64,000 nt of DNA from positions 124,001 to 188,000 of the forward strand of contig WGMR01000005.1 of NCBI GenBank assembly GCA_016124955.1, written 5' to 3'. The translations under genes were made by a program, and so were the position numbers. Under the pieces are notes generated by a model. That model did not search any database. It had not been told where the DNA came from and saw nothing but the letters and a program-made list of their open reading frames with translations. Positions within the stretch are counted from its first letter, which is position 1. Each line of letters opens with the position of its first letter. This document shows, piece after piece, positions 1 through 64,000 of the stretch. The DNA is from Alphaproteobacteria bacterium. Its GTDB lineage: Bacteria > Pseudomonadota > Alphaproteobacteria > UBA9219 > RFNS01.

Positions 1-2
1 GT

Positions 3-131
3 GCCGTGATCACGCTCGATGAGCCCGTGATGGGTGTGGCCCCGGGGCAGGCGGGTGTTATATATCAGGGCGCGCGGGTGCTTGGCGGGGGCTGGATCGC
101 GGCGGCGAATGAGTATAGGCTTACGGCATAA
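3..131 (+). CDS. mnmA: tRNA-specific 2-thiouridylase MnmA, C-terminal end (partial)
   Basis: Only the last 42 residues are in the window; the reading frame is open from the first bases to a TAA. The peptide contains [14 protein letters not shown] followed by RVLGGGWI, which matches the conserved C-terminal beta-barrel end of MnmA (family pattern GVAPGQA.V.Y......GGGWI). MnmA thiolates U34 of Lys, Glu and Gln tRNAs in the cytoplasm, using ATP and sulfur relayed to a catalytic cysteine; those parts lie upstream of the window. Identification rests on this terminal motif alone, but the motif is distinctive. Confidence 0.8.
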
Positions 132-152
132 AGAATTTTTGGCGAGGAATTT

Positions 153-629
153 ATGGTTGATGACGGATATTGCCGGATAACGGGTTTGGAAATTGTTGGC
201 GCGAACGATGCGGGCACCGATCTTGAAAGATTGGTTTACCGCACAGACTTTCTTGACGATGGTGGCGTACGTATTGACGGCCTGAAGGCACAGGATTTGA
301 AGCTTGTTGTCAGGAAGACCCAAAGCGACATCCGGTTCCAGTTTATCAACGTGGCCGACCATATTGTGGCAGAGAAAAAGATCCCCTTCACGGATATCAG
401 AAAAGAGATGCGCGCGTATCGCGCTGTTGTCACGCAAACGCATCAGCTTGGCAGGGATACGCCGCCGTATGAAATTGAAGCCCTGCATGCAAGGCGCAGC
501 CAAATTCATGTGGCCGGCACGGATCGTATGCTGGAACTGTTCGGGCCGGATGTGCAGTGGCGGCGCGGCAGCGAGAAAGGCTCGCCCGCCCGTTCGCTTT
601 TCTATCTATGCACGCATGGGCTGACCTAG
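153..629 (+). CDS. Divergent UPF0262-family protein
   Basis: A 158-residue soluble protein starting 21 bases after the mnmA stop, so probably cotranscribed with it. Its C-terminal half aligns by eye with the canonical UPF0262 protein at 58201-58704. Both have an acidic ..E.L..RR..IH..G segment (EALHARRSQIHVAG here, ETLDMARRGIHNEG there), then a short variable stretch, then an AR.LF.L....GL/ALH ending. The N-terminal half is acidic with no recognised motif. UPF0262 has no established biochemical role that I know of. This copy carries an insertion before the AR.LF.L motif and lies outside the usual infA neighbourhood, so I read it as a diverged paralog. The start ATG is the first in frame and has a GAGGAA-type ribosome site upstream. 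Confidence 0.6.
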   Translation: MVDDGYCRITGLEIVGANDAGTDLERLVYRTDFLDDGGVRIDGLKAQDLKLVVRKTQSDIRFQFINVADHIVAEKKIPFTDIRKEMRAYRAVVTQTHQLGRDTPPYEIEALHARRSQIHVAGTDRMLELFGPDVQWRRGSEKGSPARSLFYLCTHGLT

Positions 630-707
630 CCCTTTTGGGTGGCCCCTGCCTGCGCACCGATGCGGAAACGGGCCCCTAGCGCGTTGAATTAGAAGAGAAA
701 ACGCACC

Positions 708-736
708 TTGACGCAACGGGCTCAACTCCTTATTCC
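708..736 (+). promoter_or_regulatory. Probable sigma-70 promoter of tRNA-Met
   Basis: TTGACG (708-713), a 17-base spacer and TATTCC (731-736) precede the tRNA by 25 bases. The placement and spacing fit a housekeeping promoter for the tRNA; the -10 element is weak, as is common in this class. Confidence 0.5.
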
Positions 737-760
737 TACCCCTCTCGCGGATAACGGTAT

Positions 761-835
761 GGCAGCGTAGCTCAGTGGTAGAGCAGGGGAATCATAATCC
801 CTTGGTCGGGGGTTCAAATCCCTCCGCTGCTACCA
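761..835 (+). tRNA. tRNA-Met (CAT)
   Basis: Complete cloverleaf. The acceptor stem is GGCAGCG paired with CGCTGCT, the D arm begins GCTCAGTGGTAGAGC, the anticodon loop is ATCATAA (anticodon CAT), the T arm contains GGTTCAAATC, and the discriminator A is followed by an encoded CCA at 833-835. The base-paired first acceptor position and ordinary anticodon stem suggest elongator rather than initiator Met. Ile2 (lysidine-modified CAT) cannot be excluded by eye. Confidence 0.92.
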
Positions 836-848
836 ATCTTGGTTTCAT

Positions 849-1838
849 ATGACCCAATCAGCCTTGTCCCACGCTACCAAATCCTGCCGCATCTGCGGCA
901 ATAAAATAGACGGCACGCCATGGCGTGTGCGGGAGATGTTGTGTGGTACACGCGACATGTTCGATTACGTGTTGTGCGGGCAATGCGGCTGCTTGCAGAT
1001 CGCGGCGGTGCCGGATGATTTGGGGCGCTATTACCCTCAAGACTATTATTCCTACCGCAGTTTTAAACGCCTTGCGGGCAACCGTTTACGCCGGTTTATT
1101 GACCGACAACGCGTGCAGGCCTATTTCGGACGGTGGAATATTATCGGCGCTTTGGCAAACCGGCTTGCGCGTCCGCTCGACTACGTTACATGGGCCAAGC
1201 GCGCGGGGCTTGATACCACGGCGCGTGTGCTTGATATTGGCTGCGGCAACGGCCGGGTGCTTTTGCGCATGAAGCTGGGCGGGTTCGCCGATGTTGCGGG
1301 CGGCGATCTGTTTATTCCGCAAACCCTTGTTTATCCAAACGGGGTTACAATCCACAAGATGAACCTTGAGGATTTTGCTGCGGCCAATCCGCAGCCTTTC
1401 GACCTTATTATGATGCATCATTCGCTTGAGCATGTCGTCGATCCCCTTACGACCTTGCAAACGGCGGCACGTCTGCTTTCCGCAAACGGCGCGCTGATTG
1501 TGGCCGTGCCGGTGGCGGATAGCGAGGCGTGCGAGCGTTACCGCGAACACTGGATCAGCCTCGATGCGCCGCGTCACATTCATCTATTGACGCGCAAAAG
1601 CATGGCGTTGCTGGCAGAGCGGTCGGGGCTTGCCATTGCGCATATCGAATCCTGTGGTCTTGTATCTCAATTCATCGGTAGCGAGTTTTACCGGCGCAAT
1701 TTAAGCGGTGAAATAAAACGCAAGCCGGAAGACATGTTCAACCGCAGCGAGATTATAGAATTTCAGCGCATGACCGAAAGCCTCAACCGCGATGGGCGCG
1801 GCGACCAGGCGATGTTTTTCATGCGCAAGGCCGCCTAG
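849..1838 (+). CDS. Class I SAM-dependent methyltransferase with N-terminal zinc ribbon
   Basis: 329 residues, starting 14 bases after tRNA-Met. The N terminus has paired CxxC motifs (Cys13/16 and Cys43/46) forming a predicted zinc ribbon, followed by YYPQDYYSY, a feature of methyltransferases attached to polysaccharide or surface-glycan loci. SAM motif I is VLDIGCGNG near residue 125, and a later MMHHSLEHVVDP segment fits the post-I/motif II region of Methyltransf_23-type enzymes. No glycan genes are adjacent, so the substrate is unknown. It probably methylates a sugar or small molecule in the cytoplasm. Fold assignment is firm; function is inference. Confidence 0.75.
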   Translation: MTQSALSHATKSCRICGNKIDGTPWRVREMLCGTRDMFDYVLCGQCGCLQIAAVPDDLGRYYPQDYYSYRSFKRLAGNRLRRFIDRQRVQAYFGRWNIIGALANRLARPLDYVTWAKRAGLDTTARVLDIGCGNGRVLLRMKLGGFADVAGGDLFIPQTLVYPNGVTIHKMNLEDFAAANPQPFDLIMMHHSLEHVVDPLTTLQTAARLLSANGALIVAVPVADSEACERYREHWISLDAPRHIHLLTRKSMALLAERSGLAIAHIESCGLVSQFIGSEFYRRNLSGEIKRKPEDMFNRSEIIEFQRMTESLNRDGRGDQAMFFMRKAA

Positions 1839-2029
1839 CAGCGCGGCGCCTGCCGGCGCCCCGCCTGGCCTTGCCGGTAGCTAAGCGCGATGGCCTTGCG
1901 CAAGCGGCGCTGGAAATCATGCTTGCGGCCGAGCGCGAGGTCTATCTCGAGCATCAAGGCAAGGTCTTCCACATTCACGGGCGGGTGGCGCGGATTGAGC
2001 GGCAGGAGCAGGCTGGCTGGCGGTTTCAC
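1835..2029 (-). CDS. Possible 64-residue small protein under the XRE operator
   Basis: A minus-strand ORF with GTG start whose C-terminal two thirds looks like an amphipathic basic helix (EDLALMLEIDLALGRKHDF). Third codon positions are mostly G or C, like neighbouring genes. The main support is position: it begins about 40 bases downstream of the duplicated operator-like boxes at 2072-2118 that also precede the XRE regulator gene. There is no clear ribosome site, and a plus-strand ORF over the same DNA is almost as plausible. I do not recognise a family. Confidence 0.3.
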   Translation of the reverse strand: MKPPASLLLPLNPRHPPVNVEDLALMLEIDLALGRKHDFQRRLRKAIALSYRQGQAGRRQAPRC

Positions 2030-2071
2030 CTTGGTTCTTACCCCGTTACTTGGCTGATCGCCATACGGTAG

Positions 2072-2118
2072 TATAGGAAAAATCCCATATCAAGAGGAAA
2101 TATGGGAAATATCCTATA
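2072..2118. promoter_or_regulatory. Duplicated operator-like boxes (copy B of XRE-linked site)
   Basis: Two 18-base boxes face each other: TATAGGAAAAATCCCATA (2072-2089) and TATGGGAAATATCCTATA (2101-2118). Reversed, the second matches the first at 15 of 18 positions. Each box is itself an imperfect palindrome (TATAGGA-N4-TCCCATA). The 20-mer at 2075-2094 differs by one base from the 20-mer at 3151-3170 in front of the XRE gene. On the minus strand a TTGATA -35-like hexamer (2088-2093) lies inside the box, so binding would block leftward transcription. Confidence 0.6.
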
Positions 2119-2138
2119 TTGCGAAAAAGGCGGTGAAA

Positions 2139-2543
2139 TCAGCGGATTCTGCGCTGCAGGTAGTCGCGTGCCAGCGCGAACTGGCTGTGCGCCAGGTCAT
2201 CGAGCCGGTCGATCGAGAATTGCTGGAGAAAATCATCGCGCACAAGGGCTTCATCTTCTGTGCCGGCCTTTGCGGCAAAATGAATAAGGGCCATCAACTC
2301 GGTCTTTTCATAGCGGGTCAGGGGGCGCCTTTGTTCCGCAGCCCAGCTGGCAGCGATACCGGTGCTGGCGGCCGCGACAAGTGCGGCGCAGGCAACAACC
2401 TTCCAGCTATAGCGGGCGCCGTTGGCGGCATAGCTTCCTGCTTCGGGTTCCTGCAGCATAGCGCTGGCGAGGCTTACAATTTTTTCACCGCGGTCATTCA
2501 TCGCTATGCCTATTCTTGTTATGATTAAACTTGTCTGTTTCAT
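2139..2543 (-). CDS. Small single-pass membrane protein, unknown function
   Basis: About 134 residues. A hydrophilic N terminus is followed by one strongly hydrophobic Ala/Val-rich segment (WKVVACAALVAAASTGIAASWA) and a soluble, helical, charged C-terminal domain (about 60 residues) rich in Asp, Leu and Arg. No motif I recognise. The start is uncertain: ATG at 2543 is used here, ATG at 2501 is equally possible, and a TTG at 2555 extends the frame. It lies between the XRE gene and the second operator copy on the same strand, so it could belong to the same small regulon. Confidence 0.55.
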   Translation of the reverse strand: MKQTSLIITRIGIAMNDRGEKIVSLASAMLQEPEAGSYAANGARYSWKVVACAALVAAASTGIAASWAAEQRRPLTRYEKTELMALIHFAAKAGTEDEALVRDDFLQQFSIDRLDDLAHSQFALARDYLQRRIR

Positions 2544-2607
2544 TCTTACAGGCAAAAACCGAAAGTAAAAAATGCGACACGACCAATTTTGGCTGTATTT
2601 GCATATG

Positions 2608-2623
2608 CTTAACGTGCGTTAAG
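2608..2623. repeat. Perfect inverted repeat CTTAACG-tg-CGTTAAG
   Basis: A 16-base palindrome sits in the AT-rich gap between the stop of the XRE gene (2643) and the start of the downstream membrane-protein gene. It resembles a CtrA box (TTAA-N7-TTAAC) but the half-sites are 6 rather than 7 bases apart. It has no T-run, so an operator or processing site is more likely than a terminator. Confidence 0.4.
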
Positions 2624-2642
2624 TAAACGCGCTAGAAAGCCT

Positions 2643-3134
2643 TTACCGCCTGTTTACCACGAGTGTCTTTCCGCTGTTCGTGCTTTCGTAATCAAAGATA
2701 GCGTGCACGCGTGTGGTCAATTCTTTTTTGGTCACATCCTGCCCTTCGCTGGTAGCAACATGGTGGTACAACGCAGAGACGATGCGGGCGAACTGTTCCG
2801 GGCCCGGCGTTATACCTAATTCTTTGCTAACTTCCTGCACGCGGGTGATGATCTCGGTTAACAGATCGAGATCCGATATTTTTTTTATTCCGCCCTGCCG
2901 GATCTGTTCTTTTATGCCTTCATCACCCATCAGATAGGCCGGGGTGGTGTTCAAAGCGCGGGCGAGCGCCCTGATCGTATCGTAGCGGGGGAACCGGGCC
3001 CGGCCGGCTATCATATCGCGCACAGCGGTTTCGTTCAGCTTGGCCGCAAGCGAAAGGCTGCGCGGGCTATAGCCTTCCTGATCCATCAGTTTGATCAGGG
3101 TTCCAAGCCAGGTTGGTTTATTTTTCTTAACCAT
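2643..3134 (-). CDS. XRE-family (phage-repressor-type) transcriptional regulator
   Basis: 163 residues. Residues 10-75 form a helix-turn-helix of the Cro/CI type: YSPRSLSLAAKLNETAVRDMIAGRARFPRYDTIRALARALNTTPAYL shows the expected helix 2/3 pattern and the terminal AL..TP.YLMG signature. The remainder (80-163) is a helical, charged domain probably used for oligomerisation; there is no LexA-like protease motif. Operator-like boxes lie immediately upstream (3141-3180), with a matching copy at 2072-2118, so autoregulation is likely. An AGGA occurs 7 bases before the ATG inside the promoter element. It may be a domesticated prophage repressor or the antitoxin-like half of a small control module; no toxin is evident. 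Confidence 0.8.
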   Translation of the reverse strand: MVKKNKPTWLGTLIKLMDQEGYSPRSLSLAAKLNETAVRDMIAGRARFPRYDTIRALARALNTTPAYLMGDEGIKEQIRQGGIKKISDLDLLTEIITRVQEVSKELGITPGPEQFARIVSALYHHVATSEGQDVTKKELTTRVHAIFDYESTNSGKTLVVNRR

Positions 3135-3140
3135 AGCCCG

Positions 3141-3180
3141 ATCCTATAACAGGAAATATCCCATATCAAGGGATTTATCC
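3141..3180. promoter_or_regulatory. Promoter and operator (copy A) of the XRE gene
   Basis: On the minus strand, TTGATA (3164-3169), a 17-base spacer and TAGGAT (3141-3146) form a good promoter just upstream of the XRE start. The spacer and -35 overlap AGGAAATATCCCATATCAAG (3151-3170), which is 19/20 identical to 2075-2094. A second palindrome, GGGATTTATCCC, follows at 3170-3181. The overlap of box and promoter elements is what autorepression would require. Confidence 0.6.
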
Positions 3181-3183
3181 CAA

Positions 3184-3852
3184 CTATGGCGGCGGCCGCG
3201 GCAGCCAGCCGCGGGAGGCAAAAATGGCGGCGATCAGGCAGGTCGTGAGCGCGGCCACGATCGCGCCGCCAACAACATCGCTGATGAAATGGGCGGTAAT
3301 GATAAAGCGGGTCGAGGCCACCAGCACGGCCGAGGCACCGAATAAAAGCCGCCAGCGTGGCCACAGCATCGTGAGGGCGAAAGCGAGCGCGAAGGCGGTG
3401 TTGCTGTGGCCCGAAGGAAAGGAAGCCCAGCGCGAGCTGGCCGTAAAAGGTGCCCACGCGAAAACCCCTTCGGTTTCCAGTAATATCGGCCGCGCCCGCC
3501 CGAATATGATTTTGAGCAAATCGACCAGCAGGCCGGAGACCGCGACGCAGGCAAAGACAAAGGCGCAAGCAAGCGCGATGCGCCGGATTTGCGCCTGCCG
3601 TGCCGGATTGTGCTTCATCAGCGCGGTAAAACCAAGGCCCGCAAGCGCGGCAAGCCCTGTCGGCCACAGATACCATTTGGAATTGCCGAGCTCCGTCAGC
3701 CGCCGGAACAGATCGAGCCCGCCAGGGTTTTGCTGGTCGAAATCCTTCAGCATCAGCGCGAGCGGCCTGTCCGCGAACAGCGCGAGCAGCACGATAGCGG
3801 CCGTGACCAGCGCGGCCGCTATCAGGGCTTGTTTGCCGGGGGCTTTGATCAT
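3184..3852 (-). CDS. PAP2-family membrane phosphatase (lipid phosphatase)
   Basis: 222 residues with about six hydrophobic segments. All three PAP2 signatures are present: K-x6-RP (KIIFGRARP), PSGH, and SR/STR-x5-H-x3-D (STRFIITAHFISD), which carry the catalytic histidines and phosphate-binding residues. Such enzymes dephosphorylate undecaprenyl diphosphate, phosphatidic acid, phosphatidylglycerophosphate or lipid A in the inner membrane. The start ATG overlaps the stop of the upstream glycosyltransferase by 4 bases (ATGA), so the two are translationally coupled. Context suggests a role with lipid-linked sugars or lipid A rather than general phospholipid turnover. Confidence 0.85.
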   Translation of the reverse strand: MIKAPGKQALIAAALVTAAIVLLALFADRPLALMLKDFDQQNPGGLDLFRRLTELGNSKWYLWPTGLAALAGLGFTALMKHNPARQAQIRRIALACAFVFACVAVSGLLVDLLKIIFGRARPILLETEGVFAWAPFTASSRWASFPSGHSNTAFALAFALTMLWPRWRLLFGASAVLVASTRFIITAHFISDVVGGAIVAALTTCLIAAIFASRGWLPRPPP

Positions 3853-5549
3853 GGGTTCCGGAACAGGTGAAGTGCAACGCGCTCGCCACGGTTATAATTG
3901 AAACCGTCAATCGTGGCCAGATGTTCGGGCACGATATTTACGCCCGCCAGCAAACTCATATAGCCGGGCAGGCGCGTTTCTTCCACCAATGTAAGCGCGC
4001 AAGGGTTGTGAAGCGTATCGATCGCGGCGTTCACGCCGCTGTTGGCACGGTAGGTATCGGTGCCCGCAAGAAAAACCATGCTGGGTTCGCCAAAGCCTGT
4101 AACGGCGATATGCGTCGGTTTGCCCGGGCAGGGGCGGTAATGTTCGATCGCCGCCATCGCGCGCGGCGCGATCCATGGCTGGCTCAGCCCCGGAAGCGTC
4201 CAGCCCAGCAGCGCTTGTGAAAGCGCAACGCCGCAGATCACGAGCGCGGCGGCGCTTTGCCCCGCTTCGTTCAGCATAAGCCTGCGTACTGCGATCAAGG
4301 CAGCCGAAAGCGCGATGATGGCGAGTGCAAGATCCTGATATATCGCCGCCTTGGCATCAAGCCATGCCAGCCACACCGGCAGCGCGGCAAGCGCAAGCGT
4401 GGCGCCGGCCCACAGCGCGATGGCGGTGCGGCGATACCAGCGCGGCACAGCGGCCCCGGCGCCCGCAAGCGGTTCGCGCCCGAACCACGCCATGGCGGCA
4501 AGCAGGGCAAAGGCCGGGAAAACCGGCATCACGTAATGCGGAAGCTTGGTGAAGATCAGTTCATAAAAGATCCATGTCGGCAAAGCCCATGCCAGGCAGA
4601 AGCGGACCGCCGGTTCGCCCCGCTTTTGCCAAAGCGCGGGCAGCGCCAGCAGCAACAGAAGCGAGAAAGGCCAGAAGGTCACGAGCCCGAGCAGCGTGTG
4701 CAGCCCCGGCGGCACGATACCGCGCGCCTGCCCCGACCAGATTTTATTAAGCAGATCCTGCCCGACCGACTCTTCGATAAACGTACCGCCGCTATAGAGC
4801 GTGATGGCGATCAGCCACGGCGCGATGACCGCAAGCGCAAGCGGAACCCCGGCAAGCGGGCGCAATTGTTTCAGCCATGCAGCGCCTTTGTCGGCGATCG
4901 CCAGCGTAATAACCGTAAGCGCCGCGATCAGCGCACTGATGGGGCCTTTGATGAGGATGCCCGCACCGAGCGCGAGCCAGAATAAAAGCGCGGCGGGCAG
5001 CGAAACAGGTTTGCCGGCCCGGTGCGCGGTGTAGGCATGCATGAGCAGTAGCTGGCTCGCGGTAATGCACAGCATCAGCACGGCATCCGTCTTCGCTTGC
5101 CGCGCTTCAACCCCGATAAGGAAACAGCAAGCGAATATGGCCCCGGCGGCAAGCCCGCCACGCGCGCCAATGAGCCGTGCGGCGAAAAATGCGAGCAGCA
5201 TAACCGCCGCTATCACGCCCAGCAGGGAAGGTATGCGATAGGCCCAGATGTTTGTCAGATTGCCGGGGCTGAGCAGGGTTACGCTCGCGGCCTGCAGCCA
5301 ATAAATTCCTGCGGGTTTCTGGTAGCGGGCTTCGTCCTGATAGCGGATATCGGTGTAGTTGCCGCTTTCGATCATCTGCTTGGTTGCCTGCGCGAAGCGC
5401 GATTCATCGCGGTCCGTCGGCGGCAGCGTGAAAAAGCCCGGCAGATAAAGCACGATACAAAGGAACAGCAGCGCGGCATAACCGAGCGGCGAAAGCCTGC
5501 CGCCTTTGCCGTCACACAGGCCGAAAGGAAGGGTGGTGGTGCCGTTCAT
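3849..5549 (-). CDS. ArnT/PMT-family lipid-linked glycosyltransferase
   Basis: 566 residues. After a short cytoplasmic N terminus comes a membrane segment ending in LPGFFTLPPTDRDESRFAQATKQMIESGNY, whose DRDE/R pattern matches the first periplasmic loop of ArnT-type enzymes (catalytic acidic residues). About ten further hydrophobic helices follow, then a C-terminal periplasmic domain. The family moves a sugar from an undecaprenyl-phosphate carrier to lipid A or another acceptor on the periplasmic face. The start was chosen because ATG at 5549 overlaps the stop of the preceding gene (TAATG); the longer open frame upstream is only a shadow of that gene. Confidence 0.85.
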   Translation of the reverse strand: MNGTTTLPFGLCDGKGGRLSPLGYAALLFLCIVLYLPGFFTLPPTDRDESRFAQATKQMIESGNYTDIRYQDEARYQKPAGIYWLQAASVTLLSPGNLTNIWAYRIPSLLGVIAAVMLLAFFAARLIGARGGLAAGAIFACCFLIGVEARQAKTDAVLMLCITASQLLLMHAYTAHRAGKPVSLPAALLFWLALGAGILIKGPISALIAALTVITLAIADKGAAWLKQLRPLAGVPLALAVIAPWLIAITLYSGGTFIEESVGQDLLNKIWSGQARGIVPPGLHTLLGLVTFWPFSLLLLLALPALWQKRGEPAVRFCLAWALPTWIFYELIFTKLPHYVMPVFPAFALLAAMAWFGREPLAGAGAAVPRWYRRTAIALWAGATLALAALPVWLAWLDAKAAIYQDLALAIIALSAALIAVRRLMLNEAGQSAAALVICGVALSQALLGWTLPGLSQPWIAPRAMAAIEHYRPCPGKPTHIAVTGFGEPSMVFLAGTDTYRANSGVNAAIDTLHNPCALTLVEETRLPGYMSLLAGVNIVPEHLATIDGFNYNRGERVALHLFRNP

Positions 5550-5863
5550 TATGCGGCGCGGAGCCTGAATTTTTCGCGCCAGATGAAATAGATGTTGCGA
5601 GTGTAGATCAGCAGCCCGGTGCCTTGCCCAAGGATGAAGACGGGGTCTTTGCGGTAGATGGCATAGGCTAGCAATATGGCGCCGCCCGCCATGCTGAAAT
5701 ACCAGAAAGCTTCCGGCACAACGCTTTTGCCCACGCGTTCGCTGTACACCCACTGATAGAGAAAGCGCATGGTGAACATGGCTTGCCCCAAAAGTCCGAT
5801 GGCGACCCAAAGGGTCAGGTGGGTTTCCCATAAATCGATGATGGTCTGGAAAATTTCGCTCAT
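5549..5863 (-). CDS. Lipid-A-disaccharide-synthase N-terminal-like (LAB_N) membrane protein
   Basis: 104 residues, three or four hydrophobic segments. The sequence LGQAMFTMRFLYQWVYSERVGKSVVPEAFWYFSMAGG is characteristic of the LAB_N domain, once described as an N-terminal extension of LpxB and usually found as a stand-alone protein beside ArnT-like transferases and GT2 enzymes. Its exact activity is not settled; a PQ-loop-like role in carrier-lipid handling is commonly proposed. It starts the three-gene operon LAB_N, glycosyltransferase, PAP2, in which each junction overlaps by one or four bases. Confidence 0.82.
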   Translation of the reverse strand: MSEIFQTIIDLWETHLTLWVAIGLLGQAMFTMRFLYQWVYSERVGKSVVPEAFWYFSMAGGAILLAYAIYRKDPVFILGQGTGLLIYTRNIYFIWREKFRLRAA

Positions 5864-6018
5864 GACAGGTTTCCGGGTGCGGGAACGGGTTGGATATGGA
5901 ATCGATTATGGGGCTATAACACAGAAAAAACCGCTTCGCGACAGCATAGAGCATGCGCGGGCACGGGCTTCAGATAAGCGTTATTACCTTTTGCGAGAGC
6001 GGCCCCGCAGGGCGGCTA

Positions 6019-6231
6019 TCAGGCGGCCTTTTTGACGAAGCCGGCCGAGGCCAGAGCTTCCATCTTGCGGGGATCGGCGGCGATCTCTTCGGGCAGGTTA
6101 TCCATACCTGCAAGCGCGAGTTCGTCTGCGACGCGTTGCAGCAAGGGCAGCGCATCTGTTTCCACCTGCATGGCATCGCGCACCAGGGCGCAAAGGGTCA
6201 TGTAAGTTGCGGGTGACATTTCAACCATCAT
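6019..6231 (-). CDS. Small hypothetical protein, 70 residues
   Basis: A soluble, helical, Ala/Met/Leu-rich protein beginning MMVEMSPATYM and ending GFVKKAA. The start at 6231 is supported by AAGGA seven bases upstream; an in-frame TTG six bases earlier is not suitably spaced. No cysteine, signal peptide or membrane segment. I do not recognise the family. It has its own gap on both sides and is probably monocistronic. Confidence 0.6.
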   Translation of the reverse strand: MMVEMSPATYMTLCALVRDAMQVETDALPLLQRVADELALAGMDNLPEEIAADPRKMEALASAGFVKKAA

Positions 6232-6370
6232 TTTCAAGTCCTTGGCAGCCTTCGACTGCCTTGTAAGCCGTTTCTTTCTCTACCCACCTTAGAGGGGAAT
6301 CATGAAAGCAAAAAACTTTTTTCAATGTGGAAACTGTTGAAAATAAAGGAATTACCGTAAATTAGCAGAT

Positions 6371-6391
6371 AACCGCCGTTTAATGGTGGTT
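6371..6391 (-). terminator. Possible hairpin terminator after the NicO gene
   Basis: On the minus strand, AACCACC-ATTAAAC-GGCGGTT forms a 7-pair stem (one G-T pair) about 60 bases past the NicO stop. The tail is not U-rich, so this is only a likely 3' end. Confidence 0.35.
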
Positions 6392-6447
6392 TATTAAAAT
6401 ACTTTCACCCGCAGCCGGATGGACGGACGGAAAAAGGATCTGGAAAA

Positions 6448-7212
6448 TCAGTGGCCGCCGGACAGGGTGAGAGAGAGTAAAAAACCGCCCGAAGCGATAA
6501 TCACCAGCCCTGCGGTGATGGATAAGGCCCGGCGAACCATGGCGCGCCGGTGGCCGCCGCCTTCGGCCAGCCTGTGCCGCAGCAGGATGGCAGCTATGCC
6601 TATGCCCGCTATCGTGCCCCACATGCCGAGCGCGATGGCCAGCGCCCCCAGAATACCCATCCAAAGAATTCCGTTCGCCATGGTAAACAGCAGCACGATC
6701 ATGGTGCCGGTGCAGGGCGACAGGCTGGCGGAAAGAAACAGCGCCCACGCATCCTTGCGGCGCAACGTGCCGTGATGCGTATGATCATGGCCGTGATGGC
6801 AATGATCGTGGCCGTCATCGCTCCGGCGGAAGGCTTTCCATAGCATCCAGAAGCCGATGCAAATGATCAGGCTGTAGCCGACCGTTCCGCCGATGCGGGT
6901 TTGCGCCATGATTTCCATATCGCTCATTTGCAAGATCAGGTGCAGCACGACAACGAACAAAATCGCCGACATGCTATGCCCGAGCGCGAAGATGAAACCA
7001 GCGCTGATGCCATCAAGCCAGTGAGCCTTGTGACCAAGGAAATATGACGTGACGATCGATTTGCCGTGCCCGGGTCCCAGCGCGTGGAATATGCCGTAAA
7101 ACAGACAAAGGCCGAGCAGGGCGGCAAACTGCCCCGGCGCGCCGCTTGTCAGCAGCAAAACTTGCTGCGACAGGGCCTGTTCCGTCCATTCGTGGATTGC
7201 GTGCAGGTCCAT
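6448..7212 (-). CDS. NicO/RcnA-type nickel-cobalt exporter
   Basis: 254 residues, six predicted membrane helices. The first helix carries HALGPGHGKSIVTSYFLG, the family histidine signature. A central cytoplasmic loop is very histidine-rich (GHDHCHHGHDHTHHG), and the next helix has SLSPCTGTMIVLL; both are typical of RcnA-like efflux proteins. It probably exports Ni2+ or Co2+ from the cytoplasm. The ATG overlaps the rodA stop by one base (TGATG), so it is translated from the rodA transcript, an unusual partner for a metal exporter. The ion preference cannot be told from sequence. Confidence 0.82.
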   Translation of the reverse strand: MDLHAIHEWTEQALSQQVLLLTSGAPGQFAALLGLCLFYGIFHALGPGHGKSIVTSYFLGHKAHWLDGISAGFIFALGHSMSAILFVVVLHLILQMSDMEIMAQTRIGGTVGYSLIICIGFWMLWKAFRRSDDGHDHCHHGHDHTHHGTLRRKDAWALFLSASLSPCTGTMIVLLFTMANGILWMGILGALAIALGMWGTIAGIGIAAILLRHRLAEGGGHRRAMVRRALSITAGLVIIASGGFLLSLTLSGGH

Positions 7213-8357
7213 CAAAACTCGCTGATGCCGGTGCGGGAAATACGGGTATCGCGGTGTACGCCGATGCTAAGCAGAATGCCGAAGCCGATCATCAGCGTCA
7301 GCATTGCGGTGCCGCCATAGGATACCAGCGGCAGCGGGATGCCAACCACAGGGATCAGCCCCGTCACCATCAGAACGTTAACGCACATATAGAGAAAAAA
7401 GTTGACCGTAAGGCCGTAGGCTGCGAGGCGCGCGAACTGGCTACGGCTGCCGATGGCGATCAGCAACCCGAGTCCGAGCACGAGCCCATAGAGCGCCAGC
7501 AAAACCAGCGCGCCCGCCATCCCGAATTCTTCCGCGAGCACGACGAAGATAAAATCGGTATGTTTTTCGGGCAGAAATTGCAGCTGGCTTTGCGTGCCAA
7601 GGCCCCAGCCCTTGCCGAACAGCCCGCCGGAACCGAGCGCGATCTTGGATTGCATGATGTTATAGCCGGCGCCGAGCGGGTCGGCATCCGGATCGAGGAA
7701 GGTCATGAGGCGTTTTTTCTGGTAATCATGCAAAAAGTTCCACGCGATCGGCAGCGTCGCGCCCGCGATCATGCCCAGCGCCGCGAACTTCCACCATTTG
7801 ACTCCGGCGACGAAAAAGATCGCCCCCGCCGCGGCCAGCAGCAGCGTGGCGGTGCCGAGATTCGGTTGCATCAGCACAAGCCCGACGGGCACGAGCGCGA
7901 GCAGCACGGGAAACACAAGTTTGAAGGGGTTGCCGATATCTTCCATCGGCAGCGCGTGAAAATAGCGCGCGAGCACAAGAATAAGCGTGATCTTCATCAG
8001 TTCCGACGGCTGGATCACGAAGGCGCCGAAGCTTATCCAGCGCTGCGCGCCCATGCCAACCTGCCCGATGATCTCAACCCCAATCAGCAGCGTGAGCACG
8101 AAGGCGTAAAGCGGGTAGGCGAGCCGCAACCACACCCGCAGATCGATCAGCGCCAGCATAATCATCATGACGAAGCCGACGATAAAGCGCGTCAGTTGCT
8201 GGCTCGCCCACGGGTCCCAGGCCATGCCATCGACCGAATAAAGCAACCCAACGCCGATCAGGCCGATGGCGATGATGGCGAGCACAAGAAACCAGTTTAT
8301 CGCGCGCAGCTTGCCGCCGATGCTGAGTTGGTCGCTGCTGAAGTGGCTTTCGCGCAT
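7212..8357 (-). CDS. rodA: Rod-shape peptidoglycan polymerase RodA
   Basis: 381 residues, ten hydrophobic helices. SEDS-family signatures are clear: GAQRWISFGAFVIQPSELMKI, the long periplasmic loop with HTDFIFVVLAEEFGM, and the C-terminal VVGIPLPLVSYGGTAML. RodA is the glycosyltransferase of the elongasome, working with a class B PBP in the inner membrane to extend glycan strands from lipid II. The usual upstream mre/mrd genes are not visible here, but the sequence fits RodA better than FtsW (GVGLLYSVDG, no N-terminal extension). The gene starts 58 bases from divergent zapE. Confidence 0.88.
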   Translation of the reverse strand: MRESHFSSDQLSIGGKLRAINWFLVLAIIAIGLIGVGLLYSVDGMAWDPWASQQLTRFIVGFVMMIMLALIDLRVWLRLAYPLYAFVLTLLIGVEIIGQVGMGAQRWISFGAFVIQPSELMKITLILVLARYFHALPMEDIGNPFKLVFPVLLALVPVGLVLMQPNLGTATLLLAAAGAIFFVAGVKWWKFAALGMIAGATLPIAWNFLHDYQKKRLMTFLDPDADPLGAGYNIMQSKIALGSGGLFGKGWGLGTQSQLQFLPEKHTDFIFVVLAEEFGMAGALVLLALYGLVLGLGLLIAIGSRSQFARLAAYGLTVNFFLYMCVNVLMVTGLIPVVGIPLPLVSYGGTAMLTLMIGFGILLSIGVHRDTRISRTGISEF

Positions 8358-8415
8358 GATTTGGGGTATGGGCTAGGGCTGGCGTGAAGGCGAATCTTCC
8401 GTCATCATAACCGAC

Positions 8416-9522
8416 ATGAAGCAGGCCATCCTAACAGATTATGAACGGCGGATCGCAGCGGGCGAGCTGCGCCCCGACCCCGAACATGACGGCGTATTGC
8501 GGGCGCTGCAAAACCTTTCCGCCGCGCTTGCGGGCTATGCGCCGCCACGCGGCGGGTTTTTCGCGCGCCTTATCGGCAAGGCCGCTGTGCCGCCGCGCGG
8601 GCTATATATTCATGGCGGGGTCGGGCGCGGCAAATCCATGCTGATGGATATGTTCTTCGAACACGCGCCGGTTGCGCGCAAACGGCGTGTACATTTTCAC
8701 CAGTTTATGCTCGAGGTGCACGATTGGCTGCATCGCCAGCGGCAGGGCGGCGCGATCATGGCCGATCCGCTGCCCCGGTTGGCGCAGGAAACGGCACATG
8801 ATGCTGCGCTGCTTTGCTTCGACGAATTTCATGTCGGCGATATCGCGGATGCGATGATCCTATCCCGGCTGTTCGGTGCACTCTATGATGCCGGGATCGT
8901 GGTGGTGGCGACATCGAACTGGGCGCCGCAAGATTTGTACAAGGACGGGCTGCAGCGGCAGCGTTTTTTGCCATTCATCGATGTGTTGCGGGCACATATG
9001 GATATTATCCACGTCACGGGCACGATCGATCACCGTATGGCGCGCATCCTCGGCCAGCAGGTTTATTTCACTCCGCTCGGGCCGGCGGCCACGGAGAAGT
9101 TGGCTGAAGCTTTTACCGCGCTGGCATCCGGCGCTGCGCCTGCGGAAGACGAACTGTGGGTACAGCAACGGCGCGTGCATGTGCCGCGCGCGGCGCGCGG
9201 TGTGGCCTGGTTTGATTTCAGCGAATTATGCGGCCAGCCGCTAGGCGCCGCGGATTATCTTGCGATCGCGCAGTGCTATCACACCGCTATTCTTGATGGC
9301 GTGCCGCAACTGGGGCCCGAACAGCGTAACGAAACCGTGCGCTTCACGACCTTCATCGACGCGCTTTATGAAAACCGCGCCAAGCTTGTGATGGCGGCGG
9401 CGACCGCGCCGGAAAATCTGTGCACCGACGGGCCGCACGCCTTTGCCTTCCAGCGCACGGCCAGCCGTCTGATGGAAATGCAGGCCGAAGATTACATCCG
9501 CAGCGGGCATCTTAGCCGCTAG
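8416..9522 (+). CDS. zapE: Cell-division ATPase ZapE (AFG1 family)
   Basis: 368 residues. Walker A is GGVGRGKSMLMD near residue 70, Walker B is LLCFDEFHVGDIADAM, and a later VVATSNWAPQDLY matches the sensor I/arginine region of AFG1-like ATPases. The family binds ATP, associates with FtsZ and with inner-membrane proteins, and is required for division under stress in E. coli. The start has no strong ribosome site, but the N-terminal sequence KQAILTDYERRIAAGEL is the expected family beginning. Divergent from rodA. Confidence 0.85.
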   Translation: MKQAILTDYERRIAAGELRPDPEHDGVLRALQNLSAALAGYAPPRGGFFARLIGKAAVPPRGLYIHGGVGRGKSMLMDMFFEHAPVARKRRVHFHQFMLEVHDWLHRQRQGGAIMADPLPRLAQETAHDAALLCFDEFHVGDIADAMILSRLFGALYDAGIVVVATSNWAPQDLYKDGLQRQRFLPFIDVLRAHMDIIHVTGTIDHRMARILGQQVYFTPLGPAATEKLAEAFTALASGAAPAEDELWVQQRRVHVPRAARGVAWFDFSELCGQPLGAADYLAIAQCYHTAILDGVPQLGPEQRNETVRFTTFIDALYENRAKLVMAAATAPENLCTDGPHAFAFQRTASRLMEMQAEDYIRSGHLSR

Positions 9523-9530
9523 CGGTTCCG

Positions 9531-10121
9531 TCAGCCGACCAGGCTTTGCGAAACCATGCAATACAGCATAGGGAACGAAAGCACGAAGTTGGTGCGCGAA
9601 GCCATCAACGCGGCACGGCCCGCCTTGGCCTTGGCTGCATCGTCCGCCGGAACCATGCCGAGCACCTTTTTCTGGTTCGGCCAGATGATGAACCAGACAT
9701 TGAAGGCCATCACCAGCGCCATCCACATGCCGATGCCGATGGTTTGCGCGGGCGGCTGGACTGTCAGCGCCGATTCAAGAAAGCCCCTCAGCAGCGCGAC
9801 CAGCAAGCCGGTAACGACGGTTGCCAGCGCGGCCCAGCGGAACCAGAACAGCGCTTCGGGCGCAATATATTTGCCGACCGCAGGCTTCAGTTCGGCAGGG
9901 ATCTTTGGCATCAGCGGCACCTGGACCATGTTGAAGTACCAGAGCAGACCGATCCACAGCACGCCGGAAATAACATGCAGCCATACGGCGAAGCCGATCT
10001 CGAGCGTGTGACGGGAGGTTTCCTCGGAAACCAGTTCACCATGCAGCGCATAGAGCAGCGCAAACGCCAGCGCGATGCCGAGCACCAGTGACGCATACAT
10101 CTTTTCGAGAATCTTGCCCAT
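9531..10121 (-). CDS. PuuD-like (urate hydroxylase N-terminal) membrane protein
   Basis: 196 residues, about four to five hydrophobic helices. HVISGVLWIGLLWYFNMVQVPLM and IIWPNQKKVLGM match the membrane domain of PuuD (DUF989), the membrane-bound urate hydroxylase. Full PuuD also has a C-terminal cytochrome c domain; here there is none (no CxxCH), so this is the membrane domain alone. No other purine-catabolism gene is nearby, so urate oxidation is uncertain. The ATG follows an AAAGGGA site at good spacing. Confidence 0.72.
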   Translation of the reverse strand: MGKILEKMYASLVLGIALAFALLYALHGELVSEETSRHTLEIGFAVWLHVISGVLWIGLLWYFNMVQVPLMPKIPAELKPAVGKYIAPEALFWFRWAALATVVTGLLVALLRGFLESALTVQPPAQTIGIGMWMALVMAFNVWFIIWPNQKKVLGMVPADDAAKAKAGRAALMASRTNFVLSFPMLYCMVSQSLVG

Positions 10122-10194
10122 GGTTTCGTCCCTTTTTCGTTGTGCACCAGTTCATCAGCCTAGATAACGCCGGGCTTGCTGGCAATACGCCGCG

Positions 10195-11043
10195 CTAGAA
10201 GCCCCGCAAGGCACGCCAAGCGAGGCGGGGCAGGCATAGCGGGTGCCGCATGGAAAGCCGGGGCGCGAAGACATTATGGCGCTGCCGCCCGATAGCCTTC
10301 AGATGCTGGCGTGCCAGCGCGGCGGGCAAAAGCGCGGCAAGCACCGCACGCTGCTCGGGGTTTGCCAGGCCGGCCGCGAGGGCTTCGCATCTTTCAAGCC
10401 TCGTTTCCGCAAGGGCAGCGAGTTCCCGCACGGCGGCCGCCAGCCCATGGGAGGGTTTGAGATCGAAGATGCTGTTGGCCATCACATGGTGCCGCATCAA
10501 AAGATCATAGGGCAGCAACAGACGGCGCTGCCGGGCAAAAAACGCGGTGGCGCGCAGCATTCCCGTGATGGCATAGGCGGCGGCAGCTTCGCGCGCGGCG
10601 GCAGTTGCCGTTTCGCTCGCTTCCAGTATAGCGGCCGCCAATGCGCCAAGCGTGGCGCCGGTCGCTTCGGCATAGGCCGTAAAATCCTGCACGCGCTGGG
10701 GCGGGGTATCGGAAAGATCGGCTTCGCGCGCGTTGATCAGCCGCTGAAACGGCTCCTGCGGCAGCCGATGAGTTTTTACGGCGGCGGCAAGCGCGGCAAC
10801 GGTTTCATGGGCACGCGGCGGCTTGCCTTCGTAAATCTCGGTGATGGCATCGCGCCACCATTGCAGCCGGATCATACCGATCGCGGGCTCGCTTACCTGT
10901 TCGGCCACGCGTGCGATTTCGTAGTTGAAGCCATAAAGCGCGGCCAGCGCTTCCTGCCGCCCGGGCGGGGCGAACAGGCATGTCAGGTAGCGTTCGTAAT
11001 CCTGGGCGCGCAGGCGAGCGAGGGGGGTGTCTGGTTCCGGCAT
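10195..11043 (-). CDS. Squalene/phytoene synthase-family protein (NDUFAF6-like)
   Basis: 282 residues, all-helical. The N terminus (RAQDYERYLTCLFAPPGRQEALAALYGFNYEIARV) and IRLQWWRDAITEIYEG match the squalene/phytoene synthase superfamily branch that includes mitochondrial NDUFAF6, where the DxxxD diphosphate-binding motifs are degenerate. The alphaproteobacterial members are thought to assist respiratory complex assembly rather than condense prenyl diphosphates. I see no intact DxxxD pair here, so enzymatic activity is doubtful. Confidence 0.75.
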   Translation of the reverse strand: MPEPDTPLARLRAQDYERYLTCLFAPPGRQEALAALYGFNYEIARVAEQVSEPAIGMIRLQWWRDAITEIYEGKPPRAHETVAALAAAVKTHRLPQEPFQRLINAREADLSDTPPQRVQDFTAYAEATGATLGALAAAILEASETATAAAREAAAAYAITGMLRATAFFARQRRLLLPYDLLMRHHVMANSIFDLKPSHGLAAAVRELAALAETRLERCEALAAGLANPEQRAVLAALLPAALARQHLKAIGRQRHNVFAPRLSMRHPLCLPRLAWRALRGF

Positions 11044-11126
11044 GCGCCAGTTCTAGCACAATTATGTGTTTCTATAACGGCCCGCAGAGTGGCCGGAAAG
11101 TATGGGGGGACGGGGAATTTCCGCCC

Positions 11127-11155
11127 TTGACTCATGTTATAACATAACATAATAA
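11127..11155 (+). promoter_or_regulatory. Promoter with perfect palindromic operator
   Basis: TTGACT (11127-11132), a 17-base spacer and TAATAA (11150-11155) form a strong promoter for the gene at 11193. The spacer contains ATGTTATAACAT (11134-11145), a perfect 12-base palindrome; a near copy, ACATTATAACAT, lies at 11161-11172. A dimeric repressor bound there would cover the promoter. I cannot name the regulator. Confidence 0.55.
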
Positions 11156-11192
11156 TTGTTACATTATAACATTTAGCGGGGTCGGGCGGCTT

Positions 11193-11777
11193 ATGCGGAT
11201 CGAAGGCCATGATTTAATCGTCTATAGGGCGACGCCGGAGCTGATAGAAAAGATAAGGGGGTTTCTTGGCGCTGCCGACGATGCGGCAAAGGGCGTTGCC
11301 AATGCGGCCGCGCAAGCCGAGCTGAATAAAATAACGAAGGCCGAAAATCCTCATGTCGCTGTTGGAAAAATCTGGCGGGGCAAGGTGGCGTGGGGCGGGA
11401 AGAATCTGTCTTCCGAGAAGCACCTGCTGTCCGCCAGCCCGATTGACCTTGTTTTTCCGGCAAACTTGAAGGACGCGCGCGCGCTTGAAAGGTTTGCCGA
11501 CGACAATGTGAATCCGGCAACCATAAAATCACTGCTTACGCTTCAGCTTTTTAAGGAAAGCGGCAAAACCATTGTTAAAATGGATTACGAAGCCGGGACA
11601 TCGCTCGTTGTTTTTTTTGGTGACGCTTTTTATCTGATCGACAAGGGAGAGTTTTTGAAACTGAACACAGGCAAACCCCCTATGCGTATTGTGGGGCCTG
11701 AGAAGCCGCTACCGGCCGGGTACAACAAACACAGCTTGCTGCATGCGTTTGCTGCCCCAGACCATGGCTGCCACTAG
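11193..11777 (+). CDS. Unknown protein, paralog A of the Fur-linked cluster
   Basis: 194 residues, soluble, no signal peptide. It aligns by eye along its whole length with the protein at 13817-14485: N-terminal I.GH.L.VY.A.PELI, a central VAVG...G segment, a SPID...F motif, then TIKSLLTLQLFKESGKTIVKMDY matching TVATMLTVHQFVQAGQEIVAFDY, and a shared C-terminal LLHAF. No known domain recognised. It has its own promoter with a palindrome. Lower third-position GC than the neighbours suggests acquisition or relaxed selection. Confidence 0.65.
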   Translation: MRIEGHDLIVYRATPELIEKIRGFLGAADDAAKGVANAAAQAELNKITKAENPHVAVGKIWRGKVAWGGKNLSSEKHLLSASPIDLVFPANLKDARALERFADDNVNPATIKSLLTLQLFKESGKTIVKMDYEAGTSLVVFFGDAFYLIDKGEFLKLNTGKPPMRIVGPEKPLPAGYNKHSLLHAFAAPDHGCH

Positions 11778-11789
11778 CCAAGTCCCCTA

Positions 11790-11847
11790 TTGACATTAAT
11801 AATGATTCTCATTATCACACTCAACTAGCTGATTTCTCACCAGCTAG
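11790..11847 (+). promoter_or_regulatory. Promoter with overlapping Fur box and 5' UTR hairpin
   Basis: TTGACA (11790-11795), a 17-base spacer and TATCAC (11813-11818) form the promoter. AATAATGATTCTCATTATC (11798-11816) matches 16 of 19 positions of the classical Fur consensus GATAATGATAATCATTATC and covers the spacer and -10, so iron-loaded Fur should repress. Downstream, CTAGCTG (11825-11831) and CAGCTAG (11841-11847) form a 7-pair hairpin that ends just before the AGAGGG ribosome site, a possible second control point. Confidence 0.7.
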
Positions 11848-11858
11848 AGGGTATCAAA

Positions 11859-13778
11859 ATGCAATCTAATCTGGCCCAAATTCCTGTAAACGACCCGTTT
11901 AGCCTGCCGCCTTTGCGTTATGAGGTTAGCGAGGCGCTGGGCCTTTGGCTGGATGAACGTCAACGGCAAGGTACGATGAATTTTGCCTATGCCGGGTCCG
12001 TAAATGGTCTTGCCGAAGCGCTGATAGGCAGGTGGGGGATCGAACCCGGACAGGTCATCCGTGAATTTCATGGGCTTGTGAAAACGGTAACCGGCGCTTT
12101 CTATGACGATGCCGGTGTTGATCTGATCGAATTATGGCTCGGCGAGAAAGAGGAAGGCGCCGCATACATTGCAAGCACAGACGTTGCGGCTGGTGTCGTG
12201 CTTTGCCTTGATATACCGGTCGCCAACGAAAAGACGTTGGCATTGATGCTTGTGTTGCGCGCTTCAGGCGTTGAGATTCCCGATGACATAACGCGCATAC
12301 AGTGGCTGAACAAGCTGCAGGGTATCCTTGACAAAAAAGCCGCCGAGCAGCGGGCACAGAACGACAAGACCAATCCCGACAGGCCCAATAAGACTGTCAC
12401 GACCGCATCCATCTATGATCTTGCGGTGGTGCAGGCGGCAATGGGCAACGGGCTGGCCGTTATTCCGGGCACGCAGGCTGCCGTTAACGCCGCTGCAAAA
12501 CACAGGGCGCAGGCAAAAGCCAAAGCCGAAGCCGGGCAAAAGGGACAGGTTGTCCAATTAAAAACCGCTGCACCGGCTGCGCGGCAGGATGCCGTAAAAG
12601 TGTCTGTCACAAAGACATCGGCAGCGGCAAAGGCAGTGGCAACGAAAACGGTTTCCGCCAAGGCTGATGCGGCCAAGGCCGGTCCTGCCGCCAAGGCAAC
12701 TGGCGCGAGCCTGAACGGCATCAGGGCCGCCTTTTCGCGTAGCGCCGGCAGCAATGTGCTGCCGACCACGCGGCCGGGTGCCGGCGTGCCGATCATGCGT
12801 GCGCTTGCGATCAGAGCGGCGGTGACACTGGCAAAAACCGGCCAGACACCCACTACACCAACCGCTGCGGCCGCGGCACGCCAGAGTGCCGTGTCACAGG
12901 TGCGAGCAGAAAGAGCAGCGGCACCTGCGGCTGTCGCCACGGCAACCAATACGGCCACGGCGGCGATTTCTGTTGCCCCCGTTTCTGCAGCCGTGTCCGC
13001 AACGGTCCCTGCATCCGTTCCGTCAACCGTGCCGGCGGCCAATGCCGCGACGGTCGTCGCAGTTGCCAAGTCCGATAATGTGCTGCCGTTCGTCGGCAAG
13101 GTCGATGTACCTGTTGCATCGGTTCAAACTCAGGGCGGTCTTCAGGCACAGCAATCCGTAGTTAGCCAGCCCGTTACCGGGATTGCCGCAAGTAATGTGG
13201 TGGTGCTGCCTGTCGCAAAAGCCGATGGCGCGACCGCAATGGCGTCTGTGCAGAACGTACAGGCACAGAATGTTTCCGCACCCGCAGCGCCGCCGCTTGC
13301 CCAGCAGGTTCAGCAACAAGCATCCCAGACCTATACGCCGCCGCAAACCGTCGTTGCAGATACCGCAAAGGCCGGAGGAGCCGACCCTGCCGCGACAACG
13401 GCGGTTGTCCAGCAACAAGCCGAGAATAAGACGGGCGGGGACCCGCAGGCCCAACAAGCCCAACAAGCCCAGCAGGTTCAACAGCAAGTTGTCGAACAGA
13501 AAGTCGATTATACGGCGCCGGAAACAAAAGCCGATGCAGAAAGGGCGCCGGAAGGAAAGGCGGCGACGGTAGAAACCGCAGTCGTGGTAAGCGGCGATCA
13601 GGAATACCACAAGGTGGAAAAAGAAAAGACTGCCGAGGTCAAGGCGGATCCCCCTGAAGTGCCGCCCTGCGGTGGCTGCGGGCGCGCGGATTGCCCGTAT
13701 TGCGGCAGTGGTGCACGCGCGGATACCAAAGCACAAGCCGGCGCAAGCATGGACATCAAACCCGAGCCGAGAGGCTAG
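11859..13778 (+). CDS. Fur-box-linked Ala/Gln-rich protein with C-terminal Cys4 motif, unknown function
   Basis: 639 residues in three parts. Residues 1-165 look folded (LIELWLGEKEEGAAYIASTDVAAGVVLCLDIP...). Residues about 165-600 are low complexity: Ala/Val/Thr/Lys-rich, then Gln-rich with a run of QAQ repeats near residue 530, probably disordered. Near the end is CGGCGRADCPYC (Cys604, 607, 612, 615), a CxxC-x4-CxxC pattern able to bind zinc or an Fe-S cluster. There is no signal peptide or membrane helix. The paralogs A and B flank it. It is the first gene behind the Fur box. No family recognised. Confidence 0.7.
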   Translation: MQSNLAQIPVNDPFSLPPLRYEVSEALGLWLDERQRQGTMNFAYAGSVNGLAEALIGRWGIEPGQVIREFHGLVKTVTGAFYDDAGVDLIELWLGEKEEGAAYIASTDVAAGVVLCLDIPVANEKTLALMLVLRASGVEIPDDITRIQWLNKLQGILDKKAAEQRAQNDKTNPDRPNKTVTTASIYDLAVVQAAMGNGLAVIPGTQAAVNAAAKHRAQAKAKAEAGQKGQVVQLKTAAPAARQDAVKVSVTKTSAAAKAVATKTVSAKADAAKAGPAAKATGASLNGIRAAFSRSAGSNVLPTTRPGAGVPIMRALAIRAAVTLAKTGQTPTTPTAAAAARQSAVSQVRAERAAAPAAVATATNTATAAISVAPVSAAVSATVPASVPSTVPAANAATVVAVAKSDNVLPFVGKVDVPVASVQTQGGLQAQQSVVSQPVTGIAASNVVVLPVAKADGATAMASVQNVQAQNVSAPAAPPLAQQVQQQASQTYTPPQTVVADTAKAGGADPAATTAVVQQQAENKTGGDPQAQQAQQAQQVQQQVVEQKVDYTAPETKADAERAPEGKAATVETAVVVSGDQEYHKVEKEKTAEVKADPPEVPPCGGCGRADCPYCGSGARADTKAQAGASMDIKPEPRG

Positions 13779-13816
13779 TGCACATTAAAAAGTTTATTTT
13801 CTAAAGGAGAAAAAGA

Positions 13817-14485
13817 ATGGCGAAGATGCAGAAAATTACCGTCCATGGGAAATCCATGGAAATATACCCGGCCTCGGACGAACTGATCCGCGCCTATAAG
13901 GCGGGGAACAAGGCGAAGGTGAAAAAGATTATGGACGATACGCGCCCTGAAACGCATGAAGGGTATGTGGCCGTCGGCGGCCGCGGCATAAAGGGCGATT
14001 ATGTCAGCGATAGCGGGAAGGCTATCAAGGGCCACAGCTATGATACTCTGTCGCTCACTCCGATCGATAGCAGCAGCTTTGACAGATCAAAATTCGAAAG
14101 GATCATAGAACCCCATAAGAGTGCGATAGAAAACGGGACCTTGGACAAGGCAACCGAGAAAAAACTGGACGATGCGGCGGATGCCGAGGTGATCAGGCAG
14201 ATTGGCGAGAAAACCGTTGCGACGATGCTGACCGTGCATCAGTTTGTGCAGGCGGGGCAGGAGATTGTGGCGTTCGATTACGTGCCGGATCGTGCAAGGG
14301 CGCTGGTCTTTTACGGCGGCAACGTTTTTCTTATTGCCAAGGGCATAGACAAGGTAGCCGGCAAGACCGTCGATGTCGGGCGGATTTACGACCCGGCCAA
14401 TACGCCGATCAATCCGTTCCCCGTAAGGCCGGCCACGATGGCTCATGCGCTTATCCATGCGTTTGATATTCCGCATGCATCATAA
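13817..14485 (+). CDS. Unknown protein, paralog B of the Fur-linked cluster
   Basis: 222 residues, soluble, no cysteine-rich or membrane segment. It is homologous to the protein at 11193-11777 (shared SPID/TPID...F, TMLTVHQF.QAGQEIVAFDY and C-terminal ALIHAF). A very good ribosome site (AAAGGAGA) precedes the ATG, and it starts 38 bases after the Ala-rich gene, so both are probably on one Fur-controlled transcript. A Lys/Asp-rich insertion (residues 60-115) distinguishes it from paralog A. Function unknown. Confidence 0.68.
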   Translation: MAKMQKITVHGKSMEIYPASDELIRAYKAGNKAKVKKIMDDTRPETHEGYVAVGGRGIKGDYVSDSGKAIKGHSYDTLSLTPIDSSSFDRSKFERIIEPHKSAIENGTLDKATEKKLDDAADAEVIRQIGEKTVATMLTVHQFVQAGQEIVAFDYVPDRARALVFYGGNVFLIAKGIDKVAGKTVDVGRIYDPANTPINPFPVRPATMAHALIHAFDIPHAS

Positions 14486-14505
14486 ATAACCGGAGAAAAA
14501 CAAAA

Positions 14506-15105
14506 ATGACGCTCATGATCGGCGCCCCGGCGCCCAATTTTACCGGCGTTGCCATTTTGCCTGGCGGGTATGTGAAGACCGATTTCGAACTGGACGACCA
14601 TATCAACGCCCGTCCTGCCGTGCTGTTTTTCTACAGCATGAATTTTTCCTATGTATGCCCAACCGAATTACTGGCGCTTGATGTGCGCATGGCGGAATTT
14701 GATCGCCGCAAATGCCATGTCGTGGCCGTGAGCACCGACAGCTATCTTAGCCATCAGCGCTGGACGGAAATTGCGCCGGAGCGGGGCGGTATAGGCCCCG
14801 TGCGGTTCCCCATTGTCGCTGACGCCAGCCGTGAAATCGCGCGCAGCTATGAAGTGTTAGTCAACGGCGCTGTGGCACTGCGTGCGACTTTCCTGATCGA
14901 TCGTCGCGGCATGCTGCGCCATATGCAAATTAACGATTTTCCGATTGGGCGGAACATCGATGAGTTGCTCCGCACTATCGATGCCATGCAACATCACGAG
15001 CAAACAGGCCGCCTGTGCCCCGGAAACTGGCGCAGCGACGAGCAGGGCATAGAGCCCACGCCGGAATCGTTAATTGAATGGATCAAGGGCCATAAGGCCG
15101 CCTAG
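14506..15105 (+). CDS. Typical 2-Cys peroxiredoxin (AhpC/TSA family)
   Basis: 199 residues. The peroxidatic cysteine is in FSYVCPTEL (Cys51) and the resolving cysteine in GRLCPGNW (Cys171), the 2-Cys typical pattern. It reduces H2O2 and organic peroxides in the cytoplasm, regenerated by AhpF or thioredoxin, neither of which is nearby. It starts 20 bases after paralog B with GGAG upstream, so it likely belongs to the Fur-box operon; coupling peroxide defence to iron status is common, the two unknown partners are not. Confidence 0.88.
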   Translation: MTLMIGAPAPNFTGVAILPGGYVKTDFELDDHINARPAVLFFYSMNFSYVCPTELLALDVRMAEFDRRKCHVVAVSTDSYLSHQRWTEIAPERGGIGPVRFPIVADASREIARSYEVLVNGAVALRATFLIDRRGMLRHMQINDFPIGRNIDELLRTIDAMQHHEQTGRLCPGNWRSDEQGIEPTPESLIEWIKGHKAA

Positions 15106-15140
15106 GCGCTGTTTATTGACATTGCCACCCAGACACCTGT

Positions 15141-15171
15141 AAAAAGCCCCCATTCCTGAGAATGTGGTTTT
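15141..15171 (+). terminator. Probable terminator of the peroxiredoxin operon
   Basis: CCCCATTC-ctga-GAATGTGG forms a stem with one mismatch followed by TTTT, 40 bases past the peroxiredoxin stop. Confidence 0.5.
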
Positions 15172-15192
15172 GGACGAATGTGCCTTAGCCCG

Positions 15193-15225
15193 CTTGCCGG
15201 ATGGCCGCAAGGCCATGGCGGCAAG
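15193..15225 (+). promoter_or_regulatory. Long GNRA-capped hairpin in the rpsD leader
   Basis: CTTGCCG pairs with CGGCAAG and, across a small G/GG internal loop, ATGGCC pairs with GGCCAT around a GCAA tetraloop: 13 pairs in all. It ends 33 bases before the rpsD start and has no U-tract, so it is not a normal terminator. Ribosomal protein S4 autoregulates through leader structures in other bacteria, so a translational operator is a reasonable guess. Confidence 0.45.
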
Positions 15226-15258
15226 ACTATCGGGACAACATAAAGTAAAGGAAAAACA

Positions 15259-15873
15259 ATGAGTAAGCGTCAAAGTGCAAAGTATAAGATTGACCGCCGT
15301 TTGGGTGTTAATCTTTGGGGCCGCCCCCGCAGCCCGATCAACAAGCGCGAATATCGCCCCGGCCAGCATGGCCAGCGCCGCACCAAGCCCACCGATTTCG
15401 GCATCCAGCTGATGGCGAAGCAGCGTCTGCGCGGCTATTACGGCAATGTGGGCGAACGTCAGTTCCGCCGCTATTATCAGGAAGCCATGCGCCGCAAGGG
15501 CAACAACGCAGAAATTCTGGTGCAGCTTCTCGAACGCCGCCTCGATGCCGTGGTGTATCGCATGAAGTTCGTGCCCACCGTTTTCGCCGCGCGCCAGCTG
15601 GTTAACCACGGCCACGTGACCGTGAACGGCAAGCGCGTCAACATCGCGTCATACCGGGTTCAGGATGGCGATGTGGTTGAGCTGCGTTCGAAGGCCAAGC
15701 AGATGGCCACCGTTCTGGCCGCCGCCGAGCTGGCCGAACGTGACGTGCCGGAATACATTTCGGTCGATCACAAGGAAATGAAGGGGACCTTCGTCCGTGC
15801 GCCGGAAATGAACGACGTGCCGTACCCCGTGAAGATGGAACCGCATCTGGTTATCGAATTCTATTCGCGCTAA
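15259..15873 (+). CDS. rpsD: 30S ribosomal protein S4
   Basis: 204 residues, the usual length. The N-terminal [36 protein letters not shown] and the S4 RNA-binding domain ([39 protein letters not shown]) are diagnostic. S4 nucleates assembly of the 5' domain of 16S rRNA. As in many Alphaproteobacteria it stands alone rather than in the alpha operon. The zinc-binding cysteines found in some S4 proteins are absent. AAAGGA lies upstream of the ATG. Confidence 0.97.
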
Positions 15874-15876
15874 GCG

Positions 15877-16455
15877 ATGGATTACCATGCATGGCTGGGG
15901 ATCGCGGCAAGTTTGCTGGCGATCCCCAGCTATTTTTTTTACATAAGGAACATTCTGCGCGGCCGCACCAAGCCCCATGTGTTTTCATGGCTGGTCTGGA
16001 CGGTAATGGCAGGCGCCGTTTTCCTGATGCAGATTTATTCGGGCGCCGGGGCCGGCGCGTGGGTTACGGGGCTGACGCTGGTTGCCTGCATCGTTATTCT
16101 GGTTTTGGCGCTGCGGTTTCCGTTTGGTTATATAAAAACGATTGACTGGGCTTGTCTGGTGCTGGCGCTCGGCGGTTTTGGCCTTTGGCTTCTGCTCGAC
16201 AACCCGGTTTGGGGCGTGGCTTTGTTATCGCTGGCGACGTTCGCTTCGTTTGCCCCGACTTATCGCAAGGGCTGGCATTTGCCGCACGAGGAAACCAGCG
16301 TCACCTTCTGCCTCGACGGCACCAAATATGTGTTGTCGCTGCTGGCCATGCAGCAGCTTAACATCGTCACCGTGTTCTACCCGGCGCTGTCGGTGCTGCT
16401 GAATTTTGTATTGGTCGCCATGCTGCTATGGCGGCGGCAAAGAATTAAGCCGTAA
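15877..16455 (+). CDS. Predicted multi-pass inner-membrane protein
   Basis: 192 residues, six to seven hydrophobic helices. The N terminus (YHAWLGIAASLLAIPSYFFYIRNILRGRTKPHVFSWLVWTVMAG) resembles PQ-loop/SemiSWEET-like small transporters, with the P in the first helix and a conserved FSW. The remainder repeats a similar hydrophobic layout. Starts 3 bases after rpsD, probably by readthrough. Substrate unknown. Confidence 0.65.
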   Translation: MDYHAWLGIAASLLAIPSYFFYIRNILRGRTKPHVFSWLVWTVMAGAVFLMQIYSGAGAGAWVTGLTLVACIVILVLALRFPFGYIKTIDWACLVLALGGFGLWLLLDNPVWGVALLSLATFASFAPTYRKGWHLPHEETSVTFCLDGTKYVLSLLAMQQLNIVTVFYPALSVLLNFVLVAMLLWRRQRIKP

Positions 16456-16722
16456 TTAGTGCAGCGGCGCGACGCTGTAATGTTCGCACAATTCGACCGA
16501 AAGCACATCGCTGTCATCTGCCGCACGATCAAGCGCGTCGCAATTGATTCGCGCGCGCATCCAGCCGGGCGTAAAGGTGCCGAGGATGGTCATGTATTCG
16601 GGCCGGTATTCGGGCCGGGCGAGGCGCACGATCGCACTGAAGCCGCCGGCCTTGTGCGTCAGCACATGGCCGTGGGTGAGATGCAGGTTGGTGAATTTGT
16701 TGTAGTTGGTAGGCTTAGACAT
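16456..16722 (-). CDS. Small hypothetical protein, 88 residues
   Basis: A soluble protein with a His-rich middle (HLTHGHVLTHKAGGF) and a well-mixed composition; the stop abuts the stop of the convergent membrane-protein gene. The ribosome site is weak. I do not recognise the family. It is preceded by a 173-base AT-rich gap that could hold its promoter. Confidence 0.5.
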   Translation of the reverse strand: MSKPTNYNKFTNLHLTHGHVLTHKAGGFSAIVRLARPEYRPEYMTILGTFTPGWMRARINCDALDRAADDSDVLSVELCEHYSVAPLH

Positions 16723-16895
16723 AGGAGCTACTTTCTCGTGTTTTTTTATTGTTCTTGAACCGGAACGAATGCCGGTGCGTACGAGCCTTCAGAATCGCAG
16801 AAAAAGATTAACCAAGATTTAAGGGGAAGTGCGCACGGCATCACCATGATATTCCATGGCAATGTGTTGACAGTGTGTTGTAAGCGTGAAGAAAA

Positions 16896-17228
16896 TCAGG
16901 CCGCCGTGGCGACACCCTTGTCTTTCAAAAGCTGCTGCAGCTCGCCGCTTTGGTACATTTCCTTGACGATATCGCAGCCGCCCACAAGCTCGCCCTTCAC
17001 GTAAAGCTGAGGGAAGGTGGGCCAGTTGCTGAATTCCTTCAAGGCTTGGCGCAGGCCGGGATCGGCCAGCACATCGACGCCCTTGAACTGCACCTGCAGC
17101 ATGGAAAGCACCTGCACCACGGTGGCGGAAAAGCCGCACTGCGGGAAGGCGGGCGTGCCTTTCATGAACAGCACAATATCGTTGCTGCCGATGTCGTTGC
17201 GGATGGATTCGAATACGGGGTTATTCAT
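16896..17228 (-). CDS. grxD: Monothiol glutaredoxin, Grx4/GrxD type
   Basis: 110 residues with the CGFS active site in FMKGTPAFPQCGFSATVVQVL and a C-terminal YVKGELVGGCDIVKEMY glutathione-binding segment. CGFS glutaredoxins carry a [2Fe-2S] cluster with glutathione and, with BolA, deliver or sense Fe-S clusters. The bolA gene lies directly upstream (18 bases), which supports a Grx-BolA complex. AGGAAGGA precedes the ATG. Confidence 0.93.
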   Translation of the reverse strand: MNNPVFESIRNDIGSNDIVLFMKGTPAFPQCGFSATVVQVLSMLQVQFKGVDVLADPGLRQALKEFSNWPTFPQLYVKGELVGGCDIVKEMYQSGELQQLLKDKGVATAA

Positions 17229-17246
17229 GGTTCTTGTTCCTTCCTG

Positions 17247-17483
17247 TTATTCCTGCGGTACGCTGGTCGTCAGCGCGAGCGCGTGAAGCTGGCCGCCCAT
17301 TTTGCCCTGAAGTGCGGCATAGACCATCTGGTGCTGCTGCACGCGCGATTTGCCGGCAAAAGCACTGCTGGAAACCTCGGCCGCGTAATGGTCGCCGTCG
17401 CCGCGCAGATCGGTGATCTTTACGGCGGCGCCGGGCAGCGCAGCCATGATCATTTGCTCGATTTCGTTTGCGTCCATCGCCAT
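17247..17483 (-). CDS. BolA-family protein
   Basis: 78 residues. The MDANEIEQMIMAALPGAAVKITDLRGDGDHY start and the RVQQHQMVYAALQGKMGGQLHALALTT end match the short BolA/YrbA type (class II KH-like fold, conserved C-terminal His as cluster ligand). It acts with the CGFS glutaredoxin encoded next. It is 12 bases downstream of purL and probably on the purQ-purL transcript, an arrangement common in Alphaproteobacteria. Confidence 0.9.
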   Translation of the reverse strand: MAMDANEIEQMIMAALPGAAVKITDLRGDGDHYAAEVSSSAFAGKSRVQQHQMVYAALQGKMGGQLHALALTTSVPQE

Positions 17484-17495
17484 GGGTTGATTTCC

Positions 17496-19718
17496 CTATG
17501 ATTTCATAAAGCCGGGCAGCCAGCTTTCGTGCGCCTTGCGCAAATCCGCGAGTTTGATAGCGCTGCCGTCCGCCAAGGATAGCGCATTGCCCCCCGTGGT
17601 GCCAACAGGCTGCGCATGCACACCCGCGGCCTGCGCGGCTTCCAGAATGGGCGCCGGGTCGCTTGCCGTGACGACATAGCGCGCCTGATCTTCCCCGAAC
17701 CAGAAGGCGGCGGGCTGTTCGGGCCGGGGCGTGAGCGTGGCACCTGTCGCGCCGGCCAGCGCCATTTCCGCGATTGTGACAAGCAGGCCGCCATCGGCGG
17801 TATCGTGGCAGGCGGTGACAAGGCGACGGTCGATCAGGCCGCGCACCAGATCGCCGTTGCGCTTTTCGGCCTTCAGATCGACCGGCGGCGGCGCACCATC
17901 TTCCTTGCCGTGCACTTCGCGCAGGTAAAGCGTTTGCCCCAAATGGCCCTTGGTTTCACCGATAACGATGATGGTTTCATCCGCCGCCTTGAAGGAAGCG
18001 GAAACCGCCTTGCCGACATCATCGATCAAGCCAACGCCGCCAATGGCGGGCGCAGGCAAAATCGCATCGCCGCTTGTTTCGTTATAAAGGCTGCAATTGC
18101 CGGAAACGACGGGATAAGCGAGCGCCGTGCACGCATCCGCCATGCCCTGTATCGCGCCGACGAACTGCCCCATGATGCGCGGTTTTTCCGGGTTGCCGAA
18201 ATTCATGTTGTCGGTGATGGCCAGCGGCCGTGCGCCAACGGCGGTAAGATTGCGCCATGTTTCGGCCACCGCCTGCTTGCCGCCCTCAACCGGATCGGCC
18301 GCGCAATAGCGCGGCGTGCAATCGGTCGTGATCGCCAGCGCTTTTTTGCTATCGCGCACGCGCACCACGGCGGCATCGCCGCCCGGGCCTTGCTGCGTAT
18401 CGGAACCGATGATGCTGTCATACTGTTCCCAGATCCAGCTGCGGGAACAAAGATCGGGGCAAGCCATAAGCTGCTGCAGAATATCCGTTGCGGCCTTGCC
18501 GGCCGGCAGGGGGCATTCGGTGGTGGCGATCACGCGCTGCGGCGGGGTCGGTTCCCACGGGCGGTCATAGACCGGCGATTGATCGACCAGCTTGTTGACA
18601 GGCAAATCGGCTTCGACCTTGTTGTTGCGCTTAACGACAACGCGGCCCGTATCGGTGAGCGTGCCGATGACCGAGAAATCGAGTTCCCACTTATTGAAGA
18701 TGCGCTCGGCTTCCTTCTCGTGCCCCGGCTTCAGCACGATCAGCATGCGTTCCTGGCTTTCGGAAAGCATGATTTCGTAAGCGCTCATGTTTTTGGCGCG
18801 CTGCGGCACTTTATCGAGGTCGAGCTCGATCCCGAGACCGCCCTTGGCCGCCATTTCGACGGAGGTCGAGGTCAGCCCGGCTGCGCCCATATCCTGTATC
18901 GAGATAATCGCTTCGGTTTCCATCAGCTCGAGGCATGCCTCAATCAGCAATTTTTCGACGAACGGGTCGCCGACCTGCACCGTGGGACGCTTGGTTTCCG
19001 AATCGTCGCTGAATTCCGCCGATGCCATCGAAGTGCCCTTGATGCCATCGCGCCCGGTCTTGGAGCCGACATAAACCACGGGGTTGCCCACCCCGGCGGC
19101 GGCCGAATAGAAAATCCGGTCCGCGCGGGCGATGCCGACCGTCATCGCGTTCACGAGGCAGTTGCCGTTATAGCTTTTATGGAAATTGGTTTCGCCCCCC
19201 ACCGTGGGTACGCCGACGCAGTTGCCATAGCCGCCGATGCCCGCGACCACGCCCGCGACCAGCGATTTCGTTTTCGGGTGCGAGGGATCGCCGAAGCGCA
19301 GTGCATTCATGTTTGCGATCGGGCGCGCGCCCATCGTGAATACGTCGCGCAAAATGCCGCCGACGCCGGTCGCCGCGCCCTGATAAGGTTCGATATAGGA
19401 AGGGTGGTTGTGGCTTTCCATCTTGAAGATAGCCGCAAGCCCGTCACCGATATCGATCACGCCCGCATTTTCGCCGGGGCCGCAGATAACATGCGGCGCC
19501 TTGGTCGGAAGTTTTTTCAGCCAGATGCGGGATGATTTGTACGAGCAATGCTCCGACCACATGGCCGAAGCGATGCCGAGTTCCGTCAAGCTCGGCTCGC
19601 GGCCAAGGATTTCAAGCAGAATGGCGTATTCCTGCTGGTTCATACCGTGTTCGCGGGCGATATCGATCAGGCTTGGCGGTGCGTTCATTTTTTCGGCTGT
19701 GGCGGTGTTGGCGGGCAT
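17496..19718 (-). CDS. purL: Phosphoribosylformylglycinamidine synthase subunit PurL (small form)
   Basis: 740 residues, the length of the small PurL that needs PurQ and PurS. Recognisable parts: [21 protein letters not shown] (FGAR and nucleotide-binding region), [25 protein letters not shown], and [25 protein letters not shown]. It makes FGAM from FGAR, ATP and ammonia in purine synthesis step 4. The start at 19718 was chosen for AGGA eight bases upstream; an in-frame ATG at 19688 is also possible. The open frame further upstream overlaps purQ and is spurious. Confidence 0.96.
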
Positions 19719-19728
19719 GATGCGTTTC

Positions 19729-20394
19729 CTATGCGGCCATGCTCTGGCAGATGCTTTCGAACAGCACCTTGCCGTCATCCTGGCCGTGCAGCGGTTCACT
19801 GGCGTTTTCGGGGTGCGGCATCATACCGAGGACGGTGAGCTTTTCGTTCATGATCCCGGCGATATCCTGCACCGAACCGTTGGGGTTATCGACATAGCGA
19901 AAGGCAATCTGGCCGTTATCTTCCAGTTTCTTCACCGTATCGGGCGGCGCGAAATAATTGCCGTCGCCATGCGCGACCGGGGTTTTGAATTCCTGCGCAT
20001 GCTTGTAATTGCGGGTGAAGTCGCTGCGGTTGTTCTCCACCCGTAGCGTCACGAGCCGGCAGTTGAACTTCATATGTGCGTTACGCAGCAGAATGCCGGG
20101 CAGCAGGCCGGTTTCGCACAGTATCTGGAAGCCGTTGCAGATGCCAAGCACCCGCACGCCCGATTTCGCGCGTGCGATAACTTCGCGCATCACGGGGCTG
20201 TGCGCCGCCATCGCGCCTGTGCGCAGATAATCGCCGTAGGAAAAGCCGCCGGGAAGAAGGATGAGATCGGTTTTGGGAAGTTCGGTTTCGGTATGGAAGA
20301 CGATCTTGGGTTTTCTGCCGCTCACCCGTTCCAGTACCATTGCGGCATCGCGCTCGCGATTGCTTCCGGGGAACGAAATAATAGCCGCTTCCAT
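19729..20394 (-). CDS. purQ: Phosphoribosylformylglycinamidine synthase subunit PurQ
   Basis: 221 residues. A class I glutamine amidotransferase: [17 protein letters not shown] start, catalytic cysteine in [19 protein letters not shown], and C-terminal MMPHPENAS with His and Glu of the triad. It supplies ammonia to PurL. Separated from purL by 10 bases; purS is 15 kb away with purC. The start was set at the canonical [12 protein letters not shown]. Confidence 0.95.
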
Positions 20395-20428
20395 GAAAAT
20401 CCCGTTTGTTAACGATTCTATGGGCGGG

Positions 20429-20457
20429 ATAATATGGCTATATAGCCAATACGGCAA
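20429..20457 (-). promoter_or_regulatory. purQL promoter with palindromic spacer
   Basis: On the minus strand, TTGCCG (20452-20457), a 17-base spacer and TATTAT (20429-20434) form a promoter about 35 bases before purQ. The spacer holds the perfect palindrome GGCTATATAGCC (20436-20447), a plausible operator for a purine-responsive regulator. Confidence 0.5.
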
Positions 20458-20509
20458 ACCACAATTACGGCTGTTTTACCGGATGTTTTAGAAAAGGGCA
20501 GGGCTTGGA

Positions 20510-20677
20510 TCAGGCGGGCTTTTTCTTGAGGGCGTCAGCGCCGGGAAGAGCGCAACCAATGCCCTTGCTCAGAACATGGGAAATAACCTCGGTCGTGCCC
20601 GAACAGGGCTGGGCCGCAGCGTATTCACCTATCTTGGTCTCTACCACCGTATGATCTTTGTGTGAACTTGTGGCCAT
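20510..20677 (-). CDS. Small 55-residue protein with two cysteines
   Basis: A short gene with an excellent ribosome site (AAGGAG, seven bases before the ATG). The peptide begins MATSSHKDHTVVETKIGEY, has Cys25 in AAQPCSGTTEV and Cys42 in GIGCALPGADAL, and ends KKKPA. It is soluble. I do not recognise a family. The two cysteines in otherwise polar sequence could bind metal or form a disulfide. It lies between purQ and the chemoreceptor, with an AT-rich upstream gap containing palindromes. Confidence 0.7.
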   Translation of the reverse strand: MATSSHKDHTVVETKIGEYAAAQPCSGTTEVISHVLSKGIGCALPGADALKKKPA

Positions 20678-20801
20678 AACTCACTCCTTGTGTTCGCATA
20701 TGCAACAAGGATAGGCCAAGGTTATTAACACGTCACTAAATAAGCATCGGATATTACTTGAATATTAACCCATGTTGCTATTTCGCAACTGCAGCATAAA
20801 C

Positions 20802-20849
20802 TTGCCGAATTACGGCAAATTTGTGTCTGTTAAGGGTAATATTATTACC
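20802..20849. repeat. Two inverted repeats between the chemoreceptor and the small gene
   Basis: TTGCCG-AATTA-CGGCAA (20802-20818) and GGTAATA-T-TATTACC (20835-20849) lie just past the chemoreceptor stop and upstream of the 55-residue gene. Either may be the chemoreceptor terminator (neither has a good T-run) or operators of the small gene. Confidence 0.4.
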
Positions 20850-20870
20850 GAACAACTGCTTGCCACCTGA

Positions 20871-22385
20871 TCAGGTCAGTTCCTTAAGTTTTTTGAAACT
20901 GGCGATCAGCTTTTCCGCACCGCTAAGAAGCTGTGTTGCAATACTCCCGGTTTCGCTTGCAGCGCCCTGAACATGGGTGATGCTGCTCGAAACCTCGCTC
21001 GTGGCGACCGAAGCTTCCTGCACGTTTTTCGAGATTTCCTTGGTAGTGGCGCTTTGCTCCTCGATCGCTGCAGCGATAGTGGTGATGGATTCGCTCACGC
21101 TGGTGATGGCTTTTGTTACTTCTTCAATCGCCTTCACGGTATCCTGCGTGGTGGATTGGATCATCGATATCTGTTTGTCGATTTCTTCCGTGCTCTTGGT
21201 CGTCTGATTGGCAAGGTTCTTGACCTCAGACGCGACTACGGCAAAGCCCTTGCCGGCATCGCCTGCGCGCGCTGCTTCGATCGTGGCGTTCAGCGCCAGC
21301 AGATTGGTTTGCTCGGCGATCGCCTTAATGATTTCGGCCACGTCGCCAATTTCCTGCGAAGCCTTACCGAGCGTGCTGATATTCTTGTTCGCTATGTGAA
21401 CTTTTTCGACTGCTTCCGTTGCCATTTGACGGGAACGGGCTGCCTGCGACGACACTTCCTGGATCGATGCGTCCATTTCCTCGGTGGCCGCGGCAACTGT
21501 CTGCACGTTGGCCGATGCTTCTTCCGAAGCGGCGGCAACCGATGTCGCCTGCGCGGTCGATTCTTCCGCGGCTGCGGCAAGCGATTGCGCAAGCCCGCTT
21601 AGCTCGTCCACAACGTCGCCGGTTGTCAGGACGTCCTTGAACAACATTTTCTGTTTCGTGATGTCGGTGGCGTATTTGACGACCTTGAACACCTTGCCCT
21701 TGTTATCGAAGATCGGGTTATAGGACGCGTTGATCCACACCTCCTTGCCGCCTTTGCCGAAGCGAAGGTATTCGGCCGCTTGATATTCCCCGGCGCGCAG
21801 CGTTTCCCAGAATTTCCTGTATTCTTCGCTTGCCACGAATTTGGGATCCGCAAACATGCTGTGGTGTTTGCCTTGCACTTCCGCGAGCGAATAACCCATT
21901 GCGCCCAGGAAATTTGCGTTTGCGGTAATGATTGTGCCGTCCGGTTCGAATTCGATTACGGCCTGTGATTTTTTGATGGCGTCCACTTGCCCGGCATTGT
22001 CGAGCAGGCTTGAATCGCTCCATTCGACGATGGTGCCGATGCGCTTGCCGCCATCATCGAACAGCGGGCTGGCGACAAGGCCGAACATAATGCCGCTTAC
22101 CTTGATGCTGGTTTTGAAAGTGCCGGTAAGCTTGTCCAGCATTTGGCGCTGGTGAGCAGGGTTCTTGTGGAACACATCGATATTGGTGCCGATCAATGTG
22201 GCAACCTTGAAGTTCGGCAGGTCTTTCTGTAAATCCTTCTCCGCCACCGTCAAGAAGCTGATAAGTGCTTTGTTCACGTAAATGATGTTGTAGTCTGCGT
22301 CCGCCACCATAACGTTGGTGCTAAGGACATTAAGCGCGGCGAGTTGCGCCATTTTTGTGCTGTTTGCAGGGGAACGACCGAACAT
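20871..22385 (-). CDS. Soluble methyl-accepting chemotaxis protein with two PAS domains
   Basis: 504 residues. No membrane helix. PAS-like domains occupy roughly residues 15-130 ([18 protein letters not shown]) and 140-255 ([36 protein letters not shown]), the second of the Aer/FMN or heme-binding type. The C-terminal half is a long coiled coil with the MCP hairpin tip ([42 protein letters not shown]), which binds CheA and CheW. It is a cytoplasmic energy, redox or small-ligand sensor. The ATG at 22385 follows GGAG by nine bases; ATG at 22400 is an alternative start. No other che gene is in the window. Confidence 0.9.
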
Positions 22386-22400
22386 AACTTTTGTCTCCAT

Positions 22401-22719
22401 TCATGGTTTTGGCGCCAAGCGCAGCGGGTAGGGCAGCAGGCGGGATAACGGAAACGCTACGCGGTAAACTATAAAGAGAGTGTAAACATGTGTAGATGCG
22501 CGCACAAATCTTATTGTGACACCGGCGCATGCGGGCGGCTGTACATGCTGCATTGCAATATAAGGCTCTTTGCTATGGCTTTGCGTTACAATTGTATTAG
22601 CCATTGAATACGATAATGGTTGCTGATGCGACCTGGTTGCATTCAAGGCGGCATGCTTGCGTTCAGCCGTTGCATCATGGGCTGCACCATGCGAGCGGAC
22701 AAAAAGACTGGTTAGGAGG
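22401..22719. other. Intergenic region upstream of the chemoreceptor
   Basis: About 320 bases with no gene I can support. It is AT-richer than the flanks and should contain the chemoreceptor promoter. It ends where similarity to tyrosine-recombinase C-termini begins, so its right part may be eroded foreign DNA. Confidence 0.4.
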
Positions 22720-22878
22720 AGGGAGGTGGCTCGGTTGCTTGGCAATAGTGAGATGATGGTAGAGCAGGTTTACGGGAAGCATTCGCCTGATTATTTGAGG
22801 AGAGCGGTGGATGCCCTTAGTATCTCACAAGCCCATTATTCTGGCTTGAAGGCGCTGCCAAAGCCTACGAATGGCTGA
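22720..22878 (+). pseudogene. Remnant of a phage-type tyrosine recombinase (C-terminal end)
   Basis: The frame reads REVARLLGNSEMMVEQVYGKHSPDYLRRAVDAL in part, which matches the C-terminal end of phage/island integrases, including the catalytic tyrosine in VYGKH. The upstream catalytic domain (R..H..R) is missing. It is a fossil of an integrase whose former target was probably the tRNA-Pro gene 0.7 kb away. A related fossil lies at 52186-52343. Confidence 0.65.
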
Positions 22879-22892
22879 ATGGTATGAGATGG

Positions 22893-23438
22893 TTATTTAT
22901 GGCGACGCTTTTTCTTTTCTGTTTTATGTTTCCGGCGACCCCTCTTATATTGACGTTCGTAAAAATACGTTCCGGCTTCATAGTCTTTAATGTTGCCTGA
23001 TGATATGCCAAGGCGTTTCTTACGGGTATTAAACTCAAGCAAGAACCCAGCTGCGCGAATAAGTAATGTCTCAATCTCCCGTTCATGCTTTTTTTCAGAG
23101 ACTACATAGAAGGAATAGTATTTGATCTCCAGTTTTTGAGCCTTAATTCGCGCCCTCAAACGATTAAATATGTTCCCGCGACCTATGTACCGCGCACATC
23201 CCATTGAATCATGGGCTATATATATTCCATCGAGACCATGCCCTTGCCGTTGCAAGTCCCTTTCAATCGTATCAAGGAAATAGACAGGAAGTTTTTCTCC
23301 AATCACTCTGAACAGATGACTTGTTTTTGGTGGGCGGCCTTTGCCGCGTTTTAATTCTCCGCGATGGATTTCCCATAGCTTGTTCTTAGAAACCTTGGCT
23401 TCGATTTTTTTTGATAGAGTTTGTTTTTTCTTTCCCAT
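22893..23438 (-). CDS. GIY-YIG domain protein, probably horizontally acquired
   Basis: 181 residues, very basic and AT-rich compared with its neighbours. The central part has GIYIAHDSMGCARYIGRGNIFNRLRARI, an intact GIY...YIG motif with the downstream arginine; KKHEREIETLLI supplies candidate acidic residues. Both ends are Lys/Arg-rich (end: RGRRKHKTEKKKRRHK), as expected for DNA contact. It may be a nuclease of a mobile element or a homing-type enzyme. It lies between an integrase fossil and tRNA-Pro. ATG at 23438 is the first good start; the frame extends to a TTG at 23474. Confidence 0.65.
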   Translation of the reverse strand: MGKKKQTLSKKIEAKVSKNKLWEIHRGELKRGKGRPPKTSHLFRVIGEKLPVYFLDTIERDLQRQGHGLDGIYIAHDSMGCARYIGRGNIFNRLRARIKAQKLEIKYYSFYVVSEKKHEREIETLLIRAAGFLLEFNTRKKRLGISSGNIKDYEAGTYFYERQYKRGRRKHKTEKKKRRHK

Positions 23439-23571
23439 GTGATGAGCTTGGTCTTCTGAACGCTGTCGAGTCAAGCAAGGGGTTGGAAAAACCCCTATTA
23501 AACAGGAGCTAAAGTTATTACACCTGTAATAATTTTCTGGTCTTCACAAAAACCTAAGTCTCTGAAAAAAC

Positions 23572-23648
23572 TGGTCGGAGAGAGAGGATTCGAACCTCCG
23601 GCCCCTGCCTCCCGAAGGCAGTGCTCTACCAGGCTGAGCTACTCTCCG
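23572..23648 (-). tRNA. tRNA-Pro (CGG)
   Basis: Complete cloverleaf on the minus strand: acceptor CGGAGAG with CTCTCCG, anticodon stem CTGCC/GGCAG around TTCGGGA (anticodon CGG), T loop GGTTCGAATCC, discriminator A and encoded CCA. A T-run follows directly, then a weak hairpin at about 23510-23530. Confidence 0.93.
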
Positions 23649-23720
23649 ATGCCGGTGAAGGGCGGTTATAGCGGGCCGGGCGGGCCGGTGCAACCGGCCT
23701 GTAAGCCGCTGCGGCAGCTT

Positions 23721-24746
23721 CTAAAATTCCCGCTCGATCGTGAAATCGATGATGTCGAGCAACGCGGATTTGACCGGTTGGTCGGGAAACAGGCCGAGCG
23801 CATCGCGGGCGATGGCGCCGTAATGGCGGGCGCGGTCCACGCAATCGTGCAGTGCCTTGTGGCGACCGAGCAGCGCCTGCGCCTGCATGAGATCGCCTTC
23901 CTGTTGTTCCTGCGCTTCCAGCGTGCGCTTCCAGAAGGCGCGTTCCGTCTTGGTGCCGCGATTGATTGCGAGGATGACAGGAAGCGTCACCTTGCCTTCG
24001 CGGAAATCGTCGCCGATGGTTTTGCCGAGCCGCGCTTGCTGCGCCGAATAATCGAGCATGTCATCGATGATCTGGAAGGCGATGCCAAGGTTAAGGCCGT
24101 AGGTGCGCAAGGCTTCTTCTTCGGCTGCAGGCCGCCCGGCCACAACCGCGCCGATACGGCAGGCGGCCGCGAACAGCTCGGCCGTTTTAGCGCGCACGAC
24201 CTCAAGATAGGCCTGCTCGCTCGTGGCGCTGTCGTTCATGGTGCTGAGCTGCAGCACTTCGCCTTCGGCGATGATGGCCGAAGCGTTGGAGAGAATGCGC
24301 AACACATCGAGCGAACCGTCTTCGACCATAAGCTGGAACGCGCGGCTGAACAGAAAATCGCCGACAAGCACGCTCGGCTGGTTGCCGAAGATGGCATTGG
24401 CCGAAGGTTCGCCGCGGCGCAGCGCGCTTTCATCGACCACGTCGTCGTGCAACAGCGTGGCGGTATGGATGAATTCGACGCAAGCGGCCAGCTTTCTGTG
24501 CCGCTGCCCGTCATAGCCGCACAGCTTCGCGGTCGCCAAGGTCAGAACCGGGCGCAGCCGTTTGCCGCCGGCCGCAATAAGATGGCCCGCCAGCCTGGGG
24601 ATAAGCGGAATGCCGCTATGCATGCGCTGGATGATAAGCTCGTTGCACCCGGCCAGATCGTCGGCGACAAGGCTTGTAAGCTCGTCAAGCGGCGTACGCG
24701 GATCTTTGCGCGGCTGCTGCGGGGAAAGCGGGATGACGGTTGCCAT
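23721..24746 (-). CDS. ispB: Polyprenyl (octaprenyl) diphosphate synthase
   Basis: 341 residues. First Asp-rich motif LLHDDVVDE and second QIIDDMLDY, with GGKRLRPVLTLATAKL and the KTIGDDFREGKVTLPVI segment, are those of long-chain trans-prenyltransferases. It builds the C40-C50 side chain of ubiquinone in the cytoplasm. Start set at MATVIPL (24746); the open frame further upstream crosses the divergent promoter region. Chain length cannot be told from sequence by eye. Confidence 0.9.
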   Translation of the reverse strand: MATVIPLSPQQPRKDPRTPLDELTSLVADDLAGCNELIIQRMHSGIPLIPRLAGHLIAAGGKRLRPVLTLATAKLCGYDGQRHRKLAACVEFIHTATLLHDDVVDESALRRGEPSANAIFGNQPSVLVGDFLFSRAFQLMVEDGSLDVLRILSNASAIIAEGEVLQLSTMNDSATSEQAYLEVVRAKTAELFAAACRIGAVVAGRPAAEEEALRTYGLNLGIAFQIIDDMLDYSAQQARLGKTIGDDFREGKVTLPVILAINRGTKTERAFWKRTLEAQEQQEGDLMQAQALLGRHKALHDCVDRARHYGAIARDALGLFPDQPVKSALLDIIDFTIEREF

Positions 24747-24808
24747 AAATTTGTCCTCAATCGGATGCTGGGGTAACTTAAAGCGGAATCTTAACCGGTG
24801 CAATTCCC

Positions 24809-25543
24809 ATGGCCAAGCCACCCGCCGCCTTCACAAAGGATGAATTCCTTGGCGGCCGCATTACAGTTTGCCAGCCCGCGCAGGGCTACCGCGCGGCGGT
24901 GGATTCCGTGCTGCTGGCCGCTGCCGCACCCGCCAAGCCGGGGCAGACGGTGCTTGAGCTTGGCTGCGGCGCGGGCGTGGTGTTCATGTGCCTTGCGGCG
25001 CGCGTGGCGCGGCTGAAGGTAACGGGCGTCGATATTCAGCAAGATCTGGCCCAGCTCGCGCGGCAAAATGCGGCCGGAATCAGCAGCGGCGCCTGCAGGA
25101 TCGCGAAGGCGGACGTTCGCCGCTTGCCCGCCAGCATACCGGCGGGCGGCTTCGACCATGTTTTTGCCAATCCGCCTTTCCATGACGCTGCCGGCCATTC
25201 GCCTTCACCACGCAAAAGCAAAAATATCGCCAATGCGGGCGACGATCTTGCGCCGTGGATCAAGGCGGCGCACGTGCGGCTGAAACATCGCGCTGTTTTC
25301 ACGATCATTTTCCGCGCCGACAGGTTGGGCGAAGTTCTGGCGGCGATGGAAGGCAAATTCGGCGGCATCGAAGTTATTCCGTTGTGGCCGCGCGCAGGGC
25401 AGGCGGCCAGGCGCGTTATCGTGCGCGGCCGGAAGGATGCAAAAACGCCGCTTGTCATGCATCCGGGCATGGTTTTGCACGGCGCGGGAAGCGCCTTTAC
25501 ACCGGAAGCGGAGAATGTGCTACGCCATGCAGGATCGCTATGA
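24809..25543 (+). CDS. TrmN6-like tRNA1(Val) adenine N6-methyltransferase family
   Basis: 244 residues. SAM motif I is VLELGCGAGVVFMCLAAR; motif IV is FANPPFHD, the NPPF signature of N6-adenine methyltransferases. The N terminus (GGRITVCQPAQGYRAAVDSVLLAA) is the family hallmark of YfiC/TrmN6, which methylates A37 of tRNA1(Val). Homologs are often next to polyprenyl synthase in Alphaproteobacteria, as here (divergent, 62 bases apart). The stop overlaps glmU by four bases. Confidence 0.78.
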   Translation: MAKPPAAFTKDEFLGGRITVCQPAQGYRAAVDSVLLAAAAPAKPGQTVLELGCGAGVVFMCLAARVARLKVTGVDIQQDLAQLARQNAAGISSGACRIAKADVRRLPASIPAGGFDHVFANPPFHDAAGHSPSPRKSKNIANAGDDLAPWIKAAHVRLKHRAVFTIIFRADRLGEVLAAMEGKFGGIEVIPLWPRAGQAARRVIVRGRKDAKTPLVMHPGMVLHGAGSAFTPEAENVLRHAGSL

Positions 25544-26883
25544 CGAAAGCAAGTAAACCAATCGCCTGCATCATCCTTGCCGCCGGGCAAGGCACGCGCA
25601 TGCATTCCGCCACGCCCAAGGTTTTGCACCGCGTTGCGGGCAAGCCGATGTTGCAGCATGTGATTGCGGCCGCTGCGGGGCTGAAGCCGGAAAAAATCGT
25701 GATCGTGCTCGCGCCCGGCATGGATACGGTTGCAAAAACCGTTGCGCCACACGCCGTGGCGATACAGGAAAAAGCGCGCGGCACCGGCGATGCCGCCCGC
25801 GCCGCGAAACAGCTACTGAAAGGTTTCAAAGGCGATGTGCTCGTGCTGTTCGCTGATACGCCGCTGGTGACGACAGCTTCCCTGCAAAAACTTTGCCAGG
25901 CGCGCGATGCCGCGGGCGCCGCTGTGGCGGTCGCGGGGTTCCGGCCCGCCGATCCCGCTGCTTACGGGCGGCTAATATGCGGCGAAAGCGGCGCGTTGCT
26001 GCGGATCGTCGAAGCGCTCGATGCCGGCCCGGAAGAAAAAGCGGTGCGACTTTGCAATGGCGGGATCATGCTGTTTGCGGGCGAGCATGTCTGGCGGCTG
26101 ATCGAGGCAATAGGCAGCGAAAACGCCAAGCAGGAATACTATATGACGGACGCGATTGCGCTGGCGAACGAGGCCGGGTTATCATGTGCTATGGCGGAAT
26201 TCCCTGTCGATGAAGTGATGGGGATCAACAACCGCGTGGATTTGGCGGAGGCCGAACGTCTGATGCAGGAAAGTTTGCGCAAAAAAGCAATGGAGCAGGG
26301 CGTGACCCTGACCGATCCGCAAACCGTCTATCTTTCTGCCGACACGAAATTCGGCCGCGATGTGACTGTTGGCCCGAACGTGTATTTCGGCCCCGGCGTT
26401 ACGGTTGGCAACAATGTCGAGATCAGGCCGTTTTGCCATCTTGAAGGCGCGGTCGTCAGTGATGGCGCCGTGATTGGCCCGTTCGCGCGGTTGCGCCCGG
26501 GCGCCACGATCGGCGCTGATGCGCATATCGGCAATTTCGTCGAGATCAAGAATTCCGAAATCGGCACCGGCGCCAAGATCAACCATCTTTCCTATATCGG
26601 CGATGCCGAGGTTGGCGGGAAGGCGAATATCGGCGCGGGCACCATCACCTGCAACTATGATGGTTTCAGGAAACATAAAACGGTTGTGGGCGATGGCGCA
26701 TTTATTGGTTCCAACACCGCGCTGGTCGCGCCCGTCGAGGTCGGCGGCGGCGCTTTTGTGGGCGCGGGCAGCGTGATAACCGAAAACGTTCCCGCCGATA
26801 CGCTGGCGGTCGCGCGCGGGCGACAGGTGAACCTTGAAAACTGGGCCACGCGCTTCCGCGACGCCAAGAAAGATACCAAGTAA
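25540..26883 (+). CDS. glmU: Bifunctional UDP-GlcNAc pyrophosphorylase / GlcN-1-P acetyltransferase
   Basis: 447 residues. N-terminal uridyltransferase signature AACIILAAGQGTRMHSATPKVLH-type loop (L.AAGQGTRM), NGG/NNR motifs (GIMLFAGEHVW; MGINNRVDLAEAE), then a left-handed beta helix of hexapeptide repeats from about residue 255 with NFVEIKNSEIGTGAKINHLSYIGDAEVG and the acetyl-CoA region NYDGFRKHKT. It makes UDP-GlcNAc for peptidoglycan and LPS. The ATG overlaps the preceding stop (ATGA). glmS lies 1.6 kb downstream. Confidence 0.96.
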   Translation: MTKASKPIACIILAAGQGTRMHSATPKVLHRVAGKPMLQHVIAAAAGLKPEKIVIVLAPGMDTVAKTVAPHAVAIQEKARGTGDAARAAKQLLKGFKGDVLVLFADTPLVTTASLQKLCQARDAAGAAVAVAGFRPADPAAYGRLICGESGALLRIVEALDAGPEEKAVRLCNGGIMLFAGEHVWRLIEAIGSENAKQEYYMTDAIALANEAGLSCAMAEFPVDEVMGINNRVDLAEAERLMQESLRKKAMEQGVTLTDPQTVYLSADTKFGRDVTVGPNVYFGPGVTVGNNVEIRPFCHLEGAVVSDGAVIGPFARLRPGATIGADAHIGNFVEIKNSEIGTGAKINHLSYIGDAEVGGKANIGAGTITCNYDGFRKHKTVVGDGAFIGSNTALVAPVEVGGGAFVGAGSVITENVPADTLAVARGRQVNLENWATRFRDAKKDTK

Positions 26884-26902
26884 GAAGGGTTTCTGAAGGA
26901 TA

Positions 26903-28261
26903 TCAGCTCTTCAGTGCGGTATCTGCCGAGAACTGAGGTTTTGTTTCAGGATATGACGGCTTCATCAATATGGCTTTACGGGTTTCCCGCGCGGTATCGA
27001 TGAAACGGCATATCGCCTTGTTGTCATTCCTTTTGATCGCGTCGATCAGGATGTCGAGCTTCTCGATGTACTGCGATACCATTGCAGGAAGCTGTGTGCC
27101 GTATTGGGCTAAAAGAGCTTGCACGGCGCCCGGATCGATGCCGATAGGCGCCATACCATCTTTCAAGCTGGGGTTTGCGATAGGGGCAATCGGCTGACCT
27201 GTGATGGTTTCGGTGTGCCGTGCATTCATGGCGATGGCGGTGCTGATCAGGGAAGCAAAGGCGCTGCCTGCCAAATCCTCATGGGCTCCCGAATATAAAG
27301 AGGCGCGTAGCGGGTTTCCGCCGCGGTCACCCAACACTTGCCTGGCATACGAATGTGCAACATCAATGATGCCCTTCAGCTTGTTGAAACCAAGCCAGCG
27401 ACCTACGGTCCGCCACAGAGAAGTTTCATCTTCGGCGATCTTGGCGATTTGCCTGAGGGTATGTTTGAAGCTCTCGGCGGAACGCAAAATATTGGCGCGG
27501 TTTTCGGTGAATATGGCGCGCCACATTTCCGTGCCCGCATCGGCTATGCGGGTCATGCCGCGCTGTCCGTGAACCCATCCACCAATATCCGCACCTTCGC
27601 CGTCTTTAAAAAAATCGGTCTGGATCAGTGCAAACATCAACGCATGCTGAAGATGGGATGTAACGCCAAGCGTTCTGTCATGCGCATCCGCAGCCATTTC
27701 ATGCACATCGGCGCCAAGCGAACGCCAGAAACCGGCAACGAAGTTGTGGGCCTGCGGGTTGGCGCCCGGTATCAACGCGACCGGCTTGCCTTGAAACAAG
27801 GTGGCGCCTTCGCGTGAATCCGGGGAAGCGCTTAACGGCCCGGAACCGGCATTCCCATTGAGCGGGTGCGCGGGAACGTAAGCGTTCTGCAGCCCGGCTT
27901 CCTGCAACGCGGCGTTTATATTCCGTATCGATGCCTCTTTAACGGACCCAACATCCGTTATGATGGTTGAGGGGGAAAGATATGCCCGCAGGGATTTTAT
28001 GGCGTTGCCGAACTGGCTTATCGGCGTCGCGAGGATTGTGAGGTCTGAATCGGTGACCGCGTCGGGCGTGGTCGTAAACGTAATACCGCTTCCATCAACC
28101 CCCGCGCGATTGAGCGCTCGCGCGAAATCATTTTTAAGACGGGCATCCTGTTCAATGACGGCAATTGCGGCATGCGGATACTGTCTGCGTACCGCCATAA
28201 CAAGGGATGTGCCGACTTGTCCGCCGCCAACAATTGTAATCTTTTTAATGTCTTCAACCAT
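26903..28261 (-). CDS. Prephenate-dehydrogenase-like protein with extended C-terminal region
   Basis: 452 residues. The N-terminal Rossmann fold starts ITIVGGGQVGTSLVMAVRR; TIITDVGSVKEA and VPAHPLNGNAGSGPLSA correspond to the DVGSVK and HP.aG...SGP motifs of TyrA-type dehydrogenases. The substrate-binding helical domain follows. The C terminus is about 150 residues longer than a plain TyrA and lacks an obvious ACT domain. It sits alone between glmU and glmS rather than with hisC or aroA. It may be an arogenate/prephenate dehydrogenase or a repurposed relative. Confidence 0.72.
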   Translation of the reverse strand: MVEDIKKITIVGGGQVGTSLVMAVRRQYPHAAIAVIEQDARLKNDFARALNRAGVDGSGITFTTTPDAVTDSDLTILATPISQFGNAIKSLRAYLSPSTIITDVGSVKEASIRNINAALQEAGLQNAYVPAHPLNGNAGSGPLSASPDSREGATLFQGKPVALIPGANPQAHNFVAGFWRSLGADVHEMAADAHDRTLGVTSHLQHALMFALIQTDFFKDGEGADIGGWVHGQRGMTRIADAGTEMWRAIFTENRANILRSAESFKHTLRQIAKIAEDETSLWRTVGRWLGFNKLKGIIDVAHSYARQVLGDRGGNPLRASLYSGAHEDLAGSAFASLISTAIAMNARHTETITGQPIAPIANPSLKDGMAPIGIDPGAVQALLAQYGTQLPAMVSQYIEKLDILIDAIKRNDNKAICRFIDTARETRKAILMKPSYPETKPQFSADTALKS

Positions 28262-28456
28262 GTGCCCGGCCTTTAAAAAATCGGCATAATAATATCATAT
28301 GCGTTTGAAAGTATTTGGCGCATGTTAACCATGCGTGCAAGGACGTATTTTTCTTGTTTTGTAACATGTTGTCACCATTGTTGATCCTGTGCCGGCTTGC
28401 CAGCCATGGGCAAATCAGACAGAAATGATCCCGGCCCCATTCGCGGAGTTGTTTTC

Positions 28457-30283
28457 ATGTGCGGCATCGTAGGTATTTTGGCGCAGCGCCCTGTTGCGGG
28501 CCTTCTGGTCGAAGGCTTGCGGCGGCTGGAATATCGCGGCTATGACAGCGCCGGTATCGCCACATTGGTCAACGGCCATATCGGCCGCGCCCGCGCCGAA
28601 GGCAAGCTCAACAACCTTGCGGACAAGCTGGAAAAGACGCCGCTTGCCGGTACGGTCGGCATCGGGCACACGCGCTGGGCCACGCATGGCCGCCCGACCG
28701 AGGAAAACGCGCACCCGCACGCGACCGACCGGGTTGCGCTCGTGCACAACGGGATTATCGAAAACTACCGCGAGTTGCGCGACGAGCTGGCGGCCAAGCA
28801 GCATCGCTTCGTGTCCGACACCGATACGGAGACGGTCGCGCATCTGATCACCGATTATCTTGTGCAAGGCATGACGCCGCAGGAAGCGACGGCGGCGGCG
28901 CTGAAGCGGCTTGAAGGCGCCTTCGCGCTCGGGATCGTTTTTGCGGGCCATAAGGATTTGCTGATCGGCGCGCGGCGCGGCAGCCCGCTCGCGGTCGGCT
29001 ATGGCAGCGAAAACGATGAAATGTATCTCGGGTCCGATGCCATGGCGCTCGCGCCGCTGACGCAGCGCATCAGTTATATGGAAGAGGGGGACTGGGTCGA
29101 GCTGCACCCCGGCAAGGCGATCGTGCATGATTGCGACGATAAAATCGTTGAACGCAAGATCATGCAAACCGCACTTTCAGGCGCCGTTGTGGGCAAGGGG
29201 CAGTACCGCCACTTCATGCTCAAGGAAATATTCGAGCAACCGGCGGTGATCGGCGATACCGTGCATGCGCTGGTGACGGCGGACAACAAGCTTTCGCTGC
29301 CCGCCATGCCGTTCGATTGGAAAGATATTCCGCGCCTTACCATCATCGGCTGCGGCACCGCCTATTATGCCGGCAAGGTCGCCAAATACTGGTTCGAGCA
29401 AATCGCCCGCCTGCCGACCGAAATCGATATCGCGTCGGAATTCCGCTACCGCGAAGCCTTGCTCGCGCCGGGCGGCGTGACGGTCGCCATTACGCAATCA
29501 GGCGAAACCGCCGATACGCTCGCGGCACTGAATTTCGCCAAGAAGGAAAACCAGAAGATCCTTTCCATCGTCAACGTGCCGCACAGCACGATCGCGCGGC
29601 AATCCGATATCGTGGTGCCCACACTGGCGGGGCCGGAAATCGGCGTCGCGTCCACCAAGGCGTTCACGACCCAGCTTACGGTGCTGCTGTGTCTTGCCAT
29701 TGGTGCGGCGCAGGCGCGCGGCGCGATAACACCCGAACGCGCCACGGCGCTATTGCGGGGCCTGCGCGAGATGCCCGCCAAGGTGAACGAGATTTTGCAG
29801 CATCACGACAAGCTGCAGCAGTTCGCGCACGAGCTGGCGGAGGCGCACGATGTGCTTTATCTGGGCCGCGGGCCGCTTTACCCCATCGCGCTCGAGGGCG
29901 CGCTGAAGTTGAAAGAAGTTTCCTATATCCATGCCGAAGGCTATGCGTCAGGCGAAATGAAGCACGGGCCCATTGCGTTGATCGATGAAAGCGTGCCGAT
30001 TGTGATGATGGCGCCGAAGGATGCGCTGTTTGAAAAGACCGTTTCCAATCTTGAAGAAGTGCGGGCGCGCGGCGCCAGGACGCTAGTGTTTGGCGACAAG
30101 GCGGCGATGGACAGGCTGGCGGGAAAATCAAACTGGTCATTGACCCTGCCGGATTGCGATGCGGCGCTGATGCCCATTCTGTATTCCATCCCTATGCAGC
30201 TGCTTGCCTATTACACGGCGGTGGCAAAGGGCACGGATGTGGACCAGCCCCGTAATCTCGCGAAAAGCGTGACGGTGGAGTAG
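28457..30283 (+). CDS. glmS: Glutamine-fructose-6-phosphate aminotransferase
   Basis: 608 residues. The mature N terminus MCGIVGILAQ exposes the catalytic Cys2 of the glutaminase domain; GIGHTRWATHG and NGIIENYRELR follow. Two SIS domains carry TIIGCGTAYYAGKVA, SQSGETADTLAAL and the C-terminal DQPRNLAKSVTVE. It makes glucosamine-6-phosphate, the entry to UDP-GlcNAc. The start was fixed by Cys2; the open frame extends 20 codons upstream. I see no glmS ribozyme (not expected outside Firmicutes). Confidence 0.97.
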   Translation: MCGIVGILAQRPVAGLLVEGLRRLEYRGYDSAGIATLVNGHIGRARAEGKLNNLADKLEKTPLAGTVGIGHTRWATHGRPTEENAHPHATDRVALVHNGIIENYRELRDELAAKQHRFVSDTDTETVAHLITDYLVQGMTPQEATAAALKRLEGAFALGIVFAGHKDLLIGARRGSPLAVGYGSENDEMYLGSDAMALAPLTQRISYMEEGDWVELHPGKAIVHDCDDKIVERKIMQTALSGAVVGKGQYRHFMLKEIFEQPAVIGDTVHALVTADNKLSLPAMPFDWKDIPRLTIIGCGTAYYAGKVAKYWFEQIARLPTEIDIASEFRYREALLAPGGVTVAITQSGETADTLAALNFAKKENQKILSIVNVPHSTIARQSDIVVPTLAGPEIGVASTKAFTTQLTVLLCLAIGAAQARGAITPERATALLRGLREMPAKVNEILQHHDKLQQFAHELAEAHDVLYLGRGPLYPIALEGALKLKEVSYIHAEGYASGEMKHGPIALIDESVPIVMMAPKDALFEKTVSNLEEVRARGARTLVFGDKAAMDRLAGKSNWSLTLPDCDAALMPILYSIPMQLLAYYTAVAKGTDVDQPRNLAKSVTVE

Positions 30284-30285
30284 GC

Positions 30286-30324
30286 GCAAGCAACATGATT
30301 GTTGCTTCTGGCACGCTTGCTTGC
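30286..30324 (+). repeat. Hairpin region with mutually exclusive pairings
   Basis: Just past the glmS stop, AAGCAAC-atgatt-GTTGCTT (30288-30307) forms a 7-pair hairpin. GCAAGCAA (30286-30293) can instead pair with TTGCTTGC (30317-30324). Without a U-tract it is a weak terminator at best for glmS; it overlaps the leader-peptide promoter. Confidence 0.4.
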
Positions 30325-30330
30325 TAAGAT
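30302..30330 (+). promoter_or_regulatory. Promoter of the aromatic leader and DAHP synthase
   Basis: TTGCTT (30302-30307), a 17-base spacer and TAAGAT (30325-30330). A start about seven bases past the -10 falls on 30337, the A of the leader ATG, which would make the leader mRNA leaderless; consistently, no ribosome site precedes that ATG. Confidence 0.5.
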
Positions 30331-30336
30331 AAATCC

Positions 30337-30420
30337 ATGAAAACGCAGCTCCTTTCAACCACCCTGACCAGCCAAGCCCTTGGCGGTTATGGCTATTTTG
30401 CGTTTAGCTGGTTCCGGTAG
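30337..30420 (+). CDS. Aromatic-rich leader peptide of the DAHP synthase attenuator (27 residues)
   Basis: The peptide begins MKTQLLSTTL and ends GGYGYFAFSWFR. Six of its last ten residues are aromatic: Tyr18, Tyr20, Phe21, Phe23, Trp25 and Phe26. That composition, its position 90 bases before a DAHP synthase gene (the committed step to Phe, Tyr and Trp), and a terminator-like hairpin whose 5' arm overlaps codons 24-27 are the hallmarks of a ribosome-mediated attenuation leader like pheL or trpL. There is no Shine-Dalgarno sequence; the promoter placement suggests translation from a leaderless 5' end. Known for trp operons of Alphaproteobacteria; for a class II DAHP synthase it is my inference. 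Confidence 0.7.
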   Translation: MKTQLLSTTLTSQALGGYGYFAFSWFR

Positions 30421-30442
30421 CCCCGGAAACATAGAGCTTTTT
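30406..30442 (+). terminator. Attenuator terminator in the DAHP synthase leader
   Basis: AGCT (30406-30409) pairs with AGCT (30435-30438) and TTCCGG (30412-30417) with CCGGAA (30423-30428), giving a 4+6-pair stem, followed at once by TTTT (30439-30442). The 5' arm is the Ser-Trp-Phe-Arg codons of the leader, so a ribosome stalled for charged Trp or Phe tRNA would prevent folding. A competing pairing, GGCTA (30391-30395) with TAGCC (30418-30422), is available. Confidence 0.6.
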
Positions 30443-30509
30443 ATCCCCCCTGAAATTTGTTCTAACCATATGCCGGCATCGTTCGGCAGCTAACCGATAT
30501 GTGTGTGCG

Positions 30510-31880
30510 ATGACAAAAACATGGACCCCCGAAGGCTGGCGCGCGAAGCCGGTCAAGCAAATGCCGGTTTATGCGGATGAAGCGAAGCTGAAAGCCGCCG
30601 AATCGCGGATGGCAAAAATGCCGCCGCTGGTTTTTGCCGGCGAAGCGCGCCGTCTGAAAAAATCGCTCGCGGATGTATCGCAGGGCAAGGCTTTCCTGTT
30701 CATGGGCGGCGATTGCGCCGAAAGCTTCGCCGAATTCGAAGCCAACAACATCCGCGATATGTTCCGCGTGATTTTGCAGATGGCTGTCGTGCTCGCTTTC
30801 GGCGGCGCGACGCGGGTGGTCAAGGTCGGCCGCGTGGCGGGGCAGTTCGCCAAGCCGCGCTCGGAACCGAATGAAACCCGTGATGGCGTGACGTTGCCCA
30901 GCTACCGCGGCGATATTATCAACGGTATGGAATTCACCGCCGCCGCGCGCGAACCGGACCCGGACCGCATGCTGCAGGTGTATAATCAGGCCGCGTCCAC
31001 CCTGAACTTGCTGCGCGCCTTCGCGCAGGGCGGCTATGCCAACCTGCACGAAGTGCACCGGTGGAACATGACCTTCGTGGGGCAGAGCGAGCAATCAAAG
31101 CGTTATGAGAACCTGGCCGAGCGCATCGACGAGGCGCTGGCCTTCATGGCGGCCTGCAATATAACGGGGGAAACGGTGGCCGAGATCCGGGAGACGGATT
31201 TCTTCACCGCGCATGAAGCGCTTTTGCTGCCATACGAGCAGGCGCTCACCCGCGTCGATAGCACAACCGACCAATGGTACAGCGTTTCGGCGCATATGCT
31301 CTGGATCGGCGATCGCACGCGCGATCTTGACGGTGCGCATGTGGAATATATGCGCGGTATCAAAAACCCGATCGGTCTGAAATGCGGACCTTCGACCGAC
31401 CCGGCCGATTTGCTGAAGCTGATCGAGGTGCTTGACCCGGAAAACGAACCCGGCCGTTTGACGCTGATCAGCCGCATGGGTTCGGATAAAATCGCCGACA
31501 AGCTGCCGCCGCTTTTGCGCGCGGTGAAGAAAGCGGGACGTGCCGCGATTTGGTGCAGCGACCCGATGCACGGCAACACCATGACAACCAAAAGCGGCTA
31601 CAAGACCCGCGATTTCAACCGCATCGTGGACGAGGTTAAAAGCTTCCTTTCCATATGCCGGGCCGAGGGGGTTTATCCGGGCGGCGTGCATCTGGAGATG
31701 ACGGGGCAGCATGTGACCGAATGTATCGGCGGTGCCGGGGCGATTTCGGAACAGGGGCTGAACGAACGCTACAACACGCACTGCGATCCGCGGCTGAACG
31801 CGCATCAGGCGCTCGAACTGGCCTTTTTGATAGCGGAACATCTAAAGCAGCTGCGCAAGGTAAACGTCGCGGCCGCCTAG
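30510..31880 (+). CDS. Class II (plant-type) DAHP synthase
   Basis: 456 residues. The plant/AroH-II signatures are plain: [45 protein letters not shown], and the C-terminal [17 protein letters not shown]. It joins phosphoenolpyruvate and erythrose-4-phosphate, the first shikimate step, using a divalent metal bound by the conserved Cys, His, Glu and Asp. Start taken at ATG 30510 ([10 protein letters not shown]); a GTG nine bases earlier is possible. Regulation by the upstream leader peptide and attenuator is proposed. aroC, a later step, is 12 kb away. Confidence 0.94.
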
Positions 31881-31955
31881 GCGAAACGGCGCTTGCCAGC
31901 GCCGTCTATGTCGCGCAAAATGCCTTTCTGCTTCATACCAGCGGCGGAGGCTATT

Positions 31956-32330
31956 ATGGTTAAATCAGCGACGGCATTTTGCACAATTCTGGCGGGCGTG
32001 ATCCTGCTTGCGGGCCCGGCAGCGGCAGGCAGCATGAATTACGCGAACGGGCAAGGCGTGTGGCAATCAAGCAATTGCCGCAAACCCGGCACCGCAGCCG
32101 GCATCGGCGGTCCCGCAGAAATCCCGGCCAACGATCTGAATGCCCAGATCATCCATCACAACGCGGCGGTTGCCGAAATGGCCGATTACATGCGTTGCCT
32201 GAGCGACGAGGCCAGCAATGACGCGCGGGCCGCGGCCGAAATCATCACCAATGCCGCCGCACAGGAAATCCAGAAGACCCAAAGCGCGATGAGCCTGAAG
32301 GCCCAGCAGCTGAAGCAAGAATCCGAATAA
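31956..32330 (+). CDS. Secreted/periplasmic hypothetical protein
   Basis: 124 residues. A signal peptide (KSATAFCTILAGVILLAGPAAAG) is followed by a mature part of about 100 residues with Cys in SSNCRKPG and MRCLSD (one possible disulfide) and a helical, Ala/Gln-rich C terminus. GGAGG six bases before ATG 31956 fixes the start. No family recognised. It lies between the DAHP synthase and nadE on the same strand. Confidence 0.68.
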   Translation: MVKSATAFCTILAGVILLAGPAAAGSMNYANGQGVWQSSNCRKPGTAAGIGGPAEIPANDLNAQIIHHNAAVAEMADYMRCLSDEASNDARAAAEIITNAAAQEIQKTQSAMSLKAQQLKQESE

Positions 32331-32349
32331 GGTTGCTTGCAGGAACATT

Positions 32350-34026
32350 ATGGCGACTGACCGGCTGACGATTGCACTGGCGCAAATTAACCTTTCGGTC
32401 GGCGATATAGAAGGCAACCGTGAAACCATTCGTGCCTTCCGCCGCAAGGCGGCGGAAGCGGGCGCTGATCTTGTGCTGTTTCCCGAACTGGCGATCAGCG
32501 GCTACCCACCTGAAGATCTTGTGCTGCGCCGCGGATATCAAAAGGGATGCCGTATCGCGATCGAAGAGCTTGCAGCCGATACCAAGGAAGGCCCTGCCAT
32601 GGTTGTCGGCATGCCGTGGGTCATGACCGGCCAGCTTTACAATGCTGTCGCGCTGCTGGACGAGGGGGAGATCAAGGCGGTCGTGACCAAACGCGATCTG
32701 CCCAATTACGGGCCGTTCGACGAAAAGCGGGTGTTCGCTTCCGGCATGATGCCGGAGCCCGTGATGTTCAGGGGCATCAAGCTCGGGATCGTCATTTGCG
32801 AAGATATGTGGAAGCCCTATGCCTGCGGCCACACTGCAAAAATGGGCGCAGAAATGCTGCTGGCCATCAATGGCAGCCCGTATGAAATGAACAAATTCGC
32901 CGTGCGGCACAAGCTCGCGCGCGCACGCGTTTTTGAAACCGGTTTGCCGCTCGCCTACATCAACCAGATATGCGGGCAGGACGAGCTGGTGTTTGACGGC
33001 GGCTCGTTCATTTACGACACCGAAGGCGTCTGCAAGGCGCAGGGTCCGTTGTGGCGTGAACATCTGATGATCACGAAGTGGGAACGCACAAAGGCAGGCT
33101 GGCAGCCGCAGGAAGGCGAAAAACTGGCCGACACCGATTTCAGCAACAGTTTTCAGGGCCCCGAAGCCGTGTATCAGGCCATGATACTTGGCTTGCGCGA
33201 TTATGTAGAAAAGAACGGGTTTCCCGGCGTTCTGCTCGGGCTTTCCGGGGGCATAGACAGCGCGCTTGCGGCTGCGGTTGCGGTCGATGCGCTGGGGCCG
33301 GATAAAGTCTGGACCGTGATGCTGCCTTCGCCCTTTACATCGGAAGACAGCCTTGAAGACGCGCAGGCGACCGCGAATTGCCTCGGCTGCCGTTACGACG
33401 TGCTGCCGATCAGCAATGTCATGCAGGTGCTGGAACAAAGCCTTGCCGAAACCTTTACCGGCAAGCAGCGCGATACGACCGAGGAAAACCTGCAATCCCG
33501 CATTCGCGGGCTGGCGCTGATGGCGCTTTCCAACAAATTCGGCTGGATGCTGCTCGCGACCGGCAACAAATCCGAACTATCAACCGGCTACGCTACGCTG
33601 TACGGCGATATGTGCGGCGGCTATGCGGTGTTGAAGGATGTGTATAAAGCGACCGTTACGGCGGTGGCCAAATGGCGCAACGAGAACAGGCCGGAAGGCG
33701 CGCGCGGCCCCGCCGGGGCGGTGATGCCTGCGCGCGTGATCAGCAAGCCGCCAACGGCGGAGTTGAAGCCAAACCAGACCGACCAAGATACATTGCCGCC
33801 CTATGACGTGCTTGATGACATATTGAAGGGGCTTGTTGAGCTGGACCAGAGCGTTGACGATATCGTCGCACGCGGGCATCAGCGGGAAATCGTTGTTAAG
33901 GTCTGGCACATGCTGGACAAGGCGGAATATAAACGCCGGCAGGCGCCGCCCGGGGTCAAGCTTTCCACGCGCGCCTTCGGCAAAGACAGGCGCTACCCCA
34001 TAACAAACAAATATCGCGGACGCTAA
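32350..34026 (+). CDS. nadE: Glutamine-dependent NAD+ synthetase
   Basis: 558 residues. N-terminal nitrilase-fold glutaminase with Glu in FPELAISGYPPEDL, Lys in TKRDLPNYGPFDEKR and Cys in IVICEDMW; C-terminal synthetase with the PP-loop LGLSGGIDSALAAAV and DLLDD-like TLPPYDVLDDILKGLVE. It converts deamido-NAD to NAD with ATP and glutamine. Length fits the two-domain form. Its stop directly abuts the stop of the convergent YceI gene. Confidence 0.95.
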   Translation: MATDRLTIALAQINLSVGDIEGNRETIRAFRRKAAEAGADLVLFPELAISGYPPEDLVLRRGYQKGCRIAIEELAADTKEGPAMVVGMPWVMTGQLYNAVALLDEGEIKAVVTKRDLPNYGPFDEKRVFASGMMPEPVMFRGIKLGIVICEDMWKPYACGHTAKMGAEMLLAINGSPYEMNKFAVRHKLARARVFETGLPLAYINQICGQDELVFDGGSFIYDTEGVCKAQGPLWREHLMITKWERTKAGWQPQEGEKLADTDFSNSFQGPEAVYQAMILGLRDYVEKNGFPGVLLGLSGGIDSALAAAVAVDALGPDKVWTVMLPSPFTSEDSLEDAQATANCLGCRYDVLPISNVMQVLEQSLAETFTGKQRDTTEENLQSRIRGLALMALSNKFGWMLLATGNKSELSTGYATLYGDMCGGYAVLKDVYKATVTAVAKWRNENRPEGARGPAGAVMPARVISKPPTAELKPNQTDQDTLPPYDVLDDILKGLVELDQSVDDIVARGHQREIVVKVWHMLDKAEYKRRQAPPGVKLSTRAFGKDRRYPITNKYRGR

Positions 34027-34641
34027 CTAGTTTTGCCGCAACGCCTGCATTTCCACGCTCAGCGTAATGGCGTCGCCGAAGCGGCTTGCGGTTTCCTTAT
34101 ACGGGTCCGTCATGCCGTAATCGGCGCGCTTGAAAGCGCCGCGCAGCGACAGGCCGGCGGCATAGCCTTCGCCGCCCCAGAAGCCGCCGCCATAGGGCGT
34201 ACTACCGGTACGGTTCAGGGTCGCTTCAAACGTGAAGGGCTTGCGCGTGCCGCGCACCGCCAGTTCGCCTTCAATTTTCGCTTTCCCGTCTGTGAAGGTC
34301 GCGGGCTTGAGCTGGATGAAGCTGATTTCGGAATATTCCCGTGCCGCAAGCTGGTCGGTGCCGGTTAGCGCCGCCGCATGTTCGGGGTTGCCGGTCACGA
34401 GGCTGCCGCTTTCGATCGCGAGCCGCAGGCCGCTGATGCTTTTGTCGTCTTCGTCGAATTTGAAGCTGGCGGTGGAACGGCCAAACACGCCCGTGATATT
34501 GGCAAAGCCGAGTTCGCTAACCTGCAGGGATGCATTGCTTTGTTGCGGCGGCACGAAGAAGGATGCCGTTTTTGCCGCCGCCGGCACCGTATAAAGGGCG
34601 AAGAATAAAAGGGCGGCAACGAGCGCGCGGCCGCGGGGCAT
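34027..34641 (-). CDS. YceI-family periplasmic lipid-binding protein
   Basis: 204 residues. A signal peptide (ALVAALLFFALYTVPAAAKT) precedes a beta-rich domain with SELGFANITGVFGRSTASFKFDEDD, HAAALTGTDQLAAREYSEISFIQLKP and ...GAFKRADYGM, the YceI lipocalin-like pattern binding isoprenoid quinones or fatty amides. The start was put at MPRGRA, two bases after the upstream stop, with GGGAA before it; ATG 34653 is the alternative. Confidence 0.82.
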   Translation of the reverse strand: MPRGRALVAALLFFALYTVPAAAKTASFFVPPQQSNASLQVSELGFANITGVFGRSTASFKFDEDDKSISGLRLAIESGSLVTGNPEHAAALTGTDQLAAREYSEISFIQLKPATFTDGKAKIEGELAVRGTRKPFTFEATLNRTGSTPYGGGFWGGEGYAAGLSLRGAFKRADYGMTDPYKETASRFGDAITLSVEMQALRQN

Positions 34642-34643
34642 GG

Positions 34644-35012
34644 TTATTCCCATGTGCCGGGAACGAATACCCATCCGAACTTACGCTTTTCCCACCTGTC
34701 GCCGGACCAAATGGCCGAAGGCACCGGCTTGGGGATGTATTCGCCGGGCACCCAGATGAAATCCAGTCCGTTCCAATCCCAATAGCCGCGACGCCAGGCA
34801 ACCAGCCACGGATCGGTCGGTGGCCAGGGCTTGATCTCGACCTGCGGCATGGGCGGAGGGGTGGGGGCCATGCGGGCGAAGCTCGGGGCGGCTGTCTGCT
34901 GCGCGTTTTCGGTGCCCATCACGGTGGTATCGCCGCCCGGGCCGGCGCTGCAGGCAGCGAGCGCGCAGCAGAGTGGCAGCGCAAGGAATAACCGTTTGGA
35001 TGCGTGTTTCAT
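34644..35012 (-). CDS. Lipoprotein with WxxGxW-type repeats
   Basis: 122 residues. A lipobox (LALPLCCALAACSAG, lipidated Cys about residue 21) is followed by a Pro-rich linker and a domain with WRRGYWDWNGLDFIWVPGEYI and KFGWVFVPGTW, the Trp/Gly pattern of BcpO-related WXXGXW proteins. Probably an outer-membrane lipoprotein of unknown role. Sits 15 bases after purS on the same strand. Confidence 0.7.
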   Translation of the reverse strand: MKHASKRLFLALPLCCALAACSAGPGGDTTVMGTENAQQTAAPSFARMAPTPPPMPQVEIKPWPPTDPWLVAWRRGYWDWNGLDFIWVPGEYIPKPVPSAIWSGDRWEKRKFGWVFVPGTWE

Positions 35013-35027
35013 GGCTGATCCGGGCAG

Positions 35028-35267
35028 TTATATGATGGTGACACGGTAATCTTCGATCACCATGTTGGCGAGCAGTTTTTCGGCCATGCTTTTCGCGGCC
35101 GCTTCCGCCTTGGCGGGGTCCTTTTCATCCATTTCCAGCTCAATCACCTTGCCGGCGCGTACATCGCCAAGCCCCTTGAAACCGAGGCCCTGCAGCGCGT
35201 GGCCGATAGCCTTGCCCTGCGGATCGAGCACACCGTCCTTGAGCATTACGTCAACGCGTACCTTCAT
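35028..35267 (-). CDS. purS: Phosphoribosylformylglycinamidine synthase subunit PurS
   Basis: 79 residues, the usual size. KVRVDVMLKDGVLDPQGKAIGHALQGLGF and the VRAGKVIELEMDE segment are diagnostic of PurS, the bridging subunit of the PurLQS complex. It follows purC by 3 bases. purL and purQ are 15 kb away. Confidence 0.93.
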   Translation of the reverse strand: MKVRVDVMLKDGVLDPQGKAIGHALQGLGFKGLGDVRAGKVIELEMDEKDPAKAEAAAKSMAEKLLANMVIEDYRVTII

Positions 35268-35270
35268 ACC

Positions 35271-36029
35271 CTAATTCCCCTGTCCGGCGGTTCCGTTTGC
35301 CGTTTCCGGCAATATGCCGAGCCGCCGCGCGACTTCCTGATAACCTTCTTCGACCTTGCCAAGGTCGCAGCGGAAGCGATCCTTGTCCAGTTTTTCGTTG
35401 GTCTTGGAATCCCAAAGGCGGCAATTATCCGGGCTGATTTCGTCGGCAAGGATGATGCGCATATCGCCGGTTTCCTCGAAGAAACGGCCGAATTCGAGCT
35501 TGAAATCCACCAGTTTGAGCCCGACGCCGAGAAACAGGCCCGAAAGGTAATCATTGACGCGCAGGCTAAGCGCCATGATTTCATCAAGTTCCTGCGGAGC
35601 GGCCCAGCCGAATGCGGTGATGTGTTCTTCCGATACCATCGGGTTACCGAGCTCATCTTTCTTGTGATAAAATTCGATGATCGAACGGGGAAGCTGCGTG
35701 CCTTCGGGTATGCCAAAACGCCGCGCCAGCGAACCGGCGGCGATATTGCGGACAACGATATCAATCGGAATAATTTCAACCTGCCGGACAAGTTGTTCGC
35801 GCATGTTAAGGCGACGCATGAAGTGCGTGGGCACGCCGATCTCGCTCAGCTTGACCATCAGATACTCGGATATGCGGTTGTTTAGCACGCCCTTGCCGGT
35901 GATGGTGCCGCGCTTCTGGTTGTTAAAGGCGGTGGCGTCATCCTTGAAATATTGCACGATGGTGCCGGGCTCGGGCCCTTCAAACAGGACCTTGGCTTTG
36001 CCTTCATAGATGCGGCGGCGGCGTGACAT
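35271..36029 (-). CDS. purC: Phosphoribosylaminoimidazole-succinocarboxamide synthase
   Basis: 252 residues. [63 protein letters not shown] and [14 protein letters not shown] are family motifs. It joins aspartate to CAIR in purine synthesis, just before the step of PurB, encoded 0.5 kb downstream. The start is placed at MSRRRR by comparison; in-frame ATGs at 36041 and 36059 give longer forms and the last has the best ribosome site (GAGAAG). Confidence 0.94.
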
Positions 36030-36230
36030 GCGGAAATTCATAATCTGGGCTGAAAACATTGCTTCTCTGTATGACAGGGCAATTGTCTAAGGCACTGAAA
36101 CAGCTATAGCAAGACGGGGGCTGCGGCACAATCATTCCTCCGGCCCGTGTATGGGGCTGTGGATAATTTTATATCTTGCGCCAAAGCCTTGGTTTGCTAT
36201 GACCTTGCTGGCATTCACAAAGGGGGCAGG

Positions 36231-36554
36231 ATGACCGGGCTTGATGATCGCCAGAAGGCTTTTGAGAACAAGTTCAAGCATGACGAGGAAGTGACCTTCA
36301 AGGTCATGACCCGGCGTGCCCGGCTGCTTGGTATGTGGGCGGCAGAGCAAATGGGCATGACCGGCAGCGATGCTTCCGACTATGCCAAGACGGTTGTCAT
36401 GGCGGATATGGAAGAGGCGGGCCATGCTGATCTGATTCGCAAAATCAAAGGCGATTTTACCGATCGCGATCTCGATTTCAGCGATCATCGCATCGAAAAG
36501 AAGATGGAAGAATTTCTTTCCATCGCCAAGCAGCAGGTTATGGACGGGAAATAA
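36231..36554 (+). CDS. F1FO-ATPase inhibitor zeta subunit (DUF1476)
   Basis: 107 residues. DDRQKAFENKFKHDEEVTFKVMTRRARLLGMWAAEQMG and DRDLDFSDHRIEKKMEEFL match DUF1476, shown in Paracoccus to be the zeta subunit that binds F1 and blocks ATP hydrolysis. The family occurs only in Alphaproteobacteria, which supports the lineage call. A GGGGGCAGG site precedes ATG 36231; an upstream in-frame ATG lacks one. Divergent from purC, convergent with purB. Confidence 0.9.
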   Translation: MTGLDDRQKAFENKFKHDEEVTFKVMTRRARLLGMWAAEQMGMTGSDASDYAKTVVMADMEEAGHADLIRKIKGDFTDRDLDFSDHRIEKKMEEFLSIAKQQVMDGK

Positions 36555-36557
36555 TCC

Positions 36558-37868
36558 CTAGGCCTTCTGTACCCGCTGCCAGATCATTTTGGCGTGGCGG
36601 ATATAGGATTTCTCATCGAAGCAGGCCGCCAGCGCCTTGGCGCCGACCAGCTTTTTGATCTTTGCGTCTTTTTCCACCTGTTCGCGGAAACTTGCGGGCT
36701 TGCCGGCGCCAAGCCTGTCCCATACGGCCATCGCGTTTTTCTGTACCAGCCGGTAGGCATCTTCCCGGCTCATGCCCGCTTGCGTCAGCGCCAACAGCAC
36801 GCGCTGCGAGAAATGCAGGCCGCCGGTCGCCTGTAAATTCGCCTTGATGCGCGCCGGGTAGATCACGAGGCCTTTGATGAGGCCCGTGAGGCGCACAAGC
36901 GCGAAATCGAGCGCGATAGTGGTATCGGGGCCGATGACACGTTCGACCGCCGAATGGGAAATATCGCGCTCATGCCACAGCGCGACGTTTTCAAGCGCGG
37001 GCGTAACGGCGGCGCGCACGATGCGCGCGAGGCCCGTAAGGTTTTCCGACAAAATCGGGTTGCGCTTGTGTGGCATGGCGCTGGAACCTTTTTGGCCCTT
37101 GGCAAAGGGTTCTTCGGCTTCCCGCACTTCGCTGCGCTGCAGATGCCGCACCTCGGTCGCGAAGTTTTCCATCGTGCTGGCGATCACGCCGAGCGTCGCG
37201 AAAAACATAGCATGCCGGTCGCGGGGGATAACCTGGGTTGAAATCGGCTCGATGGCGAGCCCGAGCTTTTTCGCCACATGGGCTTCGACCCGCGGATCGA
37301 TGGTGGCAAAGGTGCCGACGGGCCCTGAAATGGCGCAGGTCGCGATTTCATCGCGTGCGGCCGCAAGGCGCTGGCGGGCGCGTTTGAAGGCGGCGTAATG
37401 GGTCGCGAGCTTGAGGCCGAAGCTGGTCGGTTCGGCATGGATGCCGTGGCTGCGGCCGATGGTGAGCGTGCCGATCTGTTCGTTCACGCGCTTCTTTAGC
37501 GCCGCGAGCACGGCATCAAGATCCTTGAGCAGCAAATCGCTGGCCTGCATGAGCTGGACGGCGAAGGCGGTATCGAGGATATCGCTCGAGGTCATGCCCT
37601 GATGCACGAAACGCGCGTCCGGGCCTACATATTCAGCAAGGTTTGTGAGGAAGGCCAGCACATCGTGCCGGGTTTCCTTTTCGATTTCGTCAACCCGCGC
37701 AAGCTTCCACTTGCCTTTTTTCCACACATTGGCGGCGGCGGCTTTCGGGATAACGCCAAGCGCCCCCTGCGCATCGCAAGCGTGGGCTTCGATTTCGAAC
37801 CAGATGCGGAGCCTGTTTTCCGGGTCCCAAATGCGCGCCATTTCGGCGCGGCTGTAGCGCGGTATCAT
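36558..37868 (-). CDS. purB: Adenylosuccinate lyase
   Basis: 436 residues. MIPRYSRAEMARIWDPENRLRIWFEIE start, HQGMTSSDILDTA, GRSHGIHAEPTSFGLK and the fumarase/aspartase signature KGSSAMPHKRNP. It cleaves SAICAR and adenylosuccinate. Only three bases separate its stop from the convergent zeta-subunit gene. Confidence 0.96.
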   Translation of the reverse strand: MIPRYSRAEMARIWDPENRLRIWFEIEAHACDAQGALGVIPKAAAANVWKKGKWKLARVDEIEKETRHDVLAFLTNLAEYVGPDARFVHQGMTSSDILDTAFAVQLMQASDLLLKDLDAVLAALKKRVNEQIGTLTIGRSHGIHAEPTSFGLKLATHYAAFKRARQRLAAARDEIATCAISGPVGTFATIDPRVEAHVAKKLGLAIEPISTQVIPRDRHAMFFATLGVIASTMENFATEVRHLQRSEVREAEEPFAKGQKGSSAMPHKRNPILSENLTGLARIVRAAVTPALENVALWHERDISHSAVERVIGPDTTIALDFALVRLTGLIKGLVIYPARIKANLQATGGLHFSQRVLLALTQAGMSREDAYRLVQKNAMAVWDRLGAGKPASFREQVEKDAKIKKLVGAKALAACFDEKSYIRHAKMIWQRVQKA

Positions 37869-37874
37869 GGCCGC

Positions 37875-38294
37875 CTAGAACACATAGGCCGCGCAAACGG
37901 CGCCGCCGCCCGCCACCGGCATGCGGCCCGAACATTGCGTGACCTCCCAGCCGCGCGTGCGCATGCATTCGGCCACGATCAGGCTTGGTTTTTGCATGCA
38001 CTGGCCTTTTTCTTCGGCCGCGGTCACGCCGGTTTCAACCATGCGTTGCTTGTCGGGCTGAAATTCGATCAGCTCGTGCTGCGGGATGTTGGTGGGGAAG
38101 ATGCCGCAATTGCACTGCGACAGATCGAATTCGAGCTTCCTTTGCGCCTTGTCGAGCGGGAGCATGATGTTCGGTTCGCTGATCGGGCGCCAGAATTCGG
38201 CAACGCGGTTGTTGCCGCAAGCCGAAAGCAATGCCATGACAGAAATCGCGGCAACCATGAGCAGAGCGGGAAGCAGGCGGAAAGTGCGGGTCAT
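37875..38294 (-). CDS. Putative lipoprotein, Cys-rich, unknown function
   Basis: 139 residues. A long hydrophobic leader ends in MALLSACGNN, a lipobox with lipidated Cys. The mature part has six or seven further cysteines (QCNCGIF, GQCMQK, AECMRTRGW, TQCSGR, AVCAA), suggesting disulfides in the periplasm or on the outer membrane. ATG 38294 was chosen over an upstream TTG. It precedes purB by 6 bases and may share its transcript. Confidence 0.65.
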   Translation of the reverse strand: MTRTFRLLPALLMVAAISVMALLSACGNNRVAEFWRPISEPNIMLPLDKAQRKLEFDLSQCNCGIFPTNIPQHELIEFQPDKQRMVETGVTAAEEKGQCMQKPSLIVAECMRTRGWEVTQCSGRMPVAGGGAVCAAYVF

Positions 38295-38391
38295 GATCAA
38301 AACAGCTCCGTGGCACAGAATCTGCCTGACATAATTGGCGATTTTCCATTAAAGCGCAACAGGTTAAACGCAGCGCCCGGCAAGGCCGCTT

Positions 38392-39117
38392 TTACATGAT
38401 TCCAAGCGTCTTGAAGCTGACAACCTTGCCGTGGCCGATGATCAGGTGGTCGTGCACCGTGATATCGAGCGGTTTGCAGGCGGCGATGACCGCCCGGGTC
38501 ATGTCGATATCGGCCTGGCTTGGGGTTGGGTCGCCGCTCGGGTGATTATGGACAAGCACAATGGCCCCCGCGCCAAGCTCCAGCGCCCGCTGCACGATTT
38601 CACGGGGATAAACCGGGGTGTGGTCGATCGTGCCGCGCTGATGAACTTCGTCATCCAGCAGATTGTTGCGCCGGTCGAGGAATAGAAGCCGTAACTGTTC
38701 CTTGTTTTCGTGGGCCATGGCGGCCTGGCAGTAATCGACGATGCTTTGCCATGAGTTGAGCAGGGGCTTGTTGACCAGCTGCTGTTTTTGCCCCCGTAGC
38801 GCGATAGCGCCCGCGACCGCAATGATGCCGATCGCCGAATCGCCCAGCCCGGCGTCGCGCAGACGCTGTGCGGGCGCATGAACGATATGCCATAAATCCT
38901 TGAACTCATTTAAAAGCTCTTTGGCCAAAGGTTTGACGTCGCGGCGCGGAATGGCGGCGCCGAGCAGCAGTTCGAGCAACTCGTAATCCTGCAGCGAATC
39001 CGGCCCGTTGCCGAACAGCCGTTCGCGCAGCCGCTGCCGGTGGCCGAGCCAGTGCGGTGATTCTGCGGTAATTTTGTCTTGCCGGGCTTCGGAAAGTTTC
39101 CGGGGCTTGGCGGTCAT
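38392..39117 (-). CDS. radC: RadC-family (JAB/MPN) protein
   Basis: 241 residues. An N-terminal HhH-like part (LQDYELLELLLGAAIPRRDVKPLAKELL) and a JAB metalloprotease-like domain with HNHPSGDPTPSQADIDMTRAV, the His-x-His metal motif. Once called a DNA-repair protein, the role of RadC is unsettled. The ATG overlaps the map stop by 4 bases. Confidence 0.9.
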   Translation of the reverse strand: MTAKPRKLSEARQDKITAESPHWLGHRQRLRERLFGNGPDSLQDYELLELLLGAAIPRRDVKPLAKELLNEFKDLWHIVHAPAQRLRDAGLGDSAIGIIAVAGAIALRGQKQQLVNKPLLNSWQSIVDYCQAAMAHENKEQLRLLFLDRRNNLLDDEVHQRGTIDHTPVYPREIVQRALELGAGAIVLVHNHPSGDPTPSQADIDMTRAVIAACKPLDITVHDHLIIGHGKVVSFKTLGIM

Positions 39118-39959
39118 GTTGCTGCGGGGCTATAGGGCGGGTGGTGGAAGCCTGCGGGGGAGAGGGTAAAAATTTCATAGCCGGTTTCGGTGACGCCGAT
39201 GCTGTGCTCGAACTGGGCCGAAAGGGATTTGTCTTTCGTGACGGCGGTCCAGCCATCGTTCAGAACCTTCACCTCGAAGCGCCCGGCGTTCACCATGGGC
39301 TCGACCGTAAAAATCATGCCCGGTTTCAGCACCGTGCCTTGCCCCGGTCTGCCATAATGCAGGACAGAAGGCGGCATGTGGAAGACCTGCCCGAGCCCGT
39401 GGCCGCAAAAATCGCGCACGACGGAAAAACGGTTTTCTTCGACAAAGCTTTGTATCGCATAGCCGATATCGCCGAGCGTTGCACCGGGCTTCACGGCGTT
39501 GATGCCGCGCATCAGAGCTTCGTAGGTGATATCAACGAGACGGCGGGCCTTCAGGCTGATCTGATCGCCCACAAAGAACATGCGGCTGGTGTCGCCATGC
39601 CAGCTGTCAAGGATAACGGTGATGTCGATGTTGACGATATCGCCTTCATCCAGCGTCTTTTCGCCGGGGATGCCGTGGCAAACCACGTGATTCGGGGAAA
39701 TACAGGTCGCCTTGGGAAAGCCGCGATAGTTCAGTGGCGCGGGGATCGCGTTATGGTCGCGGATAAAGGTTTCGCATAAACGGTCGAGCTCGCCCGTGAC
39801 GGCGCCCGGCTTCACGAAGGGCGTGATGTAATCAAGCACCTCGGCGGCCAGCCGGCCCGCCTTGTGCATGGCGGCAAACGCTTCCGGGGGGTGGATTTTT
39901 ATGGATGCGCCGGATTCGTCTTCGTAATCGGCTGCCGGCTTGGTGCTGGTTTCCTGCAT
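39114..39959 (-). CDS. map: Methionine aminopeptidase type I
   Basis: 281 residues. Metal ligands lie in NIDITVILDSWHGDTSRMF, GHGLGQVFHMPPSV, IFTVEPMVNAG and AQFEHSIGVTETGYEIFT, the type Ia pattern. It removes the initiator Met from nascent proteins. About 30 residues longer at the N terminus than minimal forms. It begins two bases past the stop of the third paralog (39962-40645) and so is translationally coupled to that unknown gene. Confidence 0.95.
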   Translation of the reverse strand: MQETSTKPAADYEDESGASIKIHPPEAFAAMHKAGRLAAEVLDYITPFVKPGAVTGELDRLCETFIRDHNAIPAPLNYRGFPKATCISPNHVVCHGIPGEKTLDEGDIVNIDITVILDSWHGDTSRMFFVGDQISLKARRLVDITYEALMRGINAVKPGATLGDIGYAIQSFVEENRFSVVRDFCGHGLGQVFHMPPSVLHYGRPGQGTVLKPGMIFTVEPMVNAGRFEVKVLNDGWTAVTKDKSLSAQFEHSIGVTETGYEIFTLSPAGFHHPPYSPAAT

Positions 39960-39961
39960 TA

Positions 39962-40645
39962 TCAGATGGAGCCCGACGGTTTGAACTGCATCATGTTTTT
40001 CATGGCATCATTCTTGTTGGTGGCGACATTCTGCTGCGTCGCGGATATTTGCATCATCTTGCCGAATTCGGTTGGCGCGCGGCTTGATGACGTACGTTCG
40101 GCCAGCAAAAGGTTATAGAGGATGCCGGGGATGCCGCCGTCTTCGTGTTTGCCGCTGCGGATACCTTCGTCCTGCCGCGCCTTGGGGCCCCAGAAAAGCT
40201 CGATCACGCGCGTATCACGCGTGCCGCGCTTTTTCCTTTTCTTGATAGGGAGGCCGGTTTCTTCGTCAATTTCCTCTTGCTGTTCTCCGGTGTCATCCCA
40301 CTTGCAATCTTCCCAATTGACGAACAGGAAATCCTGCATCGAGCTGGAGATGAAGGGGAAGTTGACCAGCAGTTCACGCAACATCGCGGCCGCCTTGAAG
40401 ATGGCCTCTTCTTCCAGTTCCCGGATCTTGGCTTTTTCTTCGTCGGTCTTCATACCCTTGCGGATGGCGTTGACGACGGCGGCGCAGTTATCCTTGAGCT
40501 TGCGGGCCCATTCCGCGGCTTCCTGTCCGCGTATGACTTCGCCATTTTCGTTATATATTTCGCTGATGGTACGGAAGCGCTTCACGAGACATTCCGACCA
40601 GTACCACCAGTCGTTAAAAGGGGCGCGTTGGCTGTATGATTGCAT
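39962..40645 (-). CDS. Unknown-family protein, tandem paralog 3 of 3
   Basis: 227 residues, soluble, acidic then basic in the middle (KKRKKRGTRDTR). The N terminus FNDWWYWSECLVKRFRTISEIY and the internal AAAMLRELLVNFPFISSSMQDFL and GPKARQDEGIRSGKHEDGGIPGILYNLLL align with the two proteins encoded next on the same strand. Predicted mostly helical. C-terminal tail is Met/Asn/Gln-rich. No domain recognised. It is two bases from map. Confidence 0.6.
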   Translation of the reverse strand: MQSYSQRAPFNDWWYWSECLVKRFRTISEIYNENGEVIRGQEAAEWARKLKDNCAAVVNAIRKGMKTDEEKAKIRELEEEAIFKAAAMLRELLVNFPFISSSMQDFLFVNWEDCKWDDTGEQQEEIDEETGLPIKKRKKRGTRDTRVIELFWGPKARQDEGIRSGKHEDGGIPGILYNLLLAERTSSSRAPTEFGKMMQISATQQNVATNKNDAMKNMMQFKPSGSI

Positions 40646-40746
40646 GATTTCTCAAATCCGCTTTGCAACGCAACGGTTGGCGTTGTTTTGTGCATCTTAA
40701 GATTCAGGGCCCGTTATGGCAACCCGCATAAGCCGGGGGCTGCGCG

Positions 40747-41349
40747 TTATTCAATGCCGCCCGACTTGCGCAGATGCGATGTGCGGGTTTCGGCCCAGCG
40801 GCGCGCGAGATCTGTGCGCCGGTTCCGTTCGTCGGGCGCCACCGGCATGGCCGTGGCGGACGTGCGCAGCGGCCTGTCTGTGCCGCGTTCTTCACGGTCG
40901 AGCAGATTGCTGATCACCCAGGGCAACATGCCATCGAAAGCGTTGCCGCTGCCGATGCCTTCATTCTTTGTGCCGACGGGGCCCTTGAACAGATCGGCGG
41001 CGAGCCGGCCATTGCAATCGCCGGTCCAGCTTGAGCGCAGAAGCTGCTGCATATCGAGCGAGATTTCTGGCAGCTTATCGATCAGCTCCGTGCATAATAC
41101 GGTCAGGCTGTTGATGCGAAGCTCGTCGTATTTCGAGCCATCTTGCCCGGTCTTGAAACCGGCATGGCTGTGCAGCCCGTCTTCAAGCGTCGTCTGGCGC
41201 AGCTTGACGAGGAACACGTCGAGGTCGCGGGCTTTGCCGTCCAGCTTGTTATTGCGGTAAACCGTGGACACAGTTGTGAGCCGCCTAATAAGCGCTCCGG
41301 AGGCCTGCATCCATTCATCAAAGGATGCTTTTGTTTCAGGCGTGGGCAT
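40747..41349 (-). CDS. Unknown-family protein, tandem paralog 2 of 3
   Basis: 200 residues. FDEWMQASGALIRRLTTVSTVY, LCTELIDKLPEISLDMQQLL, and GPVGTKNEGIGSGNAFDGMLPWVISNLL align with paralog 3. A basic C terminus (RNRRTDLARRWAETRTSHLRK) may contact nucleic acid or be disordered. 101 bases separate it from paralog 3. No family recognised. Confidence 0.6.
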   Translation of the reverse strand: MPTPETKASFDEWMQASGALIRRLTTVSTVYRNNKLDGKARDLDVFLVKLRQTTLEDGLHSHAGFKTGQDGSKYDELRINSLTVLCTELIDKLPEISLDMQQLLRSSWTGDCNGRLAADLFKGPVGTKNEGIGSGNAFDGMLPWVISNLLDREERGTDRPLRTSATAMPVAPDERNRRTDLARRWAETRTSHLRKSGGIE

Positions 41350-41486
41350 AACTACCCCATTAAATAATCAAATCAGGTGTTTATGATATAGCGGTCGTCG
41401 CTGAATCGCAAGGAATGAAAGTGAAAAGTGCGACGGCCCGTATTTATTTGCAGAGTTAGTTTCTTAGCGTTTTCAGGCTGTTTTGA

Positions 41487-42128
41487 TCAGGCGGCCGGTT
41501 TGGGAGCCACGTTGAATATGCTGCGCATCATGCGCTCTTCGCCATGCATGCGGTTATCCATCTCGTAGCCGAGGGCGGGCATGGAGCCGGGCGTGATGCC
41601 ATCGCGGGGCTTGAGAGCACCCATATAAAGGAAGCCGACCTGTCCCAGAATCATGTTGCGCATCACGAAGGTCAGGTAGCCAGGGCGGGGCCAGCCATCG
41701 GCGATGCCGCGGGGATTGTCATAATCCGGATAGCCAAAAATCATGGCGGCGCGCAGCGTCTTGAAGCCTATGCCGCCATTGTCGCCGTCGGTTTGTTCGC
41801 CCTTGCGCCGTTCCGGCACTTCGCTAAAACCCGCGCGCCAATCGTCGCCCAGCAGGTCTTGCAGCGTTTCCGCCGTTTTGGGCAGCTCGCGCAGGAAGCG
41901 CCTGTAGATCATCGCATAGTTCTGGCGGTACAGCTCGTCGCGCTGACTGTCTTTGGTTTTGAGCCAAAGTTCCTTCAGCTCGGCGCGGTAAAATTCAAAA
42001 AACTTGGCTTCCTTTTCGCGGGCATGCTCGAACAAAGTTGCCGCGATCACGCCCATGCGGTCATAGACGATATCGCTCCATTCTTCCCAGACAATCATGG
42101 GAAGCTTTTTTTCGGGCACGAGAAGCAT
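41487..42128 (-). CDS. Unknown-family protein, tandem paralog 1 of 3
   Basis: 213 residues, the most divergent of the three. WEEWSDIVYDRMGVIAATL, YRRFLRELPKTAETLQDLLGDDW and YPDYDNPRGIADGWPRPGYLTFVMRNMIL fit the shared pattern F/W..W...(18-20)..LP....(M/L)Q.LL...W...and G....(EG/RG)I..G......NL/NM. Rich in aromatic and charged residues. No domain recognised. aroC lies 89 bases further upstream on the strand. Confidence 0.58.
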   Translation of the reverse strand: MLLVPEKKLPMIVWEEWSDIVYDRMGVIAATLFEHAREKEAKFFEFYRAELKELWLKTKDSQRDELYRQNYAMIYRRFLRELPKTAETLQDLLGDDWRAGFSEVPERRKGEQTDGDNGGIGFKTLRAAMIFGYPDYDNPRGIADGWPRPGYLTFVMRNMILGQVGFLYMGALKPRDGITPGSMPALGYEMDNRMHGEERMMRSIFNVAPKPAA

Positions 42129-42217
42129 CGGTCAGGGTATCCTTGAGGTGAGGCGGCGGATTATGGTCCGTTCGCGGCAAAACACAAGCGGTTAGAAGCG
42201 AGGCATGGTAGGGGCGG

Positions 42218-43318
42218 CTATTTACGGGTTTTTCCGGGTTTCCGGTCCGGGCGCATAGCTTTGTAACGCAGCAGGTGGTCGGCAAGCACGCAAGCCATCA
42301 TAGCTTCGCCGATCGGCACGGCCCTGATCCCGACGCATGGGTCGTGCCGGCCCTTGGTTGTTATATTGGTATTGTTGCCACGAATATCAATGGTCCGCCG
42401 CGCCGTGAGGATCGAGCTGGTCGGTTTCACGGCAAAACGCACAACGACATCCTGCCCGGTCGAAATGCCGCCCAGAATACCGCCCGCGTGGTTGGAAAGG
42501 AATTTCGGCAAGCCGTTCTTGCCCTTGCGCATTTCATCGGCGTTATCTTCGCCCGCCAGTTCGGCCGCGGCAAAGCCATCGCCCACTTCCACGCCTTTGA
42601 CGGCGTTGATGGTCATCATCGCGCGCCCGAGATCGCTATCGAGCTTATCGTACACAGGGTCGCCCAGCCCGGCGGGAATGCCGGATGCCACAACTTCAAT
42701 TACCGCGCCGGTGGATGAGCCTTGCTTGCGGATATCGTCAAGGTAACCGGCCCACAACGCCGCGGTCTTTTTGTCGGGGCAGAAAAACGGGTTCTTGCCG
42801 ACCTCGCTCCAGTTCCAGCGGTTGCGGTCAATTTTATGCTTGCCGATCTGGACCAGCGCGCCGCGGATTTTGATTTTCTCGCCGAGAATTTTGCGGGCTA
42901 TGGCGCCGGCCGCGACCCGGCAAGCGGTTTCACGCGCCGATTGCCGGCCGCCGCCGCGATAATCGCGCACGCCGTATTTTGCCCAATAGGTATAGTCGGC
43001 ATGGCCGGGGCGGAACTTTTCGCTGATATCGCCATAGTCCTTCGATCGTGCATCCTGATTTTCGATGATGAGCGCGATGGGCGAGCCAGTGGTTACGCCT
43101 TCAAAGACGCCCGAAAGGATTTTGACCGTATCGGGTTCCTTGCGCTGGGTCGTGAAGCGCGACTGGCCGGGTTTACGCTTATCGAGATAACCCTGAATAT
43201 CCTGCGGGCCGAGCGGGATTAGCGGCGGCGCGCCGTCAACGACAACGCCAATGGCGGGCCCATGGCTTTCACCCCATGTCGTGAAGCGGAAGAGGGTGCC
43301 GAAGCTGTTGCCTGCCAT
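42218..43318 (-). CDS. aroC: Chorismate synthase
   Basis: 366 residues. The three family signatures are present: [17 protein letters not shown], the [13 protein letters not shown]-like [31 protein letters not shown], and the C-terminal [23 protein letters not shown]. It makes chorismate from EPSP with reduced FMN. Ten bases separate it from fabI upstream; the two are commonly adjacent in Alphaproteobacteria. Confidence 0.96.
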
Positions 43319-43327
43319 GGTGCGCCG

Positions 43328-44194
43328 TTACGCCGGTTTCGTTGTATTGCTGAATTCCTGCAGCATGGTAGCCAGTTCGCCTGCGGCATCGACATTCATC
43401 ATGCCGATCGCGTGGTACCCGGCATCGACATACAGTACTTCGCCCGTCATGCCGGTGCCAAGATCGCTCAGCAGATACAGGGCGGTGTTGCCGACCTCCA
43501 ATTGCGTGACGTTGCGCTCGAGCGGGGCATTCAGCTCGTTCCAGCGCAGGATATGGCGGAAATCGCCGATGCCGCTGGCGGCCAGCGTTTTGATTGGCCC
43601 TGCCGAAATGGCGTTGACGCGGACCGCTTCGCGGCCAAGATCGGCGGCCAGATACCGAACGCTGGCTTCAAGCGCGGCCTTGGCTACGCCCATGACATTA
43701 TAGTGCGGCATCACCCGCTCTGCGCCGATATAGCTCAGCGTCAGCAAGCTGCCGCCTTCGTTCATCAGCGGTACGGCGCGCTGCGCAACGGCGGTCAGCG
43801 AATAGCAGGATATATCCATCGTGCGGAGGAAATTATCGCGCGTGGTGTTCAGATAGCGTCCATCGAGTTCCTTCTTGTCGGAAAAGGCGATGGCGTGCAC
43901 GACGAAATCGATCTTGCCCCATTGCTTTTTGATTTCGGCAAATGTGGCATCGAGGCTGGCTTCGTCCGTAACGTCGCACGGCAGCAGCATGTTGCAGCCA
44001 ATGGATTCGGCCAGCGGCCTGACGCGCTTGAGCAGCGGTTCGCCCTGATAGGTGAAGGCCATTTGTGCGCCCTGCGCGGCGGCGGCGGAGGCTATGCCCC
44101 ATGCGATGGAGCGGTCGTTCGCGACGCCCATCACAAGCCCGCGCTTGCCTTCCATCAGATTGCCCTTTGCGGGCGCGGTTAGAATTGTTGCCAT
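43328..44194 (-). CDS. fabI: Enoyl-[acyl-carrier-protein] reductase FabI
   Basis: 288 residues. MEGKRGLVMGVANDRSIAWGIA (NAD-binding), HAIAFSDKKEL, and the catalytic Tyr/Lys in SYIGAERVMPHYNVMGVAKAALE are the FabI pattern. It catalyses the last reduction of each fatty-acid elongation cycle. About 13 residues longer at the N terminus than minimal forms; the ATG at 44194 has GAGG upstream. Confidence 0.93.
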   Translation of the reverse strand: MATILTAPAKGNLMEGKRGLVMGVANDRSIAWGIASAAAAQGAQMAFTYQGEPLLKRVRPLAESIGCNMLLPCDVTDEASLDATFAEIKKQWGKIDFVVHAIAFSDKKELDGRYLNTTRDNFLRTMDISCYSLTAVAQRAVPLMNEGGSLLTLSYIGAERVMPHYNVMGVAKAALEASVRYLAADLGREAVRVNAISAGPIKTLAASGIGDFRHILRWNELNAPLERNVTQLEVGNTALYLLSDLGTGMTGEVLYVDAGYHAIGMMNVDAAGELATMLQEFSNTTKPA

Positions 44195-44269
44195 AAGAGC
44201 CTCGTTACTGTCTTGCTGCTTTCAATCTACACGACTGATTCAATTGGTCAAACTCGCTTGAACATACGC

Positions 44270-45241
44270 CTACCAGCCCAGTTTTATGCGCGGATCATAG
44301 CTGTATTTCCGGGACCATTTCTCAACCGCCTCGGTCAGCTTGTCGTCTGGCGGTTCGGGCAGCACGATTTTCAGCTTTACATGCTGGTCGCCCGCCGCGC
44401 CCGCCTTGCCATGGGGTACGCCCTTGCCCTTGAGCCGCAGCACGGTGCCCGTGTTGGCCCCGCGCGGCACCTTGACCGCGACGCTGCCGCTGAGCGTTGG
44501 TACCTTGATGCTGGCGCCGAGAAGCGCTTCGCTGATGCTGACCGGCGCTTCAAGAAGAATGTCATGGCCCTTGCGGGTAAAATAGGGGTGGGGTTCGGCA
44601 TGGATTTCGATGATCGCGTCGCCCGCCTCCCCGAGCCCGGGCAAACCCTGTCCCTTCAGTCGCAGCTTGCTGCCGTCATCCGTGCCTGGTGGAATGGTGA
44701 CATCGATGGTTTTGCCCGAAGACATCGTTACGCGCCGCTTGCTGCCGAGACAGGCATCGATAAACGGCACGCTCAGGGAATAGCTGACATCGCTGCCGCG
44801 CGCCTTGACTTTGTCTTCCGCCGCCGCGCCGCCGCGCCGGCGCATGCCGAACAGATCGGCGAACAGATCTTCCCCGAAGCTGGAGAAGGGGTCGCCCTCT
44901 CCGCCGCCCGTGCCCGCGTTTTGGCCAGCGCCTTGTCTTGTATAAGTGCGATAGCTGCGCGTACCGCCGTGCCCGGGCTGACCGGCGCCGTAGTTACCAA
45001 ACCCGCCACGCTCGTTGCCGCCCGCATCGATTTCGCCGCGGTCATAGCGGGCTTTGTTGTCGGCATCCGAAAGCAGATTGTAGGCGGCGGTGACTTCCTT
45101 GAAGCGTTGTTCTATGTCTTTTTTGTTCGGGTTAAGATCGGGGTGCAACTGCTTGGCAAGCTTACGATAGGCTTGCTTTATTTCCTCGGCCGATGCCGAT
45201 TTCGTAACGCCAAGGACTTGGTATGGATCGCGCATTGCCAT
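44270..45241 (-). CDS. DnaJ-family chaperone, CbpA-like (no zinc finger)
   Basis: 323 residues. An N-terminal J domain (DPYQVLGVTKSASAEEIKQAYRKLAKQLHPDLNPNKKD, with the HPD motif), a long Gly-rich linker, and two DnaJ C-terminal substrate-binding subdomains (VSYSLSVPFIDACLGSKRRVT; GDAIIEIHAEPHPYFTRKGHDILLEAPVSISEALLG). The Cys-rich zinc-finger of canonical DnaJ is absent, so it is a CbpA/type II J protein that stimulates DnaK. Confidence 0.9.
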   Translation of the reverse strand: MAMRDPYQVLGVTKSASAEEIKQAYRKLAKQLHPDLNPNKKDIEQRFKEVTAAYNLLSDADNKARYDRGEIDAGGNERGGFGNYGAGQPGHGGTRSYRTYTRQGAGQNAGTGGGEGDPFSSFGEDLFADLFGMRRRGGAAAEDKVKARGSDVSYSLSVPFIDACLGSKRRVTMSSGKTIDVTIPPGTDDGSKLRLKGQGLPGLGEAGDAIIEIHAEPHPYFTRKGHDILLEAPVSISEALLGASIKVPTLSGSVAVKVPRGANTGTVLRLKGKGVPHGKAGAAGDQHVKLKIVLPEPPDDKLTEAVEKWSRKYSYDPRIKLGW

Positions 45242-45320
45242 GGTGTGGACCGGTGCCGGAATCAGAAGGGACCCGGACGCAGCGCCCGAGTCCCTCCCAC
45301 AATACTATAAATCAGCCTGT

Positions 45321-45797
45321 TTACTGAACGATCTTCCAGGAACCATCAGGCTGCTGGCAGGCGCGGCCAAAGGCTTCCTGTACCTTGCCGCCGACCGTGA
45401 TGGTCTGCTGGAATTCACGGCAATAGGCGCCGGTGTTCGTGTAACCATCGCGCACGGGCGTGACCGAACCGTAATTGCCGCTTTGCGGATTGTTCCAGAC
45501 GATCTGTTCGCCGACCGGGGCACTGTAGGCCCGCGTTTCGGCATAGCGCAGCTGATTGCGATCGGCAGAGTCGAGCGAGGTGCCGATCTCGTTGCCAAGC
45601 CAGGCGCCAAGCAAAACGCCGGTTGCGGTGAAAATGGTTTTGCCGGTGCCGCCACCGAACTGGTTGCCGAGCAAGCCACCGAGCGCGGCACCGCCGAGCG
45701 TGCCGGCAGTTTGTTTCTGGCCCCAGCTGTCGGATTGGCAGGCCGTGAGAGCAAGCGCCGCGGCAAGCACCGGGGCAAGAAGCATAAAGCGTTTCAT
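45321..45797 (-). CDS. Glycine-zipper outer-membrane lipoprotein (17-kDa antigen-like)
   Basis: 158 residues. Lipobox AAALALTACQSD, then a glycine-zipper stretch (GTLGGAALGGLLGNQFGGGTGK; LLGAWLGNEIG) like the rickettsial 17-kDa surface antigen family, and a C-terminal domain containing AYCREFQQTITVGGKVQEAFGRACQQPDGSWKI. Probably anchored in the outer membrane. The start at 45797 follows GAGGAATCTCCGC. Divergent from pdxH. Confidence 0.82.
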   Translation of the reverse strand: MKRFMLLAPVLAAALALTACQSDSWGQKQTAGTLGGAALGGLLGNQFGGGTGKTIFTATGVLLGAWLGNEIGTSLDSADRNQLRYAETRAYSAPVGEQIVWNNPQSGNYGSVTPVRDGYTNTGAYCREFQQTITVGGKVQEAFGRACQQPDGSWKIVQ

Positions 45798-45910
45798 GCG
45801 GAGATTCCTCATACGCTGTTGTTGAAAGCGGATCCTTGGACTAACATAACGCCGCTAGTCTAGCGTAATGGGCAATTTGGGCGCAACTGTGTCATCCGAA
45901 GGGCATATCC

Positions 45911-46522
45911 ATGACTGAACGGGTTGCGGGGCAAAGGATTATCGCCACGGCGGACCCGTACGAGCTTTTCGCCGCATGGCTGGCGGAAGCCGAAAAAACC
46001 GAACCGAACGATCCGAACGCGATGGCGCTTGCTACCGTTGGCCCCGACGGCACGCCTTCCATCCGCATGGTTTTGCTAAAGGGGTTTGACCAGTGCGGGT
46101 TCGCTTTTTTCACCAATCGGCAAAGCCGCAAGGGCGAGCACCTAGAAAGACATCCGAAAGCCGCGGTATGTTTGCACTGGAAATCCCTGCGGCGGCAGGT
46201 GCGCGCCGAAGGCGCGGTCGAGGCTGTAAGTGAGACCGAAAGCGATGCCTATTTTGCCAGCCGTCCGCGCGGCAGCCAGATAGGCGCATGGGCATCGGCG
46301 CAATCTTCGCCGCTCGATCACCGGGCCGAGTTGGAAGCCAGCGTTGCGGCGTTCGAGAAGAAGTTTGAAGGCAAAGATGTGCCGCGCCCGCCGCACTGGG
46401 GCGGCTACAGGATCAAGCCTGTGTTGATAGAGTTCTGGCACGATCGTCCGCACCGTTTGCATGAACGGCTTGTATATCAGTACAAAGGCGGCAACTGGAC
46501 CACGATGCAGATGTACCCCTGA
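45911..46522 (+). CDS. pdxH: Pyridoxine/pyridoxamine 5'-phosphate oxidase
   Basis: 203 residues. PNAMALATVGPDGTPSIRMVLLKGFDQCGFAFFTNRQSRKG (FMN and substrate region) and the C-terminal RPHRLHERLVYQY match PNPOx. It oxidises PNP or PMP to PLP with FMN and oxygen. The stop overlaps the kdsB start (TGATG). Confidence 0.93.
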   Translation: MTERVAGQRIIATADPYELFAAWLAEAEKTEPNDPNAMALATVGPDGTPSIRMVLLKGFDQCGFAFFTNRQSRKGEHLERHPKAAVCLHWKSLRRQVRAEGAVEAVSETESDAYFASRPRGSQIGAWASAQSSPLDHRAELEASVAAFEKKFEGKDVPRPPHWGGYRIKPVLIEFWHDRPHRLHERLVYQYKGGNWTTMQMYP

Positions 46523-47355
46523 TGACAATGGCAAAGCCGAAGCAAAATACCGTCATCATTCCCGCACGCTACGGTTCAACCCGTTTTCCGGGCAAGCCGC
46601 TGCATCCGATCGCGGGCGTGCCCATGTTGCAGCGCGTCTGGGCGCTCGCGAAAAGCGCCCCGGGCGTCGATGACGCCGTGATTGCGACGGACGATGACCG
46701 CATCGCGCAATTCGCCGGCAAGATCGGCGCGCAATGCGTGATGACCGCACCCGAAATCCGCAACGGTACCGAGCGCGTGGCGGCGGCGCTTGATGTGCTT
46801 GGCGGCGCGCCGGATGTTGCTGTGAATTTACAGGGCGATGCCGCACTGACGGCGCCTTGGGTGCTCCAGAAAGTTCTGCAGGCCTTTGCAGACCCTGCCG
46901 TGCAGATCGCGACGCCCGCCACGCAAATGAGTGCGGAAGCTGCGGAAAAATTCCTGCAAGCCAAAAAAGCGGGCGAGGCGGGCGGTACCACCGTTGTGTT
47001 CGGTAAAAACATGGATGCGCTCTATTTTTCGAAAAGCCCTGTCCCGTTCAACCGCCCTTCGGGCGGCGGGCCGTTACTGCACCGGCATATCGGGCTTTAT
47101 GCCTACCGGCCCGTGGCATTGAAGCAGTTGGTGGCGTTGCCGCCGGGGCCGCTCGAGCAGGCGGAGCAACTTGAACAGCTGCGCGCGCTTGAAAACGGCA
47201 TTGCGATCCGCGTTGTGCCGGTCGATTACCGGGGGCGCACGCATTGGGGTGTGGATAGCGAGGAAGATGCGCGCCGCGCCGAAGCACTGATCAAGGCGGA
47301 AGGCGAATTGCTGCCGGTCTATGATGGCAGCTATCGTTTTACGGATACCGCATGA
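46522..47355 (+). CDS. kdsB: 3-deoxy-manno-octulosonate cytidylyltransferase
   Basis: 277 residues. VIIPARYGSTRFPGKPLHPIAGVPM, VAVNLQGDAAL and HIGLYAYRPVALKQL are KdsB motifs. It activates KDO as CMP-KDO for LPS inner-core synthesis. Slightly longer than the E. coli enzyme. One base overlap with pdxH and four with the next gene indicate a tight operon pdxH-kdsB-phosphatase. Confidence 0.93.
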   Translation: MTMAKPKQNTVIIPARYGSTRFPGKPLHPIAGVPMLQRVWALAKSAPGVDDAVIATDDDRIAQFAGKIGAQCVMTAPEIRNGTERVAAALDVLGGAPDVAVNLQGDAALTAPWVLQKVLQAFADPAVQIATPATQMSAEAAEKFLQAKKAGEAGGTTVVFGKNMDALYFSKSPVPFNRPSGGGPLLHRHIGLYAYRPVALKQLVALPPGPLEQAEQLEQLRALENGIAIRVVPVDYRGRTHWGVDSEEDARRAEALIKAEGELLPVYDGSYRFTDTA

Positions 47356-47948
47356 TTGTCCTTGCGCGCCACGGCAACACCTTTGGGCCCGGGGACAAGG
47401 TTGTTATGGTCGGTGCGGGTACCGATTTGCCGCTCACGCCGGAAGGCAGGGCGCAAGCGGAACGTGTGGCGGCATGGCTACAAAGAAACGGGCACGTTCC
47501 GGCACGCATTATCGCGGGGCCGTTGAAGCGTACGATGGAATTCGCGCAAATTATCGGCATCAAGTATGGCTACAATGTTGTGACGGACCGGAATTTGATC
47601 GAACTGGATTACGGCGCTTGGGAAGGCCGGGGCGACGAAGATATAAAGGCCGCAGGCGGCGGCAAAGCGCTGGAAGCGTGGCAGAAACGCGGTGTGTGGC
47701 CGGCCGGGGCCGGCTGGGGCGAGTCGGCCGATATGGTGCGCGCCCGTGCGGCAAGGGCGCTGGAAGCGTGCCGCGGCGATGCGACAACGTTTTTATGCAC
47801 CAGCAACGGAATTTTGCGCTTCATTCATGCAATCGCGACCGGCGAGCCGCCTTCGGATAAAGCCAAGGTCAAGACCGGACATCTTTGCGTGTTACAGCCG
47901 AAAGGCGAAAGCAGCTGGCACGTGGTGGAATGGAACAGCGCGCCGTAA
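47352..47948 (+). CDS. Histidine phosphatase-family protein (phosphoglycerate-mutase-like)
   Basis: 198 residues. The catalytic RHG occurs at the N terminus (MIVLARHGNTF) with a later proton-donor region (ELDYGAWEGR) and a final CTSNGILRFIHA in place of the second catalytic His, so the second-histidine motif is not obvious. Substrate unknown; cobC- or gpmB-like roles are possible. ATGA overlap with kdsB. Confidence 0.78.
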   Translation: MIVLARHGNTFGPGDKVVMVGAGTDLPLTPEGRAQAERVAAWLQRNGHVPARIIAGPLKRTMEFAQIIGIKYGYNVVTDRNLIELDYGAWEGRGDEDIKAAGGGKALEAWQKRGVWPAGAGWGESADMVRARAARALEACRGDATTFLCTSNGILRFIHAIATGEPPSDKAKVKTGHLCVLQPKGESSWHVVEWNSAP

Positions 47949-47959
47949 AGGGCAACAAA

Positions 47960-47989
47960 AAAGCCGGGCAGCTTGCGCGGCCCGGCTTT
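47960..47989 (-). terminator. Strong intrinsic terminator after the outer-membrane gene
   Basis: Perfect 10-pair stem AAAGCCGGGC / GCCCGGCTTT with a 10-base loop. On the minus strand it is followed by a T-run (TTTTTTG), so it ends the minus-strand operon; on the plus strand it may also stop the kdsB operon, weakly. Confidence 0.85.
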
Positions 47990-48004
47990 CTGGAATTTAA
48001 ACAA

Positions 48005-48079
48005 TCAGCTGAAGCTGCCGCTGCAGGCGCTAAGCACAGTGGCCATCGTGGCGAGCAGGGTGATCACAACAATACGCAT
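48005..48079 (-). CDS. Tiny 24-residue lipoprotein
   Basis: A very short gene with a strong ribosome site (AGGAGG, about eight bases before ATG). The product starts MRIVVITLLATMATVLSAC and has just five residues after the lipobox cysteine, resembling entericidin-type membrane lipopeptides. It lies 20 bases downstream of the outer-membrane gene and just before the shared terminator, so it is almost certainly on that transcript. It is far below the usual annotation cut-off. Confidence 0.7.
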   Translation of the reverse strand: MRIVVITLLATMATVLSACSGSFS

Positions 48080-48099
48080 ATTACTTCCTCCTGGATTGA

Positions 48100-48765
48100 T
48101 TAGAGTTGGAACCTGTAGTTGAAGCCGACGCGCAACGTATGGTTATCGGACCCGCCGGTCACGGCCGTGCCGCCGAGCGTCGAGGTTTCCTTGGGCGCAT
48201 CGACATACAGATATTCGAGCCGCGTTGACCAGTTGTCCTTCAGGGCGATATCGACGCCCGCGCCTGCGGCAATGCCAACATGGGTGCTGTCGCCGGTGGC
48301 GGCCGTGCCCGCGAGCTTGGATTCGGATGTCGTGAAGCCGACACCTACGGTCGCGTAAGGCAGGTAGCGACCCAGTGCGTAGCCGAAACGACCGCGCAGG
48401 GTGTACTGCATGTCTTCTTCGAACGAGCCCGCGCCTGCGGTGGAGGCATCAATGTCGATGAACGAGAAATCGAATTCAGCGCCAATCACGAACTGGCTGA
48501 ACTGGACATTGTAGCCCAGCTGGCCGCCGCCCATGATGTTGCCGCCGGTGCCGCCGGGGCCTGCATTGGCGGGGTTGTATTTGAAATCACCCCATGTGCC
48601 GCCGATATGGCCGCCTGCATACAGGCCGCCCCACTGGCCGCAACCGCAATCCTGCTGCGGTTCGCCATAAGGCGAGTCCATGTTCTGCGCCGCCTGGGCT
48701 GGGGCGGAAAGCATCGCAACGGCAAGGCCGGCGAGCAGGACTGATTTGGTAGGAACGAACTTCAT
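48100..48765 (-). CDS. Outer-membrane beta-barrel protein
   Basis: 221 residues. Signal peptide (VLLAGLAVAMLSAPAQAAQ), then an N-terminal QWGGLYAGGHIGGTWGDF and alternating beta-strand pattern ending RVGFNYRFQL, with the final aromatic typical of BAM substrates. It belongs to the Omp25/31-like opacity-family porins of Alphaproteobacteria. CGGAGGA precedes the ATG. Cotranscribed with the 24-residue lipoprotein. Confidence 0.82.
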   Translation of the reverse strand: MKFVPTKSVLLAGLAVAMLSAPAQAAQNMDSPYGEPQQDCGCGQWGGLYAGGHIGGTWGDFKYNPANAGPGGTGGNIMGGGQLGYNVQFSQFVIGAEFDFSFIDIDASTAGAGSFEEDMQYTLRGRFGYALGRYLPYATVGVGFTTSESKLAGTAATGDSTHVGIAAGAGVDIALKDNWSTRLEYLYVDAPKETSTLGGTAVTGGSDNHTLRVGFNYRFQL

Positions 48766-49084
48766 GGGAATCCTCCGGAAAGACGGGAATGCAACAAAAC
48801 TGAGCGAAGGCTAGCATAAATAAGCAGCTTGTAAGGCCATAAATACCCGGATTTGCTTTTTGTGGCATCAGTGTAATCAAAACGCCACAACGTTAATTAT
48901 CAGCAGGTTATTTGGAAGAATTAATTTTATTTACAAGCAATGTGCCGGGTTTATCCACATGCAGCAGTTGTATTCGGTTGCGTATTATGTTCGCGCCTGT
49001 GGTGTCGATGTGAGCAGCGGCATGCTACCTTGTATCAACAAGAAAGATTCTTCGAAGAACCGGAACAGGGTCGGGTAACAGCGC
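48766..49084. other. Divergent intergenic region
   Basis: 319 bases, AT-rich in the middle, with no gene I can support. It should hold promoters for the outer-membrane gene (left) and the GNAT/nitrilase gene (right). A perfect palindrome TTCTTCGAAGAA (49048-49059) lies 25 bases before the right-hand start. Confidence 0.5.
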
Positions 49085-50698
49085 ATGGATGCCAAGAAAA
49101 TCAATCTGGTTGTCAGACAGGCGACATTCAGGGATGTGCCGGGCATGGTCGCGCTGAGCCAAAAGGTCTATGGCAGCAATGCCAGCCTTGAAGAAGAGAT
49201 GATCGGCCATATCAGTATCTTTCCCGAAGGGCAGTTCATTGCCGAATATAACGGCGAGATTGTGGGGCATTGCGCCACCTTTATCATTTCCGGCGATCTG
49301 GCGCTGCAGCCGCATACGTGGCGGGAAATTACGGGGCATGGCTTCGCATCCCGCCACGACCCGGAGGGCGATTACCTTTACGGCATGGAAGTCGGCGTCA
49401 ACGAAAAGTTCCGCGGTCTGCGCATCGGCCAGCGGCTATATAACGCCCGCAAAAGATTGTGCCGTGATCTGAAGCTTAAAGGTATCGTGTTCGGCGGGCG
49501 CATCCCGAACCTTGCGCGCAAGATCAAGGAAGCCGGCACGGCGCAGGAGTATGTGAAGCGCGTGCAGGAAAAAAAGTACAGCGACCCGGTGCTGAATTTC
49601 CATCTTCGCAACGGGTTCGAGATTATCGGCGTGCTCGAAGATTATATGCCGTATGACAAGGATTCACTTGGGTTCGCCACGCATATGGTGTGGAAGAACC
49701 CGCTGGTGCAGCAAATCGGCACGAGGCGTTCGGAACAGCGGGGGCGGGCGAAAAACACCGTCCGTATCGCCGCCGTGCAATACCAGATGCGCAAGGTTGG
49801 TTCGTTCGAGGAGTTCGGCAAGCAGGTCGAATATTTCGTCGATGTCGCTGCGGACTATGAGGCAGATTTTATCTTGTTCCCCGAATTGCTGACCATGCAG
49901 CTTTTGTCGGCGGAAAAGAAAAAGCTTACACCGCAGCAATCTTTGGAGAAAATCACCGGCTTCACCGACGAATATGTCGAATTCATGCAAAAGCTGGCGA
50001 TTTCATACAACGCCAATATCATCGGCGGTTCACATCTGACGAGAATGACGGACGGCACGGTCGAAAACCACGCATATGTGTTTTTGCGCAGCGGTGCGGT
50101 GTATATGCAGCCCAAGCTGCATCCCACGCCGAACGAGCGTTACTGGTGGAACGTGAACGGCGGCAACAAGCTGAAGGCCATTCCGACGGATTGCGGCGAG
50201 ATTGGCGTGCTTGTTTGTTATGACGCCGAATTTCCGGAACCTGCGCGCTACCTTGTCGATCAGGGTGCCAAGATATTGTTCGTGCCGTTCTGCACCGACG
50301 AGCGGCAGGGTTATTTGCGCGTGCGCTATTGCTGCCAGGCGCGCGCGGTCGAAAACCAGATGTATGTGGTGATGGCGGGCGTCGTCGGCAACCTGCCGGA
50401 TGTCGAGAATATGGATGTGCATTACGCCGAGAGCTGCATCCTTACGCCGTGCGATTTTCCGTTCGCGCGCGACGGGATCGCGGCCGCATCGGACGCCAAC
50501 ACGGAAATGGTGGTGTTCGCCGACGTCAAGATTGATGAGCTGACGATGAGCCGCAATTCAGGCACCACGCAGAATTTGCGCGATCGTCGTTTTGATCTTT
50601 ACAAGGTGGAATGGAACCCGCGCCCGCCCGCACAGAAGGATAGCGACGTGAAGCTTTTGACGATGCAGGAAGAGGCGAACGGGAACGGGGAAGGCTAG
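49085..50698 (+). CDS. GNAT acetyltransferase-carbon-nitrogen hydrolase fusion
   Basis: 537 residues. Residues 1-215 are a GNAT domain (NLVVRQATFRDVPGMVALSQKVY; MEVGVNEKFRGLRIGQRLYNARKRL as the acetyl-CoA motif). Residues 225-530 are a nitrilase-fold amidase with the Glu-Lys-Cys triad: Glu in LFPELLTMQLL, Lys in QPKLHPTPNERY, Cys in GVLVCYDAEFPEPARYL. Such fusions are known but their substrates are not. A tandem acyl-transfer and amide-hydrolysis role is inference. Confidence 0.87.
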   Translation: MDAKKINLVVRQATFRDVPGMVALSQKVYGSNASLEEEMIGHISIFPEGQFIAEYNGEIVGHCATFIISGDLALQPHTWREITGHGFASRHDPEGDYLYGMEVGVNEKFRGLRIGQRLYNARKRLCRDLKLKGIVFGGRIPNLARKIKEAGTAQEYVKRVQEKKYSDPVLNFHLRNGFEIIGVLEDYMPYDKDSLGFATHMVWKNPLVQQIGTRRSEQRGRAKNTVRIAAVQYQMRKVGSFEEFGKQVEYFVDVAADYEADFILFPELLTMQLLSAEKKKLTPQQSLEKITGFTDEYVEFMQKLAISYNANIIGGSHLTRMTDGTVENHAYVFLRSGAVYMQPKLHPTPNERYWWNVNGGNKLKAIPTDCGEIGVLVCYDAEFPEPARYLVDQGAKILFVPFCTDERQGYLRVRYCCQARAVENQMYVVMAGVVGNLPDVENMDVHYAESCILTPCDFPFARDGIAAASDANTEMVVFADVKIDELTMSRNSGTTQNLRDRRFDLYKVEWNPRPPAQKDSDVKLLTMQEEANGNGEG

Positions 50699-50754
50699 TT
50701 GGCCGGTCTTTCTTTCGGCCGGCGAGCCGCACGTTCCGGCCGGCCGAAGCATTG

Positions 50755-51927
50755 CTACGCGGGTAAAAGTTCGGCCTTTGCATTTAACGTTCTTACGGAC
50801 GGGGCCGGTCTTTCAAGCTGCATCTTGGCTTTCAGCTTTGCCAGGTATTGTTCCCACGCCACCATCGGCACCTTGCGCGCGCCTTGTTTGCGCATTTCTT
50901 CCAGATCCTTGATAAGCTGGTAGGACGGGTCGTTTTCGCTGACGGCGCCGAAATTCTGTTCAAATGTGGCCCTTATATGGGCAAGCATATAATCGATGGA
51001 AATGCCGGCGGGGGGTTGTCTTGCGCCAAGCGTTATGTTGCCGCTTTCGCCGATGCTTACCGTTCTATGCCCGGCGAACAGCCTGAGAAATTGTGTGCGG
51101 CCGGTATTTTCCCGCATCGATGGCGCGACATCGTATTCCGGTTCCAAATAGTTTACGTCGATCGGCTGGAACCCGAGGCGATGCATGAGCGTCACGCGAT
51201 CATACGGATCGAGATGCCCTTCCAGGTCTTTATCGATATCGGCAGCCGACATCTTGAGCGGGTCGTTGACCTCGATAAAACGCGTCAAGCCGTGCCGGAC
51301 GAGGGATCGCCCGCAACCGCCGTTGACGAGATCTCTTGCCGACAGCCTGTCGCCGATTTCAAGCATCCGCGTGCCAAGACCATGTTGGCGCCATTCCGGC
51401 ATGACAAAATAAAAGATTGTGAAAGCGGAAGGCGGCATATCCGCCCCGTGAACGTCGTGCCCGTAAGCGGCATAGTTGTGGCCGGCCACGACATTGTTTC
51501 TATGATCGACAAGCATAACGGTGGATTCCTTGTTGAACCCAATCTTTTGCCGCAAGCCTTGTTCGTAGTTCCTGACAACAAGCCGTCGCCACATCGAGCT
51601 GAATGCCGTCTGTTCGGACGGTATGGGGAAGTTGCTTATATATGCGGCGTGGAAGCGGCCGAGCTTGCCGGCTACCGAGGTTAAAGCTTTCCATTCTTCG
51701 AAGCGAAGATTTCCGGGATATGTCAGGGCCGCGAACGCAAGGCGAAGATGTGACCGTAAGGTAAGCTTGCCGTTTTTCCCGAACCGCAACCGGGTTCCGA
51801 GTTTGTCGATAGCCTTGAGCAGGCCGTCGCCGCCCCTGTCATACATTGCCGCCAGTGTGCGATGTTCGTCTTCATCGACAACTTCAACGGTTCTAAGGTC
51901 TGCGTGTGTATCGTGTGTTGCGGTCAT
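50755..51927 (-). CDS. GNAT-like acyltransferase of unknown substrate
   Basis: 390 residues. The central FTIFYFVMPEWRQHGLGTRMLEIGDRL fits GNAT motif A (R/Q-x-x-G-x-G). The N-terminal 140 residues are helical, and the C-terminal 90 (HIRATFEQNFGAV...QYLAKLKAKMQL) are helical too. No close family recognised. The start is uncertain: ATG 51927 is used; a TTG at 52032 extends the frame. Its stop faces the GNAT/nitrilase stop 56 bases away. Confidence 0.6.
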   Translation of the reverse strand: MTATHDTHADLRTVEVVDEDEHRTLAAMYDRGGDGLLKAIDKLGTRLRFGKNGKLTLRSHLRLAFAALTYPGNLRFEEWKALTSVAGKLGRFHAAYISNFPIPSEQTAFSSMWRRLVVRNYEQGLRQKIGFNKESTVMLVDHRNNVVAGHNYAAYGHDVHGADMPPSAFTIFYFVMPEWRQHGLGTRMLEIGDRLSARDLVNGGCGRSLVRHGLTRFIEVNDPLKMSAADIDKDLEGHLDPYDRVTLMHRLGFQPIDVNYLEPEYDVAPSMRENTGRTQFLRLFAGHRTVSIGESGNITLGARQPPAGISIDYMLAHIRATFEQNFGAVSENDPSYQLIKDLEEMRKQGARKVPMVAWEQYLAKLKAKMQLERPAPSVRTLNAKAELLPA

Positions 51928-52185
51928 AATGCGAACGGGCCTGGCCGGTAAAAAATTGCTTTCCGAAATATCGCGAATATCGCCTTCATGGCGCCTGCGT
52001 TTCTGGCGGCGCGAAGCGTCAAAAACTATCAAAGTTTATGGAAAGATATGCGAAAGTAAAAAGAAAAACCCTGCCACGCGTTAACGAAGAAATATTATTA
52101 CATGCATGTGTTGATTTTGCTGTTAAAATCCATGGTTAATGGACTTGTTCGGTACTGCTAGCAAAGTGGCGTGGTGCCGGGTAAA

Positions 52186-52343
52186 TGGTTGGTAATGGAT
52201 GGGGCGCCACTGCGTGAAGTCGCCCGCTTTCTTGGCAATAGCGAGGGATGATTGAGAAAGTCTATGGCAAGCATGCACCGGATTGTTTGAGGAGGGCGGT
52301 TAACTCGCTCAATTTGAAGTCGAAACCTACGCTGCAATTGTAG
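52186..52343 (+). pseudogene. Remnant of a phage-type tyrosine recombinase (frameshifted C terminus)
   Basis: WLVMDGAPLREVARFLGNSE in one frame continues after a one-base frameshift near 52249 as MIEKVYGKHAPDCLRRAVNSL, the integrase C terminus with its catalytic Tyr. Upstream catalytic residues are missing. It is about 70% identical in DNA to the fossil at 22720-22878. It marks the left edge of the decayed zone that ends at tRNA-Thr. Confidence 0.68.
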
Positions 52344-52360
52344 CAACGATGATATTTTTA

Positions 52361-52759
52361 TCATGAGCCAAGGTTTTTTATCTTACCAGTACCTTTAAGT
52401 GTAATCGCTATATTGCGCGTGAGTTTCATGAACGGATAGGCCAGCGTTGCAAGCGGCCCGAATTGAAACAGGCCGTTGTTGACCTTGTTAAATATTCCCG
52501 TGTCTGCACCAAGTTTTGCCATAAGCAACAAGGCATCTCTGCCGTGGTGTAGTTTATCGCGGTATTTAATCACCATGCCTTCGTCCAAATCCAGACCGGC
52601 GGCGTTGATTTCCTGCATGATAGGATGCTGCTTCTCTGTTCGTGCGTCCACGACGTGTAATTCACCAACCGATTGCCTGACTTTGTAAAACGTGGCTCCA
52701 ATGGTGCAGATGGGGCACTCGCCATCATATACGAACCAAATGTCGTCGGCTTTATTCAT
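52361..52759 (-). CDS. DCC-family thiol-disulfide oxidoreductase-like protein (DUF393)
   Basis: 132 residues. IWFVYDGECPICTIGATFY carries the DGxCxxC signature of the DCC family, followed by HVVDARTE and a C-terminal hydrophobic patch. The family is thioredoxin-like, substrates unknown. It appears intact. In many proteobacteria DCC proteins are next to saccharopine-dehydrogenase-like and DUF4166 genes; remnants of both lie immediately to the right here. Confidence 0.82.
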   Translation of the reverse strand: MNKADDIWFVYDGECPICTIGATFYKVRQSVGELHVVDARTEKQHPIMQEINAAGLDLDEGMVIKYRDKLHHGRDALLLMAKLGADTGIFNKVNNGLFQFGPLATLAYPFMKLTRNIAITLKGTGKIKNLGS

Positions 52760-52919
52760 AAGCCAGTTTCGCCTTGTTTGCTGTTCGGGTATAAGCTGAC
52801 GATGGTTTTGAGGAATATGTCAATGGGTTCCCCTGAAGGTTTACGCATACTCAACCCTCAAATCACTGCGTTTTGGCAGCTGCATCGATGTTCCAGGTCT
52901 TGCCTTTCTTTTATCACTG

Positions 52920-53273
52920 ATGAGCAGGGCGGTTCGGGCCGGGCTGGTCAGGGATTGGGATTTCCTATCGAGTTTGATCGTTCCTTTTATGAACGCCGTC
53001 AGATTTCTTGGTAGCCCGCATAGCGGTTTTTTCGTGCGCTGCGCGGGACAAGAAGATGGCAAGCCCACACAAAGGCTATTTGAAATTATTGCGCGGGACG
53101 GCAGCGGTCTAGAAATTCCGGTTACGCCCGTTGTCATACTGATCAAGCGAATACTCGCCGGGGAGAATTTTCCGGCTGGTGCTTACCCCTGCATGGGCCT
53201 TATATCGCTTGACGAATTCAAACGGGAATTGACCCCGTTTCCTATCTCTCTCACATGGAGAACAGTTGAATGA
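52920..53273 (+). pseudogene. Saccharopine-dehydrogenase-like oxidoreductase, C-terminal fragment
   Basis: The 117-residue frame has VRAGLVRDWDFLSSLIVPF, RLFEIIARDGSGLEIPVTPVVIL and AGAYPCMGLISLDEF, which match the C-terminal end of the saccharopine-dehydrogenase-like proteins found beside DUF4166 genes. The NAD-binding N terminus is missing. I read it as a truncated gene. Confidence 0.6.
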
Positions 53274-53470
53274 GCGACGTTCTATTGCGGGATATATTGG
53301 GGGCAAAGTTTGATGCCATGCCACCGCTGGTGAAGGAGATGCATAGCCTTGATCGTACCAAGAACGTGCGCGGCACGGCCAAGGTCGTGGGCGGCAAAAA
53401 CCCGCTTTCTCGGTTGGTGCATTTCATGGCGCGACTGCCGAAGCCTAGGGGGTCAACCTCTTATCAATGA
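53270..53470 (+). pseudogene. DUF4166 protein, N-terminal fragment
   Basis: 66 residues: MSDVLLRDILGAKFDAMPPLVKEMHSLDRTKNVRGTAKVVGG matches the start of DUF4166 proteins (MS..FRR.LG..FD.LPP.VR.LH), then the frame ends abruptly. Its start overlaps the preceding stop (ATGA), the usual coupled arrangement, so truncation happened downstream. Confidence 0.6.
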
Positions 53471-53511
53471 TGTGAGTGCCTCGGCGTTAAAGGCCAGTAG
53501 CTCTCTGCCAT

Positions 53512-53898
53512 TCACTTCGGCGCGCCGAATAGCTTACCTTGGAAGCCGATAAAGGCGTCACGGATGATTTGCGGGGTTTTACCGAGTGCAGCTGTGGCAT
53601 CAGATACAGCATGGTATTTCAGTTCCAGCAGGCTGGCGAGCTTGTTCGCTCCAAGCTCGTCGATGCCGCGCTCAATATATTGCCCCAGAACAAAATCGAG
53701 AAATTCTTGCAACTTCGGATCGAACGGTGAAAGTGCCGCCGTCCTGCGTTCGGACACGCGCTCAAGGCGCGTGACGGTAGGCAAGGCATAGGCGATATAG
53801 GCCAAAACATCAAACAGGTCGCTTTTCTCGGCGTTGATCATTTTGGCGATTTCGCCGAGTTGCTCGCGTCCATAAAGCCGAACTCGAAGGCAAGACAT
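53512..53898 (-). pseudogene. Type I restriction enzyme HsdR, C-terminal fragment
   Basis: KSDLFDVLAYIAYALPTVTRLERV, LQEFLDFVLGQYIERGIDEL and LELKYHAVSDATAALGKTPQIIRDAFIGFQ match the C-terminal domain of EcoEI-type HsdR. Helicase and nuclease domains are absent. The first 15 residues of the frame are not homologous and derive from the junction with the next fragment. Confidence 0.72.
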
Positions 53899-54086
53899 AC
53901 ACCCGCATCATCGACAAAAAACATCAATGGTCGGTCTGGGCCGTGCCGAAGAAAAAGGATGGCACGCCTGACCGCGACAAGGCCATGACGGGCGACGATC
54001 TGGTGGAATATGTCAACGATACGCTGTTCCCCTACGACGTAGATAAAAACGGGCGTCCACAAACGGAAGTCTTCGGGTCGATCTAG
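53880..54086 (+). pseudogene. Type I restriction-modification fragment (probably HsdM)
   Basis: In the plus frame the peptide includes GKTYTRIIDKKHQWSVWAVP and MTGDDLVEYVNDTLFPY, the latter typical of the N-terminal part of type I methyltransferase subunits. Homology stops at about 54041. It abuts the HsdR fragment on the opposite strand, so the two must have been joined by deletion or inversion. Confidence 0.55.
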
Positions 54087-54317
54087 TGTCAGTAAAACCA
54101 CAATAAGCGTTATAACATTGACGATAACATCGAGTGACCGAGTAAAATATTTCTCGGTGACGAATACACCCAACACAATCAGCAGTAATCCGCTAGTGAA
54201 CCATACTTCGGAGTCCTTTGGCGCAGATACAAAGACTCGATCAATAACGAAGTATTTTAGGCTCAAAAGGCCAGCGCCAAAAAGCAGCAAGTAGGCGAGA
54301 TTCTTAAGCTTGGTCAT
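54040..54317 (-). pseudogene. Truncated membrane protein gene
   Basis: The N-terminal 90 or so residues of a 159-residue frame have three hydrophobic segments (LAYLLLFGAGLLSLKYFVI; LLLIVLGVFVTEKY; VIVNVITLIVVLLTL). The rest of the frame reads antisense through the restriction-modification fragment. It is a real gene start whose 3' part was replaced at about 54041. Family unknown. Confidence 0.5.
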
Positions 54318-54410
54318 TGTGAGATAACACGGTCAGGGGCTGAACGGAAAGTGATATCCCCTTCACCGATAGCGCGCTCATGTGATTTGTCCAGCGCGTT
54401 ATTCTACTGA

Positions 54411-54433
54411 AACATTAGCCCCCTAATGTTTTT
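54411..54433. terminator. Bidirectional hairpin terminator before tRNA-Thr
   Basis: AACATTAG-cccc-CTAATGTT, an 8-pair perfect stem followed on the plus strand by TTT. It lies 36 bases past the 3' end of tRNA-Thr (minus strand) and can serve both directions. Confidence 0.65.
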
Positions 54434-54468
54434 GCTCCGGTTCCCAAAGTATAACTCATTGAAAATAA

Positions 54469-54543
54469 TGGTGCTGCCGATAGGAATTGAACCTACGACC
54501 CCGTCCTTACCAAGGACGTGCTCTACCCCTGAGCTACGGCAGC
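54469..54543 (-). tRNA. tRNA-Thr (GGT)
   Basis: Complete cloverleaf on the minus strand: acceptor GCTGCCG/CGGCAGC, anticodon loop TTGGTAA (anticodon GGT) on a CGTCC/GGACG stem, T arm GGTTCAATTCC, discriminator A and encoded CCA. Confidence 0.93.
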
Positions 54544-54687
54544 CCCGTGTTGCAAGCCGATTTTTGCCACAGCCCCTCGCGTAAAGCAAATGCGGCGTAC
54601 GGGGCGCACGAAGCGCCGTAAAATCGGGCTTTTCCGGCGCAGGGATAGGCCATAAGGTGGTTCATCCCCATCAAGCAGCAGGGCCGC

Positions 54688-55680
54688 ATGCCAGCCGAAG
54701 CCGATAGCCTGACGATTACCGAAAAAGCATGGCCAACGCGCGGCACCTTCGCCCTTTCGCGCGGCACGCGCACCGAGGTGCGGACGTTGCAACTTGCCTT
54801 GTTGCGCGGTGGTGTGCGCGGCGTGGCCGAGGCGGTGCCTTACGCGCGTTATGGCGAAACGCCCGCGAACGTGCGCGAACAAATTAGCAAGGTGGAAGCG
54901 GATATCATGGGCGGCGCGGGCCGCGAAGATTTACCGCGGCTTCTGCCCCCCGGCGCGGCGCGCAATCTGTGCGATCTTGCGCTCTGGGATTGGGAAGCGA
55001 AAAGCAAACGTGCGCCCGTGTGGCGACTTGCCGGGTTGCCGCAACCGCAACCGGCGTTGACGGCCTTCACGCTTAGCCTCGCGGCGCCCGAAGCGATGGC
55101 GGCGGCGGCGCGGGAAGCGGCCGCCTACCCGTTGTTAAAACTTAAATTGGGAACGCCGGAAGATTTGCCGCGCCTTCGTGCGGTGCGGCAAGCGCGGGGG
55201 GATGCGCAAATTATCGTGGACGCGAACGAAGGCTGGTCGGCGGACGATCTGCGCGCGCTTGCGCCCGAACTTGCCGCCCGAGGGGTCGTGCTGTGCGAAC
55301 AGCCGCTGCCTGCGGCGAATGATGAGGCGCTGCGCGGGCTTGAACTTCCGTTCCCGCTTTGCGCCGATGAAAGCGTGCATACGGCCGAAGATTTGCCGCG
55401 CATGGCCGGGCTTTATCAGGCGGTCAATGTCAAGCTCGATAAGGCGGGCGGGCTGACGCCCGCGCTGCATATGGCCCGTGCCGCGCGGGAGCAGGGGTTC
55501 AGGGTTATGCTCGGTTGCATGGTTGCATCTTCGCTTGCCGTGGCGCCCGCCGCCTTGCTCGCGCCGCTGGCGGATTGGGTCGATCTCGATGGGCCATTGC
55601 TTTTGGCGGCAGACCACGCGCCCGCGCTTGTATATAAAGGGGCATGGCTGCAACCTGCCCCGGCAGGCCTGTGGGGCTAG
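54688..55680 (+). CDS. Dipeptide epimerase (L-Ala-D/L-Glu type), enolase superfamily
   Basis: 330 residues. KLKLG with the catalytic lysine, DANEGW, CEQPLP and CADES metal ligands, VKLDKAGG with the second lysine, and LGCM near the end are the muconate-lactonizing subgroup pattern of YcjG-like epimerases. They recycle murein peptides by converting L-Ala-D-Glu to L-Ala-L-Glu in the cytoplasm. It lies 144 bases from divergent tRNA-Thr. Confidence 0.88.
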   Translation: MPAEADSLTITEKAWPTRGTFALSRGTRTEVRTLQLALLRGGVRGVAEAVPYARYGETPANVREQISKVEADIMGGAGREDLPRLLPPGAARNLCDLALWDWEAKSKRAPVWRLAGLPQPQPALTAFTLSLAAPEAMAAAAREAAAYPLLKLKLGTPEDLPRLRAVRQARGDAQIIVDANEGWSADDLRALAPELAARGVVLCEQPLPAANDEALRGLELPFPLCADESVHTAEDLPRMAGLYQAVNVKLDKAGGLTPALHMARAAREQGFRVMLGCMVASSLAVAPAALLAPLADWVDLDGPLLLAADHAPALVYKGAWLQPAPAGLWG

Positions 55681-55722
55681 CCGGGCGGGCTTGTTCGCCC
55701 CCGGCAGGCGGGTTATAGACCT

Positions 55723-55890
55723 ATGATGGAAAGATTAACGATGCAGGACCGGCAAAAACCGGCGCCCAAGCAAGACCGCGCGGCCCGCCGCGCCGATGCG
55801 TTGCGCGACAATTTGCGCAAGCGTAAGGAACAACAGCGCAAGCGCGCTCCGCAAGCGCCGGGCGCAACGATTGTTAAGGAGCAGGAGTAA
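55723..55890 (+). CDS. Small basic helical protein upstream of dcd (55 residues)
   Basis: MMERLTMQDRQ is followed by an Ala/Arg/Lys-rich amphipathic helix (AARRADALRDNLRKRKEQQRKR) and an acidic tail VKEQE. Similar short basic proteins precede dcd or murA in other Alphaproteobacteria. It may start at any of the ATGs at 55723, 55726 or 55741. It lies 3 bases before dcd and AAGGAG within its end serves as the dcd ribosome site. Confidence 0.65.
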   Translation: MMERLTMQDRQKPAPKQDRAARRADALRDNLRKRKEQQRKRAPQAPGATIVKEQE

Positions 55891-55893
55891 GTC

Positions 55894-56448
55894 ATGTCGA
55901 TCATGCCCGACCACTGGATCCGCAAGATGGCGCAGGAAAAGGAAATGATCGCGCCCTTCGTCGAGCGGCAAAAGCGCGACGGTGCGATTTCTTTCGGGCT
56001 TTCATCCTACGGCTATGACGCGCGGGTGGCGGACGATTTCCGCATCTTCACCAATATCGATAGCGCGATCGTGGACCCCAAGAATTTCACCGATAAAAGC
56101 TTCGTGAACCGCACGGCGGATGTTTGCGTGATTCCGCCCAATTCCTTCGCGCTGGCGCGCACGGTGGAATATTTCAAGATACCGCGCGATATTCTTGTGA
56201 TCTGCCTCGGTAAATCCACCTATGCGCGTTGCGGCCTTATCGTGAACGTCACGCCGCTGGAGCCGGAATGGGAAGGCCATGTGACGCTGGAAATATCCAA
56301 CACGACGCCGCTTCCCGCACGCGTCTATGCCAACGAAGGCGTGTGCCAGTTCCTGTTCTTGAAAGGCGAAGGCGCGCCCGAAATTTCCTATGCCGACCGC
56401 GGCGGCAAATATATGGGCCAGACGGGCGTGACCCTGCCGAAGCTATGA
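55894..56448 (+). CDS. dcd: dCTP deaminase
   Basis: 184 residues. [73 protein letters not shown] and the C-terminal GKYMGQTGV are diagnostic. It makes dUTP for dTMP synthesis. Overlaps murA by 4 bases. Confidence 0.96.
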
Positions 56449-57737
56449 GCATGGACCGCATACGCATCGTCGGCGGGAAGCCGCTGAAGGGGGCCGTCAA
56501 GGTCGGCGGCGCAAAGAACGCCGCGCTGCCGCTGATGGCCGCTTCGCTGCTGACGGACGAGGTGTTGACGCTTTCCAACCTGCCGCATCTTGCCGATATC
56601 ACCACCATGGCCAACCTGCTCAGCCATCACGGCGTGGGCATTAACCTGAACGGCGACGATGCGGGCGACGGGCATGTCGGCCGCGTTATCGAATTGCACG
56701 GCAAGAATATCACCGACACCACGGCGCCTTACGATCTTGTGCGCAAGATGCGCGCTTCCGTGCTTGTGCTCGGCCCACTGGTCGCGCGGCACGGCGAGGC
56801 GCATGTTTCGCTGCCCGGGGGCTGCGCGATCGGCACGCGGCCGATCGATCTGCACATTCAGGGTCTGAGACAGCTGGGCGCGGAAATCGAATTGACGGAA
56901 GGTTATGTCCACGCCCATGCGCCCGGCGGGCTGCGCGGCGCGGAAATCGTGTTTCCTACCGTGACCGTGACAGGCACCGAAAATCTTTTGATGGCCGCTT
57001 CGGTGGCCAAGGGCACGACCCGGTTGATCAACGCCGCGCGCGAGCCCGAAATTACGGATCTTGCAAAATGTCTGATCGCGATGGGTGCGAAAATCGAAGG
57101 CGTCGGAACGGGTACGCTGATTGTCGAAGGCGTGGACCGGCTGCATGCGGCGCGGCACGATATTATCCCCGACCGGATCGAGGCGGGCACATTGATCATG
57201 GCTGCCGCCGCGACGAACGGCGAGCTGGATGTTGAAGGCGCGCAGATTGAGCATCTGAAGGCTGTCGTGCGCTGGCTTGATGGCGTTGGCGTTTCTGTTG
57301 CGCCTTCGGCGCGCGGTGTGCTTGTGAAGCGCAAGAACGGTGCGTTGCGCGGCGTCGATCTGACAACCGAGCCTTTCCCCGGATTCCCGACCGACCTGCA
57401 AGCGCAATCCATGGCGCTGATGACGGGGGCGGAAGGCGCCGCCGCGATTACCGAAACCATTTTCGAAAACCGCTTCATGCATGTGCCGGAACTGACGCGC
57501 ATGGGCGCCGATATCACGGTTCATAACGCGACGGCGATGGTGCGCGGGGTCAAGGCGTTGAAGGGCGCGCCGGTGATGGCGACGGATTTGCGCGCTTCGG
57601 TTTCACTTGTGGTTGCAGGGCTTGCGGCGCGGGGCGAAACGGTCCTGAGCCGCATCTATCACCTTGATCGCGGTTATGAGCGGCTTGAAGAAAAGTTGGC
57701 GCGTTGCGGCGCCGAGATTGAGCGTATCCGGGGATGA
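56445..57737 (+). CDS. murA: UDP-N-acetylglucosamine 1-carboxyvinyltransferase
   Basis: 430 residues. [63 protein letters not shown] (with the catalytic-loop position read as GCAIG, containing Cys) and the [20 protein letters not shown] segment are MurA. It begins peptidoglycan precursor synthesis. Start fixed by the ATGA overlap with dcd. Confidence 0.96.
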
Positions 57738-58201
57738 CGGAGGCGGGCATGACCGAACAATTCAAGCCGCTGCGGCTGCAGGGCGGCGATGCCGAGGATA
57801 TTCAGGTGATTGCCGCGATCTTGCAGGATGCGATTGTATCCACGGGCGATATAAGCTTCGATGCTGCGGGAAAGAAATTTCTGATGGCCGCCAGCCGCTT
57901 TTGCTGGGAGCGCGCGCAGGGCGACGGCGCTGCCGCATGTGAACGCATCAATTGCGCGGTGCATGTCGAAGGCGTGCGCGCAGTCAAAACATTGCAGATC
58001 GATATGAATGACCGCAGCAAGATGCTGGATCTGCTTACGATCATGGCCGAACCCGGCGCGCTTGTGCTGGTGTTTGCGGGCGGCCCGCGGCTGAAGCTCG
58101 ATATCGAAGGGCTTGCCGTGCGGCTCGAGGATTTCGGACAGCCCTGGCCCGTTAATCGCGCGCCGTGCCACGAACAACAAAGTAGCGCGGAGCAAGACTG
58201 A
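57734..58201 (+). CDS. DUF2948 family protein
   Basis: 155 residues. [47 protein letters not shown] and the C-terminal [20 protein letters not shown] match DUF2948, which is adjacent to murA in many Alphaproteobacteria. No function known. It overlaps murA (ATGA) and the next gene (TGATG). hisD, common here in related genomes, is missing. Confidence 0.82.
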
Positions 58202-58704
58202 TGCAGGGCAACCGCCGGCTGAGCAGCGTGACGATCGAAGATGCGCTTAACGTCAAACGCAACGTGACGGTGGAACAGGAAATTACCACGGCGGTTTCCG
58301 ACCTTATTGCCGGAAATGTCTTTGACCCTGTTGCTATTTCCGAAGACGGGCCGTACGCGCTTGCGATCCGCGTCGCGAAAGGCACCCTGTACTTCGATAT
58401 CTCGGACGAGGAAAACAGGGATTTGGGCACGGTCGAGCTGCCGCTCCAGCCGCTCAGCAAGATTATCCGTGATTATTTCATGATCTGCGAAAGCCATATG
58501 GCGGCGGGTATCGACAATCACGGCAAGCAGCTGGAAACGCTGGATATGGCGCGCCGCGGCATCCACAACGAAGGCAGCGTGGAGCTGGCCAACCTGCTGC
58601 ACGGCAAGATCAGCATAGATTTCCAGACCGCCCGCCGCCTCTTCACGCTGGTCAGCGCCTTGCATATAGGCCAGCGGGGCGAGGCGTTGATGGGGGGAGC
58701 TTGA
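58201..58704 (+). CDS. UPF0262 family protein
   Basis: 167 residues. RRLSSVTIEDALNVKRNVTVEQEI, IRDYFMICESHM, ETLDMARRGIHNEG and FQTARRLFTLVSALHIG are the full UPF0262 pattern. Conserved position between DUF2948 and infA. Function unknown. A divergent relative lies at 153-629. Confidence 0.85.
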   Translation: MQGNRRLSSVTIEDALNVKRNVTVEQEITTAVSDLIAGNVFDPVAISEDGPYALAIRVAKGTLYFDISDEENRDLGTVELPLQPLSKIIRDYFMICESHMAAGIDNHGKQLETLDMARRGIHNEGSVELANLLHGKISIDFQTARRLFTLVSALHIGQRGEALMGGA

Positions 58705-58785
58705 CGGAAAGCCCGGAAAGGGGCATTTTCCCGCGCCTGTAGGGGTTTCGGCCACGGGCCGCCCCGCATCTGCTCATGAGGGACA

Positions 58786-59004
58786 ATGCCGAAAGAAGAC
58801 CTGATCGAATTTGCCGGCACGGTAAGTGAAATTCTGCCCAACGCGATGTTTCGCGTAAAGCTGGAAAACGGGCATGAAGTGCTGGCGCACACGTCGGGCA
58901 AGATGCGGAAAAACCGCATTCGCGTTCTGGCGGGCGATAAGGTCAATGTCGAAATGACCCCGTACGATCTGAGCAAGGGCCGGATAACTTTCCGGCACAA
59001 GTAA
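58786..59004 (+). CDS. infA: Translation initiation factor IF-1
   Basis: 72 residues, canonical size. [53 protein letters not shown] is the S1-like OB fold of IF-1, which occupies the A site during initiation. AGGGA precedes the ATG. Confidence 0.97.
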
Positions 59005-59024
59005 GCAACCGAAAGGGGGCAAGC

Positions 59025-59612
59025 ATGGCCGCCCCGCAGCCCGCGCAGCTCGTTCTCGCGTCCGCTTCGCCGCGGCGGGTCGATTTGCTGCATCTTATAG
59101 GTATCGTGCCCGCGCTGGTTGAAGCCGCCGATATCGACGAAACTCCACACAAAAAAGAACTGCCGCACAATCTGGCGCAGCGCCTTGCCGTGAGCAAATG
59201 CCAGCGCGTGGCAGCGAAGCATGACGGAAAATTCGTGCTTGCCGCCGATACGGTCGTTTCCTGCGGGCGGCGCATATTGCCCAAAGCCGAAACGGATGCC
59301 GAAGTTGCCGATTGTCTGAAGCTGCTTTCCGGCCGCCGCCACCATGTTTGTACCGGGGTCGCGCTGATTACGCCTTCGGGCAAGCTGCATAAGCGTGCGG
59401 TCGATACGGTCGTGAAGTTCAAACGCCTTACGGATGCCGAAATTGCCGCCTATGTGAAGACGGGCGAAGGCAAGGGCAAGGCGGGCGGCTATGGCATTCA
59501 GGGACGGGCGGCGGGCTTCACGGCCTTTATCGAAGGATCGCATTCCAACATTGTCGGCCTGCCGCTTTTCGAAGTGCAACAATTGTTACAAGGCACGGGG
59601 TTCTGGCCATGA
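59025..59612 (+). CDS. Maf-like nucleotide pyrophosphatase
   Basis: 195 residues. LVLASASPRRVDLLHLIGI, AADTVVSCGRRILPKAE and the C-terminal GSHSNIVGLPLFEVQQLL are Maf motifs. The family hydrolyses non-canonical or dTTP/UTP-type nucleotides. Stop overlaps the RNase gene (ATGA). Confidence 0.92.
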   Translation: MAAPQPAQLVLASASPRRVDLLHLIGIVPALVEAADIDETPHKKELPHNLAQRLAVSKCQRVAAKHDGKFVLAADTVVSCGRRILPKAETDAEVADCLKLLSGRRHHVCTGVALITPSGKLHKRAVDTVVKFKRLTDAEIAAYVKTGEGKGKAGGYGIQGRAAGFTAFIEGSHSNIVGLPLFEVQQLLQGTGFWP

Positions 59613-60697
59613 AGGGTAAGGTTGTCATCGCAACCGATATGGATGGTCGCGAGCTCGCGCTCGTGTTCAACGATGGCGTCGTGAGCGATGTATTTGCCGC
59701 GAACCCGCGCCGGGCCGATCTTTCCGGCATGGTGGTGCAGGCCAAGGTGACGCGTATGTTGCCGGGGCAAAAAGCCGCGATCGTTTCGTGGCGCGGCGAA
59801 GCGGGCAAGGAAAGCGGCTATGCTTCGCCGTTGCAGGGCAAGCGCGGCGGGGAAAGCCTGTTGCTGCAAATCAAGGCCAACGCGCGCGGCGCAAAACTGC
59901 CTTCCCTGAATGCCGATATTGCTTTGCCCGGCCGTTTCCTGATCCATCTTCCGCTTGGCAGGGGCGTGCATTTTTCCAAGCGCATGTCTGAAAGCATTGC
60001 CGCACGGCTCAAGCAACAACTGGGCGATCTGCCAAGGCCCGGCGGCTGGGTTGTGCGGCAAGCCGCCGGCGCAGCAAGTGCCGAACAGCTGGCCCACGAA
60101 GCCGCCTATCTTGCCGGCGTATGGAAAGATAAGGCCGAAGGCGCTATCGCCATCAGGCCCAACAACACGGTTCAGCATGCGATCGTGGAACATGCGGACT
60201 GCGAAAAAATTATCGTTCCCAACAAGGCGGCGCACAAAAAGCTTTGCGCGTGGCTCGAAGCGGCGGCGCCCGATTTGCTTGGGCACGCGGAAGCGGACAA
60301 GCCCCCGGCTTCGATTGATCTCGATGCCCTGATGGCGGGGCTGCTGGGTGCCGAAGTTCCGCTCGCGGGCGGCGGCACGCTTATCATTCAGGAAACTGCC
60401 GCGCTGACGGTGGTGGATGTGAACGCGGCGGACCGCAACAACTACCTGCAGGTAAATCTATGTGCAGCGGAGGAAGTCGCGCGGCAGATCAGGCTGCGTA
60501 ACCTTGGCGGCATGATTGTTGTGGATTTTATCCGCCTTCCCAAGCAGGCGGAGCGTGATAAGGTTTTGCAGAAACTGCGTACTGCGGTCGCGGGCGATTC
60601 CGCAGGCGTGGAAATATTCGGCTACAGCCGCATGGGCCTTGTGGAAATGACGCGGGTCAGGCGCGGCCAGCCTTTAAGCGAAGTGATGGGGGGCTAA
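59609..60697 (+). CDS. Compact RNase E/G-family endoribonuclease
   Basis: 362 residues, much shorter than RNase E and shorter than E. coli RNase G (about 490). The catalytic core is clear: LTVVDVNAADRNNYLQVNLCAAEEVARQIRLRNLGGMIVVDFI has both metal-binding Asp positions (DVN and VDFI). The N-terminal S1-like part is reduced. No zinc-link CPxCxG and no C-terminal degradosome scaffold. Alphaproteobacterial genomes often keep such a minimal homolog between maf and yacG. Confidence 0.83.
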   Translation: MKGKVVIATDMDGRELALVFNDGVVSDVFAANPRRADLSGMVVQAKVTRMLPGQKAAIVSWRGEAGKESGYASPLQGKRGGESLLLQIKANARGAKLPSLNADIALPGRFLIHLPLGRGVHFSKRMSESIAARLKQQLGDLPRPGGWVVRQAAGAASAEQLAHEAAYLAGVWKDKAEGAIAIRPNNTVQHAIVEHADCEKIIVPNKAAHKKLCAWLEAAAPDLLGHAEADKPPASIDLDALMAGLLGAEVPLAGGGTLIIQETAALTVVDVNAADRNNYLQVNLCAAEEVARQIRLRNLGGMIVVDFIRLPKQAERDKVLQKLRTAVAGDSAGVEIFGYSRMGLVEMTRVRRGQPLSEVMGG

Positions 60698-60910
60698 ATG
60701 GACGGGGACAAGGCAAGGCGGTATCACCCCGGCGCGCCATGCCCGATTTGCGGCAAACCGGCGGCCGAGGGCAAATTCCAGCCTTTTTGTTCGGGCCGCT
60801 GCGCGCAAATCGACCTCGGGCGGTGGCTGGGGGAAAAATACCGTGTGCCGACGGACGAATTGCCAACGGACGGTGCTTCGCAGGAAGCCGATTTAGACAA
60901 GGATAGCTAG
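60698..60910 (+). CDS. yacG: DNA gyrase inhibitor YacG-like zinc protein (DUF329)
   Basis: 70 residues. CPICGKPA...FCSGRCAQIDLGRWLGEKYRVP has the four-Cys zinc site and the DLGRWL signature. YacG binds GyrB and blocks DNA binding in E. coli. It begins where the RNase gene ends. Confidence 0.9.
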   Translation: MDGDKARRYHPGAPCPICGKPAAEGKFQPFCSGRCAQIDLGRWLGEKYRVPTDELPTDGASQEADLDKDS

Positions 60911-60997
60911 GATTATGGCCGGTCATGCCGGTCGCTGGACAAGCGGGCGCGAGTTTTCTATAAGCGGTGGCCTTGTCTGTTAAGGTTTTTCCAGTAT

Positions 60998-61073
60998 GCC
61001 TGGGTAGCTCAGTTGGTAGAGCAGGGGACTGAAAATCCCCGTGTCGGCGGTTCAAATCCGTCCCCAGGCACCA
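60998..61073 (+). tRNA. tRNA-Phe (GAA)
   Basis: Complete cloverleaf: acceptor GCCTGGG/CCCAGGC, D arm GCTCAGTTGGTAGAGC, anticodon loop CTGAAAA (anticodon GAA) on GGGGA/TCCCC, T arm GGTTCAAATCC, discriminator A, encoded CCA. Confidence 0.94.
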
Positions 61074-61095
61074 TTTGCCGAACAGGCTATCGAGC

Positions 61096-62004
61096 ATGAA
61101 GCCGGAAACCGAAAGCCGTTCAAAAGGCATCATCCTGATGGTGCTGACGACGTTTATTTTTGCATGCACGGATACAAGCGTGCGCTGGCTGAATTCCGTT
61201 TATTCGCCTTTTCAGATTGCGGCATTTTGTTCCGCTATCGTGACCGCGTTCTATTTTCTGTATGCGTTCTTGCGCGGGCGGTTGGCGGGGCTGCGTTCGC
61301 GCCATCCGGGCAAACAGTTTTTACGGACGGTGATTGCCGCCAGCGGCAACCTGATGGCGATCTACACGTTCAAATATCTCACGGTGCCGAACGCCTACGC
61401 AATTTTTTATGCCGCGCCGATCATCATCGCGCTGCTTTCAAGCCTGCTGCTGCGCGAGCATCCGACGAAGGTGCAGGGCGCGGCGATTATCATCGGTTTC
61501 GGCGGCATGGTTTATATTCTCAGCCCCGACGTGACCGAAAGCGTTATGGGCGTCGGGCTGGCGATGGGGTGGATGTTTTGTTATTGCTGCAACATGCTTC
61601 TGATCCGCTCGATGCCGGATGAGCCGAAGCTTACGATCCCGTTCTATACGGCGCTGGCGCTGTTCTGTATTTCCCTGCCGTTCGCGTGGAACGATCTGCC
61701 CGCCATTGAAACGGCGCATATTTTGCCGCTTGTTGCCATCAGTATAGCGTGGGGAGCCGGGCTTCTGATGCTGGCGACCGCCTTCATGCTTGCGCCCGCG
61801 CCGTTGATCGCGCCGCTGATGTATCTGGAAATGCTGTGGGCGACCATTCTCGGTTACCTTATTTGGCAGACGCTGCCGACGCCGGGCCTTATCAGCGGGG
61901 CGCTGGTTATTATCCTCGCGGGGCTTATGATCGTGTGGGATGAATGGCGGCAAGGCCGCCGGAGTTATATCAAAGCCGGTGCCAAGGCCGGGGCTGGGCA
62001 CTGA
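61096..62004 (+). CDS. EamA-family (DMT) transporter
   Basis: 302 residues, ten hydrophobic helices in two EamA repeats (GIILMVLTTFIFACTDTSVRWL...; VVAISIAWGAGLLMLATAFMLAPAPLIAPLMYLEMLWATILGYLIW). A drug/metabolite exporter-type carrier in the inner membrane. Substrate unknown. Follows tRNA-Phe by 22 bases. The short hydrophilic N terminus starts at ATG 61096. Confidence 0.85.
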   Translation: MKPETESRSKGIILMVLTTFIFACTDTSVRWLNSVYSPFQIAAFCSAIVTAFYFLYAFLRGRLAGLRSRHPGKQFLRTVIAASGNLMAIYTFKYLTVPNAYAIFYAAPIIIALLSSLLLREHPTKVQGAAIIIGFGGMVYILSPDVTESVMGVGLAMGWMFCYCCNMLLIRSMPDEPKLTIPFYTALALFCISLPFAWNDLPAIETAHILPLVAISIAWGAGLLMLATAFMLAPAPLIAPLMYLEMLWATILGYLIWQTLPTPGLISGALVIILAGLMIVWDEWRQGRRSYIKAGAKAGAGH

Positions 62005-62072
62005 AGGCCCTATTTGCTTATTGCCGGAAGCCTTGCTAGAAGCTGCATAACGCAACAACCAAGGCCGTTTTC

Positions 62073-62639
62073 ATGAGAGTCGACGCTAACACGGTCCGCC
62101 CGGGCCATGTGCTTGATTTCAACAACAAGCTCTGGGTGGTTCAGAAGATACAAATCGTAAGTCCCGGCAAGGGCGGCGCTTTCATTCAGGTTGTGATGAA
62201 GGATGTGCGCGCGGGCACCAAGCTCGATCAAAAATTCCGCACCAGCGAAACGGTCGATCGCGTGCGTTTGGACGAACACGAAATGCAGTATCTTTTTTCC
62301 GAAGGCGACATGTTTACCTTCATGGATCAGGCCAATTACGAACAAATCGCCATTCCGCGGGAGATCATCGGCGATCCCGCCGTGTATTTGCAGGACGGCA
62401 TGGTCTGCACCGTGCAGACATATGAAGGCAGCCCGCTTGGTGTCGAGCTTCCCTCGCACGTCACCCTGACGATCGCTGAAGCCGACCCGGTTGTGAAGGG
62501 GCAGACAGCTTCGTCGTCCTATAAACCCGCCATCCTTGAAAACGGTGTGCGCGTGCTGGTGCCGCCGCATATATCGGCCGGCGACCGAATTGTTGTTAGT
62601 ACCGCTGACAGCAGCTACGTCGAACGCGCCAAGGGATAA
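62073..62639 (+). CDS. efp: Elongation factor P
   Basis: 188 residues. The tip region VSPGKGGAFIQVVMKDVRAGTKLDQKF contains the modifiable Lys, and the three-domain layout ends in GDRIVVSTADSSYVERAKG. EF-P helps ribosomes through polyproline stretches. No epmA/epmB or earP gene is near, so the modification is unknown. Confidence 0.95.
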   Translation: MRVDANTVRPGHVLDFNNKLWVVQKIQIVSPGKGGAFIQVVMKDVRAGTKLDQKFRTSETVDRVRLDEHEMQYLFSEGDMFTFMDQANYEQIAIPREIIGDPAVYLQDGMVCTVQTYEGSPLGVELPSHVTLTIAEADPVVKGQTASSSYKPAILENGVRVLVPPHISAGDRIVVSTADSSYVERAKG

Positions 62640-62645
62640 GCAGCC

Positions 62646-63437
62646 ATGCCCGTTCGTTCCGCGCTAATTACAGTGATGGCGCGTGCCGCCGAAAAGGCCG
62701 CGCGTGGCCTGAAGCGTGATTTCGGCGAGGTCGAACATTTGCAGGTTTCGCGCAAGGGCCCGGCTGATTTCGTGAGCACCGCCGACCTGAATGCCCAGAA
62801 GATATTGCGCGACGAACTGGCCCGCGCCCGTCCCGAATTCGATTTTCTGATGGAAGAGGGCGAACAGAAACAAACCGGCAAAGACAATCGCTGGATTATC
62901 GACCCGCTTGACGGCACTACCAACTTTTTACACGCCGTGCCGCACTGGTGCATTTCGATCGCCGCCGAATGCAGGGGCGAAGTTATCGCCGGTATTGTAT
63001 TCGAGCCGCTGCGCGACGAGATGTTCTGGGCCGAAAAGGGCACGGGCGCATACAACAACCACCAGCGCCTGCGCGTTTCCAGCCGCAGCGACCTGAGCGA
63101 ATCGCTGATCGCGACCGGCTTTCCCTTCAAGGGCAGCAAAAAAGACCCCGCGAGTTTCATGAAGGAAGTTGAGAGGATCATGCCCCAAGTAGCTGGAATC
63201 AGGCGGGCCGGGTCTGCGGCGCTTGATCTCGCCTATGTCGCGGCGGGCCGTTATGACGGCTATTGGGAAACCGGCATTAACCTTTGGGATGTTGCCGCGG
63301 GTGCCCTTTTGGTCACAGAGGCCGGGGGCTTCATAAGCCCCATTAAAAAGGGCGAAAACCCGCTTATCAGCGGGGCTTTGGTGGCAAGCAACGATCCCCT
63401 GCATGACCGTTTGGTCGCCATGGTGCGCGGCACCTGA
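62646..63437 (+). CDS. Inositol monophosphatase-family protein (SuhB-like)
   Basis: 263 residues. FLMEEGEQ, WIIDPLDGTTNFLHAVPHWCISIA and LWDVAAGALLVTEAGG are the lithium-sensitive phosphatase metal-site motifs. It may act as inositol-1-phosphatase or, like E. coli SuhB, in rRNA transcription. It starts 6 bases after efp, a common arrangement in Alphaproteobacteria. Confidence 0.92.
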   Translation: MPVRSALITVMARAAEKAARGLKRDFGEVEHLQVSRKGPADFVSTADLNAQKILRDELARARPEFDFLMEEGEQKQTGKDNRWIIDPLDGTTNFLHAVPHWCISIAAECRGEVIAGIVFEPLRDEMFWAEKGTGAYNNHQRLRVSSRSDLSESLIATGFPFKGSKKDPASFMKEVERIMPQVAGIRRAGSAALDLAYVAAGRYDGYWETGINLWDVAAGALLVTEAGGFISPIKKGENPLISGALVASNDPLHDRLVAMVRGT

Positions 63438-63527
63438 AATCAGAGCATCCCTTTGATAGCTCTCGACTTTTCGCCAGTTCGCCAGTAGAACAGTAAGCTA
63501 TTGATTCCCGGACTTCTGGTAAGGTTC

Positions 63528-64000
63528 ATGCCGCTTCGTCCCGCCGTTTTTGCAAAGATTGCCCGCAGCCTGCTTGTCGCAGCTGCGGCGACCCTGTTTT
63601 TGGGTTTTGCCGCCGATGCGCAGGCGAAAGAAATCGTGATCGGCGATGCGGGCGTGACCGCCAAGCAGGAAGATTATTTGCCGTCACCCACAGCTACGGC
63701 CCCCGCGCCCACCCGCTCCGCTTCGGAAGGTTGGCCATGGAATGTTCCCATCAAGCAAGAAGATTGGGGCATTGGCGCGAAGGCGCGCGAAAAGTTCGAA
63801 GAAACCCAGCCCAAGCATCGCTACTACCCTTATGTGAAACAGGAAGCGCCGGAAGGCACCGGTACGCTGCGCCCGCCGGTCATGAGCGGCGGTCATGATG
63901 CGCCCGCGGATCAGCAGATATCGCAGGGCCTGCGCGATACGCTGCAGGATGCCGGCGCATCGACCGTGCGGCCGCTTTTCGCTCCCTCCGCCGCGCCGAC
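63528..64000 (+). CDS. Secreted protein, N-terminal part (runs off window)
   Basis: Open to the end of the window (157 residues seen). A signal peptide (IARSLLVAAAATLFLGFAADAQAK) is followed by a Pro/Thr/Gln-rich, low-complexity mature part with SWPWNVP-like GWPWNVPIKQEDW. Probably periplasmic or envelope-associated. AAGG lies six bases before the ATG. Its continuation is needed to name it. Confidence 0.6.
   Translation, partial: MPLRPAVFAKIARSLLVAAAATLFLGFAADAQAKEIVIGDAGVTAKQEDYLPSPTATAPAPTRSASEGWPWNVPIKQEDWGIGAKAREKFEETQPKHRYYPYVKQEAPEGTGTLRPPVMSGGHDAPADQQISQGLRDTLQDAGASTVRPLFAPSAAP

Follow-up and report, generated by a model that had tools for sequence, protein, structure and literature searches.

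A leader peptide gene with a run of aromatic codons upstream of a class II DAHP synthase gene, and its isoleucine-codon counterpart, in one alphaproteobacterial order

The aroF gene of Corynebacterium glutamicum encodes a class I DAHP synthase. As summarized in a review, the aroF operon is preceded by the leader aroR, which carries a Phe-Tyr-Phe run, and is induced by stalling under Phe limitation (Neshat et al. 2014, via review PMC11802643). Compared by description, aroR-aroF is the closest described case to the locus reported here. In S. meliloti, transcription of trpL begins on the leader's own ATG (PMC7298713). Actinobacteria have leader peptides, some of them leaderless, that lack intrinsic terminators, and Rho or other mechanisms have been proposed there; the S. 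lividans transcript is leaderless, and Rho has been proposed for the mycobacterial cys leaders (PMC1262725, PMC8079986). Rho dependence is also attributed to E. coli tnaC (cited in PMC1262725). In the literature searched, with most subscription journals outside its scope, we found no publication combining "leader peptide" and "class II DAHP synthase".

The leader gene and the hairpin around its stop codon

The window analysed here is a stretch of 64,000 nucleotides from an alphaproteobacterial genome, in which a preliminary description had placed an aromatic leader peptide in front of a class II DAHP synthase. The relevant features are the following.

30302-30330, plus strand: promoter, with the -35 hexamer TTGCTT (30302-30307), a 17-nt spacer and the -10 hexamer TAAGAT (30325-30330); spacing common to 24 of 26 leaders of both types
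30337-30420, plus strand: leader peptide gene MKTQLLSTTLTSQALGGYGYFAFSWFR, 27 codons, stop included in the coordinates
30388-30414, plus strand: control codons Tyr18, Tyr20, Phe21, Phe23, Trp25 and Phe26, from codon conservation and frame-specific bias
30412-30428, plus strand: hairpin B, UUCCGG-UAGCC-CCGGAA, with the stop codon in its loop, conserved in relatives
30429-30458, plus strand: G-poor, C-rich linker, candidate Rho-binding region, including the non-conserved T-run 30438-30442
30471-30488, plus strand: hairpin C, UGCCG-GCAUCGUU-CGGCA, from an own-versus-swapped pairing test
30510-31880, plus strand: class II DAHP synthase gene, the presumed regulated gene (TIGR01358, 718 bits; PF01474, 698 bits), with ATG at 30510 and GTG at 30501 as a possible start

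The promoter and the 27-codon reading frame with its six aromatic codons are present as first described. TAAGAT ends 6 nt before the leader ATG at 30337, and the stop codon is the TAG at 30418-30420. An equally aromatic reading frame was obtained in 3 of 20,000 dinucleotide shuffles of the leader's intergenic region. Upstream of the leader lies glmS (TIGR01135), and the DAHP synthase of the window is the sole class II match in the source genome. A tyrA-like gene of the prephenate dehydrogenase family (26903-28261, minus strand) is found near the DAHP synthase gene, divergent from glmS, and no aromatic leader was seen in front of it on inspection of the window. Between the DAHP synthase and NAD+ synthase genes, a small reading frame (31960-32330, plus strand) encodes a product whose N-terminus resembles a signal peptide and which has no NCBIfam match.

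Hairpin B is built around the stop codon: its 5' arm UUCCGG (30412-30417) corresponds to the Phe-Arg codons, and its 3' arm is CCGGAA (30423-30428). Relatives likewise have the stop codon inside or at the loop of this hairpin, and the core UUCCGG/CCGGAA is present in most aromatic leaders. The 5' arm had initially been drawn as Ser-Trp-Phe-Arg; its Phe-Arg part is conserved, its Ser-Trp extension (AGCU/AGCU) is not. At locus L026 both arms are changed, to UUUCGG/CCGAAA, with pairing kept, and L011 carries one G-U pair. RNAalifold applied to the aromatic set predicted hairpin B alone; none of its pairs covaries there, owing to a one-base misalignment of L026.

Conservation in the order and an isoleucine-codon version

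Conservation was assessed in 33 genomes of one alphaproteobacterial order, mostly drafts, 29 of which carry class II DAHP synthase; the region upstream of each of these 29 genes was inspected individually. Of these 29 genomes, 17 have an equivalent leader in front of the orthologue: 1 of 4 in the family of the source genome, 0 of 5 in a second family and 16 of 20 in a third. The close family members L004, L010 and L013 and the whole second family are without a leader at this gene. The 17 reading frames comprise about 27-31 codons, with 6-8 aromatic codons among the last 12, and usually end in YWFR; endings found in the order include GGYGYFAFSWFR, APYFTYFYYWFR, GGAFAYGFYWFR and RGAYICGYFYWFR, as well as GGVYGFYFAYWFR, SGAFTYGFFYFG and AFGLTFAYFYFR. 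Summed over the last 12 codons of the 17 leaders, 111 of 204 codons in the leader reading frame are aromatic, whereas the two alternative frames give 23 and 31. The N-terminal half of the peptide is not conserved; which aromatic residues occur, and in which order, varies between leaders, while their number keeps to the 6-8 given above. Aromatic codons and hairpin, which the preliminary description had proposed to look for in relatives, are thus both kept, in favour of the finding, and we consider the leader in front of the DAHP synthase gene confirmed.

Feedback by all three aromatic amino acids had also been suggested. Phe is found in 17/17 leaders, Tyr in 16/17 and Trp in 15/17, so that the suggestion is supported for Phe and Tyr and probably for Trp, whose sensing would be less certain than that of the other two. 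No full-length trpE was seen in several genomes of the order, among them G005, G019, G020 and G031. Two of these, G020 and G031, have the only leaders whose run contains no Trp; other genomes of this kind retain the Trp codon, and there is no clear link between the Trp codon and trpE. A separate Trp leader at trpE was considered and dropped, since no convincing Trp-rich leader was seen in the trpE upstream regions of the order.

Outside the order, no reading frame in 85 DAHP synthase upstream regions exceeded 4 aromatic codons among its last 12, and a model of the element searched against 385 genomes of the class gave no convincing match. The leader had no Rfam match up to E = 5, and at Rfam gathering scores the window returned tRNAs only. 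In one genome of the second family, an orphan aromatic element ending in GFYFYGFR (L133, G012:C139:1752-1847; E 1.3e-7) lies away from the DAHP synthase gene. It has no in-frame ATG within 130 nt, an apparent 3' part of a tRNA follows downstream, and it is possibly a relic or a contig artefact.

A model trained on aromatic leaders only (R1) also gave weak matches with E values of 0.01-0.1. Three of these are Ile-rich leaders, ending in AIISIIIPA, SAIIIIPA and AAIIISIIIPA, and the remaining matches in this range were noise. The stop codon of the three lies in UUCCUGC-UAA-GCAGGAA or close variants, and behind the hairpin follows a similar G-poor linker, AACAYACRCRC..UCUCACCCACA. Searching with the stem pattern returned additional Ile leaders, while a reversed control pattern gave no match. 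Ile-type leaders were found in nine genomes, five before citramalate synthase, one before ilvA (threonine ammonia-lyase, TIGR01124) and three before short genes. The source genome itself carries one.

G000:C7, upstream of 324616, minus strand: Ile leader of the source genome (locus L188), with citramalate synthase downstream

This leader, MMKMNSDAFDFSHLMLTGVIFVIAAIIPIIPA, has the hairpin UCCCGC-CUGA-GCGGGA and is located 96 nt before the citramalate synthase gene (TIGR00977, 657 bits). The stems UUCCUGC/GCAGGAA and UCCCGC/GCGGGA are unlike the aromatic type in sequence and still paired. The two types have UUCC in common and translate it in different frames, as UUC-CGG in aromatic and as AUU-CCU in Ile leaders; it is therefore not there for the peptide. 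To judge from these comparisons, the hairpin is kept as RNA through sequence changes in both leader types.

Where the module is reused, its codon run matches the pathway, with Ile codons in front of citramalate synthase and ilvA. A codon run that follows the pathway is a hallmark of attenuation that senses tRNA. This agreement is strong evidence for ribosome-mediated, amino-acid-specific attenuation and is hard to explain otherwise; attenuation by the aromatic codons is, in our judgement, very likely. The preliminary description was right about leader and target but incomplete, having missed the reuse with Ile codons in the same genome.

Of the three short genes behind Ile-type leaders (L173 in G023, L175 in G027, L136 in G026), the two compared with Pfam gave no match. 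At L173 and L175, the gene after the leader resembles the one behind citramalate synthase at L185, which would fit a loss of citramalate synthase with retention of the leader. Searched for further leader types, a profile of the linker alone returned the known leaders and noise.

Both leader types also share their promoter spacing. Of the 17 aromatic and 9 Ile leaders together, 24 of 26 place the end of their best -10 hexamer 6 or 7 nt ahead of the leader ATG, whereas in shuffled upstream sequences an average of 5.6 of 26 had one within 5-8 nt. A Shine-Dalgarno motif was looked for in the 20 nt upstream of this ATG and not found. The promoter spacing predicts a transcript start on the leader AUG, and the transcript is probably leaderless, in line with the initial proposal that the ATG stands about where transcription should begin.

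The region behind the hairpin and the proposed mechanism

The linker of about 30 nt behind hairpin B is low in G (median empirical p 0.018) and has an excess of C over G (median p 0.034), values that were computed against windows of the same loci and are descriptive because the sequences are related. YC steps are mildly raised (median p 0.17), which makes the reading as a rut site weak. Rho is encoded in the source genome. Given this Rho and a G-poor, C-rich linker, we favour Rho-dependent termination, and would put Rho as the effector a little short of an even chance.

Classical attenuation would instead use an intrinsic terminator, formed by hairpin B with the T-run or by hairpin C, with a stalled ribosome allowing an antiterminator. 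In the source genome, the outer AGCU/AGCU extension of hairpin B directly precedes the T's, and hairpin C, whose position is kept among aromatic leaders while its sequence varies, reached a z of -3.5 in the own-versus-swapped pairing test. However, the T-run 30438-30442, which begins 10 nt after the stem, is not conserved. What relatives share behind hairpin B is the G-poor, C-rich linker and not a U-tract, and most have no U-tract behind either hairpin B or hairpin C. A scan with a terminator consensus found no site on the leader strand. Moreover, hairpin B encloses the stop codon, so that a ribosome at the stop would prevent it from forming; in this position of the stop codon it is like the 1:2 hairpin of the trp attenuator and unlike the 3:4 terminator. 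The "hairpin plus TTTT" that had been taken for an attenuator is, since the T-run is not conserved, no conserved terminator, and we dropped hairpin B with the T-run in this role. Neither a conserved 2:3 antiterminator nor a U-tailed 3:4 terminator was found in the order's leaders, and we regard control by an intrinsic terminator as unlikely. Two other pairings were considered. An outer stem between GGCGCG before the codon run and CGCGC in the linker, seen by eye in some species, gave no clear signal in the window scan and was rejected. The leader 5' end may pair with the linker and the hairpin B 3' arm; the signal for this reached a z of about -4 in the aromatic set and was weak in the Ile set, in scans that covered hundreds of correlated window pairs. 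As an antiterminator this pairing failed to show the expected sequestration when folded with a stalled ribosome (unpaired probability 0.640 for the native 5' end and 0.655 for swapped 5' ends, p 0.71), and it is kept as a lead only.

The leader could also act on translation, by masking the ribosome-binding site of the DAHP synthase gene until a stalled ribosome unmasks it. Such translational attenuation is known for other leader-peptide systems, among them examples cited in PMC13236596, and two citramalate synthase loci, L144 and L145, have a linker able to pair with the Shine-Dalgarno region. But when the pairing of leader segments with their own ribosome-binding region was compared with that for the regions of other species, no segment did better with its own DAHP synthase region (p 0.55-0.73), and the linker showed no co-variation with its own region either, Ile leaders included (p 0.60). 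The complementarity at L144 and L145 is not general; we rejected a leader segment masking the DAHP synthase Shine-Dalgarno, and hold translational attenuation to be improbable. A conserved small protein or RNA acting in trans, rather than a cis attenuator, has precedent in the RNA and peptide of S. meliloti trpL (PMC7298713), and the orphan element, at E 1.3e-7 and away from DAHP synthase, could be read in this way. The unconserved N-terminal half, the drifting order of the aromatic residues, the Ile codons that the module takes before Ile genes and the absence of an in-frame ATG within 130 nt of the orphan all argue against it, leaving action in trans very improbable.

We propose, with a probability of roughly 0.65 for the mechanism as a whole, that the element is a ribosome-mediated attenuator with Rho as its most likely effector. 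The transcript would start on the AUG of the 27-codon leader gene, and the ribosome would translate the run of aromatic codons (Tyr, Phe and Trp) that leads up to the stop in the hairpin B loop. With an ample supply of charged aromatic tRNAs, it would reach the stop and leave; hairpin B would then form and the G-poor, C-rich linker be exposed, and transcription would end before or early in the DAHP synthase gene, presumably through Rho. If charged aromatic tRNAs run low, the ribosome would stall on the run and block hairpin B, and transcription would enter the gene. Reading frame, codon bias, hairpin, linker, promoter spacing and reuse with Ile codons are supported by sequence comparison; we infer that Rho is the effector, in which direction the element responds and the way in which a stalled ribosome would keep Rho off. 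Tentatively, and with somewhat less than an even chance, the order may possess its own exchangeable attenuator. It would combine a leaderless promoter and a pathway-specific codon run with a UUCC/GGAA-based hairpin around the stop codon, and its conserved G-poor linker, as a shared effector element, would pass the transcript on to Rho, so that no intrinsic terminator is needed. In front of DAHP synthase this RNA part would carry aromatic codons, in front of citramalate synthase and ilvA Ile codons.

Attenuation by the aromatic leader would bring the first reaction of the shikimate pathway, here catalysed by a class II DAHP synthase, under control by the charging of aromatic tRNAs; for this enzyme class we found no earlier description in the literature searched. 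The comparison also suggests that a single attenuator part, working without an intrinsic terminator, serves two unrelated pathways, and attenuation controlled by a leader peptide, possibly Rho-dependent, becomes directly testable with a short sequence.

Comparison with known leaders

Like trpL and pheL of gamma- and alphaproteobacteria, the order's aromatic leaders have their run of pathway-product codons directly ahead of the stop, and a hairpin that spans it; as for S. meliloti trpL, the predicted start is on the leader ATG, here from sequence alone. They differ in their target, DAHP synthase, in carrying all three aromatic residues in the run, and in that we found no conserved 2:3 antiterminator or U-tailed 3:4 terminator. 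With the mycobacterial cys leaders, the LEU element and S. lividans LeuL1 they share a codon run near the stop and the lack of a U-tailed terminator (PMC1262725, PMC8079986). By contrast, these actinobacterial leaders have either poly-pyrimidine motifs that lack conservation or a codon run that pairs with the Shine-Dalgarno. Here the linker is conserved and common to two pathways, and no pairing with the Shine-Dalgarno region was detected. The tnaC peptide arrests on free tryptophan and controls degradation, whereas the codon run described here points to tRNA sensing and to control of synthesis. What tnaC, as cited, has in common with our leaders is a C-rich candidate Rho site closely behind the leader stop codon. 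C. glutamicum aroR-aroF, as far as the review describes it, is alike in placing a leader peptide with aromatic codons before a DAHP synthase; it belongs to an unrelated bacterium and has a short aromatic run, while the aromatic leaders of this order carry 6-8 aromatic codons, with Trp in most.

What the first reader, a model, noticed from the sequence alone, without database searches (positions are those of the whole stretch)
39962..42128. Three tandem diverged paralogs of an unknown family upstream of map
Genes at 39962-40645, 40747-41349 and 41487-42128 share an N-terminal W/F..W pattern, an LP.IS..MQ.LL segment and a G....EGI.SG...NLL segment, on the same strand. The last is two bases from map, so translationally coupled to methionine aminopeptidase. 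Two tandem duplications followed by divergence without loss imply distinct retained roles.
Basis: partly seen in the sequence, partly recalled or inferred. Interest (0 to 1): 0.7.

Follow-up and report, generated by a model that had tools for sequence, protein, structure and literature searches.

The report
Orphan three-gene helical family beside map
Three neighbouring genes really are diverged copies of one undescribed, all-helical soluble protein that almost every genome of one uncultured alphaproteobacterial order carries; two copies are ancient and near-universal, the third is rare, and what they do is still not known.

Summary
Three minus-strand genes, here called A (39962-40645), B (40747-41349) and C (41487-42128), are homologous over most of their length. 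A and B orthologue profiles align at E=8e-26. C scores 38.7 bits against an A+B profile built without it; the best of 3,000 shuffles of C scores 11.2. No Pfam, NCBIfam, PHROG, PADLOC or PDB sequence family matches credibly, and no solved fold matches clearly.

A is in 20 or 21 of 21 near-complete genomes of the order. B is nearly as common; C is in only two genera. Outside the order, relatives turned up in only two of 385 class genomes. A and B split before the order arose, so the trio is not two recent tandem duplications. A lies directly before map in 13 of 26 readable genomes, often with stop/start overlap; the A-B pair is the more conserved link (22 of 27).

Best reading: soluble helical-bundle proteins acting as an A-B partnership in order-specific housekeeping, with C an accessory. 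Partnership and role are inferred. A new orphan family, moderately interesting; not evidence of a methionine aminopeptidase system.

The parts
39962..40645 (-). gene A (P0001, 227 aa): slow-evolving paralogue, in nearly every genome of the order; stop codon 2 nt before map
40747..41349 (-). gene B (P0002, 200 aa): faster-evolving paralogue, normally directly upstream of A; model pLDDT 86.9
41487..42128 (-). gene C (P0003, 213 aa): third, most diverged paralogue; orthologue only in G001
39114..39959 (-). map, methionine aminopeptidase (Peptidase_M24), downstream neighbour of A; a neighbour, not part of the family
   Evidence: adjacency in 13 of 26 genomes
42218..43318 (-). aroC, chorismate synthase, upstream neighbour; fabI-aroC-B-A is common in the order
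41383..41411 (-). sigma-70-like promoter match (9 of 12) about 34 nt before B; consensus match only
   Evidence: 6 found in the region, 2.8 expected
40694..40722 (-). sigma-70-like promoter match (9 of 12) about 49 nt before A; consensus match only

Best explanation
A, B and C are paralogues of an undescribed, soluble, all-helical protein family that belongs to the core genome of one uncultured alphaproteobacterial order (shown). The predicted fold is a bundle of three long helices plus a rigid glycine-rich loop carrying the family signature F.G....(E)GI..G....G.LP..L.N(L/M), then further helix and a flexible tail (prediction). Most likely (inferred), A and B work together as subunits of one cytoplasmic scaffold or adaptor. 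A would be the constrained part and B the faster-evolving, partner-specific part, with C an extra subunit in two genera. The adjacency of A to map would then reflect shared housekeeping expression, not a dedicated role in methionine removal.
For: Homology of all three. A in nearly all near-complete genomes of the order and B nearly so. A-B directly adjacent on one strand in 22 of 27 genomes with both, across three families, more constant than aroC-B or A-map. The A/B split predates the order and both types persist in G132. No transmembrane segment: highest 19-residue Kyte-Doolittle mean 1.3; no signal-like N-terminus by eye; near-neutral pI. Confident all-helical model of B, pLDDT 86.9, pTM 0.76. 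No catalytic motif or enzyme family match; only W13, F121, G131 and G135 (B numbering) are invariant across the 53 aligned A, B and C proteins, which looks structural rather than catalytic.
Against: No direct evidence of A-B contact. The co-evolution test is inconclusive: A-B partial correlation 0.61, but the control pair aroC-fabI reaches 0.52, and without family f2 A-B falls to 0.52 against 0.61 for the control. A exists without a detected B in G007, and the two are unlinked in G001, G009, G011 and G019. The model of A itself is mediocre (pLDDT 69).
Confidence: 0.35

Rival explanations
1. A is a translation-associated factor (ribosome-, nascent-chain- or RNA-binding) tied functionally to methionine aminopeptidase, and B is its paralogous partner.
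For: A precedes map with a gap of -4 to 3 nt in eight genomes (G000, G023, G029, G018, G019, G013, G007, G016) and with 23-73 nt in four more. Elsewhere A lies before nusA-infB (G009) and beside rpsB-tsf (G132). The best distant structural rows include the RNA-binding protein She2p, Z 8.0 over 128 residues.
Against: Half of the readable genomes lack the map link, with unrelated neighbours. The She2p rows are within the range the tool says helical bundles reach by chance, and Foldseek gave E=0.9. The nusA and rpsB assignments were read from the start of the ORFs, not scanned.
Confidence: 0.2
2. A, B and C have separate functions and no shared complex; the cluster is a relic of duplication kept by linkage.
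For: B evolves about three times faster than A; A and B are unlinked in four genomes and in G132; C is present in only two genera.
Against: A-B adjacency survives in 22 of 27 genomes although the flanking genes change.
Confidence: 0.25
3. The genes come from a phage or other mobile element (structural or chaperone-type helical proteins).
For: One PHROG match for A, phrog_674, E=9e-4.
Against: Only 1 of 28 orthologues matches phrog_674. No relatives of A in phages, plasmids or viral contigs. Conserved housekeeping context and near-universal presence argue for a resident core gene.
Confidence: 0.04
4. The similarity of the three is chance or shared helical composition.
For: Low pairwise identity between B and C (20%).
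Against: Profile E-values, shuffle controls and reciprocal matches across about 30 genomes.
Confidence: 0.01

Closest known systems
She2p (yeast RNA-binding protein; PDB 4wnl, 1xly, 5m0i)
   Same: All-helical bundle; VIA-align Z up to 8.0, 128 residues, rmsd 4.2
   Different: 9% identity, Foldseek E=0.9, no sequence relation; Z is inside the background for helical bundles
Bacterioferritin/ferritin four-helix bundles
   Same: Helical-bundle arrangement, weak Foldseek rows for A and B
   Different: E of 2 or more, rmsd mostly about 15-18 A, no sequence relation; di-iron ligands not examined
Methionine aminopeptidase (map, Peptidase_M24)
   Same: Neighbour and, in half of the genomes, probably co-transcribed with A
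   Different: No homology; A is not an extension or a domain of the enzyme
Lineage-restricted orphan core genes of uncultured bacterial orders (general kind)
   Same: Near-universal in one order, no relatives in family libraries
   Different: Here an ancient, retained two- or three-member paralogue set with strong microsynteny

Membership tests
The A/B/C orphan family (defined here) | Profile similarity over most of the length | tested here: met
The A/B/C orphan family (defined here) | N-terminal W (W13 in B), LP..S..(M)Q.(L/F)L segment, F.G and GI..G....G.LP loop | tested here: met
   W13, F121, G131, G135 invariant in 53 rows; L90, P94, S97, Q101, L142, P143 at 90% or more; C keeps the invariant positions but not S97 or P143
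Any Pfam-A, NCBIfam, PHROG or PADLOC family | Match over the curated cut-off, or a consistent weak match across members | tested here: not met
   for PHROGs only A's orthologues and the three window proteins were scanned, for PADLOC only the three window proteins
She2p-like RNA-binding bundle | Fold match clearly above unrelated helical bundles | tested here: inconclusive
She2p-like RNA-binding bundle | RNA binding | not testable with these tools
   needs an assay
Ferritin-like bundle | Fold match and di-iron ligands | tested here: inconclusive
   searches give only weak rows; ligand residues were not examined
Phage structural/chaperone protein | Relatives in phage or viral records | tested here: not met
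   (A only); BFVD fold search of the B model without a match at E<=0.001
Dedicated map-linked system | Linkage to map in most genomes | tested here: not met
   13 of 26 readable genomes

The most novel reading that the evidence does not exclude
A, B and C are interchangeable or mixed subunits of an undescribed order-specific cytoplasmic assembly that is essential to this uncultured lineage and coupled to N-terminal protein processing, with C adding a specialised variant in two genera.
Probability: 0.12. Interest if true: 0.7.

Novelty: new member of a known kind. Interest (0 to 1): 0.38.

Why it matters
It is a clean, testable example of an unannotated core protein family of a whole uncultured order: near-universal, anciently duplicated, in a stable neighbourhood, and absent from the family libraries searched. 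If the A-B partnership is real it would point to cell biology peculiar to this order. It also corrects a tempting inference, since close coupling to map in one genome does not show a general link to methionine aminopeptidase.

Tried and rejected
Phage origin from phrog_674: seen in 1 of 28 orthologues only. Phage, plasmid and viral-contig searches with A: nothing. PDB by sequence: nothing credible. Foldseek and VIA-align: no clear fold; none of the 36 rows at Z 5 or more stands above the background stated for helical bundles. A mirror-tree test for A-B co-evolution looked strong at first, but control gene pairs do as well, so it is not used as evidence. A possible link to PopZ was suggested because family members lie near popZ-tolC in G132 and G133; rejected for the order, where popZ is present but on another contig in G000 and in nearly all the others. 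Literature searches found nothing on the family.

Full report
What is there. Three ORFs on the minus strand, C (41487-42128), B (40747-41349) and A (39962-40645), lie between aroC and map. A ends two bases before the map start; B-A, C-B and aroC-C are separated by 101, 137 and 89 nt. Promoter-like matches sit about 34 nt before B and 49 nt before A, but these are consensus matches only.

Are they homologous? Yes. Orthologues of A (28 rows, A1) and B (23 rows, A2) were collected from the order. A1 vs A2 by hhalign: probability 99.7%, E=8e-26, 162 columns. C and its single orthologue (L076 769-1395, 37% identical) match B at E=7e-13 and A at E=1e-6. As an independent control, an A+B profile built without C gives C 38.7 bits and its orthologue 36.3, while 3,000 shuffles of each reach 11.2 and 6.0. 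The hhalign E-values are for single comparisons; the shuffle test is the firmer number. The C orthologue stays open with a strongly conserved C-terminal core (NP.GIADGWPR.GYL..VMRNM), so C is a maintained gene, not a decaying copy.

Where does the family occur? A profile of A gives a match in all 21 genomes of the order that are at least 90% complete and at most 5% contaminated, and in 30 of 33 overall. In G021 the matches are to B rather than A, so 20 of 21 is the stricter count for A; in the more contaminated G026 only the C-terminal end of A appears, at two contig ends. B is detected in nearly all of the same genomes; exceptions are G007, which shows only A, and G026. C occurs in G000 and G001 only. 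Each is the only genome held for its order. A phylum-wide sample of 398 genomes adds one weak 51-residue hit in G667 (E=0.002), which I regard as chance. There are no relatives of A in phages, plasmids or viral contigs.

History. In a maximum-likelihood tree of 54 proteins, A-type proteins, including that of G132, form one group (97/98); B-type proteins group with weak support (66/68); C is a very long, well-supported branch whose place is unresolved. So A and B split before the order arose. C is either an old copy lost almost everywhere or a younger, fast-evolving one; the data do not decide. Mean pairwise distances are 0.45 for A, 1.47 for B and 0.34 for aroC: A evolves nearly like a housekeeping enzyme and B about three times faster.

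Neighbourhood. The common arrangement is fabI-aroC-B-A-map. B and A are directly adjacent on one strand in 22 of 27 genomes that have both, and separated by one ORF in one more (G029). They are on different contigs in G001, G009, G011 and G019. Map follows A in 13 of the 26 genomes in which the 3' flank can be read, in families f1 and f3 but never in f2; in two more genomes the contig ends there. Where present, the gap is often a stop/start overlap or a few bases. In G001 the C-B pair and the A-map pair are on different contigs, which suggests two modules joined in this window. These counts were made from the gene tables by eye.

What it may do. The three proteins lack a predicted membrane segment and have near-neutral pI. 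AlphaFold2 gives a confident model of B from the combined alignment A4 (pLDDT 86.9, pTM 0.76) with helices 10-33, 37-55, 70-104, 115-122, 141-155 and 172-195; the conserved glycine-rich loop lies between helices 115-122 and 141-155. The model of A is weaker (pLDDT 69.2) and its lysine-rich stretch around residues 135-142 is of very low confidence. No fold match is convincing: best Foldseek E is 0.9, best VIA-align Z is 8.0 (She2p), within the stated background for helical bundles. Only four residues are invariant in 53 proteins and none suggests catalysis. I therefore favour a soluble scaffold or adaptor made of A and B, with C as an accessory; presence, homology, synteny and fold class are shown or predicted, while partnership and role are inferred. 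A mirror-tree test did not help, because unrelated control pairs gave similar values.

The claim of two tandem duplications and of map coupling as a general property is not borne out; distinct roles for A and B are plausible. This is a new orphan family of a known general kind, of moderate interest.

Noticed in passing
L091 8980-9420 and 12271-12858; L082 9300-9920 and 12499-13050: In both genomes outside the order the family member lies within about 3 kb of a PopZ-like (MEEILASIRRII) gene followed by a tolC-like gene, though on the opposite strand; in the order itself popZ is not near A or B.
   Followed up: partly
   Followed up: no
L080 and L081 (G026 contigs C28 and C82): Two contigs of G026 end in the same C-terminal piece of A, which suggests an assembly break or duplicated contig end there.
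   Followed up: no
L013 6313-7302 and 8098-9057: In G029 extra ORFs of 329 and 319 aa interrupt aroC-B and B-A, the only interruption of the A-B pair seen within one contig.
   Followed up: no
window 37875-38300, minus strand: A short lipoprotein-like ORF between purB and radC has no Pfam match but an orthologue in the same place in L024.
   Followed up: no
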